From an uncultured Acidobacteriia bacterium (GTDB lineage: Bacteria; Acidobacteriota; Terriglobia; Bryobacterales; Bryobacteraceae), in assembly GCA_903907865.1 (NCBI GenBank), contig CAIVPR010000098.1, positions 62,001 to 126,000 on the forward strand: DNA of 64,000 nt. Reading direction: 5' to 3'. Shown piece by piece: positions 1 to 64,000 of this stretch; position 1 is the first letter of the stretch; every line of letters starts with the position of its first letter. The notes under the pieces are model-generated. The model saw nothing but the letters and a program-made list of their open reading frames with translations, searched no databases and had not been told where the DNA came from. The position numbers and the translations under genes are program-made.

Positions 1-486
1 AATCGGCGAGTCGACCAACGTGTCGTAGTCCGGCGCCACGTAGTGGTGGGGCGCGCCCCCGGGAGCCGCATCCAACCCCGTCATGGTGGTCTTCCACGCT
101 TCCGGCAGTTCCAGCCGGACCTCGTGCGGCCTCGCATGCCCGTCGACCAAGGTCACGAACGTCGGAGCACCGTTCAAGAGCGCGAAATCCGCCTCGACCC
201 AGTTGGTCCGCACGCTCATCTCCCGGCAATACACCCGGTAGCGGATTCGAACCGTCGGAGCCCCGCCCGTCTCCACCCGCCACCGGTTCTTGCGCGATTT
301 CGCGAACTCCGGCGGCATCTCCACGTGCCGGGCATACTCGCGAACCAGATACGACCCCGGTGTCCAGACGGCCATGAACAGTTCCACCGATTCGCGGCCT
401 TCTGTCGGGATCTCGGCCTCCACTTCGGCGTAGTGCGTGCCGGGGGCGGGGAAGCGCACCGTGTAGCGGATGGGGGACCGGTCCAT
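1..486 (-). CDS. M61 family peptidase, N-terminal part (cut by window edge)
   Basis: The minus strand stays open from the start codon to the left edge (162 codons), so only the N-terminal domain is present. The N-terminal text is typical of M61 (glycyl aminopeptidase type) peptidases: YTVRFPAPGTHYAEVEAEI, then ELFMAVWTPGSYLVREYARH, the beta-rich domain that precedes the zinc peptidase domain. The HExxH region would lie outside the window. The ATG at 486 is preferred over the ATG at 498 because it matches the usual family start and lies 7 bases after TATGGT, a possible -10 box. It is divergent from the FecR-like gene. The family call is recognition of sequence style; catalytic competence cannot be judged from this piece. 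Confidence 0.8.
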   Translation of the reverse strand, partial: MDRSPIRYTVRFPAPGTHYAEVEAEIPTEGRESVELFMAVWTPGSYLVREYARHVEMPPEFAKSRKNRWRVETGGAPTVRIRYRVYCREMSVRTNWVEADFALLNGAPTFVTLVDGHARPHEVRLELPEAWKTTMTGLDAAPGGAPHHYVAPDYDTLVDSPI

Positions 487-493
487 ATTCCCC

Positions 494-499
494 ACCATA
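494..499 (-). promoter_or_regulatory. Possible -10 box for the M61 gene
   Basis: TATGGT on the minus strand ends 7 bases before the ATG at 486. No convincing -35 box is seen. If real, the transcript would start at or next to the start codon. Confidence 0.35.
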
Positions 500-578
500 G
501 CGCCCGCGACTGGCCCATTACCTCCAAGGTGGTGGTTTTCAACCACCCCAATGCCGGGGTGCATCCTTGTAAGTCCTT

Positions 579-584
579 TACAAT
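579..584 (+). promoter_or_regulatory. Possible -10 box upstream of the FecR/DUF6600 gene
   Basis: TACAAT on the plus strand lies 47 bases before the ATG at 632. The -35 position has no good match, so this is a weak call. The 499-631 gap between the divergent genes holds nothing else recognisable. Confidence 0.3.
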
Positions 585-631
585 GAGCAGTGTGGCCAAT
601 GGCGTGTGAATTGCTTTATCTTGGCCGGATA

Positions 632-2611
632 ATGAAACGTATGCGGACAGTCAAACTCACCATCACATCGATCCTCTGGACTGCGCTCGCCATCCAAGCC
701 ATCGCGCAGGGGCCGGTTCCCCAGCCGACTCCGACTGTCTCGGGCCCGGACGCGTCGGGCGGTCCCTCTGGTTCCGATGCCGCTCCGGCCCCCGACGAGC
801 CCGGTCGCGCGGTAGCCCGGTTGAGCGTTCTCAGCGGAGAGGCCTCCATCCACCGCGGCGATTCCCCCGATGCCGTTGCCGCAGCCCTCAACGCGCCCGT
901 CATGGCGGGCGACTCGCTCGCGGTCGGACACAACGCCGCCGTCGAACTCCAATTCGACTCGGCCCACTTCGCGCGGTTTGCCGGAGACACGGACGCCCGT
1001 GTGACAGGCATGGACGGCACTGGGCCACAGGTACAGCTCTCGCGCGGCTTGGTGACATGGCGGGTGCTCCGCAGTTCTACCGTGCAGGCCGAGATTCAAG
1101 GGCCGCTGGTCGCGGTCCGTCCGGTCGGCCTCGCCGCCGTGCGTTTCGAGGTGGCGGCGGACGGCTCCGGCAGCATCATGGTGCGCCATGGCGAGGCTGA
1201 AGTGCGCTCCGCGAAGGGCGTGCAGCGCGTCAAGGTCGGCGACTTGATGCTGGTCCGTGGCACCGCCGCTGATCCCGAGTTCCAAGTGGTCCGCGCTCCG
1301 GCGATCGACCAGTGGGACGACTGGAGCGACAAACGCGACGCCTACCTCAGCCGCGCGGAATCGCCACGCCATGCCAGCGCCGACATCGTCGGTACCGAGG
1401 ATCTGGACAACTACGGCCAGTGGAGCAACGATCCGGCCTACGGTGATGTTTGGGTCCCCCGCGTTCCCGCGACGTGGGCACCCTATCGCGACGGCCGCTG
1501 GGTCTGGGAGGACTACTACGGCTGGACTTGGGTGGACTACTCCCCGTGGGGTTGGGCGCCGTTCCATTACGGTTCGTGGTACTGGCGGACCGGATTCGGC
1601 TGGTCCTGGTTCCCCGGATCGCGCTTCGGGCACCACTGGTACCGCCCGGCGCTGGTCGGATTTGTCGGCTTCGGCGGCGGTGGCTTCGGCGGTGGTGGAT
1701 TCGGCGTCGGTTTCGGTTTTGGCAGCATCGGCTGGATCCCGCTGGGCCCGTACGAGCGCTACCATCCATGGTACGGACGCGGCTGGTACGGCGGACGCAA
1801 CGTGGTTGTGAACAACATCAACATTGTCCACAACACCAACATAAACAACGTGTACCGCAACGCACGGGTGGCCAACGGCGTGACGGCGGTCTCCTCCGCG
1901 GACTTTCAGCGGGGCAACTTCCGCAGCAATGTGCCTGTCACTTCGGCTCAGATGAGCCAGGCATCCATGGTGCGGGGAGCCGTGCCGATGACGCCCGGTG
2001 CGAGCCACTTGGCGTTCAGCGACAGGGCTGCAACCGTGACACCTCGGGCGGGAGCCACCAACCAGCGCTTCTTCGGATCGCAGTACAACAACGCGGCGAG
2101 CGCCCGGACGCCGTTCAGCCAGCAGCAGGCGTCGGTAAGCTCGGCGCTGCGGAGCGGGGGCGGGTCGGCCGGGGCTGGCGGTGGGCAACGCTTCGGCGGC
2201 ACCTCAGCTGGGGCGGGAGTTCCGAGTTCTTCTTCGTCCGGCTGGAACCGGTTCAGCAACGCGCCGAGTTCACCCGGTTCGGGGCAGGGTGCTGCGGGTC
2301 GGTCCTTGAACGTCCAGCCTCCGATCGTGCGCCAGCGGTCAGCTCCGTCGGCTTCCGGCTACAGCGGGTCGCCGTATGGGGGCCAGCAGGGTACGGTGAG
2401 GTCGCAACCACAGCAGCAGCCCGGACGCCAGTACGGCGCGCCTTCGCAGTCTCCGGCCCCGCAGTATCGTCCATCGGCACCGGCACCCCAACGGTCGGCT
2501 CCGGCACCGTCGGCGCAACCCCGCAGCAGCGGTGGAGGCGGTGGAGGATCCCGTCCGAGCGGTGGTGGCGGACACGCCAGTTCCGGCGGTCATGGCGGCT
2601 CGCGCAGGTAA
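632..2611 (+). CDS. Exported FecR-domain and DUF6600-like protein
   Basis: A 659-residue protein. Residues 1-27 form a signal peptide ending near AIAQG. Residues about 65-190 look like a FecR domain (RLSVLSGEASIHRG, then a GDSLAVGHNAAVELQF stretch). Residues about 250-350 are very rich in Trp, Tyr and Gly, with repeated units such as DGRWVWEDYYGWTWV and PWGWAPFHYGSW, as in DUF6600. The C-terminal third is low-complexity Gly/Ser/Gln/Pro and ends in a Gly/Ser-rich tail. FecR domains usually sense or scaffold at the envelope; here no sigma factor or TonB receptor is adjacent, so a structural cell-surface role is likely but unproven. ATG 632 was chosen over an upstream in-frame start because the signal peptide begins there. 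Confidence 0.8.
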   Translation: MKRMRTVKLTITSILWTALAIQAIAQGPVPQPTPTVSGPDASGGPSGSDAAPAPDEPGRAVARLSVLSGEASIHRGDSPDAVAAALNAPVMAGDSLAVGHNAAVELQFDSAHFARFAGDTDARVTGMDGTGPQVQLSRGLVTWRVLRSSTVQAEIQGPLVAVRPVGLAAVRFEVAADGSGSIMVRHGEAEVRSAKGVQRVKVGDLMLVRGTAADPEFQVVRAPAIDQWDDWSDKRDAYLSRAESPRHASADIVGTEDLDNYGQWSNDPAYGDVWVPRVPATWAPYRDGRWVWEDYYGWTWVDYSPWGWAPFHYGSWYWRTGFGWSWFPGSRFGHHWYRPALVGFVGFGGGGFGGGGFGVGFGFGSIGWIPLGPYERYHPWYGRGWYGGRNVVVNNINIVHNTNINNVYRNARVANGVTAVSSADFQRGNFRSNVPVTSAQMSQASMVRGAVPMTPGASHLAFSDRAATVTPRAGATNQRFFGSQYNNAASARTPFSQQQASVSSALRSGGGSAGAGGGQRFGGTSAGAGVPSSSSSGWNRFSNAPSSPGSGQGAAGRSLNVQPPIVRQRSAPSASGYSGSPYGGQQGTVRSQPQQQPGRQYGAPSQSPAPQYRPSAPAPQRSAPAPSAQPRSSGGGGGGSRPSGGGGHASSGGHGGSRR

Positions 2612-2627
2612 ATTAACTTGGCCCTTT

Positions 2628-2657
2628 GCCGAGCCGTCACAAAACTGGCGGTTCGGC
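2628..2657 (+). terminator. Hairpin after the FecR gene
   Basis: GCCGAGCCG (2628-2636) can pair with CGGTTCGGC (2649-2657), with one G-T pair and a 12-base loop. No T-run follows, so it may be a weak or Rho-assisted terminator, or only a 3' stabilising stem. Confidence 0.3.
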
Positions 2658-2673
2658 GATCTGGGTCCTGTGC

Positions 2674-2679
2674 TATATT
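2674..2679 (+). promoter_or_regulatory. Possible -10 box for tRNA-His
   Basis: TATATT ends 16 bases before the first tRNA base, which would leave a short 5' leader for RNase P removal. The -35 region is weak. Confidence 0.35.
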
Positions 2680-2695
2680 AGTCTTTAGTTCACAC

Positions 2696-2773
2696 GGCGG
2701 CTGTAGCTCAGCTGGTAGTAGCGCCAGATTGTGGTTCTGGATGTCACGGGTTCGAACCCCGTCAGCCGCCCCA
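2696..2773 (+). tRNA. tRNA-His (anticodon GTG)
   Basis: A full cloverleaf can be drawn. The acceptor stem is G(-1) plus GCGGCTG pairing with CAGCCGC and C73. The anticodon stem is CCAGA/TCTGG with loop TTGTGGT and anticodon GTG at 2731-2733. The T-arm contains GGTTCGAACCC. CCA is encoded at 2771-2773. The extra G at -1 opposite C73 is the hallmark of histidine tRNA. The D-arm has one more base than the common form. Confidence 0.96.
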
Positions 2774-2784
2774 AATTTCTCCCA

Positions 2785-3909
2785 GTGCATCCTCTGCTCG
2801 CGTGGGCCCAAGCCCGTCAGCCTTCCTTGATCAGATACATCCGGGAATTGGCTGAATGCGAGTCCCCCAGCGATTCCCCACTCGATCTCAAGCGTTTCAT
2901 GGACCTCTTCGCGGACTCCATCCGCGACATCGCCGACGTTGAAATTTCGGGTACGCACCTCCTCTGCCGGTTCCAGCTCCCAGGCAACAACAAATCCGGT
3001 CAAGTGATGGCCTTGGGCCATGGCGACACTGTCTGGCCGATGGGCACCTTGGCGAAGATGCCTGTCCGCGAGGCCGACGGCCGCCTCTGGGGACCGGGCG
3101 TTCTGGATATGAAAGCGGGATTGGCTCTGTTTGTTCACGCCATGCGGGCGCTGCGCGAACTTGACATCCCGGTTGCACGCACCGTCGTGCTGCAGGTCAA
3201 TTCCGACGAGGAGACCGGCAGCCGGACGTCCCGCGCCCTCACCGAACAGACGGCGCGCGAAAGCATGGCGGTGCTGGTGTTGGAACCGGGCACTGGCCTT
3301 TCCGGCAAGCTCAAAACCGCGCGCAAGGGGATCGGGGATTACCGGCTCCGCGCGACCGGAGTCGCGTCGCACGCCGGTGTCGACTTCGAGAAGGGTGCCA
3401 GCGGCGTGGTCGAGTTGGCGCACCAAGTGGGCCGGATCGCCGGTTTCACAGATCTGGATCGGGGTGTCACCGTCAATTGCGGCACGTTCTCCGGCGGGAC
3501 CCGGTCCAACGTGGTCGCCGAATCCGCCGAAACCCACATCGACATCCGGGTGCCTACGTTGGCCGACTTCCACCAACTCGACCAGCGCTTCCGCGCGCTT
3601 CAACCGGTCGATCCCCGTTGCTCCCTACAGCTTTCCGGCGGCCTCAATCGGCCTCCCATGGAGCGCACTCCGGGCGTCGTGGCACTTTTCGAACTTGCGC
3701 AAGCGCAAGCGTCGGCCTTCGGGGTCGCATTGGAAGAGTCGGCGACGGGCGGTGGCTCCGACGGCAATTTCACCGCCGCGCTGGGGATCCCGACGCTGGA
3801 CGGCATCGGGGCCGTCGGCGAAGGCGCCCATGCCGCCCACGAATCGATTCTGGTAGACCGTTTGGCCGACCGTCTCGCGCTATTGGCCTCGCTCGTCGCG
3901 GCACTTTAG
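2785..3909 (+). CDS. M20 family metallopeptidase (carboxypeptidase G2-like)
   Basis: A 374-residue zinc peptidase of the M20 family. Metal-ligand motifs are present: GHGDTVWP (His and its Asp partner), GPGVLDMKAG (bridging Asp), DEETGS (Glu general base and Glu ligand), and a C-terminal ligand region near AHAAHES. The dimerisation lid lies between the two halves of the catalytic domain. The family hydrolyses peptides or N-acyl amino acids; the specific substrate cannot be read from the sequence. The frame is open upstream into the tRNA, so the real start must be after it; GTG 2785 gives the usual N-terminus with a CESPSD motif about 28 residues in, and lies only 11 bases after the tRNA CCA. 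A TTG at 2827 is the alternative. Confidence 0.85.
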   Translation: MHPLLAWAQARQPSLIRYIRELAECESPSDSPLDLKRFMDLFADSIRDIADVEISGTHLLCRFQLPGNNKSGQVMALGHGDTVWPMGTLAKMPVREADGRLWGPGVLDMKAGLALFVHAMRALRELDIPVARTVVLQVNSDEETGSRTSRALTEQTARESMAVLVLEPGTGLSGKLKTARKGIGDYRLRATGVASHAGVDFEKGASGVVELAHQVGRIAGFTDLDRGVTVNCGTFSGGTRSNVVAESAETHIDIRVPTLADFHQLDQRFRALQPVDPRCSLQLSGGLNRPPMERTPGVVALFELAQAQASAFGVALEESATGGGSDGNFTAALGIPTLDGIGAVGEGAHAAHESILVDRLADRLALLASLVAAL

Positions 3910-3941
3910 CCACAGCCGCCTCGCACCGCTTGCAAACTTGT

Positions 3942-3947
3942 TAGAAT
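3942..3947 (+). promoter_or_regulatory. Possible -10 box for the Trm112 gene
   Basis: TAGAAT ends 8 bases before ATG 3956, consistent with a leaderless or very short-leader transcript. No good -35 match is seen. Confidence 0.35.
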
Positions 3948-3955
3948 GGTGGTTC

Positions 3956-4141
3956 ATGGCCATTAGCCCGGACCTGCTCGAAATCCTGATTTGTCCCGCG
4001 TGCCGCGCCAAAGTCGAGCTCAAAGCCGACTCCAGCGGTCTGCGATGCGTCTCCTGCCACCGGGTCTACCCGATCCGCGATGAGATCCCCGTGATGCTCA
4101 TCGACGAAGCGACGATTGAAGCCACGACCATTGAAGAGTAA
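3956..4141 (+). CDS. Trm112-like zinc-ribbon protein
   Basis: A 61-residue protein. It has the family opening ISPDLLEILICPACR, a second Cys pair CVSCHRVYPI, and the ending RDEIPVMLIDEA, all typical of Trm112/YcaR-type proteins. In other organisms Trm112 proteins are small zinc-binding partners of methyltransferases; in bacteria their partner is usually unknown. The upstream in-frame ATG at 3938 is less likely because the conserved text begins at 3956. The gene overlaps the next one, a glycosyltransferase, which suggests one transcript for envelope sugar genes. Only CxxC pairs are seen; metal binding is inferred. Confidence 0.85.
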   Translation: MAISPDLLEILICPACRAKVELKADSSGLRCVSCHRVYPIRDEIPVMLIDEATIEATTIEE

Positions 4142-5075
4142 CGACGTCCTCAGCCGGCTTCCACAAGGCAGCCGAATTGCGGTGATCCGGTTGCGCTCCT
4201 TGGGCGACTGCGTGCTCTCGACCCCGGCAATTGGCCTCCTGAAGGCCCATCGCCCGGATCTTGAGATCGGAGTTGCGGTCGAGGATCGTTTTGCCGATGT
4301 CTTCAAGGGCAACCCTGCCGTGACCGTGGTGCTGTCGTCGGCCTCGACGGCGATTCGGAGCTTCGCGCCCGAGTTGTGCCTCAATTTCCACGGCGGGGGG
4401 CGCAGCAGCCGCATGACCCTCATCTCCAAGGCGAAGTTCCGTGCCGGTTTCGACATCTTCCGACCGTCCTGGGCCTACAACACGCCGATACCCACCGCCC
4501 AGGAGACGCTCGGGATCACGCGGCGGGTCCATACGGCGGAGCATATGGCGTCGGCCGTCTTCTATCTGGGTGTTCCCGTGGTGGACGTTCCGAGGGCCTT
4601 CATGCCTGCGCCGGAAGGCCGCTCGCCCCATGCTCCGGACGCTCCGTACATCGTCTTCCACCCCTTGGCGTCGGCTCCGGAGAAAACTTGGCCCGCCGCG
4701 AACTTCGTGGAGTTGGCGCGTTTCGCCAGCCGGGACCTGGGGTTGGAACCAGTCGTAGTCGGAGCAGCCTCCGACGACCTGTCGAGCTTCATGGGCGTCC
4801 GCACCGTGCGGGGGGAGTCGCTGTCCGAGGTAGCCCGACTGCTGCGCGACGCTTCCCTTTTTGTCGGCAACGATTCCGGTCCCGCCCACATGGCGGCAGC
4901 CTTCGGAGTGCCCGTAGTGGTGCTTTTCGGCCCCTCCGACCACGAAATCTGGGCCCCTTGGCGCACCGAGGCCACAGTCCTCAAGGGCGAGCCGATTGAT
5001 TCCATCACGGTGGACCAGGTTTGCCGCGCGATGCTGTCGTATCGCGGCCAGTCCACCGCCGGCACCGCGCGGTAA
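4131..5075 (+). CDS. Glycosyltransferase family 9 (heptosyltransferase-like)
   Basis: A 314-residue protein resembling ADP-heptose:LPS heptosyltransferases (GT-B fold). The N-terminal motif is IAVIRLRSLGDCVLSTPAI. The C-terminal donor-site region has FHPLASAPEKTWPAANFVEL, then FVGNDSGPAHMAAAFGVPVV and LFGPSD. The sugar and acceptor are unknown, but transfer to a lipid-linked core oligosaccharide is likely because an MsbA-like exporter follows 15 bases downstream. The start is a TTG, either 4131 or 4116; both overlap the end of the Trm112 gene and neither has a clear Shine-Dalgarno site, so coupling to the upstream gene is likely. Confidence 0.85.
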   Translation: MKSNDVLSRLPQGSRIAVIRLRSLGDCVLSTPAIGLLKAHRPDLEIGVAVEDRFADVFKGNPAVTVVLSSASTAIRSFAPELCLNFHGGGRSSRMTLISKAKFRAGFDIFRPSWAYNTPIPTAQETLGITRRVHTAEHMASAVFYLGVPVVDVPRAFMPAPEGRSPHAPDAPYIVFHPLASAPEKTWPAANFVELARFASRDLGLEPVVVGAASDDLSSFMGVRTVRGESLSEVARLLRDASLFVGNDSGPAHMAAAFGVPVVVLFGPSDHEIWAPWRTEATVLKGEPIDSITVDQVCRAMLSYRGQSTAGTAR

Positions 5076-5090
5076 ACCAAAGGGAACAAC

Positions 5091-6899
5091 ATGGGGAACG
5101 CGATCCGCCTCGCCCGTTACTCGCGCCGCTACTGGGCGCTGCTGCTGCTCTCCGTCGTTCTAATGGCTCTGATGGGCATGATGACGGCGGCGCGCGCGCT
5201 GCTGGTGAAGGTGGTCTTTGGCCGGGTCCTGCGCCCGTCGTTGGACGCCGCTCCCGAGAAGATCTTCACAGTCCCGTTTGTCGGCCGCGACATCTACCTT
5301 GAACAGTTCTTCCCGCCCGGTACCGTCCACAACATCCTGTCGATGGTGGCCATCGCCATCCTCGTCGTATTCGCGGTGCGGGGTATTTGCGACTACTTGG
5401 GCGACTACCTGACGAGCTACGTGGGATTCTCCACCGTCCGCGACCTCCGCAACCAAGTCTTCGAAAAGCTGCTACGCCACGGAGCGGGCTTCTTCGACAG
5501 CAATTCCACCGGCAAGCTGATGTCGTCTGTCATGAGCGACATCGAAAAGATCCAGACGGCGTGTTCCGACATGCTCGCCGATGTCCTCCGCCAGACGTTT
5601 TCGCTATTGGCCAACCTGCTGGTGCTCTTCGGGATTGATTGGAAGCTGGCGCTGTTCGCGCTCACGCTGTTTCCGTTCGTGCTTTTGCCCACGGCGCGCC
5701 TCGGTTCGCGCATCCGTCGCACCAGCCGCCGGACGCAGGACGCCACCGGAGACATGAACCAAGTCCTGCAGGAGGCCATCGCCGGGCATCAAGTGGTAAA
5801 AGCGTTTGCGGCCGAGGACTACGAGCTTAGGCGCTTCCACGCCGCGGCGGACAAGTTGTTTTCCTACAACATCAGGAAGGTGATTCTTCAAGGAATTCCT
5901 TCACCGTTCATTGAGCTGATGGGGTCGCTGACCTTCGTCGGGTTGCTGTGGTTTGGGCGCTTGGAGATCAAGGCCGGAGCGATCAAGGCCGACGATTTCA
6001 TGAGCTTCCTCGCCGCGTTGCTCTTCCTGTTCGAGCCCGTGAAGCGCCTCACCAATCTGATGAGCATCTTCCAGCAGGCGATCGGGGCATCGGAGAAGGT
6101 GTTCGGTTACCTGGACGAGCCCGCCGAGGTCGCCAACCGGCCAGACGCCCGGCCTGTGGGGCCGTTTCGGGGGTCCATTATGTTCGACCACGTCGGCTTT
6201 CGCTATCCCACCGCCTCGGGCAACCAGTTGGAGGACGTCACGCTTGAGATACGCGCCGGGGAGATTGTGGCGTTGGTCGGGCCGAGCGGGGCAGGGAAGA
6301 GCACTCTGGCAAGTTTGGTCCCGCGGTTCCGCGATCCGGTGGAAGGCGTCGTGCGCGTCGACGGCGTCGATGTGCGGGACCTGACGCTCGATTCCTTGCG
6401 AGGGACGATCAGCATGGTGGCGCAGGAGACGTTCCTGTTCAACGACACGGTCGCCAACAACATCGCTTACGGAATGCGTGGCGTCGACCCTGCCAAAGTG
6501 GTTGAAGCCGCGCAGGCCGCACTGGCGCACGATTTCATCCAGGAGTTGGCCCTGGGGTATGAGACCGTGATCGGCGACCGTGGCGTGAAGCTGTCCGGTG
6601 GCCAACGGCAGCGCCTGTCGATCGCGCGGGCCATCCTCAAGAATTCGCCGATCCTGATCTTGGACGAGGCTACCTCGAACTTGGACACCGAGTCCGAAAT
6701 GCTGGTGCAGAAGGCGCTGGCCAATCTGATGGCTGGACGGACGGTCATCGTGATCGCCCACCGGATGTCCACGATCCGGCGGGCCGACCGCATCGTTGTG
6801 CTCGACGCGGGCCGAATCGTCGAAACCGGCAACCACGAGGAACTGATCGGGCAAGGCGGTATCTACCACCGGCTGCACGAACTGCAGTACGTGGATTAG
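5091..6899 (+). CDS. MsbA-like lipid exporter (ABC transporter, fused permease and ATPase)
   Basis: A 602-residue half-transporter. The N-terminal half has about six membrane segments, starting with a long hydrophobic stretch at residues 15-40. The C-terminal half is an ABC ATPase with Walker A GPSGAGKST, Q-loop AQETFLFNDT, signature LSGGQRQR, Walker B ILILDEATSNLD and switch His IAHRMST. MsbA-type proteins flip lipid A or related lipids at the inner membrane as homodimers. The upstream GT9 gene and the LptF-LptG fusion elsewhere in the window support an LPS-like outer-membrane lipid. ATG 5091 follows AAAGGGAAC. The stop overlaps the stop of the convergent oxidoreductase gene by 4 bases. Confidence 0.88.
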   Translation: MGNAIRLARYSRRYWALLLLSVVLMALMGMMTAARALLVKVVFGRVLRPSLDAAPEKIFTVPFVGRDIYLEQFFPPGTVHNILSMVAIAILVVFAVRGICDYLGDYLTSYVGFSTVRDLRNQVFEKLLRHGAGFFDSNSTGKLMSSVMSDIEKIQTACSDMLADVLRQTFSLLANLLVLFGIDWKLALFALTLFPFVLLPTARLGSRIRRTSRRTQDATGDMNQVLQEAIAGHQVVKAFAAEDYELRRFHAAADKLFSYNIRKVILQGIPSPFIELMGSLTFVGLLWFGRLEIKAGAIKADDFMSFLAALLFLFEPVKRLTNLMSIFQQAIGASEKVFGYLDEPAEVANRPDARPVGPFRGSIMFDHVGFRYPTASGNQLEDVTLEIRAGEIVALVGPSGAGKSTLASLVPRFRDPVEGVVRVDGVDVRDLTLDSLRGTISMVAQETFLFNDTVANNIAYGMRGVDPAKVVEAAQAALAHDFIQELALGYETVIGDRGVKLSGGQRQRLSIARAILKNSPILILDEATSNLDTESEMLVQKALANLMAGRTVIVIAHRMSTIRRADRIVVLDAGRIVETGNHEELIGQGGIYHRLHELQYVD

Positions 6900-7903
6900 A
6901 GCTTCACCAGCATCTTGCCCGTGTTCCGGCCCCGCAGCAAGCCGATGAACGCCTCCACCGCGTTGTCCAGACCCTCGACGACCTGCTCGCGGTAGGCAAT
7001 CCGGCCTGAGCGCACCCACTCCGACATCTCGCGTTGGAAATCACCCCAGTGCGGCATGAAGTCGGTCACGATGAAGCCGCGCAGCATCAGTCGCTTGGTC
7101 AAGACGGCGCGCATCAGCAGCGGCGAGCGGTCCGGGCCCGGCGGCAGTTCGGTGGCGTTGTACTGGGAGATCAGGCCACACACCGGAATCCGTCCGAAGT
7201 CGTTCATCCGGGGCAGTACGGCCTCAAAAACCTTGCCGCCGACATTCTCGAAATAGACGTCGATGCCGCCTGGGCAGGCGTCCTTCAGACCCGTCGCCAG
7301 TGTCGGACTGCGATGGTCCACGCAGGCGTCGAAGCCCAGATCGTTGACCACGTGGGCGCATTTCTCGGGTCCGCCCGCGATCCCGACCACCCGGCAGCCC
7401 TTGATCTTGGCGATCTGCCCCACGGCCGACCCCACCGCGCCCGCGGCTGCCCCCACCACCACGGTCTCGCCCGCCTTCGGCTGTCCGAGCAGTAGGAGCC
7501 CGGACCATGCCGTCATCCCCGGCATGCCCAACACGCCCAGCGATGCCGAAACCGGCCCGAGCGACGGATCCAGTTTCCGCAGGCCCTTGGCCGGGACCAC
7601 CGCATACTCCTGCCAGCCCACGAAGGCCGCCACGACGTCGCCGGTGGTTAACGTCTCCGCCTTCGATTCGACCACCTCGCACACCGTTCCGCCCACGATC
7701 GTCTCGCCGATCCCGACCGGTGCCGCGTAGGAGGGCCCGTCGCTCATCCGACCCCGCATGTAGGGATCTAGCGACAGGTACAGGGTCTTCAGGAGCACTT
7801 GCCCTTCCTGGAGGGCCGGGAGTTCGACCGACTCGGTGCGGAAGTTTTCCGGAGCGGGCTCGCCGACGGGGCGTGAGGCAAGTACGATGCGTTTGTTGGT
7901 CAT
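6896..7903 (-). CDS. NADP-dependent medium-chain oxidoreductase (LTB4 dehydrogenase/YncB-like)
   Basis: A 335-residue protein. It shows the family features of NADPH-dependent 2-alkenal or curcumin-type reductases: SLDPYMRGRM near residue 45, GMTAWSGLLLLG near 130, and the nucleotide-binding loop GAAAGAVGSAVGQIAK near 155, followed by YFENVGGKVFEAVLP. No zinc ligands of classical alcohol dehydrogenases are seen. It likely reduces alpha,beta-unsaturated carbonyls; the true substrate is unknown. It lies 11 bases after a hypothetical gene on the same strand, so they are probably co-transcribed. An AGGA lies about 10 bases before the ATG. Confidence 0.87.
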   Translation of the reverse strand: MTNKRIVLASRPVGEPAPENFRTESVELPALQEGQVLLKTLYLSLDPYMRGRMSDGPSYAAPVGIGETIVGGTVCEVVESKAETLTTGDVVAAFVGWQEYAVVPAKGLRKLDPSLGPVSASLGVLGMPGMTAWSGLLLLGQPKAGETVVVGAAAGAVGSAVGQIAKIKGCRVVGIAGGPEKCAHVVNDLGFDACVDHRSPTLATGLKDACPGGIDVYFENVGGKVFEAVLPRMNDFGRIPVCGLISQYNATELPPGPDRSPLLMRAVLTKRLMLRGFIVTDFMPHWGDFQREMSEWVRSGRIAYREQVVEGLDNAVEAFIGLLRGRNTGKMLVKL

Positions 7904-7914
7904 TTGCAGGATTC

Positions 7915-8652
7915 CTAGAGGGAGAGCTTCCCCCGGTACACCATTTCCTTGGGCTCGAACTTCACTTTGACCGACATCAGGGCGGTCTGCAGTACGAACG
8001 CAACCTCGCGGTCGGTCGTGTCGAGCGGAAGTAACTCCTTGGAGAAGGCGAAAAGGTAGACGCCGGGGCTTTTTGGGAGCGGACGGACGCTGCCGGGCTG
8101 CTCGGGTTCCTTGCCCCTGGCGCCAAGGGTCGCGGCACCCGAGAGTTCCTCCAGCATGCGGCGCTGCAGTGTGGCAGGGCTGTTGTCGATGCCGTCGGAG
8201 ATCTCGGAGGGCTTCCGGCGACGCCCCATGATCCCGATGGGCAGTCCGGTGACGGCGATCACATACCGGCCCCGGAACTCTTCCGGCAGCGGGGTCCCGA
8301 TGGCGTCGCGGATCGGCTGCGAACTTTCCCAGCGGATGGTGACGGGCGTTGCGTGGCGGGCACCGCCTTCATGCTGCTTTTCATCCCCGTACTCGATTTG
8401 CGGCTTGTTGGCACCCGGTGCGGCCATAATGCCGCCACGTCCGATGGTGGGGCCCTCTTTGCCGTTCGGGGTGTAGTCGATCTCGGATTCGAATTGCGCG
8501 TTGGCCTCCTTGGCCCACGGGGAGCGGGTGATCAGGCGCGCGATCTCTTCGTCGGACCACTGCGACGGCTGTTTGCGGTTCCAAAAATCCTGCGCGCCGG
8601 GGAGCGTGGCTGCGGCCGCCGCGCCGAGTCCTAGAATCGATCTGCGGGTCAT
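7915..8652 (-). CDS. Hypothetical exported protein with Tat-like start
   Basis: A 245-residue protein not assigned to a named family. It starts MTRRSILGLGAAAAATLPGA, a twin-arginine-like signal. The mature part begins with WSDEEIARLITRSPWAKEA, wording I associate with acidobacterial secreted proteins of unknown role. The middle contains a basic stretch GRRRKPSE and the C-terminus is beta-rich. ATG 8652 is preceded by GGAGGGG, a strong ribosome site. It is the first gene of a two-gene minus-strand unit and is divergent from the receiver gene. Confidence 0.7.
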   Translation of the reverse strand: MTRRSILGLGAAAAATLPGAQDFWNRKQPSQWSDEEIARLITRSPWAKEANAQFESEIDYTPNGKEGPTIGRGGIMAAPGANKPQIEYGDEKQHEGGARHATPVTIRWESSQPIRDAIGTPLPEEFRGRYVIAVTGLPIGIMGRRRKPSEISDGIDNSPATLQRRMLEELSGAATLGARGKEPEQPGSVRPLPKSPGVYLFAFSKELLPLDTTDREVAFVLQTALMSVKVKFEPKEMVYRGKLSL

Positions 8653-8663
8653 GCGTCCCCTCC

Positions 8664-8674
8664 ATTGTTACAAT
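8664..8674. promoter_or_regulatory. Inverted repeat with back-to-back -10-like boxes
   Basis: ATTGT-T-ACAAT is a perfect inverted repeat in the 33-base gap between divergent genes. Read forward it contains TACAAT (8669-8674), 11 bases before ATG 8686; read on the minus strand it gives TATTGT-like text before the ribosome site of the hypothetical gene. It could be shared promoter elements or a small operator. Confidence 0.35.
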
Positions 8675-8685
8675 AAAAAGGCAAA

Positions 8686-9069
8686 ATGGCTACCGTCCTT
8701 GTTGTGGACGACGAGCCGGTGATCCTCCGGCTTGCCGAATCCATGTTGTTGTCCGCTGGTTACCAAGTCGTTGCCGCACATGGCGGAACGGCTGCCGTCT
8801 TGAAGATGAGACAAGGTCGGGCCGACGTAGTTCTGGCCGACGTCGTCATGCCCGGCACGAGCGGTCCCGTGTGCGTCGAACGCCTGACGGCATTGGAACC
8901 TGGCTTGCCCGTCATCCTGATGTCTGAATTCGGCCAGGATCAGATGCGAAGTTATGCCTACGCGCGAGGCTTCCAGTTCGTTCCGAAACCGCTGGACCTG
9001 TGCGAGTTGACCGAGGTCTTGGAACTGGTGCTCGCCCCGGAACTCGTCCCTGTGGAGGCCCTTGCTTGA
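8686..9069 (+). CDS. Stand-alone response regulator receiver protein
   Basis: A 127-residue CheY-like domain with no output domain. Acidic pocket residues are in VLVVDDEP; the phospho-acceptor Asp is in VVLADVVMPG near residue 52; the switch position is Ser in ILMSEF; and the conserved Lys is in FVPKPL. Such proteins relay or cap phosphotransfer by protein contact. No histidine kinase is encoded nearby, so its partner is elsewhere. It overlaps the acylphosphatase gene by 4 bases (TTGA). Confidence 0.88.
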   Translation: MATVLVVDDEPVILRLAESMLLSAGYQVVAAHGGTAAVLKMRQGRADVVLADVVMPGTSGPVCVERLTALEPGLPVILMSEFGQDQMRSYAYARGFQFVPKPLDLCELTEVLELVLAPELVPVEALA

Positions 9070-9344
9070 GCGACGTCTTGTGCGCCCGCGAATGGTCGGT
9101 GTCTGGACGAGTCCAAGGAGTGGGGTTCCGCTGGTTCGTACAGAAACACGGCACCGGACTGGGCTTGGTAGGCTGGGCCCGAAATGAGCCGGACGGCTCC
9201 GTGACTGTCTATGCCGTAGGCACCGAAGCTCAACTGGACCGGTTGGCACGGTTGCTACGGGACGGTTCGCGCTCTTCCGAGGTCCATACCGTCGAAGCGC
9301 GGGAGGCCGCCGTGCAACAATTGGATTCCTTTCACACCCGCTGA
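9066..9344 (+). CDS. Acylphosphatase
   Basis: A 92-residue protein of the usual acylphosphatase size. It has [14 protein letters not shown] with the catalytic Arg, and [15 protein letters not shown] with the catalytic Asn. It hydrolyses acyl phosphates such as carbamoyl or acetyl phosphate. The frame is open upstream, but TTG 9066 gives the correct length, overlaps the receiver stop as TTGA, and has GGAGG at 9054-9058, so translation coupling is likely. The pairing with a receiver domain, which can be phosphorylated by acyl phosphates, is suggestive but unproven. Confidence 0.87.
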
Positions 9345-9358
9345 AGCTCCCCTACACT

Positions 9359-9880
9359 ATGGACCACCTCAGACAACTGATCCGCGAAGTGCCCGACTTC
9401 CCCAAGCCCGGCATCCTTTTCTATGACATCACGACCCTGCTGAAGGACCCCGCCGGACTCAAGGGCACCATCGACGCCCTAACCGGCATGTACAGCGGCG
9501 GCGACATCGACATCGTGATTGGCATCGAGGCGCGGGGCTTCATTTTCGCGCCCGCCGTGGCTTACGCCATCGGGGCGGGCTTTGTGCCCGTCCGCAAGCC
9601 GAAAAAGCTGCCCGCCGAGACCGTCCGCTTCTCGTACGATCTGGAATACGGCAGCGACACCCTCGAGATCCACAAGGACGCCATTAAGCCCGGTGCACGC
9701 GTGCTGATCGTGGACGACCTGCTGGCGACGGGCGGCACGGCCAAGGCCGTTACAGGTCTCGTCGAACAACTCGGCGGCATCGTGGCGGGCGTCTGCTTCG
9801 TGGTGGAGCTGACCTTCCTCGGCGGACGCGAGAAGCTGGAAGGCTACGAAGTCCAGTCGCTGCTCAAATACGATCAATGA
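9359..9880 (+). CDS. apt: Adenine phosphoribosyltransferase
   Basis: A 173-residue enzyme that makes AMP from adenine and PRPP (purine salvage). It has the family start [30 protein letters not shown] and the PRPP-binding motif [14 protein letters not shown] near residue 120. Length and order match bacterial Apt. The stop overlaps the start of ispE (ATGA), and prs, which makes its co-substrate PRPP, lies two genes on, so the grouping makes metabolic sense. Confidence 0.95.
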
Positions 9881-10836
9881 CGCGCACGGCCCGCCTGAAA
9901 GCCTACGCCAAGCTCAATGTCGGCCTCCGGGTGCTGTACAAGCGCCCGGACGGCTATCATGAGTTGCGAACGGTGTTCCAGACGATCTCGCTCGCTGACG
10001 ATCTCGACGTATCGTTCACCGAGTCCGGCAGCACCTCGGTGCGGATCGACGGGACCCCGGAGATCCCCGACAACCTGGTGGAAAAAGCTGCGCGGCTCGT
10101 TCTGGAAGAGCTTTCGATTCATGCGGATGTGCGGTTTCAGTTAAAGAAGAGCATTCCCGCCGGGGCCGGCCTTGGCGGTGGCTCGTCCGATGCCGCCGCC
10201 GTCCTGTTGGCGTTGCCGGTGCTCGCAGGCCGGACGATTCCCCAGGACCGGCTGGTGGCGCTCGGTGCGAAGCTCGGCAGCGATGTTCCTTTTTTCCTGT
10301 ACGGAGGCACCGCGCTGGGGCTCGGTCGGGGCGAAGAGTTGTATCCCCTGCCGGACTTGAAGGCTGCGCCCTGCCTGCTGGTGGCCCCGGATGTCCACTC
10401 CTCCACGGGGCTGGCCTATGCCGACCTGTCGCGCGGTTTGACGGCAGGTTTGACGGCAGGTTTGACAACCCCCTCGCTACAAAATAAAATTGATAGTTTC
10501 CAGCAGGAGGTTTGGACGGGCCTCCGATCCTGGGTTCCGGTCGTCAACGATTTCGAGGGGGTAGTCTTCGCGCGGCATCCGGAATTGGCCGGCATCCGCG
10601 AGCGGCTGCTGGAGTCCGGTGCCCGCTTTGCCGGAATGACCGGCAGCGGCTCGGCCATCTTCTCCCTTTACGACTCGCATGAGTCGCTGCGGCGGGCGCA
10701 GGAAGCGCTCCCCGATCTCCGGAAGTTCTCAGTCTCGTTCCTCAGCCGCGCGCAGTACCGCTCCCGTTGGCGGCGCGCCCTGCAAGACCACACGAAAGGT
10801 AATGAATGGCCGCCCCGAAACCGGTACGCCCAATGA
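9877..10836 (+). CDS. ispE: 4-diphosphocytidyl-2-C-methyl-D-erythritol kinase
   Basis: A 319-residue GHMP-family kinase of the MEP isoprenoid pathway, phosphorylating CDP-methylerythritol. Motifs: the substrate-side opening [12 protein letters not shown] with RPDGYHEL, the ATP loop [15 protein letters not shown] near residue 98, and the C-terminal [10 protein letters not shown]. Residues about 187-198 contain a short in-frame repeat, [12 protein letters not shown], encoded by a 12-base tandem repeat at 10435-10470. ispE next to prs is common in bacteria and supports the call. Confidence 0.94.
10435..10470 (+). repeat. 12-base tandem repeat inside ispE
   Basis: GGTTTGACGGCA occurs twice (10435-10446, 10447-10458), followed by a diverged third unit GGTTTGACAACC. 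Copy-number changes would stay in frame and only lengthen or shorten a GLTA loop. Confidence 0.85.
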
Positions 10837-11780
10837 ACCCCGACCGCATCAAGATCTTCTCCGGCTCCGCGAATCCCGCCTTGGCCGAGGAGATGTGCAC
10901 CCATTTGGGACTGCGACCGGGCCAGATCAAGCTCCGGAAGTTCTCCGACGGCGAAATCAACCTCCAGTTGCTGGAGAACGTGCGCGGGGCCGACTGTTTC
11001 GTCGTCCAGCCCACCTGCTCGCCCGTCGAGTTCCACCTGATGGAGATCCTGTGCATGATGGATGCGCTCAAACGTTCCTCCGCCGAGCGGATCACGGCGG
11101 TTCTCCCCTATTACGGTTACGGCCGCCAAGACCGCAAGGACAAGCCGCGCGTTCCGATTTCTGCGAAACTGGTCGCGTCACTGCTCGAGCGTGCCGGTGC
11201 CGACCGGATCATGGCTCTGGACCTGCACGCGGCCCAGATCCAAGGCTTTTTCGACGTCCCGGTGGATCATCTGTTCTTCCGTCCGGTGATGATCGACTAC
11301 TTTAAGCCCCTGAGCACCCCCAAGTTAACTGTGGTCTCGCCGGACGCGGGCGGAGTGGAGCGCGCCCGGTCTGTCGCCAAGCGCCTCAACGCTCGGCTGG
11401 CCATCATCGACAAGCGGCGCGAAGAGGCCAACGTGGCTGAGGTGATGAACGTCATAGGCGATGTCACCGGTCAGAACTGCCTGATCGTCGACGATTTGAT
11501 CGACACCGCCGGAACCTTGGTCAAAGGTGCCGAGGCGTTGATGGCCTACGGCGCTGCCAGCGTGTCGGCTTGCGCAACCCACGCGGTGCTTTCCGGGCCG
11601 GCCGTCGAGCGGATTTCGAACTCGGCGATCAAGGAGGTCGTCTTCTCCAACTCGATTCCCCTGTCGGAGGCTGCGAAGGCTTGCGGGAAGATCCGGCAAT
11701 TGTCGGTGGCACCGTTGCTGGCGCGTGCCGTGCAGTCGATCCACGAGGAGACCTCGGTCAGCGCGTTGTTCGAGTCGTAA
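10806..11780 (+). CDS. prs: Ribose-phosphate pyrophosphokinase
   Basis: A 324-residue enzyme that makes PRPP from ribose 5-phosphate and ATP. It has KIFSGSANPALAEEMC at the start, the YYGYGRQDRKD catalytic loop, LHAAQIQGFFDVPVDHL, VVSPDAGGVERAR and the PRPP site CLIVDDLIDTAGTL. ATG 10806 has GAAAGG 6 bases upstream and overlaps ispE by 31 bases; ATG 10833 would overlap the ispE stop as ATGA and is a fair alternative. The product feeds purine, pyrimidine, NAD and histidine synthesis. Confidence 0.95.
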   Translation: MAAPKPVRPMNPDRIKIFSGSANPALAEEMCTHLGLRPGQIKLRKFSDGEINLQLLENVRGADCFVVQPTCSPVEFHLMEILCMMDALKRSSAERITAVLPYYGYGRQDRKDKPRVPISAKLVASLLERAGADRIMALDLHAAQIQGFFDVPVDHLFFRPVMIDYFKPLSTPKLTVVSPDAGGVERARSVAKRLNARLAIIDKRREEANVAEVMNVIGDVTGQNCLIVDDLIDTAGTLVKGAEALMAYGAASVSACATHAVLSGPAVERISNSAIKEVVFSNSIPLSEAAKACGKIRQLSVAPLLARAVQSIHEETSVSALFES

Positions 11781-11789
11781 GGAGGCCCT

Positions 11790-12470
11790 GTGAAGCGTTG
11801 GATCCTGCTGGTGTTAGCTGCGACCTGTTTGTCGGCCGCGGACGACAAGCCGTTGTTCAATGGCAAGAACTTGGATGGCTGGGAAGTCATCGGGGAGGGC
11901 CAGTGGACTGTCATGGCCGACGGCACCGTGATCGGGCAACGAGTCGGCGACCTCCGCAAGATGCTGGTGCCGGGCGGGCCGATGGCGACCCCGAAGGAAT
12001 TCAAGTCGTGGGTCGACACCCAGGCGTGGCTGTACACCGTGCGCAATGACTACGGCGAGTTCGACCTCCACCTGGAGTATTGGACCAAGACCAGCGGGAA
12101 CAGCGGCGTGTCGATCCGGGATTTGACACGAGCCAAGGCCGGGGTTTCGACGCCTCCGGACTACACGAAAACGCCGTCCAAGGTCGGCTACGAGATCCAA
12201 ATCAACAACCGGTTTCCTGATCCGCATCCCTCCGGCAGCATCTACGGCTTCGTGGACGCGCCGAAGGACGCACAGCGCGAGGACGACTGGAATTCGATGG
12301 ACATCCTGTCGCGCCATGACAAGATAACGGTCAAACTGAATGGCCGCGTGGTGGCGGAGAGCCCGGGCGACCCGAAACGGTCCAAGGTCGGACCGATCGG
12401 CTTGCAGCTGCACGACCAGTTCTCGATCACCATGTTCCGGCATGTGCGGATCCGGGAGTTGGGGCGATAG
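11790..12470 (+). CDS. Secreted DUF1080 (3-keto-disaccharide hydrolase type) protein
   Basis: A 226-residue exported protein. It has a signal peptide (residues 1-17), then the DUF1080 hallmark KPLFNGKNLDGWEVIG, then GEFDLHLEYWT, GYEIQINN and a C-terminal KVGPIGLQLHD stretch. The family has a concanavalin-like beta-sandwich fold and includes 3-keto-glycoside hydrolases; it is abundant in Acidobacteriota and Planctomycetota. The GTG start at 11790 is supported by AAGGAGG just upstream and lies 9 bases after prs. The link to prs is positional only. Confidence 0.85.
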   Translation: MKRWILLVLAATCLSAADDKPLFNGKNLDGWEVIGEGQWTVMADGTVIGQRVGDLRKMLVPGGPMATPKEFKSWVDTQAWLYTVRNDYGEFDLHLEYWTKTSGNSGVSIRDLTRAKAGVSTPPDYTKTPSKVGYEIQINNRFPDPHPSGSIYGFVDAPKDAQREDDWNSMDILSRHDKITVKLNGRVVAESPGDPKRSKVGPIGLQLHDQFSITMFRHVRIRELGR

Positions 12471-12474
12471 GCGG

Positions 12475-12480
12475 TATTCT
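12475..12480 (+). promoter_or_regulatory. Possible -10 box for the hicB gene
   Basis: TATTCT followed by CAA, 21 bases before ATG 12502. The same TATTCTCAA occurs at 12871 before the first Uma2 gene, so the two may share a promoter type. Confidence 0.35.
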
Positions 12481-12501
12481 CAAACTGGTGTTGAGAAACT
12501 G

Positions 12502-12738
12502 ATGCTGAGCCGGTACATCCAAAAGGCTATGTTCAAGGCCCGATACAAGGTCCTTTCCGACGGAACGTATTTCGGCCAGATTCCCGGACTGAACGGAGTC
12601 TGGGCAAATGAACGTTCGCTGGACAAGTGTCGGGAAGTGCTCCAGGAGGTCTTGGAGGAGTGGCTGATTATCAAGATCCGCGACCACGACCCGATTCCGC
12701 GAATGGGCCGCGTAAGTCTGCAGGTCGAGGCGGCCTAG
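12502..12738 (+). CDS. HicB-like antitoxin
   Basis: A 78-residue protein with the partial RNase H-like fold of HicB antitoxins: YKVLSDGTYFGQIPGLNGVWA, then LDKCREVLQEVLEEWLIIKI. HicB normally binds and neutralises the HicA mRNA interferase. The expected C-terminal DNA-binding domain of longer HicB proteins is absent, which is common in short forms. It is followed 3 bases later by a hicA remnant. Start ATG 12502 is the natural one; the longer open frame runs back into the DUF1080 gene. Confidence 0.85.
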   Translation: MLSRYIQKAMFKARYKVLSDGTYFGQIPGLNGVWANERSLDKCREVLQEVLEEWLIIKIRDHDPIPRMGRVSLQVEAA

Positions 12739-12741
12739 CAC

Positions 12742-12861
12742 GTGGGGCCCATCTCCCGGCGCGAGCTATTGAGGAAGTTTCATGCCCTCGGCTTCGTGGG
12801 CCCGATGAAGGAGATCCTGCGCCAGGCTGCAATCCGTAACGAAGACTGGTGGAAGGCATAG
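12742..12861 (+). pseudogene. HicA toxin remnant with internal deletion
   Basis: A 39-codon frame from GTG 12742 reads VGPISRRELLRKFHALGFVGP directly joined to MKEILRQAAIRNEDWWKA. The first part is the N-terminal helix of HicA, and the second is its C-terminal helix (as in ...LLRQAGI...W). The middle beta-hairpin with the catalytic Gly-x-His segment, about 25-30 residues, is missing without a frame change. The toxin is therefore very likely inactive while hicB stays intact. An alternative, that this is a functional mini-partner, has no support. Confidence 0.75.
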
Positions 12862-12870
12862 GATGGCGTG

Positions 12871-12876
12871 TATTCT
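12871..12876 (+). promoter_or_regulatory. Possible -10 box for the first Uma2 gene
   Basis: TATTCT ends 7 bases before ATG 12884. This favours the ATG at 12884 over the upstream in-frame ATG at 12863. Confidence 0.35.
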
Positions 12877-12883
12877 CAAGGTA

Positions 12884-13381
12884 ATGGTTGTCGAAAACAC
12901 CATTCCGCTTGAGCAATACCTCCAGACCGCGTTCCCCGGACTCGACAAAGAGTTCCGTGACGGGCGGCTGGTGGACCGACCGATGCCCGACTATCTTCAC
13001 GGAAGGGTGCAAGGCGTCCTCTTTGGACTTTTCTTTGCCTTGCGAAGACAACTCCTTCTCTTTCCTTGTGTCGAGACCCGGCTCCTGTTGCCCGGTCGCC
13101 GCTCCCTCATCCCGGATGTAACCGTATTCCAGGGAACGGAACCGCCCCGCGTTCCCGATTCGCCGCCGCTGGTGGCTATCGAGGTGCGGTCGGCGGATGA
13201 CCGGTTGGTCGATATCCAACTCAAGCTGGAGGAGTACCGGGATTGGGGTGTACCCCATGTCTGGCTGGTGGATCCGCGTCAGAGGAGCCTCTACGTTTTC
13301 GACCGGAGGTTGCAGGAGGTCCAGAGTTTGGAGATTGCCGAACTGGGCGTGCGGTTCGGGCCCGAAGAGATCTTCGACTAA
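12884..13381 (+). CDS. Uma2 family protein (restriction-endonuclease-like fold)
   Basis: A 165-residue Uma2/DUF820 protein. Core motifs: LEQYLQTAFPGLDKEFRDGRLV, PDVTVFQG with the active-site Asp, VAIEVRS with the Glu, and LEEYRDWGVPHVWLVDP. The fold is PD-(D/E)xK-like; the true function is unknown, although the family expands strongly in Cyanobacteria and some Acidobacteriota. The third catalytic residue is not the canonical Lys. It is in tandem with a second, divergent copy. ATG 12863 (with GGAAGG upstream) is an alternative start adding 7 residues. Confidence 0.82.
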   Translation: MVVENTIPLEQYLQTAFPGLDKEFRDGRLVDRPMPDYLHGRVQGVLFGLFFALRRQLLLFPCVETRLLLPGRRSLIPDVTVFQGTEPPRVPDSPPLVAIEVRSADDRLVDIQLKLEEYRDWGVPHVWLVDPRQRSLYVFDRRLQEVQSLEIAELGVRFGPEEIFD

Positions 13382-13385
13382 AGGC

Positions 13386-13991
13386 ATGGCCATCCTGATC
13401 CAAGAATCGTGGCTCCCGGCTACCTTCACTCCTCCGCCGATGTCGGACGACGAGTTCATGGCGTTCTGCGGCGAATATCCCGACCTGTTCTTCGAGATGA
13501 GCACCGTGGGTGAACTGCGAGTCATGCCCCCCGCGGGTGCCTTGACCGGAGTCCGGAATGTCAAGATCGGTGCAGCATTGTATCAGTGGAATGAATGGGC
13601 CGAACGCGGCGTGTGCACCGGTTGCACAGCTGGTTTCGTACTCCCCAACGGTGCCCGACGTTCCGCCGACGCGGCGTGGACTTCCAACGAGCGCCTCGAC
13701 GCCATGCCGCCCGGCATGATCAACGGCTGCTGGCACCTCTGCCCCAATTTCGTCATTGAACTCCGCTCGGATACGGACCGGTTGAAAACAGTCCGCGAAA
13801 AAATGGAGGAGTGGATCGACAACGGTGCCGAACTCGGCTGGCTGATCGACCCCTCCCGCAAGGCCGTCGAAATCTACCGCCCTACCCGTGAACCCGAGAT
13901 TCTCACAGACATCGGCACCGTCACAGGCGAAGGTCCCGTCGACGGTTTTGAACTCGATCTGAAGCGTGTTTGGCACCCCCGCGGCTTTTGA
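13386..13991 (+). CDS. Second Uma2 family protein
   Basis: A 201-residue Uma2/DUF820 protein starting 4 bases after the first copy. Motifs: FMAFCGEYPDLFFEMS, FVLPNGARRSADAAWTS with the Asp, FVIELRSDTD with the Glu, and MEEWIDNGAELGWLIDP. It is clearly diverged from its neighbour (different length and N-terminus), so it is not a fresh duplication. It probably belongs to the same transcript. Molecular function unknown; a nuclease-like fold is known for the family. Confidence 0.82.
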   Translation: MAILIQESWLPATFTPPPMSDDEFMAFCGEYPDLFFEMSTVGELRVMPPAGALTGVRNVKIGAALYQWNEWAERGVCTGCTAGFVLPNGARRSADAAWTSNERLDAMPPGMINGCWHLCPNFVIELRSDTDRLKTVREKMEEWIDNGAELGWLIDPSRKAVEIYRPTREPEILTDIGTVTGEGPVDGFELDLKRVWHPRGF

Positions 13992-13993
13992 CA

Positions 13994-13999
13994 TATAAT
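13994..13999 (+). promoter_or_regulatory. Perfect TATAAT box before the DUF1549/DUF1553 gene
   Basis: TATAAT ends 7 bases before GTG 14007, with TTGGCA about 18 bases upstream as a -35 candidate. Transcription would start at the GTG, giving a leaderless mRNA. Confidence 0.6.
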
Positions 14000-14006
14000 C
14001 AATGCC

Positions 14007-16568
14007 GTGCGCCCGACCCTGTTCCTGTCGCTGGCTGTCGCCCTTTCAGCCACCGCCGCCGACCGGCCCGTATCCTTTTCCAAGGACGTCCAGCCGATCC
14101 TCGCGAAGAATTGCTGGAGTTGCCACGGCTCTTCCGTCCGGCTCTCCAAGCTGAGCCTCGCGTCGCGCGAGGACGCGCTGAAGGGCGGGGAACACGGTGC
14201 CGCCATCGTTCCCGGCTCTGCGGAAAAGAGCCGCCTATACCGTTTGGCCGCAGCGCTCGACAAGCCCTCCATGCCCATCGGCGGCAAACTTTCCGCCGAA
14301 GACGCCGAAACTCTGCGCATCTGGATCGACCAGGGCGCGGCATGGGATGCATCCGCTCCCATTGTCCTGAGCAAGGCCGACCCCCTCGAGGACTCGCCCA
14401 TCCGCCCCGAAGAGCGCAACTACTGGGCCTTCAAGCTTCCCGTCCGCCCGCCTGTCCCCGCTGGTGACAAGAACGCCATCGACGCCTTCCTCCGCTCCGT
14501 CCTCGCCAAGAAAGGGATCGCCCACGCCCCCGAGGCCGACAAAACCACCCTCCTCCGCCGCGCCTACTTCGACCTCCTCGGCATCCCTCCCACCCCCGCC
14601 GAGGCCGCCCAGTTCCTCAACGACACCGCGCCACTTGCCTGGGAACGGCTGATCGACCGGCTCCTCGCCTCGCCCCACTACGGCGAGCGCTGGGGCCGCC
14701 ACTGGCTCGACGTCGCCCGCTACGCCGACTCCAACGGCTTCGAGCACGACTTCGACCGCCCCAACGCCTGGCGCTACCGCGACTACGTCATCCGCGCGTT
14801 CAACGAAAACAAGCCCTACGACCAGTTCCTCCGCGAGCAGATCGCTGGCGACGAGATCCCCACGCCGACCTATGATTCCCAAATCGCCACAGGTTTCCTT
14901 CGCAGCTACGCCAAGGTCGGATTCCGCGAAAAAGACAACCCCGAGTTCCGCTACGAGTACCTCGACGACATGATCGCGACCATCGGCCGCGGCGTCCTCG
15001 GTCTCACTGTCCAGTGCGCGCGCTGCCACGACCACAAGTTCGACCCCATCCGCCAGGCCGACTACTACCGCATGCAGTCCTCGCTCTGGGGCTACGTCGA
15101 GGTGGACCAGCCGCTCGCCCCGAAGGCCGATACCGACGCATGGCGCGCCAAGAATGCCGAGGTCGACGCCAAGGTCAACGACCTGAAGCTGCTGGTCAAG
15201 GCCCTCGAAAAGCCCTACCGCGACCAGATCCTGCCCGCCAAGTACAAGAAGTTCCCGAAGAACGTGCAGGACGCCATCGCGGTCCCCGAAACCGAGCGGA
15301 CACCCGGTCAAACGCTGCTGGCCAACCAGGTGATTCGCACGGTGAACGTGTCCGACGGTGAGATCGACCGCATCATTTCCACCGCCGACAAGGCCGAGAA
15401 ACAGCGTATTCAAGGGCTGATCACGCAGGCTGAAAAGCAGCGTCCGAAACCACTGCCGCTGGCGATGGCGGTCACCGACGGCGACTACCGCTTCACCCCG
15501 GACGGTCCCGGCGACGAGCCCGCTCCCGGCAAGGGCAAGGGCCAGTATGCGGGCGAGGGCAGCTACATCCACAACGGCGACGGAAAATACGCTCCGCCGC
15601 CCTCCTATTTCAAGATCCGCGGCGATGTGAACTCGCAGGGTCCCGAAACGCGGCCCGGTTTCGTGAAGGTGGCCACCCACGGGACTCCAGCCACTGAATT
15701 GCCGACAACCAACCACACCTCCGGCCGCCGCCTCGCGCTGGCCGAATGGCTGGTTTCGAAGGACAACCCGCTGACAGCGCGCGTGGCCGTCAACCGTATC
15801 TGGTACAACCACTTCGGAAGCGGAATCGCGGCCACCGTCGACAATTTCGGCAAGATGGGCGAGGTCCCGTCGAATCCCGAACTGCTGGACTGGCTCGCGG
15901 TCGAGTTTCGCGAGAGCGGTTGGGACGTGAAGAAGCTGCACAGGCTCATCATGACCTCGGAAACCTACAAGATGGCGTCGCAGTTCCCCGAATCGCCCGC
16001 CGATCCCGACGGTCGCCTCTTGGCCCGCTTCCCGACCCGCCGCTTGGACGCCGAGAGCATCCGCGACACCATCCTCGCCACCAGCGGCGCGTTGAATCCA
16101 GAGATGTACGGCAAGCCCATCTTCCCGACGGTCCAGAAAGAGGTCCTCCACCAGGTCTTCACCGGCATCTGGAAGCAGCAGGATACCGAGGGCCCTGAAG
16201 CATGGCGTCGCAGCGTCTATGTCTACCGCAAACGCGGCATGCCGCTGCCAATGCTGGACGCCTTCGACCTGCCCAACCAAAACATCTCCTGCGGTGTTCG
16301 CAATGTCTCAACTGTCCCGACCCAGGCACTCGCCTTGATGAACGACGACTTTGTGCTCCGCCAAGCAGAACTTCTGGCCGCCCGCATTCAGGAATCCGCG
16401 CCAAGCGATGTCGGCAAGCAGGTGGACGCGGCCTACCGGATCGCCCTGACGCGTCCGCCCACGGAAGCCGAGCGTCAGATGGCTCTGAGTTTCCTCGGTG
16501 CCGGTCGCTCGATGACGGACTTCGCCAACGTCATCCTCAACCTGAACGAATTCCTATACATTAGGTGA
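14007..16568 (+). CDS. Secreted DUF1549/DUF1553 protein with cytochrome c-like motif
   Basis: An 853-residue exported protein of the planctomycete PSD1/cytochrome c type. Residues 1-18 form the signal. The heme-type motif CWSCH is at residues 36-40 within VSFSKDVQPILAKN. DUF1549 lies about residues 130-380 (ERWGRHWLDVARYADSNGFE) and includes a second CARCH motif. DUF1553 lies about 570-840 (NPLTARVAVNRIWYNHFG, AESIRDTILATSG). The next gene encodes a DUF1501 protein, the usual partner; the pair is widespread in Planctomycetota and Acidobacteriota and is thought to act on polymers or sulfated compounds, but the reaction is unproven. The start is GTG. Confidence 0.9.
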   Translation: MRPTLFLSLAVALSATAADRPVSFSKDVQPILAKNCWSCHGSSVRLSKLSLASREDALKGGEHGAAIVPGSAEKSRLYRLAAALDKPSMPIGGKLSAEDAETLRIWIDQGAAWDASAPIVLSKADPLEDSPIRPEERNYWAFKLPVRPPVPAGDKNAIDAFLRSVLAKKGIAHAPEADKTTLLRRAYFDLLGIPPTPAEAAQFLNDTAPLAWERLIDRLLASPHYGERWGRHWLDVARYADSNGFEHDFDRPNAWRYRDYVIRAFNENKPYDQFLREQIAGDEIPTPTYDSQIATGFLRSYAKVGFREKDNPEFRYEYLDDMIATIGRGVLGLTVQCARCHDHKFDPIRQADYYRMQSSLWGYVEVDQPLAPKADTDAWRAKNAEVDAKVNDLKLLVKALEKPYRDQILPAKYKKFPKNVQDAIAVPETERTPGQTLLANQVIRTVNVSDGEIDRIISTADKAEKQRIQGLITQAEKQRPKPLPLAMAVTDGDYRFTPDGPGDEPAPGKGKGQYAGEGSYIHNGDGKYAPPPSYFKIRGDVNSQGPETRPGFVKVATHGTPATELPTTNHTSGRRLALAEWLVSKDNPLTARVAVNRIWYNHFGSGIAATVDNFGKMGEVPSNPELLDWLAVEFRESGWDVKKLHRLIMTSETYKMASQFPESPADPDGRLLARFPTRRLDAESIRDTILATSGALNPEMYGKPIFPTVQKEVLHQVFTGIWKQQDTEGPEAWRRSVYVYRKRGMPLPMLDAFDLPNQNISCGVRNVSTVPTQALALMNDDFVLRQAELLAARIQESAPSDVGKQVDAAYRIALTRPPTEAERQMALSFLGAGRSMTDFANVILNLNEFLYIR

Positions 16569-16572
16569 CCCC

Positions 16573-18024
16573 GTGAAAGCTTTCAAATCCAGACGAGACT
16601 TCCTGTTCGAAAGCTGCGGCGGCATCTCCGGTCTCGGACTGGCCTATATGCTCAATCAGGAGGGCCTCCTCGGCGCTCCGACCAACGGTGCCTGCGCCGT
16701 CCCGCCCGGCGGCGTCCCCAGCCCGCTTTCGCCCCGCAAGCCGCACTTCGAACCCCGCGCCAAGGCCGTGATTTCGCTCTTCATGAGCGGCGGCGTCAGC
16801 CACATGGACACCTTCGACCCGAAACCGGCCCTCACCAAATACGCCGGCCAGCCGATGGAGGGCAAGGGTGACATCGTTGTCCGCCAGGGGCACCCCGGTC
16901 CCCTGATGCCCAGCCCGTTCACGTTCAAGCAATACGGGCAGAGCGGCATTCCGGTGTCGGAGATCTTTCCGCGCCTAGCCACGAAGGTGGACGAGTTTGC
17001 GCTGCTGCGCTCCGTGCACGGCCAGTCGAACGACCACGTGCAGGCCCACTATGAGCTGGGCACCGGCATGATCCGCATGGGGTATCCCAGCGTCGGATCG
17101 TGGGTGACGTACGGCTTGGGCTCGGAAAATCAGAGCTTGCCGGGTTTCGTGGTGATTTACGACGCACATGGCGGACCGTTCGGCGGTCAGGCGAATTGGT
17201 CGGCCGGGTTCATGCCAGCCGCGTACCAAGGGACGGTGTTCAAGGCGTCGGGCGTGCCAATCATCGACCTGAAACCGCCAGACTCGGTCTCGCCGGACCA
17301 GCAACGGTCGCGGCTCGATCTATTGGAGAAGCTGAACCGCATGGACGCCGAGAAGTATCCGGGCAATTCGGAACTGGCGGCGCGCATTTCGTCCTATGAG
17401 TTGGCCTACCGGATGCAGGGTTGCGCGCCGGACGCCGTGGATGTGACGAAGGAGTCCGACGCGGTGCAGAAGCTGTACGGCCTCGACGACCCGAAAACGG
17501 CCCTGTTCGGCAAGCAGTGCCTGATGGCGCGGCGACTGGTCGAGCGAGGGGTGCGTTTCATCCAGCTTTACCACGGCGGGCTGGGAATCCAGAACGTCGA
17601 TACTTGGGACGCGCACGAGAACGTCGAGGACAACCACCGTCGGCACGCTTACGAGGTGGACCAGCCGATCACCGGCCTGCTGACCGACCTGAAGGAGTTG
17701 GGACTGCTGGATTCGACGGTCGTGATGTGGCACGGCGAGTTCGGGCGCATGCCGATTTCGCAGCGCGGCATGGGTCGCGACCACAACCCGGGCACCATGT
17801 CGATGTTCATGGCGGGCGCGAAGATCAAGGGCGGGCAAATCATTGGGTCGAGCGACGAATTCGGCTACAAGGCCGAGGAGCAGCCCATCGCCGTGCACGA
17901 CCTGCACGCCACCATGCTGCATCTGCTGGGCATGGACCATACCAAGCTGACGTATCGCTTCAACGGCCGCGACATGCGGCTGACGGATGTGTACGGGAAT
18001 CTGATTCCGCAGATCGTGGCGTAG
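16573..18024 (+). CDS. Secreted DUF1501 protein
   Basis: A 483-residue protein with a Tat-like N-terminus (SRRDFLFESCGG). DUF1501 belongs to the alkaline phosphatase/sulfatase-like fold. Seen motifs: ISLFMSGGVSHMDTFDPKPAL near residue 55-75, HGQSNDHVQAHYELG, TWDAHENVEDNHRRHA and VMWHGEFGRMPISQ near 380-390, which carry the likely metal-binding His/Asp residues. It starts with GTG 4 bases after the DUF1549/DUF1553 gene, so the two are translated from one message and probably work together in the periplasm. Substrate unknown. Confidence 0.9.
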   Translation: MKAFKSRRDFLFESCGGISGLGLAYMLNQEGLLGAPTNGACAVPPGGVPSPLSPRKPHFEPRAKAVISLFMSGGVSHMDTFDPKPALTKYAGQPMEGKGDIVVRQGHPGPLMPSPFTFKQYGQSGIPVSEIFPRLATKVDEFALLRSVHGQSNDHVQAHYELGTGMIRMGYPSVGSWVTYGLGSENQSLPGFVVIYDAHGGPFGGQANWSAGFMPAAYQGTVFKASGVPIIDLKPPDSVSPDQQRSRLDLLEKLNRMDAEKYPGNSELAARISSYELAYRMQGCAPDAVDVTKESDAVQKLYGLDDPKTALFGKQCLMARRLVERGVRFIQLYHGGLGIQNVDTWDAHENVEDNHRRHAYEVDQPITGLLTDLKELGLLDSTVVMWHGEFGRMPISQRGMGRDHNPGTMSMFMAGAKIKGGQIIGSSDEFGYKAEEQPIAVHDLHATMLHLLGMDHTKLTYRFNGRDMRLTDVYGNLIPQIVA

Positions 18025-18097
18025 CTTGCAGCCGACAAGCGTGGTGCAGCCAATCTGGGCCGCGGCGGGTTTTCGGCAAGCCGTAACCGGAACACAC

Positions 18098-18907
18098 GTG
18101 GGCCATACAGTATGGTTTGCTGCGGCTGGCCTAACGCCAGTAGCGCCTGCTTTTGCTCTTGTCGTAATTTCGCTCCTAACGATGGTGGGCATGTTGAATG
18201 CGCAGACTGCGCCTGCGCCGCTGACGTTTGAAGTCGCTTCCATTCGACCGTCGGATGGCAAAACTGGAGTGCATTTTGATGTGACATCTGACAACGGATT
18301 CCGTGCGACCGGAGTTACTTTAAGATTTCTGTTGCAAAAAGCGTACGACGTGGAGGACTTTCAGATTGTCGGCGGGCCGGGTTGGATGCGTTCTGAACGA
18401 TTTGATGTCTATGCGAAGCAGGCGAGCCACCCGGACCCTCCCCAGGGCTCGCCACGTTCCGAGCAGTTGAGGGCGGACCGATTCAGGGAACGGCTCTGCT
18501 TTCTACTGGCCGAGCGATTTCAGTTGAGTGTCCGCCAAGAGTTCAAAGAAGGAGCCACCTATAGTCTGGAGCAAGCCAAGACCGGACATACGCTGAACGA
18601 TGCGACTGGTACCAACGGGATCGGGCGCAATCGGGGCCTCATAACGGCGCAGAGCGCGTCCACGGCGATGCTGGCGAAGGCGCTTTCCATTCCACTGCAG
18701 CGTCCCGTGCTGGACCAAACCGACCTACAGGGCAAATACTCGTTCAGACTGCAATGGGCCGAAGAAGGCGCACCCGGTGAGCCGGAAGAGTCTGGTGTGT
18801 CGCTTTTCACCGCTATCGAGGAACAGCTCGGCCTGCGCCTCCAGTCCGGCAAAGGTCCGATTAAGTTCGTCTTCGTTGATCGAGCTGAAAAGCCGTCAGC
18901 GAACTAA
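18098..18907 (+). CDS. TIGR03435-type exported protein
   Basis: About 269 residues. It has the acidobacterial TIGR03435 pattern: signal peptide ending near MLNAQ, then PLTFEVASIRPSDGK, LRFLLQKAYDVEDFQIVGGPGWM, RLCFLLAERFQLSVRQE, PVLDQTDLQGKYSFRLQW and a C-terminal LGLRLQSGKGPI. Function is unknown; the family is largely limited to soil Acidobacteriota. The start is uncertain: GTG 18098 keeps the hydrophobic signal segment, a TTG at 18026 would abut the DUF1501 stop, and ATG 18182 would remove the signal. Confidence 0.85.
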   Translation: MGHTVWFAAAGLTPVAPAFALVVISLLTMVGMLNAQTAPAPLTFEVASIRPSDGKTGVHFDVTSDNGFRATGVTLRFLLQKAYDVEDFQIVGGPGWMRSERFDVYAKQASHPDPPQGSPRSEQLRADRFRERLCFLLAERFQLSVRQEFKEGATYSLEQAKTGHTLNDATGTNGIGRNRGLITAQSASTAMLAKALSIPLQRPVLDQTDLQGKYSFRLQWAEEGAPGEPEESGVSLFTAIEEQLGLRLQSGKGPIKFVFVDRAEKPSAN

Positions 18908-19101
18908 TGTGGATTTGGGTGCAGTCCGGGCCTTCATCCCGCCTTGAATCGGACGCGGTTTGCTTATGCGTCGCAGGTGGCTTGATCGCCGGACAAACGT
19001 TCTTCATGTGAAATCCCACAGTGGCCATCCCCACCACGGCCCCGGTCACGCCCGACAAAAATCTATATTCCCTTTGCTTTCAACACCGCACCCCAAAATC
19101 C

Positions 19102-19120
19102 GGCGCAAAACGCTTGCGCC
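19102..19120 (+). other. Hairpin in the leader of the SEC-C gene
   Basis: GGCGCAA (19102-19108), a 5-base loop, then TTGCGCC (19114-19120) form a perfect 7-bp stem 31 bases before ATG 19152. No T-run follows. The rest of 18908-19151 holds a TATATT-like box near 19060 but no gene that I can support. Confidence 0.4.
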
Positions 19121-19151
19121 CCGGGGTACCCTCGGAACCGGGAGAAAGCTC

Positions 19152-19598
19152 ATGTCCGATCTCGAACTCCGCCGCCAACTGACCGACGAACTGCGGCCCG
19201 TCGGCCTCATCGAAAATGCGCTCGTGGACCAAATCCTCTTCGCGCTGCTGGCCCTGCGCCAGTCCGAAGAACTCCGGGAACGCGCACAGGCGCAGGGCCT
19301 CATGCTCCGCGCCACCGCCGAACTGCGCCGACTGCGCGCCGACCGCGCCAAGCACCCGCAACCCGTCCCCGTGGTCGAAACGCCGGTCGCCGCGCCGGAA
19401 ACTGAAACCACCGAAATCCCCCGCAGCGCCCCCTGTCCGTGCGGCTCCGGCCTCAAATACAAGCGCTGCCACGGCTGGAACGCTCCGGGCGCGACGTCGA
19501 TTCGACCAACCCACCCGCACCCAGCAAAGTCCACCCGCCAACATACGGAAGCCACACCACCCTCTGCAGCCTCTGCCGCCGACCCGGCAGGCGGCTGA
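19152..19598 (+). CDS. SEC-C motif protein
   Basis: A 148-residue protein. The N-terminal half is helical (ELRRQLTDELRPVGLIENAL, then repeated Ala/Arg/Leu helices). The SEC-C zinc motif is CPCGSGLKYKRCHG near residues 97-110, followed by a Pro/Thr/His-rich tail without clear fold. SEC-C motifs, first seen at the end of SecA, bind zinc and often mediate contacts with SecB or ribosomes; here the motif is inside a small unrelated protein of unknown role. The start ATG 19152 has GGGAGAAAG just upstream. Confidence 0.78.
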   Translation: MSDLELRRQLTDELRPVGLIENALVDQILFALLALRQSEELRERAQAQGLMLRATAELRRLRADRAKHPQPVPVVETPVAAPETETTEIPRSAPCPCGSGLKYKRCHGWNAPGATSIRPTHPHPAKSTRQHTEATPPSAASAADPAGG

Positions 19599-19690
19599 TT
19601 CCGCAGATCACGGCGAAAGGCGCCTACAGCCGCGAGCTTCCTAGATGCAAATCGAGGTCACGGTCGCGCCGCTACAGTAAAATCGGAAAG

Positions 19691-20773
19691 TTGCCCGATA
19701 TTCCCCTCCACGGCGTCGCCGCCGTCATTCCCGCGTACAAACCTGGGCCGGATTTCCCCGGTTTCGTACGCCAGTTGGCCGCGAGGGGGTTCGAGCGGAT
19801 CTTCGTGGTGGACGACGGCAGCGGCCCCCCCTTCCGTCCATATTTCGACGACGTTTCCAGCCTGCCGCAAGTCCTTTTGCTGCGGCACGCGGTCAACCTC
19901 GGCAAAGGCGCCGCGCTCAAGACCGGCTTCAACGCCGCGCTCTGCGAAAACTCCTCCGCCCTCATCGTCACCGCCGATGCCGACGGCCAGCACCATCCCG
20001 ACGACGTCCTCGCCGTCGCACGGAAACTCGTCGAGAACCCGACCCACCTGGTCCTAGGCGTCCGCCGTTTCGAAGGCGACGTTCCACTGCGCAGCCGGAT
20101 CGGCAACGACCTGACACGCGTCATCATGCGCGCCGTCGCCGGACAGACGATTTCCGACACCCAGACAGGCCTCCGCGGCGTCCCCACCGGCTTCCTCCCG
20201 GACCTGCTCCGCACCGCCACCCGCGGCTACGAGTTCGAACTCGACATGCTGATGCTTTGCCGCACTCTTGGCGTCCGGATTTCGGAAGTCCCGATCCGCA
20301 CCATCTACGAAAACAACAACGCGTCGTCGCACTTCAATCCGCTGCTGGATTCGATGCGGATCTACTTCGTGCTGCTAAGATTTGCGGCGATCTCGACCTG
20401 CTCGGCGGTGGTGGACAACGTCGTTTTCGCCGCGCTGTTCGCCTCGACGGGTCACATCGTCCTTAGCCAGGTCGTCGCCAGAATCGCGGCCATGATGCTG
20501 AACTTCCTGCTGGTCCGGCGCATGGTCTTCCATTCGCGCGGCAACGGGCGGCGGGAGTTCTTGGGCTATGTGGCGCTGGTCGCGCTCTCCGGCTCCGCGT
20601 CTTACGGCCTGATCCGGCTCCTGCACTCGCAATTGGGAATTGGAGTGATCAGGGCCAAGCTGTTGGCGGAAGGAGCCCTGTTCCTCGTCAATTTCCTTGT
20701 CCAGCGGGATGTTGTTTTCGCTGCTCAAGCGCCCACGCAAGATTGTTCTTCGCCAACTGGAAATCAGGCTTGA
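19691..20773 (+). CDS. Glycosyltransferase 2 fused to GtrA-like flippase domain
   Basis: A 360-residue protein. Residues about 5-225 are a GT2/dolichol-phosphate-mannose-synthase-like domain: AAVIPAYKPGPDF, VVDDGSG, LGKGAALKTGFNAAL, TADADGQHHPDD and the acceptor-loop TQTGLRG. Residues about 235-350 form a GtrA domain with four membrane helices. The fusion fits transfer of a sugar to a polyprenyl phosphate and its flipping. The likely start is TTG 19691 (GGAAAG adjacent, TACAGT 12 bases before); the open frame extends back through the SEC-C gene. Its 3' end overlaps the convergent TPR gene by 86 bases. Confidence 0.82.
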   Translation: MPDIPLHGVAAVIPAYKPGPDFPGFVRQLAARGFERIFVVDDGSGPPFRPYFDDVSSLPQVLLLRHAVNLGKGAALKTGFNAALCENSSALIVTADADGQHHPDDVLAVARKLVENPTHLVLGVRRFEGDVPLRSRIGNDLTRVIMRAVAGQTISDTQTGLRGVPTGFLPDLLRTATRGYEFELDMLMLCRTLGVRISEVPIRTIYENNNASSHFNPLLDSMRIYFVLLRFAAISTCSAVVDNVVFAALFASTGHIVLSQVVARIAAMMLNFLLVRRMVFHSRGNGRREFLGYVALVALSGSASYGLIRLLHSQLGIGVIRAKLLAEGALFLVNFLVQRDVVFAAQAPTQDCSSPTGNQA

Positions 20774-22661
20774 GCCGGACCGCCTCCGAGGCGGCCTTGA
20801 TGCCGTTGTCCCAATCTTTCATGCTGTTGTAGGCGGCGGCGATGTTGTTGTACGCCTCGGCGTAGTTGGCACGGAGCTTGATGGCTGCGCGGGCCTCGGC
20901 TACGCATTCCTTGTATTGGCCCGCTTGGTAAAAGGCGAGGGAACGGTCCAAGTGCTTTTCGGGTGTGTCTGCGACTTGCGGTTGCTGTGCCAGGACGGGC
21001 GTCGGCTTTAGCGTCGCAGACTGCGCGAGGTAGGCGGTGGCGGGGCCGTCGCCCGGGAAGCGCTTCAGGAAATCGACGGCCTCCAAGCGGAGAGCGTCGG
21101 GCCGGCCCAGTTCCACGTCAATCTGCATGATCAGATAGCGGGCGACCGTGTAGTCCGGATTCAGGGTCTTGGCGATGAGGCCTTGGAGCATCGCCTCGTC
21201 CTTCCGTCCCAGCGTGTTCAGCCAGCGTCCGTAGAAATAATGCGTGAGCGCCTGCTCGCCGCCCAGTTCAAGGGACCGCTTGAAGTGCTCCTCCGACTTT
21301 GCCGGGTTGTTGACGGCTCCGTAGGCGATTCCGAGGTTTGTCTCCAGCACGTAGTAGTTGGGGTTGAACTGCAGTGCGCGTTCGAAGAGTTCCAAGGCTC
21401 CAGGGTAGTTGCCCTTGGCCATCAGCGTGAGTCCGTAATTCATCAACCCGCGTCCGTTCTTGGGGCTCTTCACCGATACGTCGTGCCAGAGGGATTCGTC
21501 GGTAGCCCACACGAGGTTGCGGTCCGACGTCGCCCTGCCGAAAACGGCCAGCGTCAAGCCCAGCGCGGCGACGCGGAATCTCATCGGCACGCGCCAATGG
21601 TCGAACAACTCGACGACAACATGCGTCAAAGCGATGGCCAGGCCGACGAACGGGAAGTACAGCCGGTGGTCGTTTTCCAGTTCGGCCAGGGGGTAGACCG
21701 ACGTCGGAAGTGCGGTCACGAGGAACCACCCGATGCCGAAGGCGACCGGTTTGTTCCATTCCGAACGCACGCACTTGTAGACCAACCCAAGGCATAACAG
21801 CAGGAAGACGAATCCGAGGATGACGTCGTTGTCGAAGATGTTGGTGTACGCCACGTGGTCGGTGTCCGCGGTGAGGTCCGTCGGGGCGAAGAAGCGCCGG
21901 AAGTATTCCATCAAGACTTGTGGCTGCGAGATCCGGTAGTTGAAGGCCGAGTACGAGCCCGCGGCGTAGTTCGGCGGATTCATCTTGCTCGTGAAGAACG
22001 CGAGCGTGCCCACCGCGACCACCGAGGGCACGCAGCTCTTGGCTGCCACGCCAACCCGCTCACCTTGGATCAGCGTGATCCAAAGGAATAGGAGCACGGG
22101 AAAAATCAAAGCGACAGGCTTGCTGAGGATCGCCAGCGCTAGCGGGAGCATGTAGATGCCGTAGCGGCGGAGTCCGGGGGCACGGTCGTAGACCGCCAGC
22201 GCCGCCAGCACGCCGAGCGTGGAATAGATGTCGCCCCGCTGGATCAAGTAGTTGACGGTTTCGGCGATGGCCGGGTGCATCCCGTAAATCGCGGTCGCGG
22301 CCAGCGCCGCGGCAGGACTGGAGACGCGCGAGAACAGCAGGAACATCACGCCCAACTGGAGCATGAACCAGAAGAAGGTCGAAATGTGGAACCAGAGGGG
22401 CTTCAGTCCGTGGCCGAGGGCGTAATCGACAGCCAGTGACGCCGTCACGATCGGCCTATAGACGCGGTTTGGCGGTAGCGTGCTGAACGTTGTGGCGTCC
22501 TTGAAGATTGTCGGGATGTTGTGCACATCGCGGATCCACGGGTTCTCGACCACGGTGTGCGAGTCGTCGAAGTGGAACTCGTTGTTGAAGTGGTTTGAGT
22601 ATATAAGCCCGACGAGCACGAAGACAACGGCAAGGGCCCGATGGATCGGTTGCAATCTCAT
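20688..22661 (-). CDS. Membrane protein with C-terminal TPR repeats (TMTC/PMT-like)
   Basis: A 657-residue protein. The N-terminal two thirds have about ten membrane helices, with an extracytoplasmic first loop NEFHFDDSHTVVENPWIRD like the acidic motif of GT-C glycosyltransferases. The C-terminal third has TPR units, e.g. NYPGALELFERALQFNPNY, KSEEHFKRSLELGGE and NYAEAYNNIAAAYNSM. The layout resembles eukaryotic TMTC O-mannosyltransferases; a lipid-linked sugar transferase role is inferred. ATG 22661 overlaps the stop of the upstream deaminase gene (ATGA). The C-terminal 28 codons overlap the opposite GT2-GtrA gene. Confidence 0.82.
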   Translation of the reverse strand: MRLQPIHRALAVVFVLVGLIYSNHFNNEFHFDDSHTVVENPWIRDVHNIPTIFKDATTFSTLPPNRVYRPIVTASLAVDYALGHGLKPLWFHISTFFWFMLQLGVMFLLFSRVSSPAAALAATAIYGMHPAIAETVNYLIQRGDIYSTLGVLAALAVYDRAPGLRRYGIYMLPLALAILSKPVALIFPVLLFLWITLIQGERVGVAAKSCVPSVVAVGTLAFFTSKMNPPNYAAGSYSAFNYRISQPQVLMEYFRRFFAPTDLTADTDHVAYTNIFDNDVILGFVFLLLCLGLVYKCVRSEWNKPVAFGIGWFLVTALPTSVYPLAELENDHRLYFPFVGLAIALTHVVVELFDHWRVPMRFRVAALGLTLAVFGRATSDRNLVWATDESLWHDVSVKSPKNGRGLMNYGLTLMAKGNYPGALELFERALQFNPNYYVLETNLGIAYGAVNNPAKSEEHFKRSLELGGEQALTHYFYGRWLNTLGRKDEAMLQGLIAKTLNPDYTVARYLIMQIDVELGRPDALRLEAVDFLKRFPGDGPATAYLAQSATLKPTPVLAQQPQVADTPEKHLDRSLAFYQAGQYKECVAEARAAIKLRANYAEAYNNIAAAYNSMKDWDNGIKAASEAVRLKPDFQLAKNNLAWALEQRKQHPAGQGN

Positions 22662-23581
22662 GCTTGCGGGTTCCTGAAGCGAAATTTGGCGGCGTTGCGG
22701 CGGACGGCGTCGAGCTCGGCCTCGGAGAACCCAAAACGCTCCCGCGCCAGCCGGAATTCGCCAGCCAAGTCGCATTCAAACATGCCTGGATCGTCGGTGT
22801 TGAGCGTGATCGGCACCCCGGCGTCGAACAAGCGGCGCACAGGGTGGACGTCCAAAGAATCCACCGCGCCGGTCTTAACGTTGCTGGTGATGCAGATCTC
22901 CAGCGGGATTTGGTTGTCCGCCAAGTGCCGGACCAGCTTGGCGTCCTGAATCGAGGCGATGCCGTGGCCGATGCGTTCGGCACCGATTTCGAGCGCTCCC
23001 CAGACGGAATCCGGGCCACCGGTTTCGCCAGCGTGGGCTGTCAGACGCAGTCCGGCGTCGCGAGCGTACTTGTAGGCATCACGGAATTCCAAGGCCGGTC
23101 CCCGGATCTCGTCGCCGCCGACTCCGAACGATATAGCGCCGTCATCCACATACTTGGCGACCAGTTGGGCGACCTCCATCACGTGGTCGGGGCCGAACTG
23201 GCGGATCGCGTCCAGGTTCCACCAGATTTCGACAGGGAACTCCCGCGCGGCGTCGGCCTGTGTGGCGCGGATGGCGCGCCAAACGTCGTTGAACTCCAAT
23301 TGCCGCCACAGGATGACGCCGGCGGCCAGCGTCACCTCGGCATAACCGACGCCCTGCTTGTGCAGCGCCTCCATCATGCGGCGGGTGATGAGCGCGTAGT
23401 CGTCCGGGCCGCGCAGGCGCTGCGCCACGAACTTGAAGCAATTGAGAAATCCGTCGAAACTCGTAAAGCCCCACACGGCGTCCACAAGCTCTTGTGGCAC
23501 GCGGGGGTCGAGCAGGCGGACGGTTTCCCGGTCCACCGTGCCTTCGAGGTGCAGGTGCAGTTCGGTCAGCAACTTGTCCAA
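22658..23581 (-). CDS. Adenosine deaminase family amidohydrolase
   Basis: A 307-residue protein of the adenosine/aminodeoxyfutalosine deaminase superfamily. Motifs: ELHLHLEGT (metal His pair), HAGETGGPDSVW, ERIGHGIA and ITLNTDDPGMF with the catalytic Asp pair region. It could deaminate adenosine, adenine or 6-amino-6-deoxyfutalosine in menaquinone synthesis; the sequence alone does not settle this. No ATG is available in the frame: TTG 23581 places the metal motif at residues 7-12 and lies 6 bases after a TATCAT box. It forms an overlapping operon with the TPR membrane gene. Confidence 0.83.
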   Translation of the reverse strand: MDKLLTELHLHLEGTVDRETVRLLDPRVPQELVDAVWGFTSFDGFLNCFKFVAQRLRGPDDYALITRRMMEALHKQGVGYAEVTLAAGVILWRQLEFNDVWRAIRATQADAAREFPVEIWWNLDAIRQFGPDHVMEVAQLVAKYVDDGAISFGVGGDEIRGPALEFRDAYKYARDAGLRLTAHAGETGGPDSVWGALEIGAERIGHGIASIQDAKLVRHLADNQIPLEICITSNVKTGAVDSLDVHPVRRLFDAGVPITLNTDDPGMFECDLAGEFRLARERFGFSEAELDAVRRNAAKFRFRNPQA

Positions 23582-23587
23582 TACAAC

Positions 23588-23597
23588 ATGATATCGT
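23588..23597. promoter_or_regulatory. Overlapping divergent -10-like boxes
   Basis: ATGATATCGT holds TATCAT on the minus strand (6 bases before TTG 23581) and TATCGT on the plus strand (8 bases before GTG 23606). Both genes would share about 25 bases of promoter core, so they may compete for RNA polymerase. Confidence 0.4.
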
Positions 23598-25291
23598 CGG
23601 TCATAGTGAGAACATTGCGTCCAGCAGTCCCAACTGTGGCGCTCCTTTGCCTGGCGGCGGTCACCGTCCAAGCGCAACAGGGCCCCCTGCTTGAAATCAT
23701 GAACCAGGAGCTCCAGCGGAATTTCCAAACGCTGAAGCAGAAGGGCGAGCCTCCACCCTACTTCATGGCCTACGAGATTTCCGACCTCGACAACCACGTC
23801 ATCGGGGCAACTCTCGGCTCCATCATCACCAAGCAGGATTCCCACAACCGCTACCTCGACATCACCCTGCGCGTGGGCGATCCGAAAATGGACAACTACC
23901 GGCGAGCGCGCGGCGAGCGGGTCCAATTCACCTCCGGGGCCGCCGTGCCCATCGAAGACCTTCCGGCGGCGCTCAAGCCCCGCATGTGGCTGGAGACGGA
24001 CCGCATCTACCGGTCCGCCGTCGACCGCCTGGTGCGGATCAAGACCAACCAGCAGGTGAAGGCCGACGACCGCGACAAGTCCGCCGACTTCTCCAGCGAG
24101 GAGGCCTACGCCTACTCCGAGAAGCCCACTTCAGCGACCTTTGATTCGGCAAAGTGGACGCAACTCACCAAGGACTGGTCGCGCGAACTGCGCAAGTACC
24201 CTGACCTGCTGTCATCCAACGTCAGCGTCTCGGTCCAGACCGACAACCGTTATTTCGCCAATACCGAGGGCACGAAGGTCCAGCACGGGCGCGGTTTCGC
24301 CCGCATCATGATCTCGGCCGGCGGCAAGGCGGGGGACGGGCTCGACGTTTCCGACTTCGAGTCGTTCGAAGCGTTCGAGGCTTCCGGTCTGCCCAGCGCC
24401 GACGTCGTCATGGCCGCAGTGAAGAAGGTCGGCGAGCATGTGGAGCAGTTGATCGCGGCCAAGAACGGCGAACCGTTCGTAGGGCCGGCGATCTTCTCGG
24501 GCCGCGCGTCGGGCGTCTTCTTCCACGAAATCTTCGGCCACCGGATCGAGGGACACAGGCAGAAGGACGAGTCCCAGGGCCAGACGTTCACATCCAAATT
24601 GGGGGAGAAGATCCTGCCGGAATTCCTCTCGGTGACCTTCGACCCGACCCAGAAACAGCTTGCCGGCATGGACTTGAACGGCTACTACAAGTACGACGAC
24701 GAAGGGGTGCTCGGCAAGCCGGTGAAGGCTGTGGAGAACGGCATCCTGAAGGCGTTTTTGATGTCGCGGTCGCCCATTGAGGGCTTTGACCATTCGAACG
24801 GCCACGGACGTCGTCAACCGGGCCTCGAAGTGGTGTCGCGCCAGTCCAACCTGATCGTCAGCAGCAGCAAGGCGGTTTCCAACGCCCAACTGCGGCAGCT
24901 GCTGATCGACGAAATCAAGAAGCAGAACAAGCCGTACGGGCTCTTCTTCGACAACATCACCGGCGGCTTCACCAACACGGGGCGCGGCGAATCGCAGACC
25001 TTCCAGGTGCTGCCGCTGATCGTGTACCGGATCTACTCCGACGGTCGGCCGGACGAGTTGATCCGCGGTGCCGACATCGTTGGTACTCCGCTGGCGAGCT
25101 TCGCCAAGATCATTGCGACCTCGGACAAGCTGGAAGTTTTCAACGGTTACTGCGGCGCTGAATCCGGCATGGTGCCGGTCTCGGCGGTCTCGCCCGCCAT
25201 CCTGATCTCGGAAATCGAGATCCAGAAGAAGGATTCCGGCCAGCAGCGTTTGCCGATCCTTCCCTCGCCGCTTAAAGGAGCGTCCGAATGA
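23588..25291 (+). CDS. Secreted TldD-like metalloprotease
   Basis: A 567-residue TldD/PmbA-superfamily protein (peptidase family U62 type) with an N-terminal signal peptide ending near VTVQA, unlike cytoplasmic TldD. The zinc motif is HEIFGH at residues 313-318 within SGVFFHEIFGHRIEGH. The C-terminal barrel region contains SNLIVSSSKA and GGFTNTGRGESQTFQ. TldD normally forms a heterodimer with TldE/PmbA. The next gene, overlapping by ATGA, encodes a relative without the motif, so an extracytoplasmic heterodimer is likely. Start: ATG 23588, or GTG 23606 if the mRNA is leaderless. Confidence 0.86.
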   Translation: MISSVIVRTLRPAVPTVALLCLAAVTVQAQQGPLLEIMNQELQRNFQTLKQKGEPPPYFMAYEISDLDNHVIGATLGSIITKQDSHNRYLDITLRVGDPKMDNYRRARGERVQFTSGAAVPIEDLPAALKPRMWLETDRIYRSAVDRLVRIKTNQQVKADDRDKSADFSSEEAYAYSEKPTSATFDSAKWTQLTKDWSRELRKYPDLLSSNVSVSVQTDNRYFANTEGTKVQHGRGFARIMISAGGKAGDGLDVSDFESFEAFEASGLPSADVVMAAVKKVGEHVEQLIAAKNGEPFVGPAIFSGRASGVFFHEIFGHRIEGHRQKDESQGQTFTSKLGEKILPEFLSVTFDPTQKQLAGMDLNGYYKYDDEGVLGKPVKAVENGILKAFLMSRSPIEGFDHSNGHGRRQPGLEVVSRQSNLIVSSSKAVSNAQLRQLLIDEIKKQNKPYGLFFDNITGGFTNTGRGESQTFQVLPLIVYRIYSDGRPDELIRGADIVGTPLASFAKIIATSDKLEVFNGYCGAESGMVPVSAVSPAILISEIEIQKKDSGQQRLPILPSPLKGASE

Positions 25292-27000
25292 GAATATTGC
25301 GAACGCTCGCACTGGTTGCCTTGGCGGCAGCCCCGCTGTTTTGCGCCAAACCCGATCCGGTTTTCGACGGCATGAAGACGGAACTGGGCCGAGCCGCCAC
25401 CTTGAGCCTGGGCCAGTTGGAGAAGCCGTATTTCATCAGCTTTTCGATTGACGAGGGGATGAGTTGGTCGGCCTCGGCCACGTTCGGCGCGATTGTGGGC
25501 GAAAATTCCAGTCCGTTCCGGGCGGGGGAAGTCCAACTCCGGGTCGGCGACTACAAGTTCGACAACTCCAATTTCGGCAGCAGTGGCGGCGCGCGCTTCG
25601 ACCTCCGCAGTTTCCCGCTGGACGACGATCCCTTGGCCGTGCGCCAGTACCTGTGGCTGGCGACGGATTCCGCGTTCAAGGGTGCCTTGCAGACCATCGC
25701 GCGCAAGCGGGCGGCGCTGGGCAGCGTCACGGTGAGCGAGCAGTTGCCGGATTTCGGCGCGGCCCCCAAGATCAATATTTCCAGTGATTATGTGCCGGTG
25801 AAGTTCGACGCCAAGGCGTGGGCGACGCGCGTGAAGAACGCGTCTGCCGCATTCAACGCCTTCCCGGCCCTGCGTACAGGTTTTGTCGACTACACCGCCC
25901 TCGACGGTTACCACCGGATGGTTTCCACCGAAGGCACGGAGATTCGGAAGCAGGAAGAACTGGGAACGATTCAGATCCGCGCCTCCGCGCAGTCGCCCGA
26001 CGGAATGGTGGTGCGTGACTGGGCCGTGCTCTACTCGGCGTCGCTGGACAAAATGCCGTCCGAGGCCCAGATTACGGCGGCAGCCAAGGAGACGGGCGAA
26101 TCGGTGATGAAGCTGGCCGCAGCGCCGATGGGCGAGGCGTATTCCGGCCCGATCCTGTTCGAAGGGGTTGCCGGACCGCAGTTGTTGGCGGAAGTGCTGG
26201 GCCGGAACCTCTATATCGCGCGCAAGCCGGTGGTGCCTCGTGGCTCCCCGGGCGGCGCGGCGTCGAGCGAACTGGAAGGGCGCCGCGGCGTTCGGATCAT
26301 GCCGGAGATGTTTGATGTCGTTGACGATCCGAGCCGCCCCCTGTTCGGCCACGAGGAGGTGGACGACGAGGGTGTGCGTGCCGCCAAGATTTCGTTGGTG
26401 GAAAAAGGCGTGCTGAAGGACTTCCTGCGGACGCGCCTGCCGGTACGAGGGTCTTCGGAATCGAACGGCCACGCTCGTATGCAGGGCGGGGGACCGGCTC
26501 CCACGAATCTGATCGTCACCTCGCGGGAGACCAGTCCGTTGACGGAGCTGAGGAAGAAGATGATCGACTTGGCCCAGCAGCGCGGGTTGGGATACACGAT
26601 CGTCGTGCGCAAGCTGGACTTCCCGTCGACGGCACCGGTGGAGGAGGCCCGCAAGATCATCGCCGCGGCGGGGCAGGGACATCCTGTCAGCCAGCCGCTG
26701 CGGGTGTTCAAGCTGTATGCGGACGGGCACGAGGAGCAGATCCGGGGCGTGAGGCTGCGCGGGGTCAACGCGCGGTCGCTCAAGGACATTCTGTTTGCGG
26801 GCGACGATTCGGTCACGTTCGATTATGTGGAGAACGGTGCGCCGCTGGGGTTGATCGGGTACGGAAACAGCAATGCGACGGTCAGTGTCGTGGGGCCGTC
26901 GTTGCTGATCGACGATCTGGAGTTGATCAAGATCGACGACGAATTGCCGAAGTTGCCGCTGGTGGCCCCACCCGCAATGCCGGCTTCCGCTTCGAAATGA
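25288..27000 (+). CDS. Secreted TldD/PmbA-like protein lacking the zinc motif
   Basis: A 570-residue paralogue of the upstream protein. It has a signal peptide (residues 1-19). Family landmarks include GAIVGENSSPFRAGEVQLRV at the front and SNGHARMQGGGPAPTNLIV and NARSLKDILFAGDDSVT at the back. At the place of the HEIFGH motif it reads LLAEVLGRNL, so both zinc His residues are lost. This fits a TldE/PmbA-like non-catalytic partner, here exported like its neighbour. ATGA overlap implies equal translation of both subunits. Confidence 0.85.
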   Translation: MRILRTLALVALAAAPLFCAKPDPVFDGMKTELGRAATLSLGQLEKPYFISFSIDEGMSWSASATFGAIVGENSSPFRAGEVQLRVGDYKFDNSNFGSSGGARFDLRSFPLDDDPLAVRQYLWLATDSAFKGALQTIARKRAALGSVTVSEQLPDFGAAPKINISSDYVPVKFDAKAWATRVKNASAAFNAFPALRTGFVDYTALDGYHRMVSTEGTEIRKQEELGTIQIRASAQSPDGMVVRDWAVLYSASLDKMPSEAQITAAAKETGESVMKLAAAPMGEAYSGPILFEGVAGPQLLAEVLGRNLYIARKPVVPRGSPGGAASSELEGRRGVRIMPEMFDVVDDPSRPLFGHEEVDDEGVRAAKISLVEKGVLKDFLRTRLPVRGSSESNGHARMQGGGPAPTNLIVTSRETSPLTELRKKMIDLAQQRGLGYTIVVRKLDFPSTAPVEEARKIIAAAGQGHPVSQPLRVFKLYADGHEEQIRGVRLRGVNARSLKDILFAGDDSVTFDYVENGAPLGLIGYGNSNATVSVVGPSLLIDDLELIKIDDELPKLPLVAPPAMPASASK

Positions 27001-27037
27001 GGGGAAACTGGTACAGGGGTTTGTGCGGGGTGTCTGA

Positions 27038-29374
27038 ATGAGGATTCTCGGTCGCTACGTCTTCCGCGAAATCCTAACCAGCTCCCTGCTTGCCACGGCG
27101 CTGGCCACGTTCATCATCTTCCTACGCGGCGTTTCGCCGTTGGTTGAAGTGTTGGTGCGCTCCGGCAACGCGTGGGTCTTTATCCAGCTCTGCGTCCTGG
27201 CCCTGCCGCCGGTGCTGCTGCTGAGCATCCCGTTCGGCGGCCTCGTCGGCATCTTGGTCGGTCTGGGCCGCCTCTCCGGCGACAACGAGATCATCGCGAT
27301 GCGCTCGGCCGGCGTCCCGTCGCGCGTCGTTGTATTCCCGGTGGTGGTCTTCGCGATCCTCGCGACCTTGGTCTCCGGTGCCTGCTCCACCTGGCTGAGT
27401 CCGCTGGCCATCCGCGCGGAGTACAAGCTCCTGAACAAGGCCGCGGCCGTCAATGTGACGGCAGAAGTGCAGCCCCAGGTCTTCCAGGAGCAGTTCACCA
27501 ACGACAACACTGTCCTCTACGTCGACGACGTTCCCTCGGGCACCGGTCCTACGGTCTGGCGGGGCGTCTTCATCGCCGACCTGACGCCGCCCGCCGAGCG
27601 CAAAAACGGCATGAAGAACCAGCCGGTAGGCCCCAAGGTCACACTCGCCCGCGAGGCCATCGCGGTGCCCGATCCGGCGCACAACCGCATCCAGTTGACG
27701 ATGCTGGACCAGAGCGTCCACGAATCGCCCTACCACACGCGCGCGCCGCACGCGGCCACGGTGCTGGTCCAAAATCCGCAGGAGCAGTTGCACGCCAAGA
27801 AGTTCCCGGAAATGCTCACCCGCGAGGTCCAGGCAGCCATCCGCAAGGGCGTGCCGGGCTCCTCCGACAAAATGGAGGCCCGGATCGAACTGCAGCGCCG
27901 ACTGGCGTTGCCCTTCGCTTGTCTTTTCCTGGCCCTCGTCGGCATCCCGCTCGGGGCGTCGTCACGCAAGGGCGGTCGGTCGTCCGGCTACGTCTGGGCG
28001 ATTCTGCTGTCGTTTTTCTGCTACTACCTTGCCTACATCAGCCTGACGAACGTCGCGCGCGCCAACCGGTTGTCTGCGGAGCTTGCGTCGTGGCTGCCGA
28101 ACATACTCTTTGGCATTGCTGGAATCATTCTGATCGTACGCATGGAGACTCCGGGTGATCGCGACATCGTTGGCGACTTCCGCGCCTTCGTCCTCAGCTG
28201 GGCCTCCCGCATTTCCCGCCGGATTGACCGCACTCGCGAGGGAGCAACAGTCTCCACATCGTCGTCAGGCATGCGGTTCGTGCTGTTCAAGTTGATCGAT
28301 TCCTACGTCCTCTCGAACTTCATCCAGTACTTCATCTTCTGGCTACTGGCGTTCGTCGCGATGACGCAGATCTTCAACTTCTTCGACCTGCTGGGAGACA
28401 TCGTCAAGAACCACGTCCCGTTCTCTCGCGTGGCCGTCTACCACTTCTTCCTGACGCCCCTCTTGGTCTACGAAACGCTGCCCATTTCGGTGCTTCTGGC
28501 CGTGCTCGTCACCTTCGGCGTGATGACGAAGAACAACGAGGTGACGGCGTTCAAGGCGTGCGGCATCAGCGTCCGGCGCATCGGGCTACCCGCCATCCTC
28601 GCCAGCGGCCTGCTGAGCGCGGCGCTCTTTGCGGCGGACTATTCCTGGATCCCGAAGGCCAACCAGATCCAGGACGCCATCCACAACGAGATCAAGGGCC
28701 GCTACGTCCAGACCTACCTCCACCCGGAGCGGAAGTGGGTAATCCACAACTACCGGATCTTCTACTACCGCGGCTTCGACCCCTCGGAAAAGATGATGGT
28801 GGAGCCCTACGTGTTCGAGATCGACCCCAAGAGCTTCCGCCTGGTGCGCGAGATTTTCGCCAAGAGCGCCCGTTGGCAGCCCGCCATCAACCAGTGGGTG
28901 TGGGAGCAGGGGTCGGCGCGTGATATCTGCAATGGCGTGGACGAGTGCAATTTGAACAACTTTACGGTAACCAGCTTTCCGGAGATCACCGAGGTGCCGG
29001 ATGACTTCCTGATTCCGGTAAAGCTGAACCAGCAGATGAACTACGAGGAATTGGCGGCCTACGTCAAGTACCTGCAGGACCGCGGTTTCGACACCGTGAA
29101 ACTGCGGGTGCAGTACTACAAGAAGTTCGCCGTGCCCGCGTTCGCCTTTATCATGGCCCTGATTTCGGTCCCGTTCGGCTTCCTTGTGGGGAACCGGGGG
29201 GCGATGGCGGGGATCGGTGTCAGCATCGCGGTGGCGCTGGCATATCTGGCCCTGGGGCAGCTGTTCGAGCAGATGGGCAATGTGAACTACCTGCCGCCGA
29301 TGATTGCGGCTTGGGCCCCGGACGCGTTGTTCTCGTTGGGCGGATTTTATATGCTGCTGCGCATGCGGAGTTGA
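27038..29374 (+). CDS. LptF-LptG fusion permease
   Basis: A 778-residue protein built from two YjgP/YjgQ units. The first unit spans about residues 1-390: MRILGRYVFREILTSSLLAT, NEIIAMRSAGVPSRVVV, membrane helices at both ends and a periplasmic beta-jellyroll between. The second spans about 415-778: VLFKLIDSYVLSNFIQYF, NEVTAFKACGISVRRIG, then four or more C-terminal helices. LptF and LptG are normally separate permeases of the LptB2FGC LPS extractor; here one chain carries both. LptB and LptC are not in the window. The preceding 37 bases have no clear promoter. Confidence 0.88.
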   Translation: MRILGRYVFREILTSSLLATALATFIIFLRGVSPLVEVLVRSGNAWVFIQLCVLALPPVLLLSIPFGGLVGILVGLGRLSGDNEIIAMRSAGVPSRVVVFPVVVFAILATLVSGACSTWLSPLAIRAEYKLLNKAAAVNVTAEVQPQVFQEQFTNDNTVLYVDDVPSGTGPTVWRGVFIADLTPPAERKNGMKNQPVGPKVTLAREAIAVPDPAHNRIQLTMLDQSVHESPYHTRAPHAATVLVQNPQEQLHAKKFPEMLTREVQAAIRKGVPGSSDKMEARIELQRRLALPFACLFLALVGIPLGASSRKGGRSSGYVWAILLSFFCYYLAYISLTNVARANRLSAELASWLPNILFGIAGIILIVRMETPGDRDIVGDFRAFVLSWASRISRRIDRTREGATVSTSSSGMRFVLFKLIDSYVLSNFIQYFIFWLLAFVAMTQIFNFFDLLGDIVKNHVPFSRVAVYHFFLTPLLVYETLPISVLLAVLVTFGVMTKNNEVTAFKACGISVRRIGLPAILASGLLSAALFAADYSWIPKANQIQDAIHNEIKGRYVQTYLHPERKWVIHNYRIFYYRGFDPSEKMMVEPYVFEIDPKSFRLVREIFAKSARWQPAINQWVWEQGSARDICNGVDECNLNNFTVTSFPEITEVPDDFLIPVKLNQQMNYEELAAYVKYLQDRGFDTVKLRVQYYKKFAVPAFAFIMALISVPFGFLVGNRGAMAGIGVSIAVALAYLALGQLFEQMGNVNYLPPMIAAWAPDALFSLGGFYMLLRMRS

Positions 29375-30054
29375 TGATGGAACGGTTTGCCGCAATAGCC
29401 GACGTCCATGGCAACCGCTGGGCGTTGGAGGCGGTGCTCGACGACATCGCGCGTTCCGGCGTGCGCGACACAGTCAACCTAGGGGACAACCTGTTCGGCC
29501 CTTTGGACCTCGACGGTACCGCCGAATTGCTCATGCGTCTGGACCTGCCCGGCGTCTCCGGCAACCAGGACCGCGAAATGACCGAGCACCGCGAATGGCT
29601 GGACACCCTGCCTTTCCAAATGGAACTGCCCGGGATCCTACTCTTCCACGGCACGCCGCGCTACGACGACGTCTACCTTCTCGACACTGTGCACGCCCAA
29701 GGTGTGTCGCCGGCGACCGATGGCGAGATCCGAGAGCGCCTCGGCGCGGGCCCGTTTCCATCGCTTGCGCTGTGCGGACACACGCATATTCCGCGCGTCG
29801 TCGCTTGCCGGGACAGCCTGATCGTGAATCCCGGGTCGGTTGGCCTGCAGGCGTATCAGGACGACCAGCCTTTGCCCCATGTCATGGAAACCGGCAGTCC
29901 GCACGCCCGCTACGCTATCCTGGAGCGCGACGGGGATACGTGGCGCGTGGAACAGCGCCAAATCCGGTACGATTGGGAAGCTGCGGCGCATTGGGCCTCC
30001 GACCACGGCCGCCCGGACTGGGCTTTTCGTCTACGGCATGGCCGGGCCCGGTGA
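29374..30054 (+). CDS. YfcE/MJ0936-type metallophosphoesterase
   Basis: A 226-residue phosphoesterase. It shows the calcineurin-like metal motifs in order: AIADVHGNRWALEAVL (DxH), VNLGDNLFGP (GD), GVSGNQDRE (GNxD variant), LLFHGTP, and ALCGHTHIPRV (GHTH). These bind two metals; the substrate could be a phosphodiester or small phosphate ester. The first ATG shares one base with the LptF-LptG stop, so it is translated from the same message. A second ATG follows at 29377. Confidence 0.87.
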   Translation: MMERFAAIADVHGNRWALEAVLDDIARSGVRDTVNLGDNLFGPLDLDGTAELLMRLDLPGVSGNQDREMTEHREWLDTLPFQMELPGILLFHGTPRYDDVYLLDTVHAQGVSPATDGEIRERLGAGPFPSLALCGHTHIPRVVACRDSLIVNPGSVGLQAYQDDQPLPHVMETGSPHARYAILERDGDTWRVEQRQIRYDWEAAAHWASDHGRPDWAFRLRHGRAR

Positions 30055-30107
30055 AGGTCACAGTCCACCCCGTTCGGCTGGTCCGCTTGGCAAATTTGTA
30101 ACAGGCT

Positions 30108-30113
30108 TATACT
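30108..30113 (+). promoter_or_regulatory. Possible -10 box for the desaturase gene
   Basis: TATACT ends 5 bases before TTG 30119, with TTGGCA at 30087-30092 (spacer 15). It lies in the 64-base gap after the phosphoesterase gene. Confidence 0.45.
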
Positions 30114-30118
30114 GGACC

Positions 30119-31222
30119 TTGCACTCTGAACTATTCGGCAATCCTGAATTGCACCGCGCGCACGGTCGCGGGCTGGCCGAACTACGACGCGAATTCGCCC
30201 GACGCGGCTGGACCAAGCGCAATGTCTGGCCGGTTCTCGGCGCTTTCATCCTCCATACAATCCTGATCGGGGTTGGCATGGCATTGGGCTTGTGGGCATG
30301 GAGCGCCCTGTCGGGATTCGCGTGCGTCCTTGTCACGCTGCTCGGTCTGGCCGTCTCCGGCATCGGTACCGTGGGAATCGCCACCACGACCCACACGCCG
30401 TCGCACTTCGCCGCCAGCCACAGCCGTGCAGTCAACGAAATCCTCACCTATATCGGCTACCCCCTCCTGAACGGTTTTTCGGCCACCTATTGGTGGCGGG
30501 ACCACGTCTCCTCCCACCACACCCTCCCGAACGTCCACGGTTTCGACAACGACTTCGACTTCCTCCCCGCCTTCGCCGTCACCAAGGCCGACCTTCAGGG
30601 AAAGACAGGCTGGGTCCGCACCTACTACGAGAAATGGCAGCATTACATCCTGCCGCCCGCCCTCGTCCTCATGGGCGCGAATCTGCAACGTTGCGGCTGG
30701 CAGGACTTGGTCGCGATCCTCCAGAACCCGGCGAAGCGCCGACGCCGAGATTGGATCGACTTCGCGGCCCTGATCTGCCATTACGGGCTGATGATCGGTC
30801 TGCCGCTGGTCTTCTTCCCGCTCTCGCACGTCCTCGTGTTCTATTTCGCGAGGATGGCGATGGTAAGCCTCGGCGTCTTCATTCTGCTGGTCCCGCCACA
30901 TTTTCCGATGGAAACGCCTGTCATGGAGCGTCACGAAGCCATCGCGATGGGCCATTGCGCCCTGCAAACGAACGTGACGGTCAACTACGATGGCGGCTGG
31001 TTCATCCACGCGATGGCCGCCGGCATGGACCACCAGATCGAACACCACCTGTTCCCGGAGATCAGCCACATCTACTACCCGAAGATGTCGCCCTTTGTCG
31101 CCGCCTATTGTGCCGAAAACGACCTCCCGTACCGCACGATGAAGCTTTCGACGGCCCTGAAGAAGTCGTACGACGTCTTCAAGTACCTGAAGCCCTTGGG
31201 CGTCAATCCGGCCCATCTCTAA
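30119..31222 (+). CDS. Membrane fatty acid desaturase
   Basis: A 367-residue protein of the membrane-bound fatty acid desaturase/hydroxylase superfamily. The three His boxes are present: HTPSH, HVSSHH and DHQIEHHLFP (QxxHH box of front-end type desaturases). Hydrophobic helices flank them. No cytochrome b5 domain is fused. TTG 30119 is preferred because of the upstream TATACT; the alternative ATG 30038 would overlap the phosphoesterase gene. Regiospecificity cannot be read. It would alter membrane fluidity. Confidence 0.84.
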   Translation: MHSELFGNPELHRAHGRGLAELRREFARRGWTKRNVWPVLGAFILHTILIGVGMALGLWAWSALSGFACVLVTLLGLAVSGIGTVGIATTTHTPSHFAASHSRAVNEILTYIGYPLLNGFSATYWWRDHVSSHHTLPNVHGFDNDFDFLPAFAVTKADLQGKTGWVRTYYEKWQHYILPPALVLMGANLQRCGWQDLVAILQNPAKRRRRDWIDFAALICHYGLMIGLPLVFFPLSHVLVFYFARMAMVSLGVFILLVPPHFPMETPVMERHEAIAMGHCALQTNVTVNYDGGWFIHAMAAGMDHQIEHHLFPEISHIYYPKMSPFVAAYCAENDLPYRTMKLSTALKKSYDVFKYLKPLGVNPAHL

Positions 31223-31223
31223 A

Positions 31224-31952
31224 GTGCGCTTGACCGTGGCGGTTCTGTTTTCCTTCGCCCTGGTCGGGCAGACCCTTCCCACTTTCGAGGTCGCCACCGT
31301 CAAACCGTCGCCTCCCCCGGCGGGCGATCTGATCAACATCAACCTCGGCCGCATTGTGAACGGCACCATCACGTTCAGCAACGCAAGCCTTTCAGATTGC
31401 CTCAAGCTCGCCTATGGCATGGTTTCGGACGAGCAACTCCGGGCTCCCGACTGGGTCAAATCCAAGGCCGTCCGTTTCGAGATCGTGGCCAAGGCTCCTC
31501 CCGGCACGCCCCCCGAGCAGATTCCGGCGATGCTTCAAGCCCTTTTGGTCGAGCGTTTCAAGATGGTGTCGCACATGGCGCAGAAGCAGATCTCGTACAC
31601 GGCGCTGACCGTCGGCAAGAACGGACCCAAGCTGAAGGACTCGACCGGAACCGGCGGCAATCCGTCCGTTCGAGGGCGCATTGAGGGCCACCAGATGGCG
31701 ATGTCCAGGCTCGCGACCTTGCTGTCCCGGTTCGACCGCCAGACTGTGATCGACCAGACGGGGCTTGCGGGATCCTACGACTTGAAGCTTGAATGGAGTC
31801 CTGATACCGATGTCCAAGCCGCCGAGCCCGGTCCAGGCCCCTCCCTTTCAACCGCTTTGGCCGAGCAACTGGGACTGAAGCTGGAAGCCCGCAAGGGTCC
31901 TCTGCCGGTCCTCGTCATCGACAGCGTCGTTCAAACGCCGACGGAAAACTAG
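31224..31952 (+). CDS. TIGR03435-type exported protein, second copy
   Basis: A 242-residue protein: signal peptide (residues 1-15), then LPTFEVATVKPSPPP, SNASLSDCLKLAYGMVSDEQL, MLQALLVERFKMVSHM, QTVIDQTGLAGSYDLKLEW and LAEQLGLKLEARKGPLPVLV. All are TIGR03435 landmarks; function unknown. It starts with GTG one base after the desaturase stop. It shares only family-level similarity with the copy near 18.1 kb. Its 3' end overlaps the convergent beta-propeller gene by 38 bases. Confidence 0.87.
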   Translation: MRLTVAVLFSFALVGQTLPTFEVATVKPSPPPAGDLININLGRIVNGTITFSNASLSDCLKLAYGMVSDEQLRAPDWVKSKAVRFEIVAKAPPGTPPEQIPAMLQALLVERFKMVSHMAQKQISYTALTVGKNGPKLKDSTGTGGNPSVRGRIEGHQMAMSRLATLLSRFDRQTVIDQTGLAGSYDLKLEWSPDTDVQAAEPGPGPSLSTALAEQLGLKLEARKGPLPVLVIDSVVQTPTEN

Positions 31953-32988
31953 AATCGCCCGCAGTGTTGGGTCCCGCGTCGGGTTCTAGTTCGGCGCATC
32001 CCAGCGTGAATGCGAATGGGAATGGCCCCGGGTCTTCGGTGCGGCATAGGCCGTCGTAGAATACCCACATCTTCGATGGATTCACGGCCTCGTCGTCCGC
32101 GAATGCGAATGATGGCTTCCAAGGACCCTTGCGCCACGAGGGGCCCGCCACGCCGAGAATCTGCCGCGCTTCGCCCCAATCCAAGAGCTCCCCGAAGGGC
32201 TGGGACGACCGCATCCACCACAATCCAGTCTCCGGCGGCGGCTCGTCGTCGCGCAGGTGTACTCGTGAATAGACGGCGTCGAACTTCCCGCCGCGCTCGC
32301 GGACACAGAAATCGAACATTTTCATCTCCGGCCCCGCAAAGATGCGGCGTTCACCCCACTCGCGTCCGTCGGCGCTCTCGGCGTAACCGTGGACGGTGTA
32401 GTCCTCCTGATTCGACCCGGCAACGTACCACATCTTCCATTTCCCGTCATGCCAGATCAGGTTTGGCTCATAGACACTGCCGCGCTCCCACTCTTCGCGA
32501 GCGCGAAAGACGGGCTCGGCCCGATCCACCCACCGGTCGCCGTCCCACTCGACGTACCCGATGGCGTACGGCCCCCACAGGTTTTCCGCCGCCCCTGCGT
32601 AATATATGCGTTCGACCCAGGCGCCGCGCTCCTGATCCCAGCCCTTGACCCATGCAGGACAATGCCGCCCGCCGTCGCGATCCCAAGTTGCTCCGGCCTC
32701 GCGGCCCGCCAGCGGAGACAGCTCGCCATCAGCTCCACGTGTTAGCTGCCAGCCCGAAGGTCCCAAGGGCATTCCGGGTTGGAGCTGGGCGGAGTACAAC
32801 TCCGTTGGACCCCATCCTTTCGCCTGTCCGGCGAGGGCCATCCACCAGCACCCGCTGCGGAAGGCGATGGAGGCGTCTGTGACTTCGGCTCCGTCCGATC
32901 CGGTTGACGCATCGCGAGGATCGAAGACCTTTGTTTCGGCGATCAGCACATTCCCATTGAAACATGCGCGGCCCGGATTCCCCGACAC
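31915..32988 (-). CDS. Five-bladed beta-propeller glycosidase-like protein
   Basis: A 357-residue protein without a visible signal peptide. Repeated blade-like units with aromatic/Asp pairs are seen: YYAGAAENLWGPYAIGYVEWD, SVYEPNLIWHDGKWKMWYVAG, ESADGREWGERRIFAG and KMWVFYDGLC. This resembles the GH43/GH32/GH130 superfamily, where each blade carries a turn with W and D residues. Catalytic acids cannot be assigned safely. GTG 32988 is chosen because it lies 6 bases after TATGAT; the frame is open further upstream, across the opposite gene. Divergent from an esterase gene, so a joint role in carbohydrate use is plausible. Confidence 0.65.
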   Translation of the reverse strand: MSGNPGRACFNGNVLIAETKVFDPRDASTGSDGAEVTDASIAFRSGCWWMALAGQAKGWGPTELYSAQLQPGMPLGPSGWQLTRGADGELSPLAGREAGATWDRDGGRHCPAWVKGWDQERGAWVERIYYAGAAENLWGPYAIGYVEWDGDRWVDRAEPVFRAREEWERGSVYEPNLIWHDGKWKMWYVAGSNQEDYTVHGYAESADGREWGERRIFAGPEMKMFDFCVRERGGKFDAVYSRVHLRDDEPPPETGLWWMRSSQPFGELLDWGEARQILGVAGPSWRKGPWKPSFAFADDEAVNPSKMWVFYDGLCRTEDPGPFPFAFTLGCAELEPDAGPNTAGDSSFPSAFERRCR

Positions 32989-32994
32989 TGCGGT

Positions 32995-33002
32995 ATCATA
33001 AT
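32995..33002. promoter_or_regulatory. Overlapping divergent -10-like boxes
   Basis: ATCATAAT contains TATGAT read on the minus strand (6 bases before GTG 32988) and CATAAT read on the plus strand (7 bases before ATG 33010). The start codons are 21 bases apart. Confidence 0.45.
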
Positions 33003-33009
33003 CCGAGCC

Positions 33010-34155
33010 ATGCCGACCACGCCAAACATGATTGGAATCTACGGGGATTGGGCTGCGGGCATCGCCCCCGACCCCGCCCGGATGTCGTTCCGCCAGCCCG
33101 GCTGGGCCTCCGTCGAGTCTTGGCGGCAGCAGGCCCGCGGACGGTTCCTGCAGGCCTTGGCACAACCAGCCACTGGCGGCACCCCGAAGGCCACCGTGCA
33201 GCACCGCTTCGAATTCGACGGGCTCGCCATCGAGCAACTCACTTGGCAACTCCCCTACGGCCCGCCCACCGAGGCGCTGGTCTTAAAGCCAGCCGGGGCC
33301 ACCGGACGCCTCCCCGCCGTGCTGGCGCTGCACGACCATGGCGGCAACAAGTACTTCGGCACGCGCAAGATCAGCCGCATCACCAAGGACCCGCACCCGC
33401 TCATGGTCGCCCACCAAGACCGCTTCTACGGCGGTGTCGCGTGGGCCAACGCGCTGGCCAAGCGCGGGTATGTCGTGCTTGTGGCCGACGCTTTTGCCTT
33501 TGGCAGTCGCCGCGTCCGGGTGGAAGGCTTGGCAGAAGTGGTTCGCCGGGGACTGGTCGAACAGAATCCCGAGTCGCCCGAGGAAATCCAGCAGTACAAC
33601 ACCTGGGCCGCCGAACACGAAAACATCCTTTCGAAGAGCCTCTTTTCCGCCGGCACCACCTGGCCTGGTGTTTTTGTCGCCGAGGACCAGCGCGCCTTGG
33701 ACTACCTCTGCGCCCGCCCCGACGTCGATCCCGAGCGGGTCGGCTGCGGTGGCCTCTCCGGCGGCGGACTGCGCACCGTCTACCTGACCGGTGCCGATCC
33801 CCGCATCCGCTGCTCCTGCGCCGTCGGCATGATGACCACATGGCGGGACTACATCCTCAACAAGTGCTACACGCACACATGGATGGTCTACGTGCCGGGC
33901 CTGCCGCTCGACCTGGAGTATCCCGAAATCATCGCCCTCGGCCTGCCCAATCCTGTCATGGTGCTCAACAACCATGAGGACCAGCTCTTCACCGTGTCCG
34001 AAATGGAGCGTGCCGACGCGATCCTGAAGGACGTGTACAAGAAGGCTGGCGCGTCGGACCGCTACCAGGCCAAATTCTACCCGGGGCTCCACAAGTTCGA
34101 CCGCGACATGCAGACCGACGCCTTCGCTTGGTTTGACAAGTGGTTGAAGGGGTGA
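33010..34155 (+). CDS. Alpha/beta hydrolase (acetyl xylan esterase/dienelactone hydrolase-like)
   Basis: A 381-residue cytoplasmic-looking esterase. The oxyanion-type strand has VLALHDHGGNKYFG, the nucleophile elbow is GCGGLSGGGLR (GxSxG with Ser), and the C-terminal acid/His lies near NNHEDQLFTVSEM and YPGLHKFDRDMQ. The long insert between strand and elbow resembles the abhydrolase_7/acetyl esterase group of Acidobacteriota. It probably removes acyl groups from sugars or plant polymers. Its stop overlaps the MFS carrier start (GTGA), which suggests uptake and use of one substrate. Confidence 0.83.
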   Translation: MPTTPNMIGIYGDWAAGIAPDPARMSFRQPGWASVESWRQQARGRFLQALAQPATGGTPKATVQHRFEFDGLAIEQLTWQLPYGPPTEALVLKPAGATGRLPAVLALHDHGGNKYFGTRKISRITKDPHPLMVAHQDRFYGGVAWANALAKRGYVVLVADAFAFGSRRVRVEGLAEVVRRGLVEQNPESPEEIQQYNTWAAEHENILSKSLFSAGTTWPGVFVAEDQRALDYLCARPDVDPERVGCGGLSGGGLRTVYLTGADPRIRCSCAVGMMTTWRDYILNKCYTHTWMVYVPGLPLDLEYPEIIALGLPNPVMVLNNHEDQLFTVSEMERADAILKDVYKKAGASDRYQAKFYPGLHKFDRDMQTDAFAWFDKWLKG

Positions 34156-35321
34156 AGTCACCCGACAGCATCAAGCCCGGTCTGGTCCTGCTGATGGCGT
34201 TTACGGTTGGCGCGGTTGTCGCCAACGTCTACTACGTCCAGCCACTGCTGGCCGAAATCGCGCGGACCTTCGGCCTCTCCGTGACGGGTGCCGGACGCCT
34301 CGCCACATTGATCCAAATCGGCGTCGCGGTCGGCCAATTCGTCTTCGTGCCCCTCGGTGACATTTTGGAACGCCGCCGGTTGACGCTGCGGTTGATATTG
34401 GCCGCCGCAGTGGCTCTGGCGCTGATGACTGTCGCTCCGACGGTGGGGCCGTTCGCCCTAGCCTGTTTTCTGCTCGGGACGACGGCCTCGGCCGCGCACG
34501 TCATCCTCCCGTTCGCCGCGACGCTCGCGCCGCCGGAAAGGCGCGGCAAGGTGGTCGGCCAGGTCTTCAGCGGTCTGCTGATGGGAATTCTACTGGCGCG
34601 TACCTACGCGGGGGTGATGGCCTCGTTTTTCGGCTGGCGAGCGGTCTACGGAGTCGCCTGCGGCGCGATGCTCCTCCTCGCGGTGCTGGTCCGGGCCAAT
34701 CTGCCGCAGGGTCCCCCCATTTCCACCCTCTCCTGGACCGACCTCCTGCGGTCGATCCCTCCGATGTGGCGCGAATTGCCGGTCTGGCGCGAGGCCTGCC
34801 TGACCGGAATGCTGGTGTTTTCCACCTTCTCGGCCTTCTGGACCACGCTAATCTTCTTTCTGGAATCGCCCGCCTACCACTATGGAAGCCGGGAAGCTGG
34901 ACTGTTCGGCTTGATCGGACTGGCCGGGGCCCTCTGCGCGCCCCTTGTCGGCAAGCTGGCCGACCGCCACGGGGCGCGGCGCAATGTCGCCATCGCGCTG
35001 TGGATCAACGTGGCGGCTTGGGCGGTGATGGCCATTTACGGCAAGGTGCTGTGGGGCTTGATCGCGGGCGTGTTGCTCCTCGACCTCGCCGTGCAGGCTG
35101 TGCAGGTTTCCAACCAAACGCGCGTCTACGCCCTTCGACCGGACGCGCGCAGCCGGCTGAACATGGTCTACATGACGCTCTACTTCTTGGGGGGCTCTTT
35201 CGGAGCCTTCGTGGCCAGCGCCAGTTGGCGGGCGTTCGGCTGGACGGGTGTGTGCGTGTACGCGGAAGTCGCGACTGTCGCCGCTATCCTGGTGCATTCC
35301 TCATTTGCCAAGTCCGCATAG
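34152..35321 (+). CDS. MFS transporter
   Basis: A 389-residue carrier with about twelve membrane helices. It has the family signature between helices 2 and 3 (GDILERRRLT) and the N-terminal VANVYYVQPLLAEIA typical of a drug/sugar MFS subgroup. The substrate is unknown; the coupled esterase suggests a carbohydrate or aromatic compound. GTG 34152 overlaps the esterase stop. Confidence 0.88.
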   Translation: MKSPDSIKPGLVLLMAFTVGAVVANVYYVQPLLAEIARTFGLSVTGAGRLATLIQIGVAVGQFVFVPLGDILERRRLTLRLILAAAVALALMTVAPTVGPFALACFLLGTTASAAHVILPFAATLAPPERRGKVVGQVFSGLLMGILLARTYAGVMASFFGWRAVYGVACGAMLLLAVLVRANLPQGPPISTLSWTDLLRSIPPMWRELPVWREACLTGMLVFSTFSAFWTTLIFFLESPAYHYGSREAGLFGLIGLAGALCAPLVGKLADRHGARRNVAIALWINVAAWAVMAIYGKVLWGLIAGVLLLDLAVQAVQVSNQTRVYALRPDARSRLNMVYMTLYFLGGSFGAFVASASWRAFGWTGVCVYAEVATVAAILVHSSFAKSA

Positions 35322-35336
35322 GGTGGTTGCCCGTGC

Positions 35337-35342
35337 GATAAT
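35337..35342 (+). promoter_or_regulatory. Possible -10 box for the small membrane protein gene
   Basis: GATAAT ends 5 bases before ATG 35348. No -35 with proper spacing is seen. Confidence 0.35.
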
Positions 35343-35347
35343 TAGGC

Positions 35348-35794
35348 ATGACTAAAATAATGGGCGTCGTCAAGATCGCAGCCGTGTTGTTCGCCGTGCT
35401 GACCGTCTTTGTTGGGCTGCTGGGCGTGGTTTCGCCCGATACGCTCATCGCCATTCGCCGTTCCTACTATGCGACACCCAGCCGCTTCTACACAGGCGGG
35501 ATGGTTCGTGTCGCCATGGGGCTCATCGTGATTCTGGCCGCGTCGAATTCCCGATGGCCCAAGGCCCTTCGCGCCCTCGGAACGGTCGTGTGCTTGCAAG
35601 GCTTGGCGGCAACACTTGTCTTCGGACTGGAACATGCCCGGACGATCATGGAATGGGAGACGATGCAGGGAACCATCCTTCTGCGCTCCGGGGCCTTGGT
35701 GGCATTGGCCAGCGGGGTTTTCATCGCCATCGCCGTCCTCCAAGGGCAGTCCGAACTACAACGGACGGATGGTTTGGCCAGACACGTGCTCTAA
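35348..35794 (+). CDS. Small four-helix membrane protein
   Basis: A 148-residue protein with four hydrophobic segments (about residues 5-30, 48-68, 75-95, 108-130). No recognised family or catalytic motif. It lies 7 bases upstream of the MacA-like gene, so it could be part of the efflux operon, but a role there is only positional. Confidence 0.7.
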   Translation: MTKIMGVVKIAAVLFAVLTVFVGLLGVVSPDTLIAIRRSYYATPSRFYTGGMVRVAMGLIVILAASNSRWPKALRALGTVVCLQGLAATLVFGLEHARTIMEWETMQGTILLRSGALVALASGVFIAIAVLQGQSELQRTDGLARHVL

Positions 35795-35801
35795 CCGGGG
35801 C

Positions 35802-37226
35802 ATGGGCACAATCGCTATTCCCCTCCCAGCGATGGACGCCTCGCACCCGGCGCTCCCCGTACACACCAACAAGATTTGGCGATGGCTGGCCATTTTCGGG
35901 GGCGTCGCGGCACTGGCTGTCGGCATCCTGTACTTCGTCACCCGCACTCCCGCCGTTTCCCCGTACGCAACAGTGCGGGTGGACCGGGGCGACATTGACG
36001 CCATCGTCAATACCGCCGGCAGCCTCAACGCGGTCGTGACAGTCCAAGTGGGTAGCCAGGTCTCGGGGAACATCCTCGCCCTCTACGCCGACTTCAACAC
36101 CAAGGTCAAGAAGGGGCAGTTGGTCGCAGCAATCGACCCCGCGCCATTCCAGGCGTCGGTCGACCAAGCCACAGGCACCCTGAACGCCGCAATCGCGGCC
36201 GCCCGTACCTCCGAAGCCAACGTCGGCAAGGCTCGTGCCGACCTCGCCGCGGCGCAGGCCAATGTCGTCAACCAGCAGGGCAGTCTTGCCAAGGCTCGCA
36301 GCGCTGTGGAATTCGCGCAGGTGGACAATACCCGCAAGGCAACCATGTTCCAGGAAGGAATCGGGACCCACTCGGATGCCGATGTGGCCAAAGCGGCCCT
36401 CGACCAGTCTGTTTCCGGCGTGGATTCCGCCGTAGCGGCGGTTGCCGCAGCGCAAGCCGCCGTGGATTCCAGCCGCAAGGGCGTGGAAGTGGCCCAGGCA
36501 CAATTGGCCCAGGCCAGTGCCATAGTTGCGCAAAACACGGCAGTCCTGGCCCAGGCAAAACTGAATTTGGACCACACCAAGATCCTCGCCCCCGTCGATG
36601 GCACCGTGCAATCGAGGAGCATGGATGTCGGTCAGACGGTCGCAGCCTCGTTCGCCGCCCCGGTCATCTTCGTCATCGCCCAGGACATGACCAAGATGCA
36701 GGTGGATACCAACGTGGACGAATCCGACATGGCCGCGATCCAAGAGGGCCAATCGGCCAAGTTTACCGTCGACGCCTATCCGGGCTTGTCGTTCAACGGG
36801 ACCGTGGGACAGGTCCGGCGCGCCCCCATCAACGTACAGAATGTGATCACTTATGACGTGGTGGTCAACGTCTCCAACCCGGACCTCAAACTGTTCCCCG
36901 GCATGACCGCCAACGTGACCATCCTCACCGGACACCGCGCGAACGTGCTGCGCGTAACCAAGACGGCGTTGCGGTTCCGGCCTCGCGGCGCGGGCGGCCG
37001 GGCTCAGGCACCATCGGGACAAGCCGGACCTGTCGTGTATGTGCTGAATCCAAAGGGCGAGCCACAGGCCGTGCGCCTGACCACGGGGCTTTCCGATGCC
37101 AACCGCGTCGAGGCCTTGAGCGGCCTGACCGAAGGCCAACTGCTCGTGACCGGGATGACGGCCAAGCCCGGAACCGCAGCCGGGCCCGCACCCTCAGGCG
37201 GCGGCAACAAGAAACTGGGGTTCTGA
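35802..37226 (+). CDS. MacA-like periplasmic adaptor of an ABC efflux pump
   Basis: A 474-residue membrane-fusion protein. One N-terminal helix (IWRWLAIFGGVAALAVGILYF) anchors it. The lipoyl half-motifs are VGSQVSGNILALYADFNTKV and LNLDHTKILAPVDGTVQSR. Between them is a long Ala/Gln-rich coiled-coil hairpin. The beta-barrel follows with PGLSFNGTVGQVRRAPI. A Gly/Pro-rich C-terminal tail ends GGGNKKLGF. MacA proteins link MacB to an outer-membrane channel for export of peptides, lipids or antibiotics. ATG 35802 is used; ATG 35832 is possible. Confidence 0.88.
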   Translation: MGTIAIPLPAMDASHPALPVHTNKIWRWLAIFGGVAALAVGILYFVTRTPAVSPYATVRVDRGDIDAIVNTAGSLNAVVTVQVGSQVSGNILALYADFNTKVKKGQLVAAIDPAPFQASVDQATGTLNAAIAAARTSEANVGKARADLAAAQANVVNQQGSLAKARSAVEFAQVDNTRKATMFQEGIGTHSDADVAKAALDQSVSGVDSAVAAVAAAQAAVDSSRKGVEVAQAQLAQASAIVAQNTAVLAQAKLNLDHTKILAPVDGTVQSRSMDVGQTVAASFAAPVIFVIAQDMTKMQVDTNVDESDMAAIQEGQSAKFTVDAYPGLSFNGTVGQVRRAPINVQNVITYDVVVNVSNPDLKLFPGMTANVTILTGHRANVLRVTKTALRFRPRGAGGRAQAPSGQAGPVVYVLNPKGEPQAVRLTTGLSDANRVEALSGLTEGQLLVTGMTAKPGTAAGPAPSGGGNKKLGF

Positions 37227-37227
37227 G

Positions 37228-38466
37228 ATGAACACACGAAAGATTTGGGCCAGCGTCCGAATCGCGTTGCGGGCGCTCCTGATCAATCGGATGCGTTCGG
37301 CGCTAACCATGCTCGGGATCATCATCGGGGTGGCGGCGGTGATCGCGATGGTGGCGGTTGGCTCGGGAGCCCAGGCGCGGATCAAGGACCAAATCGCTTC
37401 CATCGGCAGCAATCTGATCATCGTGCTGTCGGGCTCGGTCTCCACCTCGGGGATCCGGATGGGCACCGGGAACGCGCAGACCCTCACGTTGGACGATGCC
37501 ATCGCAATCGCGCAGGAGTGCGATGCTGCGGCGTTCGCGGCTCCTGCGGTCCGCGGAGGAGCCCAAACGGTCTTCGGCAACAACAATTGGGGCACCCAGG
37601 TCCTTGGCACGACCCCGGACTACCTCCCGATCCGCGATTTGGCGATCGACAAGGGTGCGAGTTTCACCAGCAGCGACGTGGACGGTTCCACCAAAGTTGC
37701 CCTGCTGGGAAAGACGGTGGCCGACAACCTGTTCAACGGCGAGAATCCCGTCGGGCAGATTATCCGCATCAAGAAGGTGCCGTTCACCGTGGTCGGCACC
37801 TTGGTTCCGAAAGGTCAGTCGCCCACCGGCCAGGATCAGGATGATGTCATCCTGGTGCCCGTGAGCACCGCCAAGAAGAAGGTCATCGGGGGTAGCCAGG
37901 CCAACGCCGGGTCGGTGGGACAGATCCTGGTGCAAGCCCAGGAGGGCCGGAGCCAGGAGCTTCAGGACCAAATGGAGGGCTTGCTCCGACAGCGCCACCG
38001 TCTGCAGGCGAACGAGGACGACGATTTCAGCATTCGCAACATGGAGGAAGTCTTCCAGGCGCAGGAAAGCTCGGCCGAGGTGATGTCGATTCTGCTGGCG
38101 GCCATCGCGTCCGTCTCGTTGATTGTGGGCGGAATCGGGATCATGAACATTATGCTGGTGTCGGTGAGCGAACGCACTAAGGAGATCGGCCTGCGCCAGG
38201 CAGTGGGCGCGAAAACGCGCGACATCCTGAGCCAGTTTCTTATTGAGGCGGTGACGCTGTCGCTGGTGGGAGGCGTGATCGGGATTGCGCTGGGCGTCGG
38301 TGCCAGCCTGCTGATTTCCTACTTCGCCCAGTGGTCCACGGTGGTCAGCCCGGCGTCCGTGTTGTTCGCGTTCCTGTTCTCGGCGGTCGTCGGAGTGTCG
38401 TTCGGCTTCTATCCGGCCCGGAAGGCCGCCTATATGGACCCGATCGAGGCCCTCCACTATGAGTAG
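37228..38466 (+). CDS. MacB-like ABC transporter permease (FtsX type)
   Basis: A 412-residue permease. One N-terminal helix (ALTMLGIIIGVAAVIAMVAVG) is followed by a large periplasmic MacB domain, then three C-terminal helices with ERTKEIGLRQAVGAKTRDIL, the coupling motif. It is separate from its ATPase here, unlike E. coli MacB, which is fused. It follows the adaptor by one base and overlaps the ATPase by 8 bases, so all three form one export machine. Confidence 0.9.
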   Translation: MNTRKIWASVRIALRALLINRMRSALTMLGIIIGVAAVIAMVAVGSGAQARIKDQIASIGSNLIIVLSGSVSTSGIRMGTGNAQTLTLDDAIAIAQECDAAAFAAPAVRGGAQTVFGNNNWGTQVLGTTPDYLPIRDLAIDKGASFTSSDVDGSTKVALLGKTVADNLFNGENPVGQIIRIKKVPFTVVGTLVPKGQSPTGQDQDDVILVPVSTAKKKVIGGSQANAGSVGQILVQAQEGRSQELQDQMEGLLRQRHRLQANEDDDFSIRNMEEVFQAQESSAEVMSILLAAIASVSLIVGGIGIMNIMLVSVSERTKEIGLRQAVGAKTRDILSQFLIEAVTLSLVGGVIGIALGVGASLLISYFAQWSTVVSPASVLFAFLFSAVVGVSFGFYPARKAAYMDPIEALHYE

Positions 38467-39208
38467 CGGGAACATGATCGAGGTCTCCGACCTTTCCAGG
38501 ACCTTCACAATCGGGGACATGACGGTGCGCGCCTTGCGGGAGGTGTCGCTGGAGATCGCGCGCGGCGATTTCGTAGCGATTATGGGGCCGTCGGGCTCTG
38601 GGAAGTCCACGTTCATGAATATCCTCGGATGCCTCGACAAGCCGAGCGCCGGGACGTACCGGCTCGACGGGGTTGCAGTGGAGGGCATGGGCCGCGACCA
38701 GTTGGCGGAAATCCGCAACGGCAAGATCGGCTTTGTCTTCCAACAGTTCAACCTGCTGGCGCGGACCAGCGCGGTCGAGAACGTGGAATTGCCGCTCCTC
38801 TACGCGGCGGACAACGTCCCCGACCAGCGGGATCGTGCCATGCAGGCACTGTCGGCGGTTGGGCTGGCCGACCGCTCCGACCACCATCCCAACCAGCTTT
38901 CCGGTGGCCAGCAGCAACGGGTGGCCATCGCGCGGGCGCTGGTGAACAATCCTCAAATCATCCTCGCCGACGAGCCGACCGGCGCGCTCGATTCCCGCAC
39001 CAGCGTGGAGATCATGGCGATTTTCCAGCGGCTCAATAAGTTGCAGGGCATCACGACGGTGATTGTGACGCACGAGCCCGATATCGCGACGTATGCCAAC
39101 CGGAATATCTACTTCAAGGACGGCAAGGTGGTTCGGGATGAGAGGATCGCGTCTCCCAGCGTTGCTGAAGAGGAATTGAAAAAGTTGGGGGTTGCGGAAG
39201 CGGTGTAG
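38459..39208 (+). CDS. MacB-type ABC transporter ATP-binding protein
   Basis: A 249-residue ATPase of the LolD/MacB class. Walker A is [10 protein letters not shown]-loop [12 protein letters not shown], signature [15 protein letters not shown], Walker [16 protein letters not shown] and the switch His in [10 protein letters not shown]. It powers the permease encoded just before. ATG 38459 is used; ATG 38474 would remove five residues. After the stop there is a 524-base stretch with only a broken Uma2 gene. Confidence 0.92.
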
Positions 39209-39283
39209 CGCCTCCCTGCAAGTTACTGCACTCCCTGATCCTGCCGAGCCGCGACCGCAAGGGAGTGTCGACCCCTGCTCCCA

Positions 39284-39693
39284 CTACACCCGGCGGGTCG
39301 GAAAGGCGTGGGAGTCTTGGAGCGCGGCATCGGGTGCCACCAAGGGCGCGACACTCTCGCCCTCCACATGCGCGGTTACCGTTGTATAGGTGCCGCTTTC
39401 GGGATCGCGGTGGACGACTATCCGACGCGCGGGATGTCGAATACCCAGTAATCGGCGATTCCCGCCCATGCGTAAAGCCGCGCCTTGGGGCCGAGGTCGA
39501 AGTACAGCGTCGAGTCCGAGATCTCGATCAGGAGCGTGACGTCCGATGCGGACGGATATCCGTCCTAGTAGTCGTCGCCGTCCTTGGCCAGGACCGCGAT
39601 GTCCGGTTCCGGCTCGCTCGAAGGGTTGTCCTCCGGGGCCACATCCAGTGGCGACTCCACGTTCAAGCGGCGAACTACACTTGCGGTAGTCCG
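39284..39693 (-). pseudogene. Broken Uma2 gene (5' truncated, stop and frameshift)
   Basis: On the minus strand one frame gives SSEPEPDIAVLAKDGDDY, then a TAG stop (39565-39567), then SASDVTLLIEISDSTL, KARLYAWAGIADYWVFDIP. These are the Uma2 core motifs (PDIAV, IEISDS, AGIADYWV). Near 39420-39435 the frame changes, and the C-terminal part continues in another frame as RRIVVHRDPESGTYTTVTA to a stop at 39284. The N-terminal domain is missing; upstream lies the promoter of the PadR gene. It is a third Uma2 trace in the window, clearly decayed. No insertion element is seen next to it. Confidence 0.8.
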
Positions 39694-39732
39694 TTAGGTC
39701 GTGATACGCTACATCGTGTCACGTAATAGGCC

Positions 39733-40038
39733 ATGAACGACCCCTCAATCCTCGTACTCACCAGCCTCGCCGACGGCGACAAACACGGTTACCTCATGAT
39801 GGAGGACATCCGCGTGTTCTCCGGCGTCCCCATCGGCCCCGGCACGCTCTACGGTGCCATCGCGCGCTTGGAGAAGGCGGGGCTAATCCTCGCCGTCCCA
39901 TCCGACGATCCACGCCGCCAGCCGTACCGGATCACTGGCATGGGGCGGCAACACCTCCGCACCGTGGTGGACGGACTGGACCGGATTACCCGTGCAGCTT
40001 CCGGTCGTTTGACGGCTGGAAAGGCGGGCACCGCATGA
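39733..40038 (+). CDS. PadR family transcriptional regulator
   Basis: A 101-residue winged-helix protein: ILVLTSLADGDKHGYLMMEDI, GPGTLYGAIARLEKAGLI and RRQPYRITGMGRQHL. It matches PadR in size and motif order, lacking the long C-terminal helices of larger members. PadR proteins are repressors that respond to ligands or, in Acidobacteriota, often precede a membrane gene. The stop overlaps the next start (ATGA), so regulator and membrane protein are linked. Confidence 0.9.
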   Translation: MNDPSILVLTSLADGDKHGYLMMEDIRVFSGVPIGPGTLYGAIARLEKAGLILAVPSDDPRRQPYRITGMGRQHLRTVVDGLDRITRAASGRLTAGKAGTA

Positions 40039-41231
40039 GGCTCGCCCAACTCCTGATTCGGCTCTATCCGCGCGAGTGGCGTCAGCGCTACGGCGTGGAG
40101 TTTGCGGGGTTGCTGGAGGAATCAGGCGTCGGCTGGTCGGAATTTCTGGACGTGGGGTGGAATGCCATGAAGGTGCGGATGCAGACGAAGACGGCGCGGA
40201 TCCCGGTGTTGCTCGGGCTGGCGGGACTGGCCATCGGGTCGGTGGTGGCATACCGGATGCCGAATACCTATCAATCGACGGCGGTACTACTGATGCCGTC
40301 CGAAGCCGGTGACAAGGAAATCTCGAAACTGCAGGGCAGCGTCCTCAGTCGTCGGTCCCTGTCCGGCATCATCCAGGAGGTGGGGCTATACGAGTCCGAA
40401 CGCCGTTCGCAACCGCTGGAAGACGTCATCGAACAGATGAAACACGATATCAGGATCGCCAATTCCGGTGTCACAAGCCACGGCCGCGGACTGTCGATTT
40501 CGTTCGCCAATTCCGATCCGGCACGTGCCCGGCGGACGGTGCAGCGGCTTCTGATGGCATTCATCGACACCAACTTTCAACAAAAGACAACCACGCTGTT
40601 GGTTGCCGACCCCCCGAACCTTCCGAGCCGGCCGTTGAGTCCGAATCGCTGGGTGGTTTGTATGGCTGGCCTCGGGCTGGGGCTGTTGGCGGGACTCGCG
40701 CTGTTGGGTGCGCGCCGCTGGCCGTTTGTCGCCGCCTCCGGATTGGTCGGCGCGACGGTCGCCTTTGCGATTTCCCTCGCAATCCCGGATCGGTACATCT
40801 CCAGCGTGGTGATCGTGACGGGCGATCCGGCCGCGAGCGCCGAGGTCGTGAAGTTCGTGCTGTCGAACCCGGATGCCCTGGCCCGCGTGCTCAAGGAGGC
40901 TGGGCCCGACAGTAAGAAGGGCGATCTTTCGGTGTCCAAGGCGGGCCCCGGAACGCTGGAGGTGCGCGTCATCGCCGAACGACCGGAACTGGCGCGCGCG
41001 GGTGCCGGCCGCCTTGCTGGAGAACTGCAGATGGAATCGACCCAGCGCCAGCTGATAGTGCACAAACTGGGCAACCCGGAGCCGTCGATGGAAGTGGTGG
41101 ACCCCGCTCATTATCCCGAGAGTCCTACCTGGCCCAACCGTCCGGTCATCGGAATGCTCGGCCTCGTCTGCGGCCTGCTGCTGGCCGCGGGCGTTCGTGT
41201 AGTCCGCCGTCCCGCCCCGGCGATACCATAG
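40035..41231 (+). CDS. Wzz-like membrane protein coupled to PadR
   Basis: A 398-residue protein. The first 30 residues have RLYPREWRQRYGVEFAGLLE, a motif common in acidobacterial proteins placed after PadR genes. Next comes a helix (about 60-80) followed by a chain-length-determinant-like periplasmic part (YQSTAVLLMPSEAG, then SISFANSDPARARRTVQRL), a second and third helix near residues 215-255, a second copy of the same type of domain (YISSVVIVTGDPAASAEVVKF) and a last helix near 370-390. Thus two Wzz-type halves in tandem without a kinase domain. Function is not known; polysaccharide length control is a guess from fold style. Confidence 0.7.
   Translation: MRLAQLLIRLYPREWRQRYGVEFAGLLEESGVGWSEFLDVGWNAMKVRMQTKTARIPVLLGLAGLAIGSVVAYRMPNTYQSTAVLLMPSEAGDKEISKLQGSVLSRRSLSGIIQEVGLYESERRSQPLEDVIEQMKHDIRIANSGVTSHGRGLSISFANSDPARARRTVQRLLMAFIDTNFQQKTTTLLVADPPNLPSRPLSPNRWVVCMAGLGLGLLAGLALLGARRWPFVAASGLVGATVAFAISLAIPDRYISSVVIVTGDPAASAEVVKFVLSNPDALARVLKEAGPDSKKGDLSVSKAGPGTLEVRVIAERPELARAGAGRLAGELQMESTQRQLIVHKLGNPEPSMEVVDPAHYPESPTWPNRPVIGMLGLVCGLLLAAGVRVVRRPAPAIP
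41224..41229 (+). promoter_or_regulatory. Possible -10 box for the PhyH gene
   Basis: TACCAT ends 7 bases before GTG 41237. It lies inside the end of the previous gene. Confidence 0.3.
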
Positions 41232-41236
41232 AGGTC

Positions 41237-42169
41237 GTGGCCCGCCTGTTCGCCGACCAACCGCTAAACACTTTCCGGCTCCCGGCGTTCCGGGCCGAGC
41301 ATTTCCCCTACTCCGGCCCCTACCCGTGGCTCGATCTGCCGGACGCGAACGAGCGCATCGACGCCAAGCTCCGCTCCGGTGCCCTGACGCCGGAGGAGGC
41401 GGGCCAGTGTCGGTTCTGGCGGGAAAACGGCTACATCGTGGTGTCCGGTCTGATTGACGACGCGACTTTGGACACCGTCTGGTCCTCGTACGATGCCGCC
41501 GTGAAGAAGGGCCGAATCCAGCTTCCCCCCGAACCGGCGGGAGACGGCGACCCTTGGCCGGGCCGCTTCCTGAACCCCCACAAGAAGGCCGCGCACTTCT
41601 GCCGAATCCTCAAACACGAAGGCATTGCCAAGTGGATCCGCATCTTGATGGAGCGCGAGCCCAAGCCGCTCCAGACCATTGCCTCGCACAAAGGCAGCCA
41701 GCAGGGCGTCCATTCAGACTCGATCCACATGACGACCTACCCGCTCGGGTACCTGACCGCCGCTTGGATCGCCTTCGAGGACATCCACCCCGATTGCGGG
41801 CCGCTCGTCTACTATCCAGGCAGCCACCACCTCCCCTATTACTTCAGCAACGACGTGGGGATCTCCCCCGAGGATTTCAAACGCGAGGGCTATGCGCCCT
41901 ACCAATCGCGGTACGAGCCCTTTATCCGGAACCTGATCGAGAAGCACGCCCTGCAGCCCCGCCATTTCCATGCCCGGAAAGGGGACGTGCTGATCTGGCA
42001 TGCGAACCTGTTGCACGGGGGCTCGGCCCGGCAGGACCTTTCACTGAGCCGGAAGGCGCTGGTCTGCCACTATTTCGTGAAGGGAGCGTTTGTGTACCAC
42101 GATTTGGTGGCCGCGCGGTCCAAGCAACAGTATTCGGGGACTTGCCTGCTGGGGGCGGGCGGGGCGTAG
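41237..42169 (+). CDS. Phytanoyl-CoA dioxygenase family protein
   Basis: A 310-residue Fe(II)/2-oxoglutarate oxygenase. The facial triad is seen as GVHSDSIHM (His, Asp) and a distal His in IWHANLLHGGSARQD, which also has the Arg for 2-oxoglutarate. The start of the fold has FWRENGYIVVSGLID. Substrate not determined; bacterial PhyH proteins hydroxylate or otherwise modify small molecules. The next genes are unrelated toxin-antitoxin genes. Confidence 0.87.
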   Translation: MARLFADQPLNTFRLPAFRAEHFPYSGPYPWLDLPDANERIDAKLRSGALTPEEAGQCRFWRENGYIVVSGLIDDATLDTVWSSYDAAVKKGRIQLPPEPAGDGDPWPGRFLNPHKKAAHFCRILKHEGIAKWIRILMEREPKPLQTIASHKGSQQGVHSDSIHMTTYPLGYLTAAWIAFEDIHPDCGPLVYYPGSHHLPYYFSNDVGISPEDFKREGYAPYQSRYEPFIRNLIEKHALQPRHFHARKGDVLIWHANLLHGGSARQDLSLSRKALVCHYFVKGAFVYHDLVAARSKQQYSGTCLLGAGGA

Positions 42170-42233
42170 GCCAAGGTTGGATGGACACATCGCGCATCCC
42201 GCAGTGCCTAGCAACCGTAACTACAAATAGCGT

Positions 42234-42239
42234 TACAAT
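42234..42239 (+). promoter_or_regulatory. Possible -10 box for brnT
   Basis: TACAAT ends 5 bases before TTG 42245, in the 75-base gap after the PhyH gene. Confidence 0.45.
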
Positions 42240-42244
42240 GGTTC

Positions 42245-42523
42245 TTGCAGTTTGAGTGGGATGACCGCAAGGCCGAGTCAAATCTTGCCAAGCATTGTGT
42301 GCCGTTCGATTACGCCGTCCGTGTGTTCTTGGATCTCGGTCGATTGGATCGTGCCGACGCCCGAAAAGACTACGGCGAGAGTCGTTGGGTGACGCTTGGA
42401 AGGGTTGACGGTAGGTTGCTTGCCGTTGCGTACACACAGCGCACCGGAACCATCCGAATCATTTCAGCGCGAAAGGCGAACGAGCGGGAACAGAGGGAAT
42501 ATCATGCAGGGTTACCGAATTGA
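42245..42523 (+). CDS. brnT: BrnT-like toxin
   Basis: A 92-residue protein of the BrnT ribonuclease toxin family (type II toxin-antitoxin). Seen motifs: FEWDDRKAESNLAKHCVPFDYAVRVFLD at the start, split by the typical E..K..H positions, then GESRWVTLGRVDGRLLAVAYTQR and the Arg-rich RIISARKANEREQREY. Family members resemble RelE and cleave RNA. The start is TTG. The toxin gene comes first and overlaps the antitoxin gene by 20 bases. Confidence 0.87.
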   Translation: MQFEWDDRKAESNLAKHCVPFDYAVRVFLDLGRLDRADARKDYGESRWVTLGRVDGRLLAVAYTQRTGTIRIISARKANEREQREYHAGLPN

Positions 42524-42797
42524 CCCAAACAGTCTTCGTCAGTTAACGTCCGACGAAGCCGCACGGCTGGACGCGGCTTTAATCGACTATTCCGATATTC
42601 CCGAACTCGGCGACGAGTTCTTCAAGGCGGCGTCCATGCCGTGGCCACAGGCGAAACGCCAACTAACCATCCGGCTCGACTCCGATGTCCTCGACTGGCT
42701 GAAAAGCGGTGGCAAGGGCTACCAGACGAGGATTAACCACATCCTCCGGGCTGCGATGGAGGGTCCTCCAACATCTGAATCGCGGTCGAGGGGCTGA
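42504..42797 (+). CDS. brnA: BrnA-like antitoxin
   Basis: A 97-residue antitoxin with an acidic N-terminal half (DEAARLDAALIDYSDIPELG) and a ribbon-helix-helix C-terminal half: RQLTIRLDSDVLDWLKS and GKGYQTRINHILRAAM. BrnA binds BrnT and represses the shared operon. ATG 42504 is used; the frame is open further back across brnT. Unlike the hicBA pair, both partners are intact here. Confidence 0.88.
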   Translation: MQGYRIDPNSLRQLTSDEAARLDAALIDYSDIPELGDEFFKAASMPWPQAKRQLTIRLDSDVLDWLKSGGKGYQTRINHILRAAMEGPPTSESRSRG

Positions 42798-42811
42798 CCG
42801 AATCAGACGAA

Positions 42812-45765
<2,954 letters not shown>

Positions 45766-45811
45766 CGCGTTCGCGTACTGATACCCGTTGGCACAGGATC
45801 GCGGCCCGGTG

Positions 45812-45821
45812 GTACCGGTAC
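45812..45821. promoter_or_regulatory. 10-base palindrome before the PEP-CTERM gene
   Basis: GTACCGGTAC is a perfect palindrome, with a further GGTAC nine bases on, 44 bases before the start at 45865. It may be an operator; no factor can be named. Confidence 0.25.
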
Positions 45822-45864
45822 AAAGGTACTGGTTTGTCCGGGAGATACGCCCTATCGTGGACTC

Positions 45865-46662
45865 ATGGGCAACCGCTTCCATGTCGCAGTATCGATTCTG
45901 ATCGGGATGGGGATCTCGATCCCGGCCAGCGCCAGCAGCTTGGGTGTCTACCTGTCGGCCCCGTCGGCTGTCACGAGCTCGGTAACGTTCACCAACAGCT
46001 CGAGCCTGACCACGGAAACGTTCGACAACAAGAACAACACCTACAGCACCTACAGTTCCGCAATCGGCACCTACACGGGCACCATGAAGGTGCAGTCGGC
46101 GGACTCCTACGGCGGCGCGGGCGGCACCAGCTACATGACCTTCGGCGCGCAGAGCGGGACCTCGACGCCGGTGACGCTAACGCTCAAGACCCCCGAGACC
46201 TACTTCGGCTTCTACTGGTCGGCGGGCGATGCCAACAACGGGATCGCGCTCTATTCCGCAGGCACCCAACTGGCGCATTTCACCACGGCCGACATCAAGA
46301 ACATGCTCGCCGGTCCCACGGTCACCGCGATCAACGGATCGACCTACCAGTCGAGCTCCTACAACTGCAACCCGAGCAACACAGCGCAGGATTGCTCCGA
46401 GCCCTTCGCCTTCGTCCACCTGATCGCCACGGGATTCACCTTCGACAAGATTGTGTTCGACAACAACACCACGACCGCAACGGGTTTCGAAAGCGACAAC
46501 CACACCGTCGGCAGCGGCACCGTGGTGTTGCCGAACACCTTCGTGAGCGTGGAAACCTTGTCCGTCACTGCACAAGGGGCATCCACACCGGAACCAGGCA
46601 GCGTCGCGCTCATGTTCGTGGGCGTCGGAATGATCGCCTACCGTCGGCCGCTGCGCCGGTAA
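45865..46662 (+). CDS. PEP-CTERM anchored secreted protein
   Basis: A 265-residue exported protein. It has a signal peptide (residues 1-24), a Ser/Thr/Asn-rich beta-type body with few charges, and the C-terminal PEP-CTERM tripartite tail: TPEPGSVALMF, a membrane helix, then YRRPLRR. Such tails are cut by exosortase and the protein ends in the exopolysaccharide or cell surface. No exosortase gene lies in the window. The body has no recognised family. Confidence 0.85.
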   Translation: MGNRFHVAVSILIGMGISIPASASSLGVYLSAPSAVTSSVTFTNSSSLTTETFDNKNNTYSTYSSAIGTYTGTMKVQSADSYGGAGGTSYMTFGAQSGTSTPVTLTLKTPETYFGFYWSAGDANNGIALYSAGTQLAHFTTADIKNMLAGPTVTAINGSTYQSSSYNCNPSNTAQDCSEPFAFVHLIATGFTFDKIVFDNNTTTATGFESDNHTVGSGTVVLPNTFVSVETLSVTAQGASTPEPGSVALMFVGVGMIAYRRPLRR

Positions 46663-46815
46663 GGAAATCCAGCCAGCTATGTAATGGACGCTCCACGCGC
46701 GACATTACAAAGCTGAGTGCGACACATTTCCAAATCCAACCCTGTCAACCCAGAGGGACAACCACCATCGCAAGGGAAAAGGGGTGGAATCTCGCCAGAG
46801 CCACACGGTTCCGCC

Positions 46816-46821
46816 TACAAT
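46816..46821 (+). promoter_or_regulatory. Possible -10 box for the wall-regulation cluster
   Basis: TACAAT ends 6 bases before ATG 46828, the first gene of the FHA-phosphatase-kinase-wall enzyme cluster. The 46663-46827 gap has no other feature that I can support. Confidence 0.45.
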
Positions 46822-46827
46822 GGGTGC

Positions 46828-47739
46828 ATGACCGGTCGGCCAGCCGCCCGCCTTCAAGGCGACGATCTCGTGCAAGCAATCCTCGGCAGCATGGAGGCGG
46901 GGCACAACCGCATCCGGGGCAAAACCATAGTTCCAGCCATCTACCGGATCTATCTGAATCCGGAAGACCATGCCGTGCTCCGCGACATCGCCCCGTTCGT
47001 CGTGGCCGAGATCCGCGCCGCGCTGGACGACAGCCTGGCCAACCTCAACGGTGCCAACCGGCTTCTAAGGGGTGTCATTAGCAAGATTGGCCTCGACCGC
47101 AACAAGAACGAGTTTGTGCGCATCCCGGGCGAGTGGACCGTGGAAATCCACCCGGACGCCGACGACACACTGCAGCCGGGCGAAATCGAAGTGGTTTCCG
47201 AACTCGGGTCGCCCGAAAAAGCCGATTACGGTGCCGGTTCCCAGACGCGCCGGATCCTGCCGAAATCCGCCGAAGCCGCGGTCGAAAGTCCGACCTTGGC
47301 TGCGGAATCCGCTCCTGTGCAGGAGGCGGAGGTGGAAAAACCCGACACCGATTCAACCCGGCGCACAACCCCGTCCGCCCCACCCATTTCGGAGGATACG
47401 GCCCCTACCACCGACCCCACCAGCCGTAAGGTGCTGGCAACCATCCGCTACACCGACAACGCCGGGCCCAACGTTCTCCAAGTCACCAAGGATCAAATCA
47501 TGGTCGGCCGTGGCGGACGCTCCTATTGGGTGGACGTGCGCCTCGACGCGCCTACCGACGTGTCGCGCGAGCACTGCCGGATCCGCCATGAAGCCGGTCG
47601 ATTCCTGTTGGAGGATCTGAGCCAGTACGGAACCAAAGTCAACGGCGTGCCCGTCGAAAAGGACAGGCCGGTCACACTGCCAGACCGGGCGACCATCCGC
47701 TTGGCGGAGGTGATCGACTTGGAATGGGAGACTGCGTGA
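46828..47739 (+). CDS. FHA-domain protein (FhaA-like, N-terminal DUF3662-type domain)
   Basis: A 303-residue protein. Residues about 10-130 look like the N-terminal FhaA-type domain (YRIYLNPEDHAVLRDIAPFV, then EWTVEIHPD). A Pro/Thr/Glu-rich linker follows. The C-terminal FHA domain (about 205-295) has IMVGRGGRSYWVDV, SREHCRIRHE and GTKVNGVPV with the Ser-Arg-His and Asn-Gly phosphothreonine-binding residues. FHA proteins bind phosphorylated partners of Ser/Thr kinases. It heads the cluster that holds the phosphatase, kinase and cell-wall fusion. ATG 46828 is preferred over the open frame further upstream. Confidence 0.85.
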   Translation: MTGRPAARLQGDDLVQAILGSMEAGHNRIRGKTIVPAIYRIYLNPEDHAVLRDIAPFVVAEIRAALDDSLANLNGANRLLRGVISKIGLDRNKNEFVRIPGEWTVEIHPDADDTLQPGEIEVVSELGSPEKADYGAGSQTRRILPKSAEAAVESPTLAAESAPVQEAEVEKPDTDSTRRTTPSAPPISEDTAPTTDPTSRKVLATIRYTDNAGPNVLQVTKDQIMVGRGGRSYWVDVRLDAPTDVSREHCRIRHEAGRFLLEDLSQYGTKVNGVPVEKDRPVTLPDRATIRLAEVIDLEWETA

Positions 47740-47837
47740 CGGATCTTCTGGCATGGCGCACTGAATTGTTGGTTGCAATGGCAGTCGTCGTAGCGCTGTT
47801 GGCCGTGGTGTCGGTATGGAAGGAGCGCCGGCGGTGA
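47736..47837 (+). CDS. 33-residue single-helix membrane peptide
   Basis: A tiny frame from GTG 47736 to TGA 47837. It overlaps the FHA stop and the phosphatase start by 4 bases each (GTGA twice). The peptide reads VTDLLAWRTEL, then the hydrophobic helix LVAMAVVVALLAVVSVW, then KERRR; this is one membrane segment with a basic cytoplasmic end. The double stop/start overlap and good membrane pattern support real translation. No family is known to me; it could assist the kinase, phosphatase or SEDS-PBP fusion. Confidence 0.6.
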   Translation: MTDLLAWRTELLVAMAVVVALLAVVSVWKERRR

Positions 47838-49447
47838 CCGGAATCCCCCTGATCGCGGCCACCGGCACCGACATGGGCCGCCGCCGCACCAACAACGAGG
47901 ACTTGGCGCATGTCGACGCCGCCCGCGGGCTGTTCATCGTGATCGACGGTGTCGGCGGCCACGCGGCTGGCGAAACGGCCGCCGCGACCGCCCTCGAAGT
48001 CCTCAAGGAACGCCTCGAGCGCGAGGTTGGCTCGCCGGAGCAGCGACTCCGCGAGGCGATTGCGCTCGCCAACAACGAAATCCACCGCCTGGCCGGTACA
48101 AACCCGGAATGGAACGGCATGGCCTGCGTCCTCACGATCGCCCTCGTGGAAGACGGCGTCGTGCATGTCGGCCACGTGGGCGATTCACGCCTGTACCTCC
48201 TCCGGCCGGGCTTCATCGAGAAAAAAACTTCCGACCATTCCCCAGTCGGCGAGCGCGAGGACCGTGGCGAACTCAGCGAAACCGATGCCATGCGGCACCC
48301 GCGCCGCAATGAGATCTTCCGCGACGTTGGCAGCGAGGACCGCACGCCCGACGACCCCAATTTCATCGAGATCACGAATTTCCCCATGCCCGCCGACGGG
48401 GCTCTGCTGCTGTGTTCCGACGGCCTGACCGACTTGGTGGAGAAGGCCACCATTGCGGCGGGCATGGAACTCTACGCGCCAGACTACGACGCCGCCATCC
48501 AAGCCTTGATCCGCGCAGCCAATGACGCGGGAGGCAAGGACAACATTACAATTGCCGTGGCCGCCGCTCCGGGCTATGGCAAGACGGAAGCGGTTCTCCC
48601 GGTTGCCCTGCCGACCAGTTTTGCCACCAAGGCCGGAGGCGGCTCCAAGTCCCGCACCAGATGGGGAGTGGTTGCCGCAGGTGTTGTTGCCGGGATGTTG
48701 TTGGGCGCTGCGGGCGTCGCCGGGTGGGTGTATGGCACGCGCCCTGTGCCAGTCGTCGGCCCCAGGACTTGGAAGGTTCCGGCAGACGGCGCAATTCAGC
48801 AGGTCCTGCGCGTGGCCAAGCCCAAGGACACTGTCTTGATTGCCGCCGGCACCTACGCCGGGCCCGTGATGTTGAGCCCCCGAGTGGCCGTCCGCGCTGA
48901 CGGCACGGGAGAGGTTGTCCTCACATCGACCGAGCCTGGCCCGATCGTCGTGGCTGCGAATGTCGCCGGTGCGTTGCTGGAGGGCGTGACCGTGAGGGGA
49001 ACACGCGGCGATTCAGACACCACTGGCATCGACATCGTGGGCTCCGACGTCGTCATCCGCGATGTACAGGTGGAAAGAGCCTACACCGGAATCCTCGTTC
49101 ACGGCGACGCGGCGCCCCTCATCACCCTATCGCGCATTGTCGACAACCTTGCGACGGGTCTCGAGATCCGCGACACGGCCCACCCGTCGGTGGAAAAGAA
49201 CGTCATTGCGCGCAACGGCAAGGCCAAGCCCGGCCCGGAAAAGCCGGGAATCGACATCCGGGACCTCGCCAAGCCCGTCCTGCATCTGAACGCCGTCTTC
49301 GACAACGGTGCCGAGCCGGTTTGGATCGAGGTGCTGCCCGAGTATCCCGAGAATCTCTTCGCCGGACCAGCGCCCCGGACCACGCACAAGCTGAAATCGC
49401 ACAAGACCGCCGACAAGACTTCCTCGCCGAAGGGGGATCGTCAATAA
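47834..49447 (+). CDS. PP2C phosphatase with membrane helix and outer beta-helix domain
   Basis: A 537-residue protein. Residues about 1-245 form a PP2C Ser/Thr phosphatase: RRRTNNEDLAHVD, GLFIVIDGVGGHAAGE, HVGHVGDSRLYLL, HPRRNEIFRDVG and LLCSDGLTDLV, the metal Asp residues all present. A membrane helix follows at about 277-300 (VVAAGVVAGMLLGAAGVAGWVY). Residues about 310-500 repeat short beta units with NosD/pectin-lyase character (DTTGIDIVGSDVVIRDVQVE, HGDAAPLITLSRIVDNLAT). So it links an inside phosphatase to an outside carbohydrate-binding-type domain. GTG 47834 overlaps the small peptide stop; ATG 47816 is possible. Confidence 0.85.
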   Translation: MTGIPLIAATGTDMGRRRTNNEDLAHVDAARGLFIVIDGVGGHAAGETAAATALEVLKERLEREVGSPEQRLREAIALANNEIHRLAGTNPEWNGMACVLTIALVEDGVVHVGHVGDSRLYLLRPGFIEKKTSDHSPVGEREDRGELSETDAMRHPRRNEIFRDVGSEDRTPDDPNFIEITNFPMPADGALLLCSDGLTDLVEKATIAAGMELYAPDYDAAIQALIRAANDAGGKDNITIAVAAAPGYGKTEAVLPVALPTSFATKAGGGSKSRTRWGVVAAGVVAGMLLGAAGVAGWVYGTRPVPVVGPRTWKVPADGAIQQVLRVAKPKDTVLIAAGTYAGPVMLSPRVAVRADGTGEVVLTSTEPGPIVVAANVAGALLEGVTVRGTRGDSDTTGIDIVGSDVVIRDVQVERAYTGILVHGDAAPLITLSRIVDNLATGLEIRDTAHPSVEKNVIARNGKAKPGPEKPGIDIRDLAKPVLHLNAVFDNGAEPVWIEVLPEYPENLFAGPAPRTTHKLKSHKTADKTSSPKGDRQ

Positions 49448-49450
49448 CCC

Positions 49451-51325
49451 ATGGCTATGGATCCGCAAAGCTTCGGCAGATACCGGAACCTGCGTAAGCT
49501 GGCGGGCGGCGGCATGGCGCGCGTCTACCTCGGCGAAGACCTGCAGATGAGCCGCACCGTCTTCCTCAAGCTGATCGATGCGGCGACCGACGAAGAAGGC
49601 CGCGAAATCATCGACGCCGAACGGCGCGGCGCTGCGCTGCAAGACCAACTCGCCCACCGGGAGCCCGGCGGCCGCGTGGCCAAGATCTACGAGATCGGCG
49701 ATCTCGACGGCTATTTCTTCATCGCCATGGAGTTTGTGGAAGGCGAAGACCTGTCCGAGATCATCCGCCGCGGTCCCATCGCCCCCGGCCGCGCGGTAAC
49801 CATCGCCCTCAACGTTTTGGCCGTCCTCGGCCGTGCCCACGGCTTCCAAGCGTGGGTGCAGGACCGCGAGTACCGGGGCATCATCCACGGCGACATCAAG
49901 CCCCAAAACATCCGCATCACGCCCAACGGGGCGGTGAAGCTGCTGGATTTCGGCATCGCCAAGGCCATTACGGCCACGCGGGGCAAAACCCAGAACTATT
50001 TCGCCAGCGCCCGCTATTGTTCGCCGCAGCGCCTCGAATCGGGCGAGGTGGACGCGCCTGCAGATCTCTGGTCGGTCGCAACTGTGCTCTTCGAGATGCT
50101 CACGTCGCGGCCCTACTTCGACGCCACCGACCTCCCGAAGCTGGAAGCCGCCATCCGCAAATACGATTCGCTGAAACAGACGGTCATGCTGGTGCCGTCG
50201 GACCTGCGCGAAATTCTGCGGAAAGCCCTTGATCCCGATCCGCGCAAGCGTTTCCATACGGCGGCCGAGTTCCAAGCTGCTCTGGAGACCCGCAGTGTCG
50301 CCCAAGCAGAAGCCGCAGACCCCGACGCCACGCGCCGGACCACGAATCCGCCCCCGCCCTCGCCGATGGACCCGGACGCGACGCGGCGCTCCACCCAGGT
50401 GCCGCCGCGGACGCAGACTCCACCATCCGCGAAGCCCTCCACCCCTTCGCCCTTCAAGTTCCCGTGGAAAATCAGCCTGACCGGCTTGGATTCGATTCGG
50501 ACAAAAGCCGCTGTCGCGCTGACCCTCTGCCTGGCTGTGTTCCTCTGGTTCACCTACGAGGTCCGCATGTGGCGCAAGGCCGATGCCCTGCGCTCCACCA
50601 TAGAGTCCGGACAGATTTCGTTCGACGACGCCGAGCGCGCACGCTTGGCCATGGAGAAGCAGGCTTGGCTCCCCGCGCCGATATATCCCGCCCGTAACGC
50701 TCTGCGCGACCGCTACCGCACCGATGCCGAGCACGTGATCGACAACTACCGGAGCTTCAGCCCGGGTGCCGTCGTCACCAAGGCGGACTGGACGCGTGCT
50801 CGGAACTTTTTGGCCAAGGCAGTCCGCCTCGCTCCGGACGACAAGGTCGTCCGTGCCGACTTGCACGTTGTCGACGGCCATCTGAAGATCCGGGCCGCCG
50901 ACCTGAAGGGCGCTCTGTCCGAGTTCGAGGACGCGAAGAAGCTCCAAAACTCATCGCCCGACCCGCATCTGGGCTTGGCGGCGGTCCACCTGATGACCGG
51001 CGAGCTCGACCGCGCCGAGGATGAGTTCCAGCAGGCCTCCAAGCTGGGCTTCCACCCGGGCCGCCTGCAGCAGCAGTCCTTGGCCTACGCCTACAAGTCG
51101 CGCGCCGATCGCGGCATCGCCCAAGCAAAACTGTTGCACGACATTGACAAGATGGTCGAGGCCTACAAACGCGCCGACGCGGATCTTGAACGGGCGCAGA
51201 ACCTCTATGCAGCTATAAGTCCCTACGGCTTGGCGCAGGCCGACCGGATCGCAGCCCAGCGCCGGGAAATCCAGTTCAAGCTGTCGGAAGCCGGACTTGC
51301 CCAGCCGCAAGGGGGCACCCGGTGA
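49451..51325 (+). CDS. Transmembrane Ser/Thr protein kinase with TPR-like sensor part
   Basis: A 624-residue Hanks-type kinase. Gly loop LAGGGMARVYLGE (18-29), Lys40 in TVFLKLI, catalytic loop HGDIKPQN (146-153; HGD instead of HRD), DFG at 166-168, and APE-like region CSPQRLESGE. A Pro-rich linker with repeated DPDATRRTT-like motifs spans about 290-330, the likely phosphorylation and FHA-docking sites. A membrane helix lies at about 350-370, then a helical TPR-like outer part (ALSEFEDAKKLQNSSPDPHL, LDRAEDEFQQASKLG). No PASTA domains are seen. It starts 3 bases after the phosphatase gene. Confidence 0.88.
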   Translation: MAMDPQSFGRYRNLRKLAGGGMARVYLGEDLQMSRTVFLKLIDAATDEEGREIIDAERRGAALQDQLAHREPGGRVAKIYEIGDLDGYFFIAMEFVEGEDLSEIIRRGPIAPGRAVTIALNVLAVLGRAHGFQAWVQDREYRGIIHGDIKPQNIRITPNGAVKLLDFGIAKAITATRGKTQNYFASARYCSPQRLESGEVDAPADLWSVATVLFEMLTSRPYFDATDLPKLEAAIRKYDSLKQTVMLVPSDLREILRKALDPDPRKRFHTAAEFQAALETRSVAQAEAADPDATRRTTNPPPPSPMDPDATRRSTQVPPRTQTPPSAKPSTPSPFKFPWKISLTGLDSIRTKAAVALTLCLAVFLWFTYEVRMWRKADALRSTIESGQISFDDAERARLAMEKQAWLPAPIYPARNALRDRYRTDAEHVIDNYRSFSPGAVVTKADWTRARNFLAKAVRLAPDDKVVRADLHVVDGHLKIRAADLKGALSEFEDAKKLQNSSPDPHLGLAAVHLMTGELDRAEDEFQQASKLGFHPGRLQQQSLAYAYKSRADRGIAQAKLLHDIDKMVEAYKRADADLERAQNLYAAISPYGLAQADRIAAQRREIQFKLSEAGLAQPQGGTR

Positions 51326-51334
51326 GGAACCGCC

Positions 51335-54300
51335 ATGGCCGTAAATAGATTCAGGGCTGGCGAATTGTCCGCTGCCCGCAACGTCCCGCAGCGCCCGAAA
51401 TCGGGCCAGGTTTTCGGCTTCCTGTGGTTGATAGTGGCGGCTCTCCTCGTTTCGGGAGCCTGGTGGCTGACCTATACGGCGAAACAGCGCCGGGCGGAAA
51501 CGCCGGTACCACTACTCAACTTGGTCGACCTTACCGGGTCCGAGCAGATCGAGCCAGCACTCACGGTGTTCACCAACTTGGAGGAGCGCGCCAGCGTCGC
51601 GCGCACGGTCTTCGCCGCGATCTCGGACCGTGGTGGCCGCATCTCCAACACCACCATCCTCTACCGACTCCAGAAGGACGGCACGCGGATCTTCACCTCC
51701 GGCCAGTTTTCACAATTCAAAACCAGAATCTCAGTGCGGAGTTGGGGGGATTTTCAAAAGGACTTCCGCTTGTGGGGTGGCGCGATCCTGGTTGCCTTCT
51801 TCCTCACCAGCCTCGTCTGGATGGCCCGGGGTTTCACGGGGCCGTGGATCTTCCTCCCCCTCCTACTCTTGGCGACAGGCATTGGACTCTGTTTGATGGT
51901 GGCCCTGCGCGATCCCCTGCGCGATACGCCGATCTTCGTTCCCTTTGCCCAGGGCGTCGTTGGTGGCTGCCTCATCATGCTTGCTGTGAGCTTCGTCGAA
52001 TGGGAGACCCGGTGGGCCAACCTGAGTTTTGTCCACCTCCTGGGCGCGATCGTCCTCTCGGTGGCTTTGATTTTGTTCGGCAGTGGACCGGTCGGCAGCG
52101 ACGCCAAGGTGAATCTCGGCCCCGCCCAGCCTGTGGAGGCGATCAAGATCCTCTTGGTATTCTTCCTCGCTGGGTTCTTCGGGAAGAAGTGGCCCCTGCT
52201 GCGCCAATTGAAGCAGAAAGGCGTCGCCGGTCTCGACATCCCCAAATGGGAACACGCCGTGCCGGTCGTTACCGGGGTGGCCGTTGCGGTCTTGTTCTTC
52301 TTCCTGCAAAAGGATCTTGGACCGGCGCTTGTCTTCGCCGCCGTCTTCCTCGCGCTCTACGCCTTGGCGCGGAACAAGGTCGGTCTGGCGATGGTCGGCG
52401 CGTCTGTCCTCATGAGCGCTTTCCTGGTCGGACACTTCCTCGGCGTCCCCCACACCGTCCACGAGCGCGTCGCCATGTTCCTCAATCCCTGGGACAACCC
52501 TGTTCACGGTGGCGACCAGGTGGTCCACTCGCTCTGGGCGCTGTCGTCCGGCGGACCTCTCGGTACCGGCCCGGGCCTCGGAGAAACCGACGTCATTCCC
52601 GCCGGCTACACCGACCTCATTGTCTCCGTGCTGGGCGAAGAATGGGGCTTCGCGGGCATCGTACTCTTCTTCGGAATCTTCGCGCTCCTGGTCTGGACCG
52701 GATTGCGGATCGCCAGGCGCGCCGCGTCGGACTACGCGATGTTCCTCTCGCTCGGCCTCACGCTCCTCCTCTCCGCCGAACTGCTGCTGATCTCGCTCGG
52801 AATCCTCGGCCTCTTCCCGCTCTCCGGCGTCGCGACGCCGTTCCTCAGCTATGGCCGCACCGCCATGCTGGCAAACTTCGCCATCGTCGGTATCCTGGTG
52901 TCGCTGGGGCGAAATTCCGCGCCGCTGGACCGCAACGCCCCCTTTCAGCGCGGCATCGCGTGGATTGGCGGCATCTTGGCGGTCGTCGCGCTCGCGGTTG
53001 TCGGCAAGGCCGCGTACGTCCAGGTGCTGCAGCCCGATGAATTCGCCGGCCGCGGCACCTTGGTCACTCAGGCCGATAAGGTCCGCCGCTATGCCTACAA
53101 CCCGCGCCTCACGGCAACCATCCGCGAATTGAAGCGTGGCGGCGTCTATGACCGCGACGGCCTCCCGCTTGCCACCAGTCGCTGGGAGGAATTGGTGCAG
53201 TACCGCGCCCGCTACGCCGATTTGGGCATCGACATCGACAAGGCCTGCAATCCCGCCGATCCCCGGCACTACCCGCTTGGCGCGGCAACGTTCCATCTGC
53301 TGGGCGACGTCCGCACCCGCGCCAACTGGGGTGCGCCGAACAGTTCCCTCATCGAGCGAGACGAGGCCCGCCGCCTCCAGGGCTTTGACGACCACGCCAC
53401 CATCGAAGAATTGAAGGATGCGGAGGGCAGGGAATTCCACGCCGTCCACTACGACTACCGTGAACTGCTGCCCCTGCTGCGACACCGCTGGGAGCCCGAC
53501 GACCCCGCCGTGAAGCGGGTCCGCGACCGCGACCGCGACGTCCACATGTCTATCCACGCGGGACTCCAAATGAAGTCCTTGGAGATCCTGAAGGCCCGGC
53601 TGGAGCAGTTGAAGATCAAGAGCGGGGCCGCAGTCGTGATGGATCCCGCGAACGGCGACTTGCTGGCCTCGGTCAACTGGCCTTCGCCGGCCTTCGACGA
53701 CCAGAAGCTGACTACAGGCGAATCCGCCGGGGCGCTGCTTGATCGCGCCCGCTATGGGCTGTATCCGCCTGGATCAACCTTCAAGGTGGTCACCGCGATC
53801 GCGGCCCTCCGCACCGATGTCGCCCTCGAACATCAGACCTACCAATGCATCCGCCTTCCCGACGGTCGGAATGGCAACTTCGTGGGAAATTCGAAACGGC
53901 CCATCCGTGATGACGTGGAGGATGTCACACCGCACGGCACTCTCGACATGCACCGCGCCATCATCGTCTCCTGTAACGCCTATTTCGCGCAACTGGGCAC
54001 GAACAAGGTGGGTGCGGAACGTCTCCTCGATACCGCGAAGCTGTTTGGCATCGCGGTCGCCAACCCCGCGACGGTGAAAAACCTTGGTCCCCAGATGCCC
54101 CAGGCATCCTACGGGCAGGGTCAGGTGGTCGTGTCGCCCTTTCAGCTCGCACGAGTGGCCGCAACGGTCGCCGGGGGCGGTATGATGCCGTTCGGGCGCT
54201 GGACCACGGACGCCTCCAACACGCGCACCCAGGCCCCGATCCAAGTACTGCCCGCGGACCACGCGGGAATTCTCGGCGACGACATGCGCGGCGTGGTCAC

Positions 54301-54547
54301 CCAGGGCACCGGGCGACGGCTTGCCGCCATCTCTCCGGCGATTGCTGGCAAGACAGGCACGGCGGAGCTGGCGAAGGCCCCGTCGCACGCTTGGTTCATC
54401 GGCTTCGCCCCGTATGGTGCGGCTGCGGGTCAGAAGCGGATCGCATTCTCCGTTCTGGCTGAGAATGGACAGTATGGCGGCACAGCGGCGGCACCGATTG
54501 CGGGCGACCTCGTGGTGGCTGCCCAGAAGTTAGGATTGATTCAGTAG
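51335..54547 (+). CDS. Fused SEDS glycosyltransferase (RodA/FtsW) and class B penicillin-binding protein
   Basis: A 1070-residue protein. Residues about 1-145 form an extra N-terminal unit with one helix and a soluble domain. Residues about 145-520 form a SEDS polymerase with ten or so helices; DLGPALVFAAVF, GPLGTGPGLGETDV and TDLIVSVLGEEWG are family landmarks with the catalytic Asp region. A helix at about 545-565 leads to a PBP dimerisation part and a transpeptidase with PGSTFK (Ser814, Lys817), SCN at 879-881 and KTG at 1006-1008. In other bacteria these are two proteins acting together to make peptidoglycan. A single chain here fixes their 1:1 ratio. Stop is followed 17 bases later by an FHA gene. 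Confidence 0.93.
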   Translation: MAVNRFRAGELSAARNVPQRPKSGQVFGFLWLIVAALLVSGAWWLTYTAKQRRAETPVPLLNLVDLTGSEQIEPALTVFTNLEERASVARTVFAAISDRGGRISNTTILYRLQKDGTRIFTSGQFSQFKTRISVRSWGDFQKDFRLWGGAILVAFFLTSLVWMARGFTGPWIFLPLLLLATGIGLCLMVALRDPLRDTPIFVPFAQGVVGGCLIMLAVSFVEWETRWANLSFVHLLGAIVLSVALILFGSGPVGSDAKVNLGPAQPVEAIKILLVFFLAGFFGKKWPLLRQLKQKGVAGLDIPKWEHAVPVVTGVAVAVLFFFLQKDLGPALVFAAVFLALYALARNKVGLAMVGASVLMSAFLVGHFLGVPHTVHERVAMFLNPWDNPVHGGDQVVHSLWALSSGGPLGTGPGLGETDVIPAGYTDLIVSVLGEEWGFAGIVLFFGIFALLVWTGLRIARRAASDYAMFLSLGLTLLLSAELLLISLGILGLFPLSGVATPFLSYGRTAMLANFAIVGILVSLGRNSAPLDRNAPFQRGIAWIGGILAVVALAVVGKAAYVQVLQPDEFAGRGTLVTQADKVRRYAYNPRLTATIRELKRGGVYDRDGLPLATSRWEELVQYRARYADLGIDIDKACNPADPRHYPLGAATFHLLGDVRTRANWGAPNSSLIERDEARRLQGFDDHATIEELKDAEGREFHAVHYDYRELLPLLRHRWEPDDPAVKRVRDRDRDVHMSIHAGLQMKSLEILKARLEQLKIKSGAAVVMDPANGDLLASVNWPSPAFDDQKLTTGESAGALLDRARYGLYPPGSTFKVVTAIAALRTDVALEHQTYQCIRLPDGRNGNFVGNSKRPIRDDVEDVTPHGTLDMHRAIIVSCNAYFAQLGTNKVGAERLLDTAKLFGIAVANPATVKNLGPQMPQASYGQGQVVVSPFQLARVAATVAGGGMMPFGRWTTDASNTRTQAPIQVLPADHAGILGDDMRGVVTQGTGRRLAAISPAIAGKTGTAELAKAPSHAWFIGFAPYGAAAGQKRIAFSVLAENGQYGGTAAAPIAGDLVVAAQKLGLIQ

Positions 54548-54563
54548 GGTTGATTCAAATAAG

Positions 54564-55337
54564 ATGAGCATCGTCGAAAAGCTGGAAAGAAAGATCGCCT
54601 CGCTGTTCCCCAAGTCCGGCGGCACGCGCGAGCCCCTCGAACTGCACCGGGAGGCCTTGGAGCGCCTGGCCGCCAAGTCGATCGCCGGCTTGCGGGGCGA
54701 GCGCGTCTTCCCTTTCGACCGGGTGGTTCTGGAATTCGGGGTCGACGACGCCGAGCGCCAGGCCGCCTTGAAAACGCTCTTTGAGCCGACGACGTTCGCC
54801 GCGCACATCCGGGCGGAGTTGGCGTCCTCTCGGATCACCCCGCCCGCCGAGTTGCGCGTCACCCTCGTCTTCAGTGCCGACGCGGAAGAGGAAATGCGGA
54901 TAACCTGCGAAAAGACCGAGCCGCCCCCGCCCGAGCCCGAAGTGCAACGCGCCCCCGCGCCATTCACGCCGGCGCGGCTGGCGGTGTTGGCGGGCACTGC
55001 TTCGGAGGTCGAATTCGTCTGCGAGAAGACGTTTCTGAACGTGGGCCGCGAAGAGTCCGTGCTCGATTCCGAGGGCCGTCTGATCCGGCGCAACGACCTG
55101 TTTTTCATCGGAGACGACAGCGACACCAACGCCAGCGTCTCCCGCGAACACGCCCACCTCCGTTTCGACACGTCCACCGGTGAGTGGCGGATTTACGACG
55201 ATGGCAGCCGCTACGGCACTGCCATCTTCCGCGCCGGACGCCGCATCGTTGTTCCTCCGCACTCGGCGCGAGGTGCGCTGCTCAAAGGGGGGGACGAGGT
55301 GTTCCTCGGCGAGGCCCGTATCGGATTCCAGCTGTAA
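54564..55337 (+). CDS. Second FHA-domain protein (FhaA-like)
   Basis: A 257-residue protein: N-terminal helical DUF3662-like domain (about 1-110; KLERKIASLFPKSGG, ALERLAAKSIAGLRGERVF), short Pro-rich linker, and a C-terminal FHA domain (about 145-257) with SREHAHLRFD and GSRYGTAIFR. The conserved Asn-Gly of the binding loop is replaced by GSRYGT, so binding may be altered. Likely an adaptor for the kinase encoded nearby. It ends the cluster. Confidence 0.83.
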   Translation: MSIVEKLERKIASLFPKSGGTREPLELHREALERLAAKSIAGLRGERVFPFDRVVLEFGVDDAERQAALKTLFEPTTFAAHIRAELASSRITPPAELRVTLVFSADAEEEMRITCEKTEPPPPEPEVQRAPAPFTPARLAVLAGTASEVEFVCEKTFLNVGREESVLDSEGRLIRRNDLFFIGDDSDTNASVSREHAHLRFDTSTGEWRIYDDGSRYGTAIFRAGRRIVVPPHSARGALLKGGDEVFLGEARIGFQL

Positions 55338-55344
55338 CCGGCTA

Positions 55345-55373
55345 TTTACACGGCGCCAGACTTAATGTATTCT
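55345..55373 (+). promoter_or_regulatory. Sigma70-type promoter with leaderless GTG
   Basis: TTTACA (55345-55350), 17-base spacer, TATTCT (55368-55373), then 7 bases to GTG 55381. This is the most complete promoter seen in the window. Confidence 0.65.
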
Positions 55374-55380
55374 TTAACTA

Positions 55381-55611
55381 GTGTCCTTCTTCGAGGATTT
55401 CATTCGCGCCGCGTGGCCTGTCGCAGCGGCGTTGTTCGTAGCCTACCTTCTCTATTGCCTGCAACAGCTCTTGCTGAGGCGTCCGTGTTGGCGTTGCAAT
55501 ACTCCTCTTTTTCCTGGCCGCAAGCAAAAGCACATGTTGGGATTCTTGCCGTTGGTCCAATGCGAGCGCTGCGGTGCATGGCGCGGTGACATTCTCAAGC
55601 CCAGGCAGTAA
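55381..55611 (+). CDS. Small membrane protein with zinc-ribbon Cys pairs
   Basis: A 76-residue protein. One membrane helix (AAWPVAAALFVAYLLYCL), then CWRCNTP and CERCGAWRG, two CxxC pairs that could bind zinc. No family is known to me. GTG 55381 is supported by the promoter just upstream. It overlaps the FAD oxidoreductase gene by 38 bases if ATG 55574 is the start of that gene. Confidence 0.7.
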   Translation: MSFFEDFIRAAWPVAAALFVAYLLYCLQQLLLRRPCWRCNTPLFPGRKQKHMLGFLPLVQCERCGAWRGDILKPRQ

Positions 55612-56635
55612 ACTGCACTCCCGTCGAATCGTTGTCGTAGGTGGCGGCTTGGCGGGCCACAGGATCGCTTTTGCCCTCCAGCACGAGGCGCACGTTACGC
55701 TGGTCGATCCCAAGGATTACTTCGAGATCCCCATGGCTGTTCCCCGGCTATTGGTGGAGCCTTCGCGGACGCCGGAAGCACTGCTCCCCTACGCCGAATT
55801 CCTCCCTGCCGTCGAACACGTCCGCGACCGGGTTGTTTCCGTCCAGCCGGGTCTTGTCCGGCTCTCGTCCGGTGTCGCCATCCCCTACGACAATCTGGTG
55901 CTGGCAACAGGTTGCGCCTACCCAACCGACGTCCTGAAGGCAGTCGAAGGCGGCCTCGACGCGCGCCGGGTGCACTTCGAGGATCTCGCGGCTAGGCTCC
56001 GCGCTGCCCGACGGATCCTGATTGTTGGCGGAGGCCCGGTCGGCGTGGAGATCGCGGGCGAGATCGCACAGGATCTCCCCGGCCGCGAGGTCCGCCTCAT
56101 CCAGCGCGGAAAGTACCTGATCCCTTCCCTCGCACCCGGCCCATCGAAGTACGCCCGCGATCACCTTCGGAAGCACGGGGTCGAGGTGGTCTTTGGCCGC
56201 GATGTCGCGGATTCTGATATTGCCACCGCGGACCTGGTCCTCTGGTGCGCCGGGTATGGCCTCGACACTTCGTACCTCCGCGACTATCCCGGAAAGGTGT
56301 TGGACGAATTCGGACGCGTTCTGGTCGACCCATACCTGCGCATGACGGGCACGGAAAACGTCTTCGTCGCGGGCGATATCACCGCACTGCCCGAGCCCAA
56401 ACTGGGCATCTGGGCCGGACGACACGCCGCGGTCATCATCGAAAACCTGCGCAATCCCCGAAAGCTGAAAGCCTACAAGCCCGCGACCGGTAACAAGACG
56501 ATGCTGGTAACCCTGGGCCGTCGCCACGGCACAGGCCACGCCCCTTTTGGTGATTTCACGAACTCCTGGCTGGCGAGAAAATTCAAAGCCACCGACATGT
56601 TCATCGGCAAATACCGCAAGGCCGTCGGGCTCTGA
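55574..56635 (+). CDS. FAD-dependent oxidoreductase (NDH-2/FSP1-like)
   Basis: A 353-residue flavoprotein with two dinucleotide folds: RRIVVVGGGLAGHRIA (FAD) and RILIVGGGPVGVEIAGE (NAD(P)H), and the FAD-binding motif NVFVAGDITAL near residue 275. It resembles type II NADH:quinone reductases and FSP1-type quinone reductases. It lacks an obvious C-terminal membrane anchor. The start may be ATG 55574 or GTG 55586. Confidence 0.85.
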   Translation: MHGAVTFSSPGSKLHSRRIVVVGGGLAGHRIAFALQHEAHVTLVDPKDYFEIPMAVPRLLVEPSRTPEALLPYAEFLPAVEHVRDRVVSVQPGLVRLSSGVAIPYDNLVLATGCAYPTDVLKAVEGGLDARRVHFEDLAARLRAARRILIVGGGPVGVEIAGEIAQDLPGREVRLIQRGKYLIPSLAPGPSKYARDHLRKHGVEVVFGRDVADSDIATADLVLWCAGYGLDTSYLRDYPGKVLDEFGRVLVDPYLRMTGTENVFVAGDITALPEPKLGIWAGRHAAVIIENLRNPRKLKAYKPATGNKTMLVTLGRRHGTGHAPFGDFTNSWLARKFKATDMFIGKYRKAVGL

Positions 56636-56683
56636 ATCCGTGGCTCGGTAACGTGTTGATTCCGCCGAGCCGCGCGCGCTAGC

Positions 56684-57532
56684 TCACGCGCCAGGCGGCA
56701 TGGTGATCTTGCGGATGCTTTCGTTGATCGCGTCCTGGTCGAAAACCTTCTTCCAATCTTCACGGAAAATGCTGCGCTTGGCCTCGGCGATGGCCTTCAT
56801 CGCCCCGTCCGAGAACGTCGCGCCCGGGAAGAGCTGGAACACGATCCCCAGTTCCACCTTCAAGTGGCCGAGCAGGAAGTCGCGCGCGGCCGCCTCGGGC
56901 ACGCCCATGCCGACCGCGTGGTCCATCGCCTCCCGCACAATCGTCAGGCACGTCCCGAGCACGGTTTCAGACAGCACCGGCTCCAAGATCGCCATGTGCT
57001 CCGCCGTGCAACGGTGCGAATCGCCGACCGGCGCGTAGATCGCCCGTGCAATCGCCTCGCCCTTCGTATAGTCCTCCTCGGGCCCCTGCACCAGCGAGCA
57101 GACGATGTTTTGCCGAGCCTTGGTACCGCCGAAGAAATCAAGCTGCGCTTCGGGGTCAGTCTCGCCTCCGAAGACGGAAGGATGGCAGGGGTGCGTAACG
57201 AAATACGTTAAGTCGTCGCGCTGCGGGAGGTCGCCCGCCAAAGGGGCGGCGATGTCCAGCGCCATCAGCATCATGCCGGGACGGAAATGGTCGTTGAGGG
57301 CGGTCGCCACCTGCCGGATCCGGTTGTCGGGAAGCGCCAGGATCACCACGTCGGCCCCGTCGACCGCATCCTCCGGCGACACGGCGGTCACCCCGCGTTG
57401 TGCCAACGCTGCGCGGCCCCGATCCGCCACTTCCGCGTGGAGCACGGTGTAGTCCGTCTTGAGCAGGTTGTCCGTGATGCGGCAGCCCATCTTGCCGCCC
57501 GCGCCCAACAGGGCGATTCTCGTGGAGTTCAT
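56684..57532 (-). CDS. apnO: D-apionate oxidoisomerase-like dehydrogenase
   Basis: A 282-residue protein: NAD fold MNSTRIALLGAGGKMG, ALPDNRIRQVATAL, then a PGDH_C-type helical domain (EPVLSETVLGTCLTIV, FLLGHLKVELGIVFQL). In the known D-apionate pathway, ApnO converts apionate to 3-oxo-isoapionate, and OiaK and OiaC act next. Here the gene overlaps a DUF1537 kinase gene (ATGA), which itself overlaps a RuBisCO-like gene, matching that set. The longer open frame upstream is inside the kinase gene and is rejected. The pathway assignment is inferred from family and order. Confidence 0.72.
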   Translation of the reverse strand: MNSTRIALLGAGGKMGCRITDNLLKTDYTVLHAEVADRGRAALAQRGVTAVSPEDAVDGADVVILALPDNRIRQVATALNDHFRPGMMLMALDIAAPLAGDLPQRDDLTYFVTHPCHPSVFGGETDPEAQLDFFGGTKARQNIVCSLVQGPEEDYTKGEAIARAIYAPVGDSHRCTAEHMAILEPVLSETVLGTCLTIVREAMDHAVGMGVPEAAARDFLLGHLKVELGIVFQLFPGATFSDGAMKAIAEAKRSIFREDWKKVFDQDAINESIRKITMPPGA

Positions 57533-58821
57533 TCTTGTATTCCTTTTCGTACGTTCTCGAAGAAGTGCGCCGGTCCGACCTGCCCGCCCTTGAGGACCAG
57601 TTCGATCCCGTCCAGTGTCAGTTGGGACGAAGGCGGATCCTCGGAGTGCGCCCGGCACAGCGGTGCGCCTGGCGAAAGCAGTCCGGCGAAAGTCAGAGCC
57701 TGCACACCCAACTGGGCCACGGCATGGCTGGAAGTATCGCCGCCGGCGACCACCGCGCGCCGCACTCCCGACCGGCGGAGCACCTCTGCCAGCAAGCTTC
57801 CAAGATATCGCCCCAGCGCCTCTCCCTTCGGGTCCCCGCGCCTGTCGCCCGGTCCGAGCGCGGAATACAGCACCACCCCGGGCCCGTTTTCAATTTCGGA
57901 CAGCGCTGTTTCAAGGTATTGGTGGATATCCGTGGCCTCCACGTCCACCCGGATTCCTGCGTACCCGTTCGCGAGAGCCCATTCGATCTGGGTGCCGGTC
58001 GCAGGCGAGCAGCTGCCGCTGACCACGATCAATTTCTCCGTTGGAGTTGCTTGAACGGGTTCGAAGTCCGACGCCACCAGCCCGGCATCCCGCCAGTGCA
58101 TCATCAACGCATGCGTCAAGCCTGAACTGCCGACGCAGAATCCGACCGCGTTCTCCCACACCAGTCGCCCAACTTCGCGAATCGATTCCGGCCCCAGCCC
58201 GTCGAACAGCACGGCGTCGTTCGTCCCAGCCGCCTGAGCCAGAACGCCGTCGGCCACACCGGCTTCCAAGGCGCAAATGTCGACCAGTCCAATCCGCATT
58301 GCAGTCTGCCGCGCCAGGTGTAGCCGCAGGTCGGCCTCGTCCATGGGGGTCACCGGATGGCGACTCATGGCGGGGTGCCGGTCGATCCGGTGGATTGCCC
58401 CGCTTCCAGCCGCGAAGAGGTTCCCGAACAGAACGTAGCGCTTCAAGTGCGGTGCTGCGACCGCTAACGGCACCCACCGGTTGCCGAATACGCCCCGTCC
58501 GAGCTCCATCGCCCGACCAACGTTGCCGTACTGCGGGGAACTGTCGAACGTGGAGCAGACCTTGTACTGGCACAGCGGCGCGCCGTACCCCCGAAGGTTT
58601 TCGAAGACCTGCGGCAGGTGTGCGTCCATCCACTCCGGTCCCCGGCTGCGGCTTTCGCCCGCGATGCCGATGGCGCGGCAGTCCGGGAATTTAGCGAGCA
58701 GGCGCGCGTCGGGCGGGCCCAGAAACAGCACCGTTTCCACGCCCTGGGACGCCAAGGCCTCGAGCGCGTCGGTGGACCCGGTGAAATCGTCGCCGTAGAA
58801 GCAAAAAAGAGGCCCAATCAT
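57529..58821 (-). CDS. oiaK: DUF1537 four-carbon acid sugar kinase (3-oxo-isoapionate kinase-like)
   Basis: A 430-residue DUF1537 kinase. N-terminal GDDFTGSTDALEAL, a middle VVSGSCSPATGTQIEWAL, and the C-terminal ATP-binding VVAGGDTSSHAVAQLGVQ with LSPGAPLC. Members phosphorylate tetronates, erythronates or 3-oxo-isoapionate. The neighbours (RuBisCO-like and PGDH_C-type proteins) point to 3-oxo-isoapionate. Start and stop each overlap a neighbour by ATGA. Confidence 0.82.
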   Translation of the reverse strand: MIGPLFCFYGDDFTGSTDALEALASQGVETVLFLGPPDARLLAKFPDCRAIGIAGESRSRGPEWMDAHLPQVFENLRGYGAPLCQYKVCSTFDSSPQYGNVGRAMELGRGVFGNRWVPLAVAAPHLKRYVLFGNLFAAGSGAIHRIDRHPAMSRHPVTPMDEADLRLHLARQTAMRIGLVDICALEAGVADGVLAQAAGTNDAVLFDGLGPESIREVGRLVWENAVGFCVGSSGLTHALMMHWRDAGLVASDFEPVQATPTEKLIVVSGSCSPATGTQIEWALANGYAGIRVDVEATDIHQYLETALSEIENGPGVVLYSALGPGDRRGDPKGEALGRYLGSLLAEVLRRSGVRRAVVAGGDTSSHAVAQLGVQALTFAGLLSPGAPLCRAHSEDPPSSQLTLDGIELVLKGGQVGPAHFFENVRKGIQE

Positions 58822-60113
58822 TGTTTCCCTGTTTGGGTTCCGAACGTCTCCATCGCTTCCCGCAGTTCCCGATTCTCCCTCGCCGCCACCTCAATCGGAA
58901 TCCCCGCCAGGGCCGCGTCCCAAGCCTGATGGATCGCCCGCACTCCGGCACCGATCCCGCCCGGATGCCCCATGATCCCGCCGCCGCACGCGAAGATAAG
59001 GTCCGTCGACCCCAGCGCAGCCCACGTGCCCGCAGCCTGCTTCACCGACTGCCCCGACGAAAATACCGGCATGATCTCGCAGCCGCGTCCCGGCACGTCG
59101 AACATCGGCGTCAAGCACTCGCGCGCCGACGCGATGACGGACGCGTCGTCCTCGCAGAACTTGTTCGAAAGCCCGTTCACATGTAGGTGGTCCACGCCCG
59201 CCAACCGGTACAGCTTCTGGTAGGCGATGTAGCTCATCCCGATAGCGGGCGAACGCCCGTAGATCCCCCAACCGTTGCGGTGCCCGTGGATTGCGACCGC
59301 GGACCGCTTCCGCAGAGCCACCACCGCGGGCAGGCCGACCGAATTCAGGCTCACCATGGCGCAAGTTCCTTCAAGCTCCGCCACCGTCTCCAGCCGTTCC
59401 AGCATTTCGTCCATGTCGCCTGTGATGTTGCAGGCGTACATCACCATGCGGCCGGTGCGGTCGCGGTGTCGCCGCAGCACTTCCAGCACTGCGGCCGACC
59501 GTTCGGCGAAAGGGCAATGCGGACCGTCGGCTTGAAGTTCGTCGTCCTTGATGAAATCGATGCCGCCTTCGGCAAGCGCATCCACCATTTCGGCCGTTGC
59601 GGACGGGGACAACCCGACGCTCGGCTTGATGATCGTTCCCACCAGGGGACGCTGCGGAACACCGGTCAGCCGACGTGTCCCCGGCACGCCGAACTGCGGG
59701 CCGCGGTACTTCGTCAGGAACACGTCCGGCAGCGTGATGTCGAGTAGCTTCAGACCGGAGAACGGCTTCAGTTCGAAGAGATTCCCGGCAACTGTGGCAA
59801 CCAAGTTCGGCAGCGACGGCCCCATGTTTTCGATGGGCCAAGACAGTGCGACTTCCGCCCGCCGCCACTTGCCGTCGAAGTCCCGTTTGGGCGTCCCGGC
59901 CCCTGGCAACGAGGGTGCGTTCACGGGCTCCAACTCGCGGATCGATTCCATCCGAGCGCCGTGGGCCTCCTTCAACTCCGCCGTCTCGCCCGCTACTTTG
60001 ATGAAGGTACCGCTGGACTGCTCGCCCGCCATCACCTCCGCGGCGTACTCCAAGGGGTACGCGGTCTCGATCCAGTAGCGCGCATGGACGCGGGTCTTCG
60101 CGGAATCAGCCAT
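58818..60113 (-). CDS. oiaC: RuBisCO-like protein (3-oxo-isoapionate-4-phosphate decarboxylase-like)
   Basis: A 431-residue RuBisCO-like protein. Active-site positions kept: Lys163 in GTIIKPSVGL, the carbamylated Lys and metal acids in DFIKDDE (Lys189, Asp191, Glu192), HGHRNG (His278, Arg279), VNGLSNKF in the loop-6 place (Lys318) and FACGGGIMGHPGG. The KPKLGL second Lys of true RuBisCO is Ser. It is therefore not expected to fix CO2; in the apionate pathway such proteins decarboxylate 3-oxo-isoapionate 4-phosphate. First gene of a three-gene operon; ATG 60113 follows a TATGAT box by 8 bases. Confidence 0.83.
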   Translation of the reverse strand: MADSAKTRVHARYWIETAYPLEYAAEVMAGEQSSGTFIKVAGETAELKEAHGARMESIRELEPVNAPSLPGAGTPKRDFDGKWRRAEVALSWPIENMGPSLPNLVATVAGNLFELKPFSGLKLLDITLPDVFLTKYRGPQFGVPGTRRLTGVPQRPLVGTIIKPSVGLSPSATAEMVDALAEGGIDFIKDDELQADGPHCPFAERSAAVLEVLRRHRDRTGRMVMYACNITGDMDEMLERLETVAELEGTCAMVSLNSVGLPAVVALRKRSAVAIHGHRNGWGIYGRSPAIGMSYIAYQKLYRLAGVDHLHVNGLSNKFCEDDASVIASARECLTPMFDVPGRGCEIMPVFSSGQSVKQAAGTWAALGSTDLIFACGGGIMGHPGGIGAGVRAIHQAWDAALAGIPIEVAARENRELREAMETFGTQTGKQ

Positions 60114-60121
60114 CGGGGGCC

Positions 60122-60127
60122 ATCATA
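60122..60127 (-). promoter_or_regulatory. Possible -10 box for the apionate operon
   Basis: TATGAT on the minus strand ends 8 bases before ATG 60113. The 60114-60331 gap also holds a short copy of the operon start text (see the repeat at 60214-60239) and the promoter of the ATPase gene. Confidence 0.4.
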
Positions 60128-60213
60128 GCAGCCACCGGGTGGCGTCCTGAACGCACTCGCACGGACTGGCAGAGCAGAGAATCTGACCCTCGGCGTCAGT
60201 TAGCCATACAGCA

Positions 60214-60239
60214 ACGCGCGATTTCGCGGAACCGGCCAT
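60214..60239 (-). repeat. Imperfect copy of the RuBisCO-like gene start
   Basis: The 26 bases at 60214-60239 match those at 60088-60113 (start of the RuBisCO-like gene, minus strand) in 21 of 26 positions and would encode MAGSAKSRV against MADSAKTRV. After this the frame runs 38 codons and shows no further likeness. It could be a small duplication or chance. Confidence 0.4.
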
Positions 60240-60315
60240 TGGAGTATCGAACGCAGCCGGGTGCCGAATCCGCTCCTCTCGAGGGATAGTCGGACTTGGA
60301 CGGCCCTGTCGCATC

Positions 60316-60321
60316 TACAAT
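60316..60321 (+). promoter_or_regulatory. Possible -10 box for the AAA ATPase gene
   Basis: TACAAT ends 10 bases before ATG 60332. TTGGAC at 60296-60301 could be the -35 box but the spacer is only 14. Confidence 0.35.
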
Positions 60322-60331
60322 GGCAGTATCC

Positions 60332-61423
60332 ATGCTCCTGGAACGCATCACGCTCAAAAATCTGTTGTCCTTCCAGGACGCGACGTTGGAATTGCGTCCG
60401 CTCAATATCCTCATTGGCGAAAACACAGCCGGCAAGAGCAATCTGATCGAAGCGATATCGCTGCTGCAAGCCGCGCCCACGGACCTTCGATCCGCAATCC
60501 TCCGTGGCGGGGGTGTAAGGAATTGGGTCTCCTTGCGTGCTCCGTCTCCGGTAGCGGAAATTCGTTGCAGCGTGCGCTACGATTTGTCGGACGACCGCAC
60601 AGCCGCCTATCAGCTTGAGATGTCGGAATCCGCCGGTTTCATTGTTTCCGAGGCGATCTTCAATTCAGCGGGCGACTTGGCACTATCCCGCGTCGGCAAC
60701 GCCATGTTGGATCCGTCCGGCTCATTGCTCGCGATGCACAAGAGTTTCAACGATCCAACTCCCACGACGGCAATCGGCCAGAAGTTCCAGCGGATCCGAA
60801 TCTACCGGGAGTTTCAAACGGGCCCGCGCTCCGGCAGTCGCCATGGTACCTCGACATCCGTCCCCGGCGACTTCCTCGCCGAGGGTGCCGACAACTTGGC
60901 GCTTGTACTGCACGGACTGGATTTTCACAACGTGATGCAGCGGGTAATGACCTATGTGAATCGGTTTTCGGACCGAATCCGAGGTGTAAAGGTTGGACTG
61001 GATCAGGGCGTCGCCCAAACACATCTGTCCGAATCGGGCCTCCTCAGGAACTTGCCAGCGGTTCGGATGTCCGACGGGACGTTGAAGTTCCTTTGCCTCA
61101 TGTCAGTCTTGTTGCATCCCGACCCGCCCCCGTTGATTTGCATTGACGAGCCTGAGCAAGGTTTGCACCCTGACGCCGTCAGAATTGTCGCCGATGCCTT
61201 GCGGGAGGCGTCTGAAAGAAGCCAGATCATAGTAACCACACACTCCGAAGCCCTTGTCGATGCATTTTCCGACGCACCCGAGGCCGTGGTTGTTTGCGAA
61301 CGCGATGCCGCGGGCGGAACCCAGTTCCGGCGCTTGTCGGCGGAAAAGTTGGAGTTGTGGCTTGAAAAGTACAGCTTGGGCCAGCTTTGGCGCAACGGGG
61401 AGATCGGTGGTACCCGGTGGTGA
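60332..61423 (+). CDS. AAA family ATPase (OLD/RecF-like)
   Basis: A 363-residue ATPase of the AAA_15/AAA_21 class: ITLKNLLSFQDATLEL, Walker A GENTAGKS (29-36), a long helical insert, signature-like LSESGLLRNLP and SDGTLKFLCL, Walker B LICIDEPEQGLHP and the switch His in IIVTTHSEALVD. This is the ABC-type ATPase found in OLD nucleases and two-gene defence systems. The stop overlaps a DUF4276 gene (GTGA), its usual partner. Possibly an antiphage or plasmid-control pair. Confidence 0.83.
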   Translation: MLLERITLKNLLSFQDATLELRPLNILIGENTAGKSNLIEAISLLQAAPTDLRSAILRGGGVRNWVSLRAPSPVAEIRCSVRYDLSDDRTAAYQLEMSESAGFIVSEAIFNSAGDLALSRVGNAMLDPSGSLLAMHKSFNDPTPTTAIGQKFQRIRIYREFQTGPRSGSRHGTSTSVPGDFLAEGADNLALVLHGLDFHNVMQRVMTYVNRFSDRIRGVKVGLDQGVAQTHLSESGLLRNLPAVRMSDGTLKFLCLMSVLLHPDPPPLICIDEPEQGLHPDAVRIVADALREASERSQIIVTTHSEALVDAFSDAPEAVVVCERDAAGGTQFRRLSAEKLELWLEKYSLGQLWRNGEIGGTRW

Positions 61424-62031
61424 AGGTCCGGGTCTATTTCGAGGGCAGCAACCAGTTGCGCCAAGGCTTCAAGGCTTTCCTGATGAAGTGTGCGGGACAG
61501 ACTGGGCGATCACACTTCGACTTGGAAGTGGTGGCTGCCCAGAATGAGCCGATTGAGGACTTCCAACTTGCTTTGCAGACGCATGCCGACTCTACGGTCC
61601 TCCTCTTGCTTGACTCGGAAGAGCCACTGGACGCCAAATGTGTCAACCTGAAGCGCATCAAGCGACTCCGAGGAATCAATAGGAACCACATCTTCTGGAT
61701 GGTCCAACTAATGGAGGCTTGGTTCTTGGCCGATCACCATGCACTGCAAACGCACTTCAAACGGGACTTTCGGCACGACGTCCTCCCGCAGCACGTTGAC
61801 GTCGAGACGATTCCCAAACAGCTTGTACTGAAAGGGCTGAAGGAGTTAGCACGCAAACGGAAGAAGGGTGCGTACCATAAGGTTCAGGACGGCAGTGCTC
61901 TCCTGAATCTGATCGATCCGGTTGCCGTTGCCAGTCGCGCGCCCGAATGCCGACGCCTTTGCCAAACACTCCAAGCGCTAGCGGCGGTAAATAAGCCAAC
62001 GATCCCCGGGTTGTACCCACCCCACCGATAG
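61420..62031 (+). CDS. DUF4276 protein, partner of the AAA ATPase
   Basis: A 203-residue DUF4276 protein. Motifs: VRVYFEGSNQ with Glu8, VLLLLDSEEPLD with an acidic cluster near residue 62, MVQLMEAWFLADHHAL, ETIPKQLVLKGLKE and AYHKVQDGSALLNLIDP. The acidic positions recall a Toprim-type metal site. Its function is not established; in pairs with AAA_21 ATPases it is thought to be an effector in defence. GTG 61420 overlaps the ATPase stop, giving coupled translation. Confidence 0.8.
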   Translation: MKVRVYFEGSNQLRQGFKAFLMKCAGQTGRSHFDLEVVAAQNEPIEDFQLALQTHADSTVLLLLDSEEPLDAKCVNLKRIKRLRGINRNHIFWMVQLMEAWFLADHHALQTHFKRDFRHDVLPQHVDVETIPKQLVLKGLKELARKRKKGAYHKVQDGSALLNLIDPVAVASRAPECRRLCQTLQALAAVNKPTIPGLYPPHR

Positions 62032-62034
62032 AAT
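62029..62034 (+). promoter_or_regulatory. Possible -10 box for the aldolase gene
   Basis: TAGAAT ends 8 bases before ATG 62043 and overlaps the stop of the DUF4276 gene. TTGTAC at 62011-62016 is too close (12) for a good -35. Confidence 0.35.
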
Positions 62035-62042
62035 AGTTCCCG

Positions 62043-62813
62043 ATGCATCCCAACGGGGCGAAAGCCCGCTTGAAGGCTGGCGGCACCGTCGTCGGCCCCT
62101 ACGTCCGCCACGCCGACCCCGGACTCGCCGAAATCCTCTGCTACCTCGGCTTCGACTATCTCCTTTTCGACGGCGAACACGCCCCCATCGGTCCGCGCGA
62201 ATGCGAAAACCTCGCCCGCGTCTGCGAGTTGACCGGCGTCACCTCCATCGCCCGCGTGCCCTCCAACCAGCCATGGATGATCGGCACCACCCTCGACACC
62301 GGCATCCAGGGCATCCAGGTCCCCATGGTCAACTCCGCAGCCGAGGCCGAGGCCGCCATCCGCGCCGCCAAGTATTCGCCCGTCGGCAACCGCGGTCTCG
62401 CCGGTGCCCGCGCCGCCAATTTCGGCATGAAGCAGCCGTTCAGCTTCCCGGCCCACATCCAGCAATCCAACGACGAAACGCTCCTCATCCTGCAGGTCGA
62501 GACCCAGGCCGCCATCGACAACCTGCCCGAAATCGTTGCGGTTGAGGGAGCCGACGTCATCTTCATCGGCCCTACCGACCTCTCGCTCTCCCTCGGCCAT
62601 CCCGGTGACTTCAAACATCCCGTCGTCCAAGCCGCCTTCGAAAAGATCAGCGGCATCGTCAACGACTCCGGCAAGGCCCTCGGAGTCCTCGCCAACACCG
62701 TGGAAGGTTCGATCGAGTGGCGCGCGCGCGGAGCCCGCTACATCCTCACGGTTTTCGAGGCGCTGATGGCCCCCGTGATCCGCAGCTACATCCATACGGT
62801 CCGGGGCGAGTGA
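62043..62813 (+). CDS. HpcH/HpaI family aldolase
   Basis: A 256-residue metal-dependent aldolase. Seen: FDYLLFDGEHAPIGP (metal side), SIARVPSNQPWMI, LILQVETQAAIDNLPEI with the metal Glu, and FIGPTDLSLSLGHPG with the metal Asp. Members split 2-keto-3-deoxy sugar acids into pyruvate and an aldehyde. It is followed by an overlapping MFS carrier, so it likely serves a sugar-acid uptake pathway. The apionate operon nearby is on the other strand and a link is only a guess. Confidence 0.88.
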   Translation: MHPNGAKARLKAGGTVVGPYVRHADPGLAEILCYLGFDYLLFDGEHAPIGPRECENLARVCELTGVTSIARVPSNQPWMIGTTLDTGIQGIQVPMVNSAAEAEAAIRAAKYSPVGNRGLAGARAANFGMKQPFSFPAHIQQSNDETLLILQVETQAAIDNLPEIVAVEGADVIFIGPTDLSLSLGHPGDFKHPVVQAAFEKISGIVNDSGKALGVLANTVEGSIEWRARGARYILTVFEALMAPVIRSYIHTVRGE

Positions 62814-64000
62814 GCGCCTCCGCCAAGAACATCGCCGAACGGACACGCCGCCGCGTTACCCTGCGCCTGATGCCGTTTCTGGTACTCGTCTATGTGATGG
62901 CTTTCCTCGACCGCGCCAACATCGGCGTGGCCAAGCTGCAAATGCAGGGCGCGCTGGGGCTCACAGACGAGATCATCGGCTTCGGCTCCGGCGTCTTCTT
63001 CGTGGGCTATTTCCTTCTGGAGGTGCCGGGCTCCCTGATCGTCGAACGCTGGAGCGCCCGCCGCTGGCTGGCCCGCATCATGGTCACGTGGGGCCTGATG
63101 GCGACCCTCTGTGGTTTTGCCGGAATGCTCCCGGTCCCGCTCAGCGTCAAAACCCAGTTCTACTGCCTGCGATTCCTGCTCGGCGCGGCCGAGGCCGGCT
63201 TCTTTCCGGGCGTAGTTGTCTACCTCGCCCATTGGTTCCGCGCCGAGGACCGCTCGCGCGCCAAAGCATGGTTCATGATTGCCCAACCCCTCGCGGTCGT
63301 CGTCGGCGTGCCCATTTCCCGTTGGATTCTGGAAACGGTGCACTGGGGCGGACTCGACGCCTGGCGCTGGGTCTTCATCCTGGAAGGACTGCCGCCGGTT
63401 CTGCTGGGCTTCATCACCCTCTGGTTCCTCACCGACCATCCCGTCGAAGCCCGCTGGCTGCCCGACGACGAAAAATCGTGGCTTATTGACGAACTGGCCC
63501 GCGAGGAGCGCAACCGCGTCTCCGCAGGCCGCACCAGCATCATCGCTGCGCTCCGGCAACCGCAGACCGCGCTCATGGCGCTCTCCTTCTTCTTGATCGT
63601 GACAGGCAACCAGGCCATCCTGTTCTTCCTGCCCTCCATCACGGAGGGGATGAAGAGCATTTCCATCACCGCGCGCACGGTTGTCTCGATCCTGCCTTAC
63701 ATCTGCAGCGTGGCCGGCATCCTCATCAACGGCTACTGGGCCCACCGGACAGGACGCCGCCGTCTCCACGCCGCCCTGCCGATGTTCCTCGCGGCGCTGA
63801 GCCTCGGTTCCGCGATTCTTGCCGGATCGAACCTCGCGCTCGAGATCGCCTGCCTGTGCCTGGTGGGCCTGACCTTCCAAGCCTACCTGCCGGTCTTCTG
63901 GAGCATGCCTTCCGAATTCCTCGGCAAGTCGGCGGCTGCGACGGCGGTCGGAATCGTCAATTCCTTCGGCAACCTCGGCGGCTTCGTTGGTCCGTACCTA
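62810..64000 (+). CDS. MFS transporter, ACS family (cut by window edge)
   Basis: The frame from GTG 62810 stays open to the right edge (397 codons). It has FLVLVYVMAFLDRANIGVAK, typical of the anion:cation symporter subfamily, VFFVGYFLLEVPGSLIVER and, near the edge, NSFGNLGGFVGPYL. Members bring in hexuronates, tartrate or other organic anions. GTGA overlap with the aldolase suggests a sugar-acid substrate. The last helices lie outside the window. Confidence 0.88.
   Translation, partial: MSASAKNIAERTRRRVTLRLMPFLVLVYVMAFLDRANIGVAKLQMQGALGLTDEIIGFGSGVFFVGYFLLEVPGSLIVERWSARRWLARIMVTWGLMATLCGFAGMLPVPLSVKTQFYCLRFLLGAAEAGFFPGVVVYLAHWFRAEDRSRAKAWFMIAQPLAVVVGVPISRWILETVHWGGLDAWRWVFILEGLPPVLLGFITLWFLTDHPVEARWLPDDEKSWLIDELAREERNRVSAGRTSIIAALRQPQTALMALSFFLIVTGNQAILFFLPSITEGMKSISITARTVVSILPYICSVAGILINGYWAHRTGRRRLHAALPMFLAALSLGSAILAGSNLALEIACLCLVGLTFQAYLPVFWSMPSEFLGKSAAATAVGIVNSFGNLGGFVGPYL

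Follow-up and report, generated by a model that had tools for sequence, protein, structure and literature searches.

An acidobacterial operon combines FhaA-type adaptors, a Ser/Thr kinase and a PP2C phosphatase with a fused SEDS-transpeptidase

Results

Gene content of the operon

We analysed a window of 64,000 nucleotides from an uncultured Acidobacteriia bacterium. Between positions 46828 and 55337 on the + strand it carries a tight operon of six genes, in the order FHA, transmembrane (TM) peptide, PP2C, Ser/Thr kinase, SEDS-transpeptidase and FHA. A preliminary description of this DNA had named the same six parts in this order, and reading frames and Pfam matches located every one of them. 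The following Pfam matches exceeded their cut-offs (FHA1 FHA, 54 bits; PP2C, 46; Pkinase, 105.7; FTSW_RODA_SPOVE, 170.6; Transpeptidase, 130; FHA2 FHA, 24.1). The first two junctions are 4-base overlaps, in which the GTG start of the tiny peptide overlaps the FHA1 stop and its own stop overlaps the following GTG start, and the remaining three are gaps of 3, 9 and 16 bases. The genes and their parts are as follows.

46828..47739, + strand: FHA1, FhaA-type adaptor with an FhaA_N-like N-terminal domain and a C-terminal FHA domain (Pfam FHA, 54 bits)
47736..47837, + strand: tiny single-TM peptide of 33 aa with a C-terminal Arg cluster, standing where fhaB stands in actinobacteria
47834 (or ATG at 47816)..49447, + strand: PP2C phosphatase with a TM segment (Pfam PP2C_2, 45.2 bits)
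about 48953-49315, + strand: C-terminal right-handed beta-helix of the PP2C (Pfam Beta_helix, 34 bits)
49451..51325, + strand: membrane Ser/Thr kinase with a C-terminal TPR region (Pfam Pkinase, 105.7 bits; TPR_19, 25.9 bits)
51335..54547, + strand: SEDS glycosyltransferase and class B transpeptidase in one frame, 1070 aa (both Pfam domains)
about 51401-51826, + strand: extra N-terminal two-helix unit of the fusion (alignment; model of low confidence, pLDDT 68)
about 51962-52915, + strand: SEDS half of the fusion
about 53624-54511, + strand: transpeptidase half of the fusion
54564..55337, + strand: FHA2, second FhaA-type adaptor (Pfam FHA, 24.1 bits; FHA fold in the model, pLDDT 82)

Three promoter-like sites were found where 1.0 was expected, one of them at 46792-46821, directly before FHA1. 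Terminator-like sites numbered 10, with 7.5 expected.

Conservation and distribution

The identical gene order was found at 19 other complete acidobacterial loci, and one further locus was rearranged. Because the order recurs in this way, it is not a product of chance. Where the fusion exists, the gene order is nearly always preserved. The preliminary description was to be refuted if most relatives lacked the order, and as far as presence goes they do: the fusion was found in 13 of the 18 congeners, 2 of the 6 remaining members of the family, none of 16 members of the order outside the family, and 11 of 396 genomes of the phylum when the best two candidates per genome were scored. Because the phylum scans scored best candidates only (2 or 6 per genome), they may have passed over weak or additional copies; the named-genome scan kept at least 80 loci, and fusions in other phyla may exist. 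Among the matches listed, the closest named relative was an uncultured Acidobacteriia bacterium whose fusion is 82% identical. One genome (G019) carries two copies of the locus, and the family's fusions fall at two places in the trees, some beside loci L053 and L056.

In six genomes of family f31, the stretch fetched with an FHA2-like gene includes no synthase. We considered whether such fusion-less relatives carry a split locus and rejected this idea, as no kinase, PP2C or SEDS match lies beside the FHA2-like gene on these stretches. A literature search, whose coverage excluded most subscription journals, returned no paper linking Acidobacteria to such a locus.

Both FHA proteins have FhaA-type N-termini

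The N-terminus of FHA1 in the window scored 23.8 bits against FhaA_N, slightly below the Pfam cut-off of 25, and its orthologue at L147 scored 28.1 bits, above it; FHA2 had no Pfam FhaA_N match. In hhalign comparisons with 14 actinobacterial FhaA proteins, the N-termini of both FHA1 (E 9e-10, probability 96.5%) and FHA2 (E 1.5e-8, probability 95.5%) matched, while five decoy profiles gave E values of at least 0.12. Compared with each other, the two N-termini gave a poor match (E 0.0027 and 0.021). On these profile comparisons, both are homologous to the N-terminal domain of actinobacterial FhaA. The PDB set searched with the N-terminal profiles of the FHA proteins yielded no FhaA chain. Read by eye, FHA2 of the window is without the Asn-Gly that is usual in FHA domains. 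The 50 structure matches listed for its model were, by title, FHA-domain structures, including the FHA domain of FhaA (3oun).

The fused synthase

Judged from its sequence, the synthase has the features of a natural SEDS-PBP fusion, with both domains in one open frame and the conserved motifs PPGS.FK, SCN and KTGT invariant in an alignment of 13 fusions. By eye we had read the N-terminal unit as a helix-hairpin-helix, an assignment that was dropped because Pfam gave it no support in 13 members and the model was too weak.

A profile of the fusion SEDS halves scored 11 actinobacterial RodA rows at 182-228 bits, 7 clostridial rows at 117-189 bits and 7 canonical FtsW/RodA rows at 82-120 bits. In the reverse direction, an actinobacterial SEDS profile scored 15 fusions at 192-234 bits and canonical rows at 130-198 bits. 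The SEDS half is therefore likely of the actinobacterial RodA kind. The transpeptidase half gave a different ranking: clostridial rows scored 171-231 bits, and actinobacterial (143-210 bits) and canonical rows (124-205 bits) were about level. Its best solved relative was mycobacterial PbpA at 128.3 bits, with the next other kind at 124.4 bits.

In an unrooted SEDS tree, the 7 canonical rows, the host's own copies included, formed a clade without fusions (100/100), so the fusion was not recently copied from the SEDS-PBP pairs of the host. The fusion rows likewise grouped as a single clade (100/100), separate from the actinobacterial rows. The tree does not decide the sister group of the fusion SEDS, since it has no root and support of 92/80 for the central branch, which unites fusion and canonical rows. 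We also considered the tree as proof of a shared lineage and set this aside: the 100/100 branch is the canonical stem, and places the fusion outside the canonical clade only.

The host genome has two further SEDS-PBP pairs that stand apart from this operon and, judged by their arrangement, are ftsW/ftsI and rodA/pbp2; the fused protein is therefore a third synthase, probably a conditional one. In the fusion, polymerase and crosslinker have a fixed 1:1 ratio, an advantage for structural work.

Phosphatase and kinase

The best NCBIfam match of the PP2C was Stp1/IreP, at 192.4 bits, below the cut-off of 230. The PP2C tree was weak and does not decide origin; of the genome's four other PP2C matches, L195 is absent from it because it gave no match to the profile used, and one gene was entered twice (L159, L196). 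Pfam found no PASTA domain in the kinase, and the sole PASTA match found in the genome lies in a PBP frame on C97. The best NCBIfam match of the kinase was PknB_PASTA_kin, a weak label at 189.8 bits against a cut-off of 450. A quick tree had hinted that the kinase is a sister of PknA/PknB. This was not borne out by a careful tree of 14 cluster and 15 actinobacterial rows, made after ten long-branch, duplicate or off-target rows had been dropped, in which constraining cluster and actinobacterial kinases together cost 0.00 lnL (p-AU 0.482).

The tiny membrane peptide

The gene for the tiny peptide was present at 23 of the 25 junctions read, and mostly encodes 29-34 residues. Summed over four pairs, pS was 0.55 and pN 0.18 (Fisher p about 1e-11), a signature of purifying selection, by which the peptide is a real, conserved gene. 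We considered whether it might be a shrunken FhaB, since its place matches and the two look similar (R-Y-G-F-L). This was rejected, as the scores were no better than those of decoys: hhalign against the FhaB TM segment gave E 0.019, whereas decoy TM segments reached 0.0051, and 202 of 2000 hydropathy-preserving shuffles of 11 chosen peptides scored as high. In the same shuffle test the peptide at L047 alone clearly stood out.

Recurrent threonine motifs

Candidate phosphosites in the window lie at three places.

47245..47253, + strand: candidate FHA1 phosphosite, Thr140 of GSQTRRI
47356..47367, + strand: second FHA1 linker motif DSTRRTT, Thr177
50318..50392, + strand: kinase linker repeats DPDATRRTT and DPDATRRST (Thr294, Thr311)

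The core Thr-Arg-Arg motif occurs 34 times in 30 cluster kinases, against 2.1 expected from shuffles; 19 of the kinases carry at least one, and the 11 that lack it include distant relatives. In FHA1 it was seen 8 times (1.46 expected), spread over 5 of 24 rows, three of which are the window's own lineage. Elsewhere, observed and expected numbers were 1 and 1.6 (PP2C), 2 and 2.67 (fusion) and 1 and 0.97 (FHA2). None of the genome's 26 other readable kinases repeats the motif, L159 and L161 having one core motif each. This control covered 25 of the 30 kinase loci, the window's own included, plus L157 and L177, which were read separately and are without the motif; it left out L158, L176 and L180, and 2 of the 32 kinase matches had no assigned locus.

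The FHA1 Thr140 column is nearly invariant among relatives in a 13-row alignment in which the window piece stops just short of the column, and a loose pattern of this type was found in 23 of 24 FHA1 rows, the occurrence in L149 being out of place. A similar motif (M-A-V-T-R-S-T) is kept in the tail of 21 of 30 fusions. The synthase of the window, like those of L034 and L046, has another residue in place of its Thr (MAVN, MAID), so synthase docking may fail in the window's organism. The recurrence of a Thr motif in the kinase linker, FHA1 and most fusion tails suggests a phospho-docking circuit. These motifs supply specific candidate sites for the prediction, made in the preliminary description, that the kinase phosphorylates the FHA proteins or the wall enzyme.

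Discussion

Actinobacteria have a locus fhaA-fhaB-pstP-rodA-pbpA-pknA-pknB (PMC6554272, PMC11898655). As there, an FhaA-type adaptor adjoins a PP2C, a SEDS glycosyltransferase, a class B transpeptidase and a kinase in the acidobacterial locus; the FhaA N-terminal domain is homologous, and the SEDS protein most similar. However, the acidobacterial kinase is without PASTA and precedes the synthase, which is a single fused frame rather than rodA and pbpA as two genes followed by the kinase. Where actinobacteria have FhaB, with its TM anchor and FHA domain, after fhaA and ahead of the phosphatase gene, the acidobacterial locus has the 33-aa TM peptide; a second FhaA-type protein stands at the operon end, the phosphatase has a beta-helix and the kinase a TPR region. 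Some clostridial SEDS-transpeptidase pairs (L059, L063, L089) also have an FHA gene, FhaB-like and upstream, beside SEDS and a class B transpeptidase, and clostridial rows were the best-scoring of the groups compared for the acidobacterial transpeptidase half. In these clostridia, however, SEDS and transpeptidase are separate genes, with no kinase or phosphatase match beside them. A published natural SEDS-PBP fusion likewise has polymerase and crosslinking halves in one polypeptide. The passage describing it names no regulator or phylum, whereas the acidobacterial fusion carries an additional unit at its N-terminus and belongs to a kinase/FHA operon.

We favour the view, with a probability of roughly 0.55, that this is an acidobacterial, rebuilt form of an old type of wall-synthesis locus under phospho-regulation, a relative of the actinobacterial one, with a phospho-docking circuit. 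The kinase, through its TPR region, and the phosphatase, through its beta-helix, would sense the envelope by their extracytoplasmic regions. The kinase would phosphorylate threonines at two places, the repeats of its own linker (D-x-A-T-R-R-T) and the T-R-R-I site of FHA1. The two FHA adaptors would bind the phosphorylated sites and so bring the fused synthase together with the kinase and the phosphatase at a single place on the membrane, with the synthase tail as a third docking site in most relatives. Phosphorylation would in this way set the timing of the extra polymerase-crosslinker's activity.

The preliminary description had left a choice between an ancient locus and convergent assembly. 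Shared ancestry is favoured, though not proven, mainly because both FHA N-termini match FhaA and the best scores of the SEDS half are those with actinobacterial RodA; transpeptidase, kinase and PP2C are undecided. That Acidobacteriota, separately from Actinobacteria, brought together a kinase, a phosphatase, FHA proteins and a wall synthase is rather improbable. The differing order with the kinase ahead of the synthase and the second FHA last, the fused synthase and the lack of PASTA and FhaB would all suit such an assembly, as would the fact that no common origin of the whole emerges from the trees or scores of SEDS, transpeptidase, kinase and PP2C; against it stand the FhaA N-terminal domain in both FHA proteins and a SEDS half closer to actinobacterial RodA than to canonical rows in both directions. 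Very unlikely is a lateral spread of the ready-made locus, recently from Actinobacteria, behind its patchy presence. The few genomes with the fusion, the two copies in G019 and the two tree positions of the family's fusions fit such a spread, but the fusion clade lies outside the actinobacterial rows, a placement still compatible with old or intra-acidobacterial transfer.

Ancestry may also be shared while the synthase escapes phospho-control, the kinase and FHA adaptors serving other targets, such as a lipid II flippase, and the fusion being a mere operon neighbour. Mycobacterial FhaA is reported to bind phosphorylated MviN and CwlM (PMC11898655, PMC6180346), the window's own synthase tail has no Thr, and the FHA2-like genes of the six f31 genomes have no synthase on the fetched stretch. 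We nevertheless consider this improbable too, given that fusion, kinase, phosphatase and both FHA genes remain adjacent across deep divergence and that most fusions keep the tail motif.

Should the rebuilt, phospho-regulated locus be real, FhaA-linked control of wall synthesis would be older or wider than Actinobacteria and the subset of Firmicutes for which a pknB-fhaA cluster is reported (PMC6554272). Direct phospho-control of a SEDS-transpeptidase unit would then be testable in a single polypeptide whose candidate sites are already named. More speculatively, T-R-(R/S)-(T/I) may be a shared code, a target of the kinase in its own linker, the FhaA-type adaptor and the fusion tail, by which the FHA adaptors clamp the synthase to the kinase, with the TM peptide as a built-in subunit. 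The peptide is a candidate subunit, easily overlooked because of its small size and possibly missed by annotation. The change of the tail Thr to Asn or Asp in the window's lineage perhaps frees or locks the synthase.

Organisation of the six-gene run

The preliminary description had placed two FHA genes, a tiny membrane-peptide gene, a PP2C gene, a Ser/Thr kinase gene and a SEDS-transpeptidase fusion at 46828-55337. All six parts were located on the + strand, and the gene run and its coordinates were correct:

46828-55337, + strand: six-gene run FHA1, 33-codon frame, PP2C, kinase, fusion, FHA2
Between FHA1 and PP2C, + strand: tiny gene of 33 codons with a single hydrophobic stretch
Between kinase and FHA2, + strand: fusion of 1070 residues in one frame, with domains FTSW_RODA_SPOVE and Transpeptidase

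Adjacent genes overlap by four bases or are separated by gaps of 3 to 16 bases, a spacing as in an operon. The PP2C gene more likely starts at GTG 47834 than at ATG 47816, since an overlap couples the former to the tiny gene's stop codon. The upstream neighbour of FHA1 (45865-46662) encodes a PEP-CTERM-like protein, with a weak Pfam match of 18 bits against a cut-off of 20.7.

Of the 25 FHA1-PP2C junctions read, 23 had a small single-span membrane frame, 29-45 codons long and in most cases 29-34; those of loci L044 and L152 had none. Across four pairs, the tiny gene showed 0.55 synonymous against 0.18 non-synonymous changes per site (Fisher p ~1e-11), while its other two frames gave the reverse pattern. 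Judged by these substitutions, the tiny gene is protein-coding.

Comparison with the actinobacterial locus

The actinobacterial locus fhaA-fhaB-pstP-rodA-pbpA-pknA-pknB is well known, as excerpts of PMC6554272 describe, and natural SEDS-PBP fusions are already in print (PMC10449877, in excerpt). Our literature search, with most subscription journals outside its reach, yielded no publication describing the acidobacterial locus. In Actinobacteria, fhaB occupies the position held here by the tiny gene; sequence comparison of the tiny peptide with the FhaB anchor gave no demonstrable kinship. The synthase is fused here and has an extra N-terminal two-helix unit, and the cluster kinase, unlike that of the actinobacterial locus, has no PASTA domain. 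The sole PASTA match found in the window's own genome, which has 32 kinase matches, lay in a PBP frame on contig C97 (L192, L209) and not in a kinase. After its membrane segment the window PP2C carries a right-handed beta-helix, as do those of L052, L056 and L145; this was not seen in L053 or L147. In the window kinase the membrane segment is followed by a TPR region; among the three relatives whose kinases were scanned, two gave weak TPR matches below cut-offs and one gave none.

Many actinobacterial contigs among the matches listed in the genome scan have the order FHA-PP2C-SEDS-transpeptidase-kinase. Against 14 actinobacterial FhaA N-terminal domains, an N-terminal FHA1 profile built from 22 rows aligned over 96 columns at E 9e-10 and an FHA2 one built from 24 rows over 120 columns at E 1.5e-8, with five decoy profiles at E 0.12 or more. 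The Pfam FhaA_N cut-off was exceeded by the L147 orthologue, with the window's own FHA1 slightly below it. A SEDS profile of 15 fusions scored 11 actinobacterial rows at 182-228 bits, seven clostridial rows at 117-189 and seven canonical FtsW/RodA rows, which include the genome's own copies, at 82-120; conversely, an actinobacterial SEDS profile scored fusions at 192-234 bits and canonical rows at 130-198. In an unrooted SEDS tree of 40 rows, fusions and canonical rows formed separate clades, each with 100/100 support, and the fusion therefore did not arise by recent copying of genes of the host. The central branch of this tree joined the fusion with canonical rows (92/80), and topology tests rejected neither fusion with Actinobacteria (p-AU 0.173) nor fusion with Firmicutes (p-AU 0.0877).

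The best solved sequence relative of the transpeptidase half was mycobacterial PbpA (3un7, 128.3 bits; other kinds 124.4 and 118.4), whereas the fusion transpeptidase profile scored clostridial rows (171-231 bits) above actinobacterial (143-210) and canonical ones (124-205). The 14 cluster kinases formed one clade (100/100), and a tree holding them and 15 actinobacterial kinases apart from the genome's 26 other kinases had a likelihood equal to the best. The cluster PP2Cs also formed one clade, with weak placement. Between the ancient locus and the convergent assembly that had been proposed, the adaptor and SEDS comparisons favour common ancestry with the actinobacterial locus, for at least the FhaA-type adaptors and probably for the SEDS half; transpeptidase, kinase and PP2C do not decide.

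Other single-frame fusions among the matches listed came from Coriobacteriia and another actinobacterial MAG (L057, L058) and from Lachnospiraceae (L061, L101, L128). Since these group with separate genes of their own phyla in trees, at least three fusion events seem to have taken place. A Holophagaceae MAG (L108) also has a SEDS-transpeptidase fusion in a single frame, of 1696 aa. The contig L067 is likely mis-binned: it is titled as a Bifidobacterium breve MAG, yet in the SEDS and transpeptidase trees its PP2C-SEDS-transpeptidase-kinase-kinase run falls with mycobacterial sequences.

Distribution in relatives

A search of 40 genomes and the window's own, some incomplete so that absence is uncertain, found the fusion in 13 of 18 same-genus genomes (split across two contigs in G018; SEDS half only, at a contig end, in G012), in two of six same-family genomes of other genera (G019, with two copies, and G024) and in none of the 16 genomes that represent the order's other families. 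All five large genes were on 10 of 17 fetched stretches, always arranged as FHA1-PP2C-kinase-fusion-FHA2. The remaining seven stretches, two of them halves of the G018 locus, were broken by contig ends and had consistent gene order. The order was unchanged in nine more distant complete loci (L052, L053, L055, L056, L145, L146, L147, L148, L150) and consistent in five partial ones (L054, L139, L144, L149, L151); L051, the same contig as L034, was left out of this second count. Gene order was rearranged in L152, and L153 had a divergent fusion and PP2C with no FHA match. In a phylum-wide sample, scoring the best two candidates per genome, 11 of 396 genomes had the fusion at E 1e-100 or better, including the window's own and those of L152 and L153. 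Given these low counts and the order kept at complete loci, L152 excepted, the arrangement in the preliminary description is rare across Acidobacteriota yet stable in gene order.

G019 carries the whole cluster twice (L044, L048), and the L048 PP2C frame, of only 334 aa, is likely too short for the beta-helix. In f31, a family of acidobacterial genomes without the fusion, FHA2-like genes (L200-L205) had no kinase, PP2C or SEDS match on the fetched stretch; read by eye, an aspartate decarboxylase-like frame adjoins this gene in L202 and probably L201.

A shared threonine motif

FHA domains recognise phosphothreonine together with the +3 residue. In 19 of 30 kinases, the linker leading from the kinase domain to the membrane contains one to three copies of D-x-A-T-R-R-T or similar. 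Counted over the full length of these 30 kinases, the core motif occurred 34 times where shuffles predicted 2.1; in FHA1 it occurred eight times where 1.46 were predicted, within five of 24 rows (three of these from the window's lineage). No excess over shuffles was seen in PP2C, the fusion or FHA2. Among the own genome's 26 other readable kinases, two had one match and none had repeats.

Behind the N-terminal domain of FHA1 stands a Thr that hardly varies, in a G-x-T-R-R-I-like context, with different following residues (T-T-L) in L048, L053 and L056, and 21 of 30 fusions, otherwise variable in the tail, begin with M-A-V-T-R-S-T or similar; both patterns were picked after viewing the sequences, and their counts are descriptive only. 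The tail motif is absent from the fusions of L047, L055 and L147-L150. In the window (51335-51350), L034 and L046 the tail Thr is replaced by Asn or Asp, as if a candidate phosphosite had been lost or mimicked in this lineage. Two features merit further work: the conserved micropeptide and this Thr motif.

Proposed role

We propose that a membrane-bound kinase/phosphatase pair would sense the envelope, that the kinase would phosphorylate its own linker and FHA1, and that the two FhaA-type adaptors would hold and tune a dedicated one-piece synthase. Excerpts of PMC11898655 and PMC6180346 describe mycobacterial FhaA as a member of a conserved operon, with reported binding to phosphorylated MviN and CwlM. 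The fused synthase should be conditional and not essential, because the genome has two further SEDS-PBP pairs, called ftsW/ftsI and rodA/pbp2 solely from their arrangement, and five of the 18 congeners lack the fusion.
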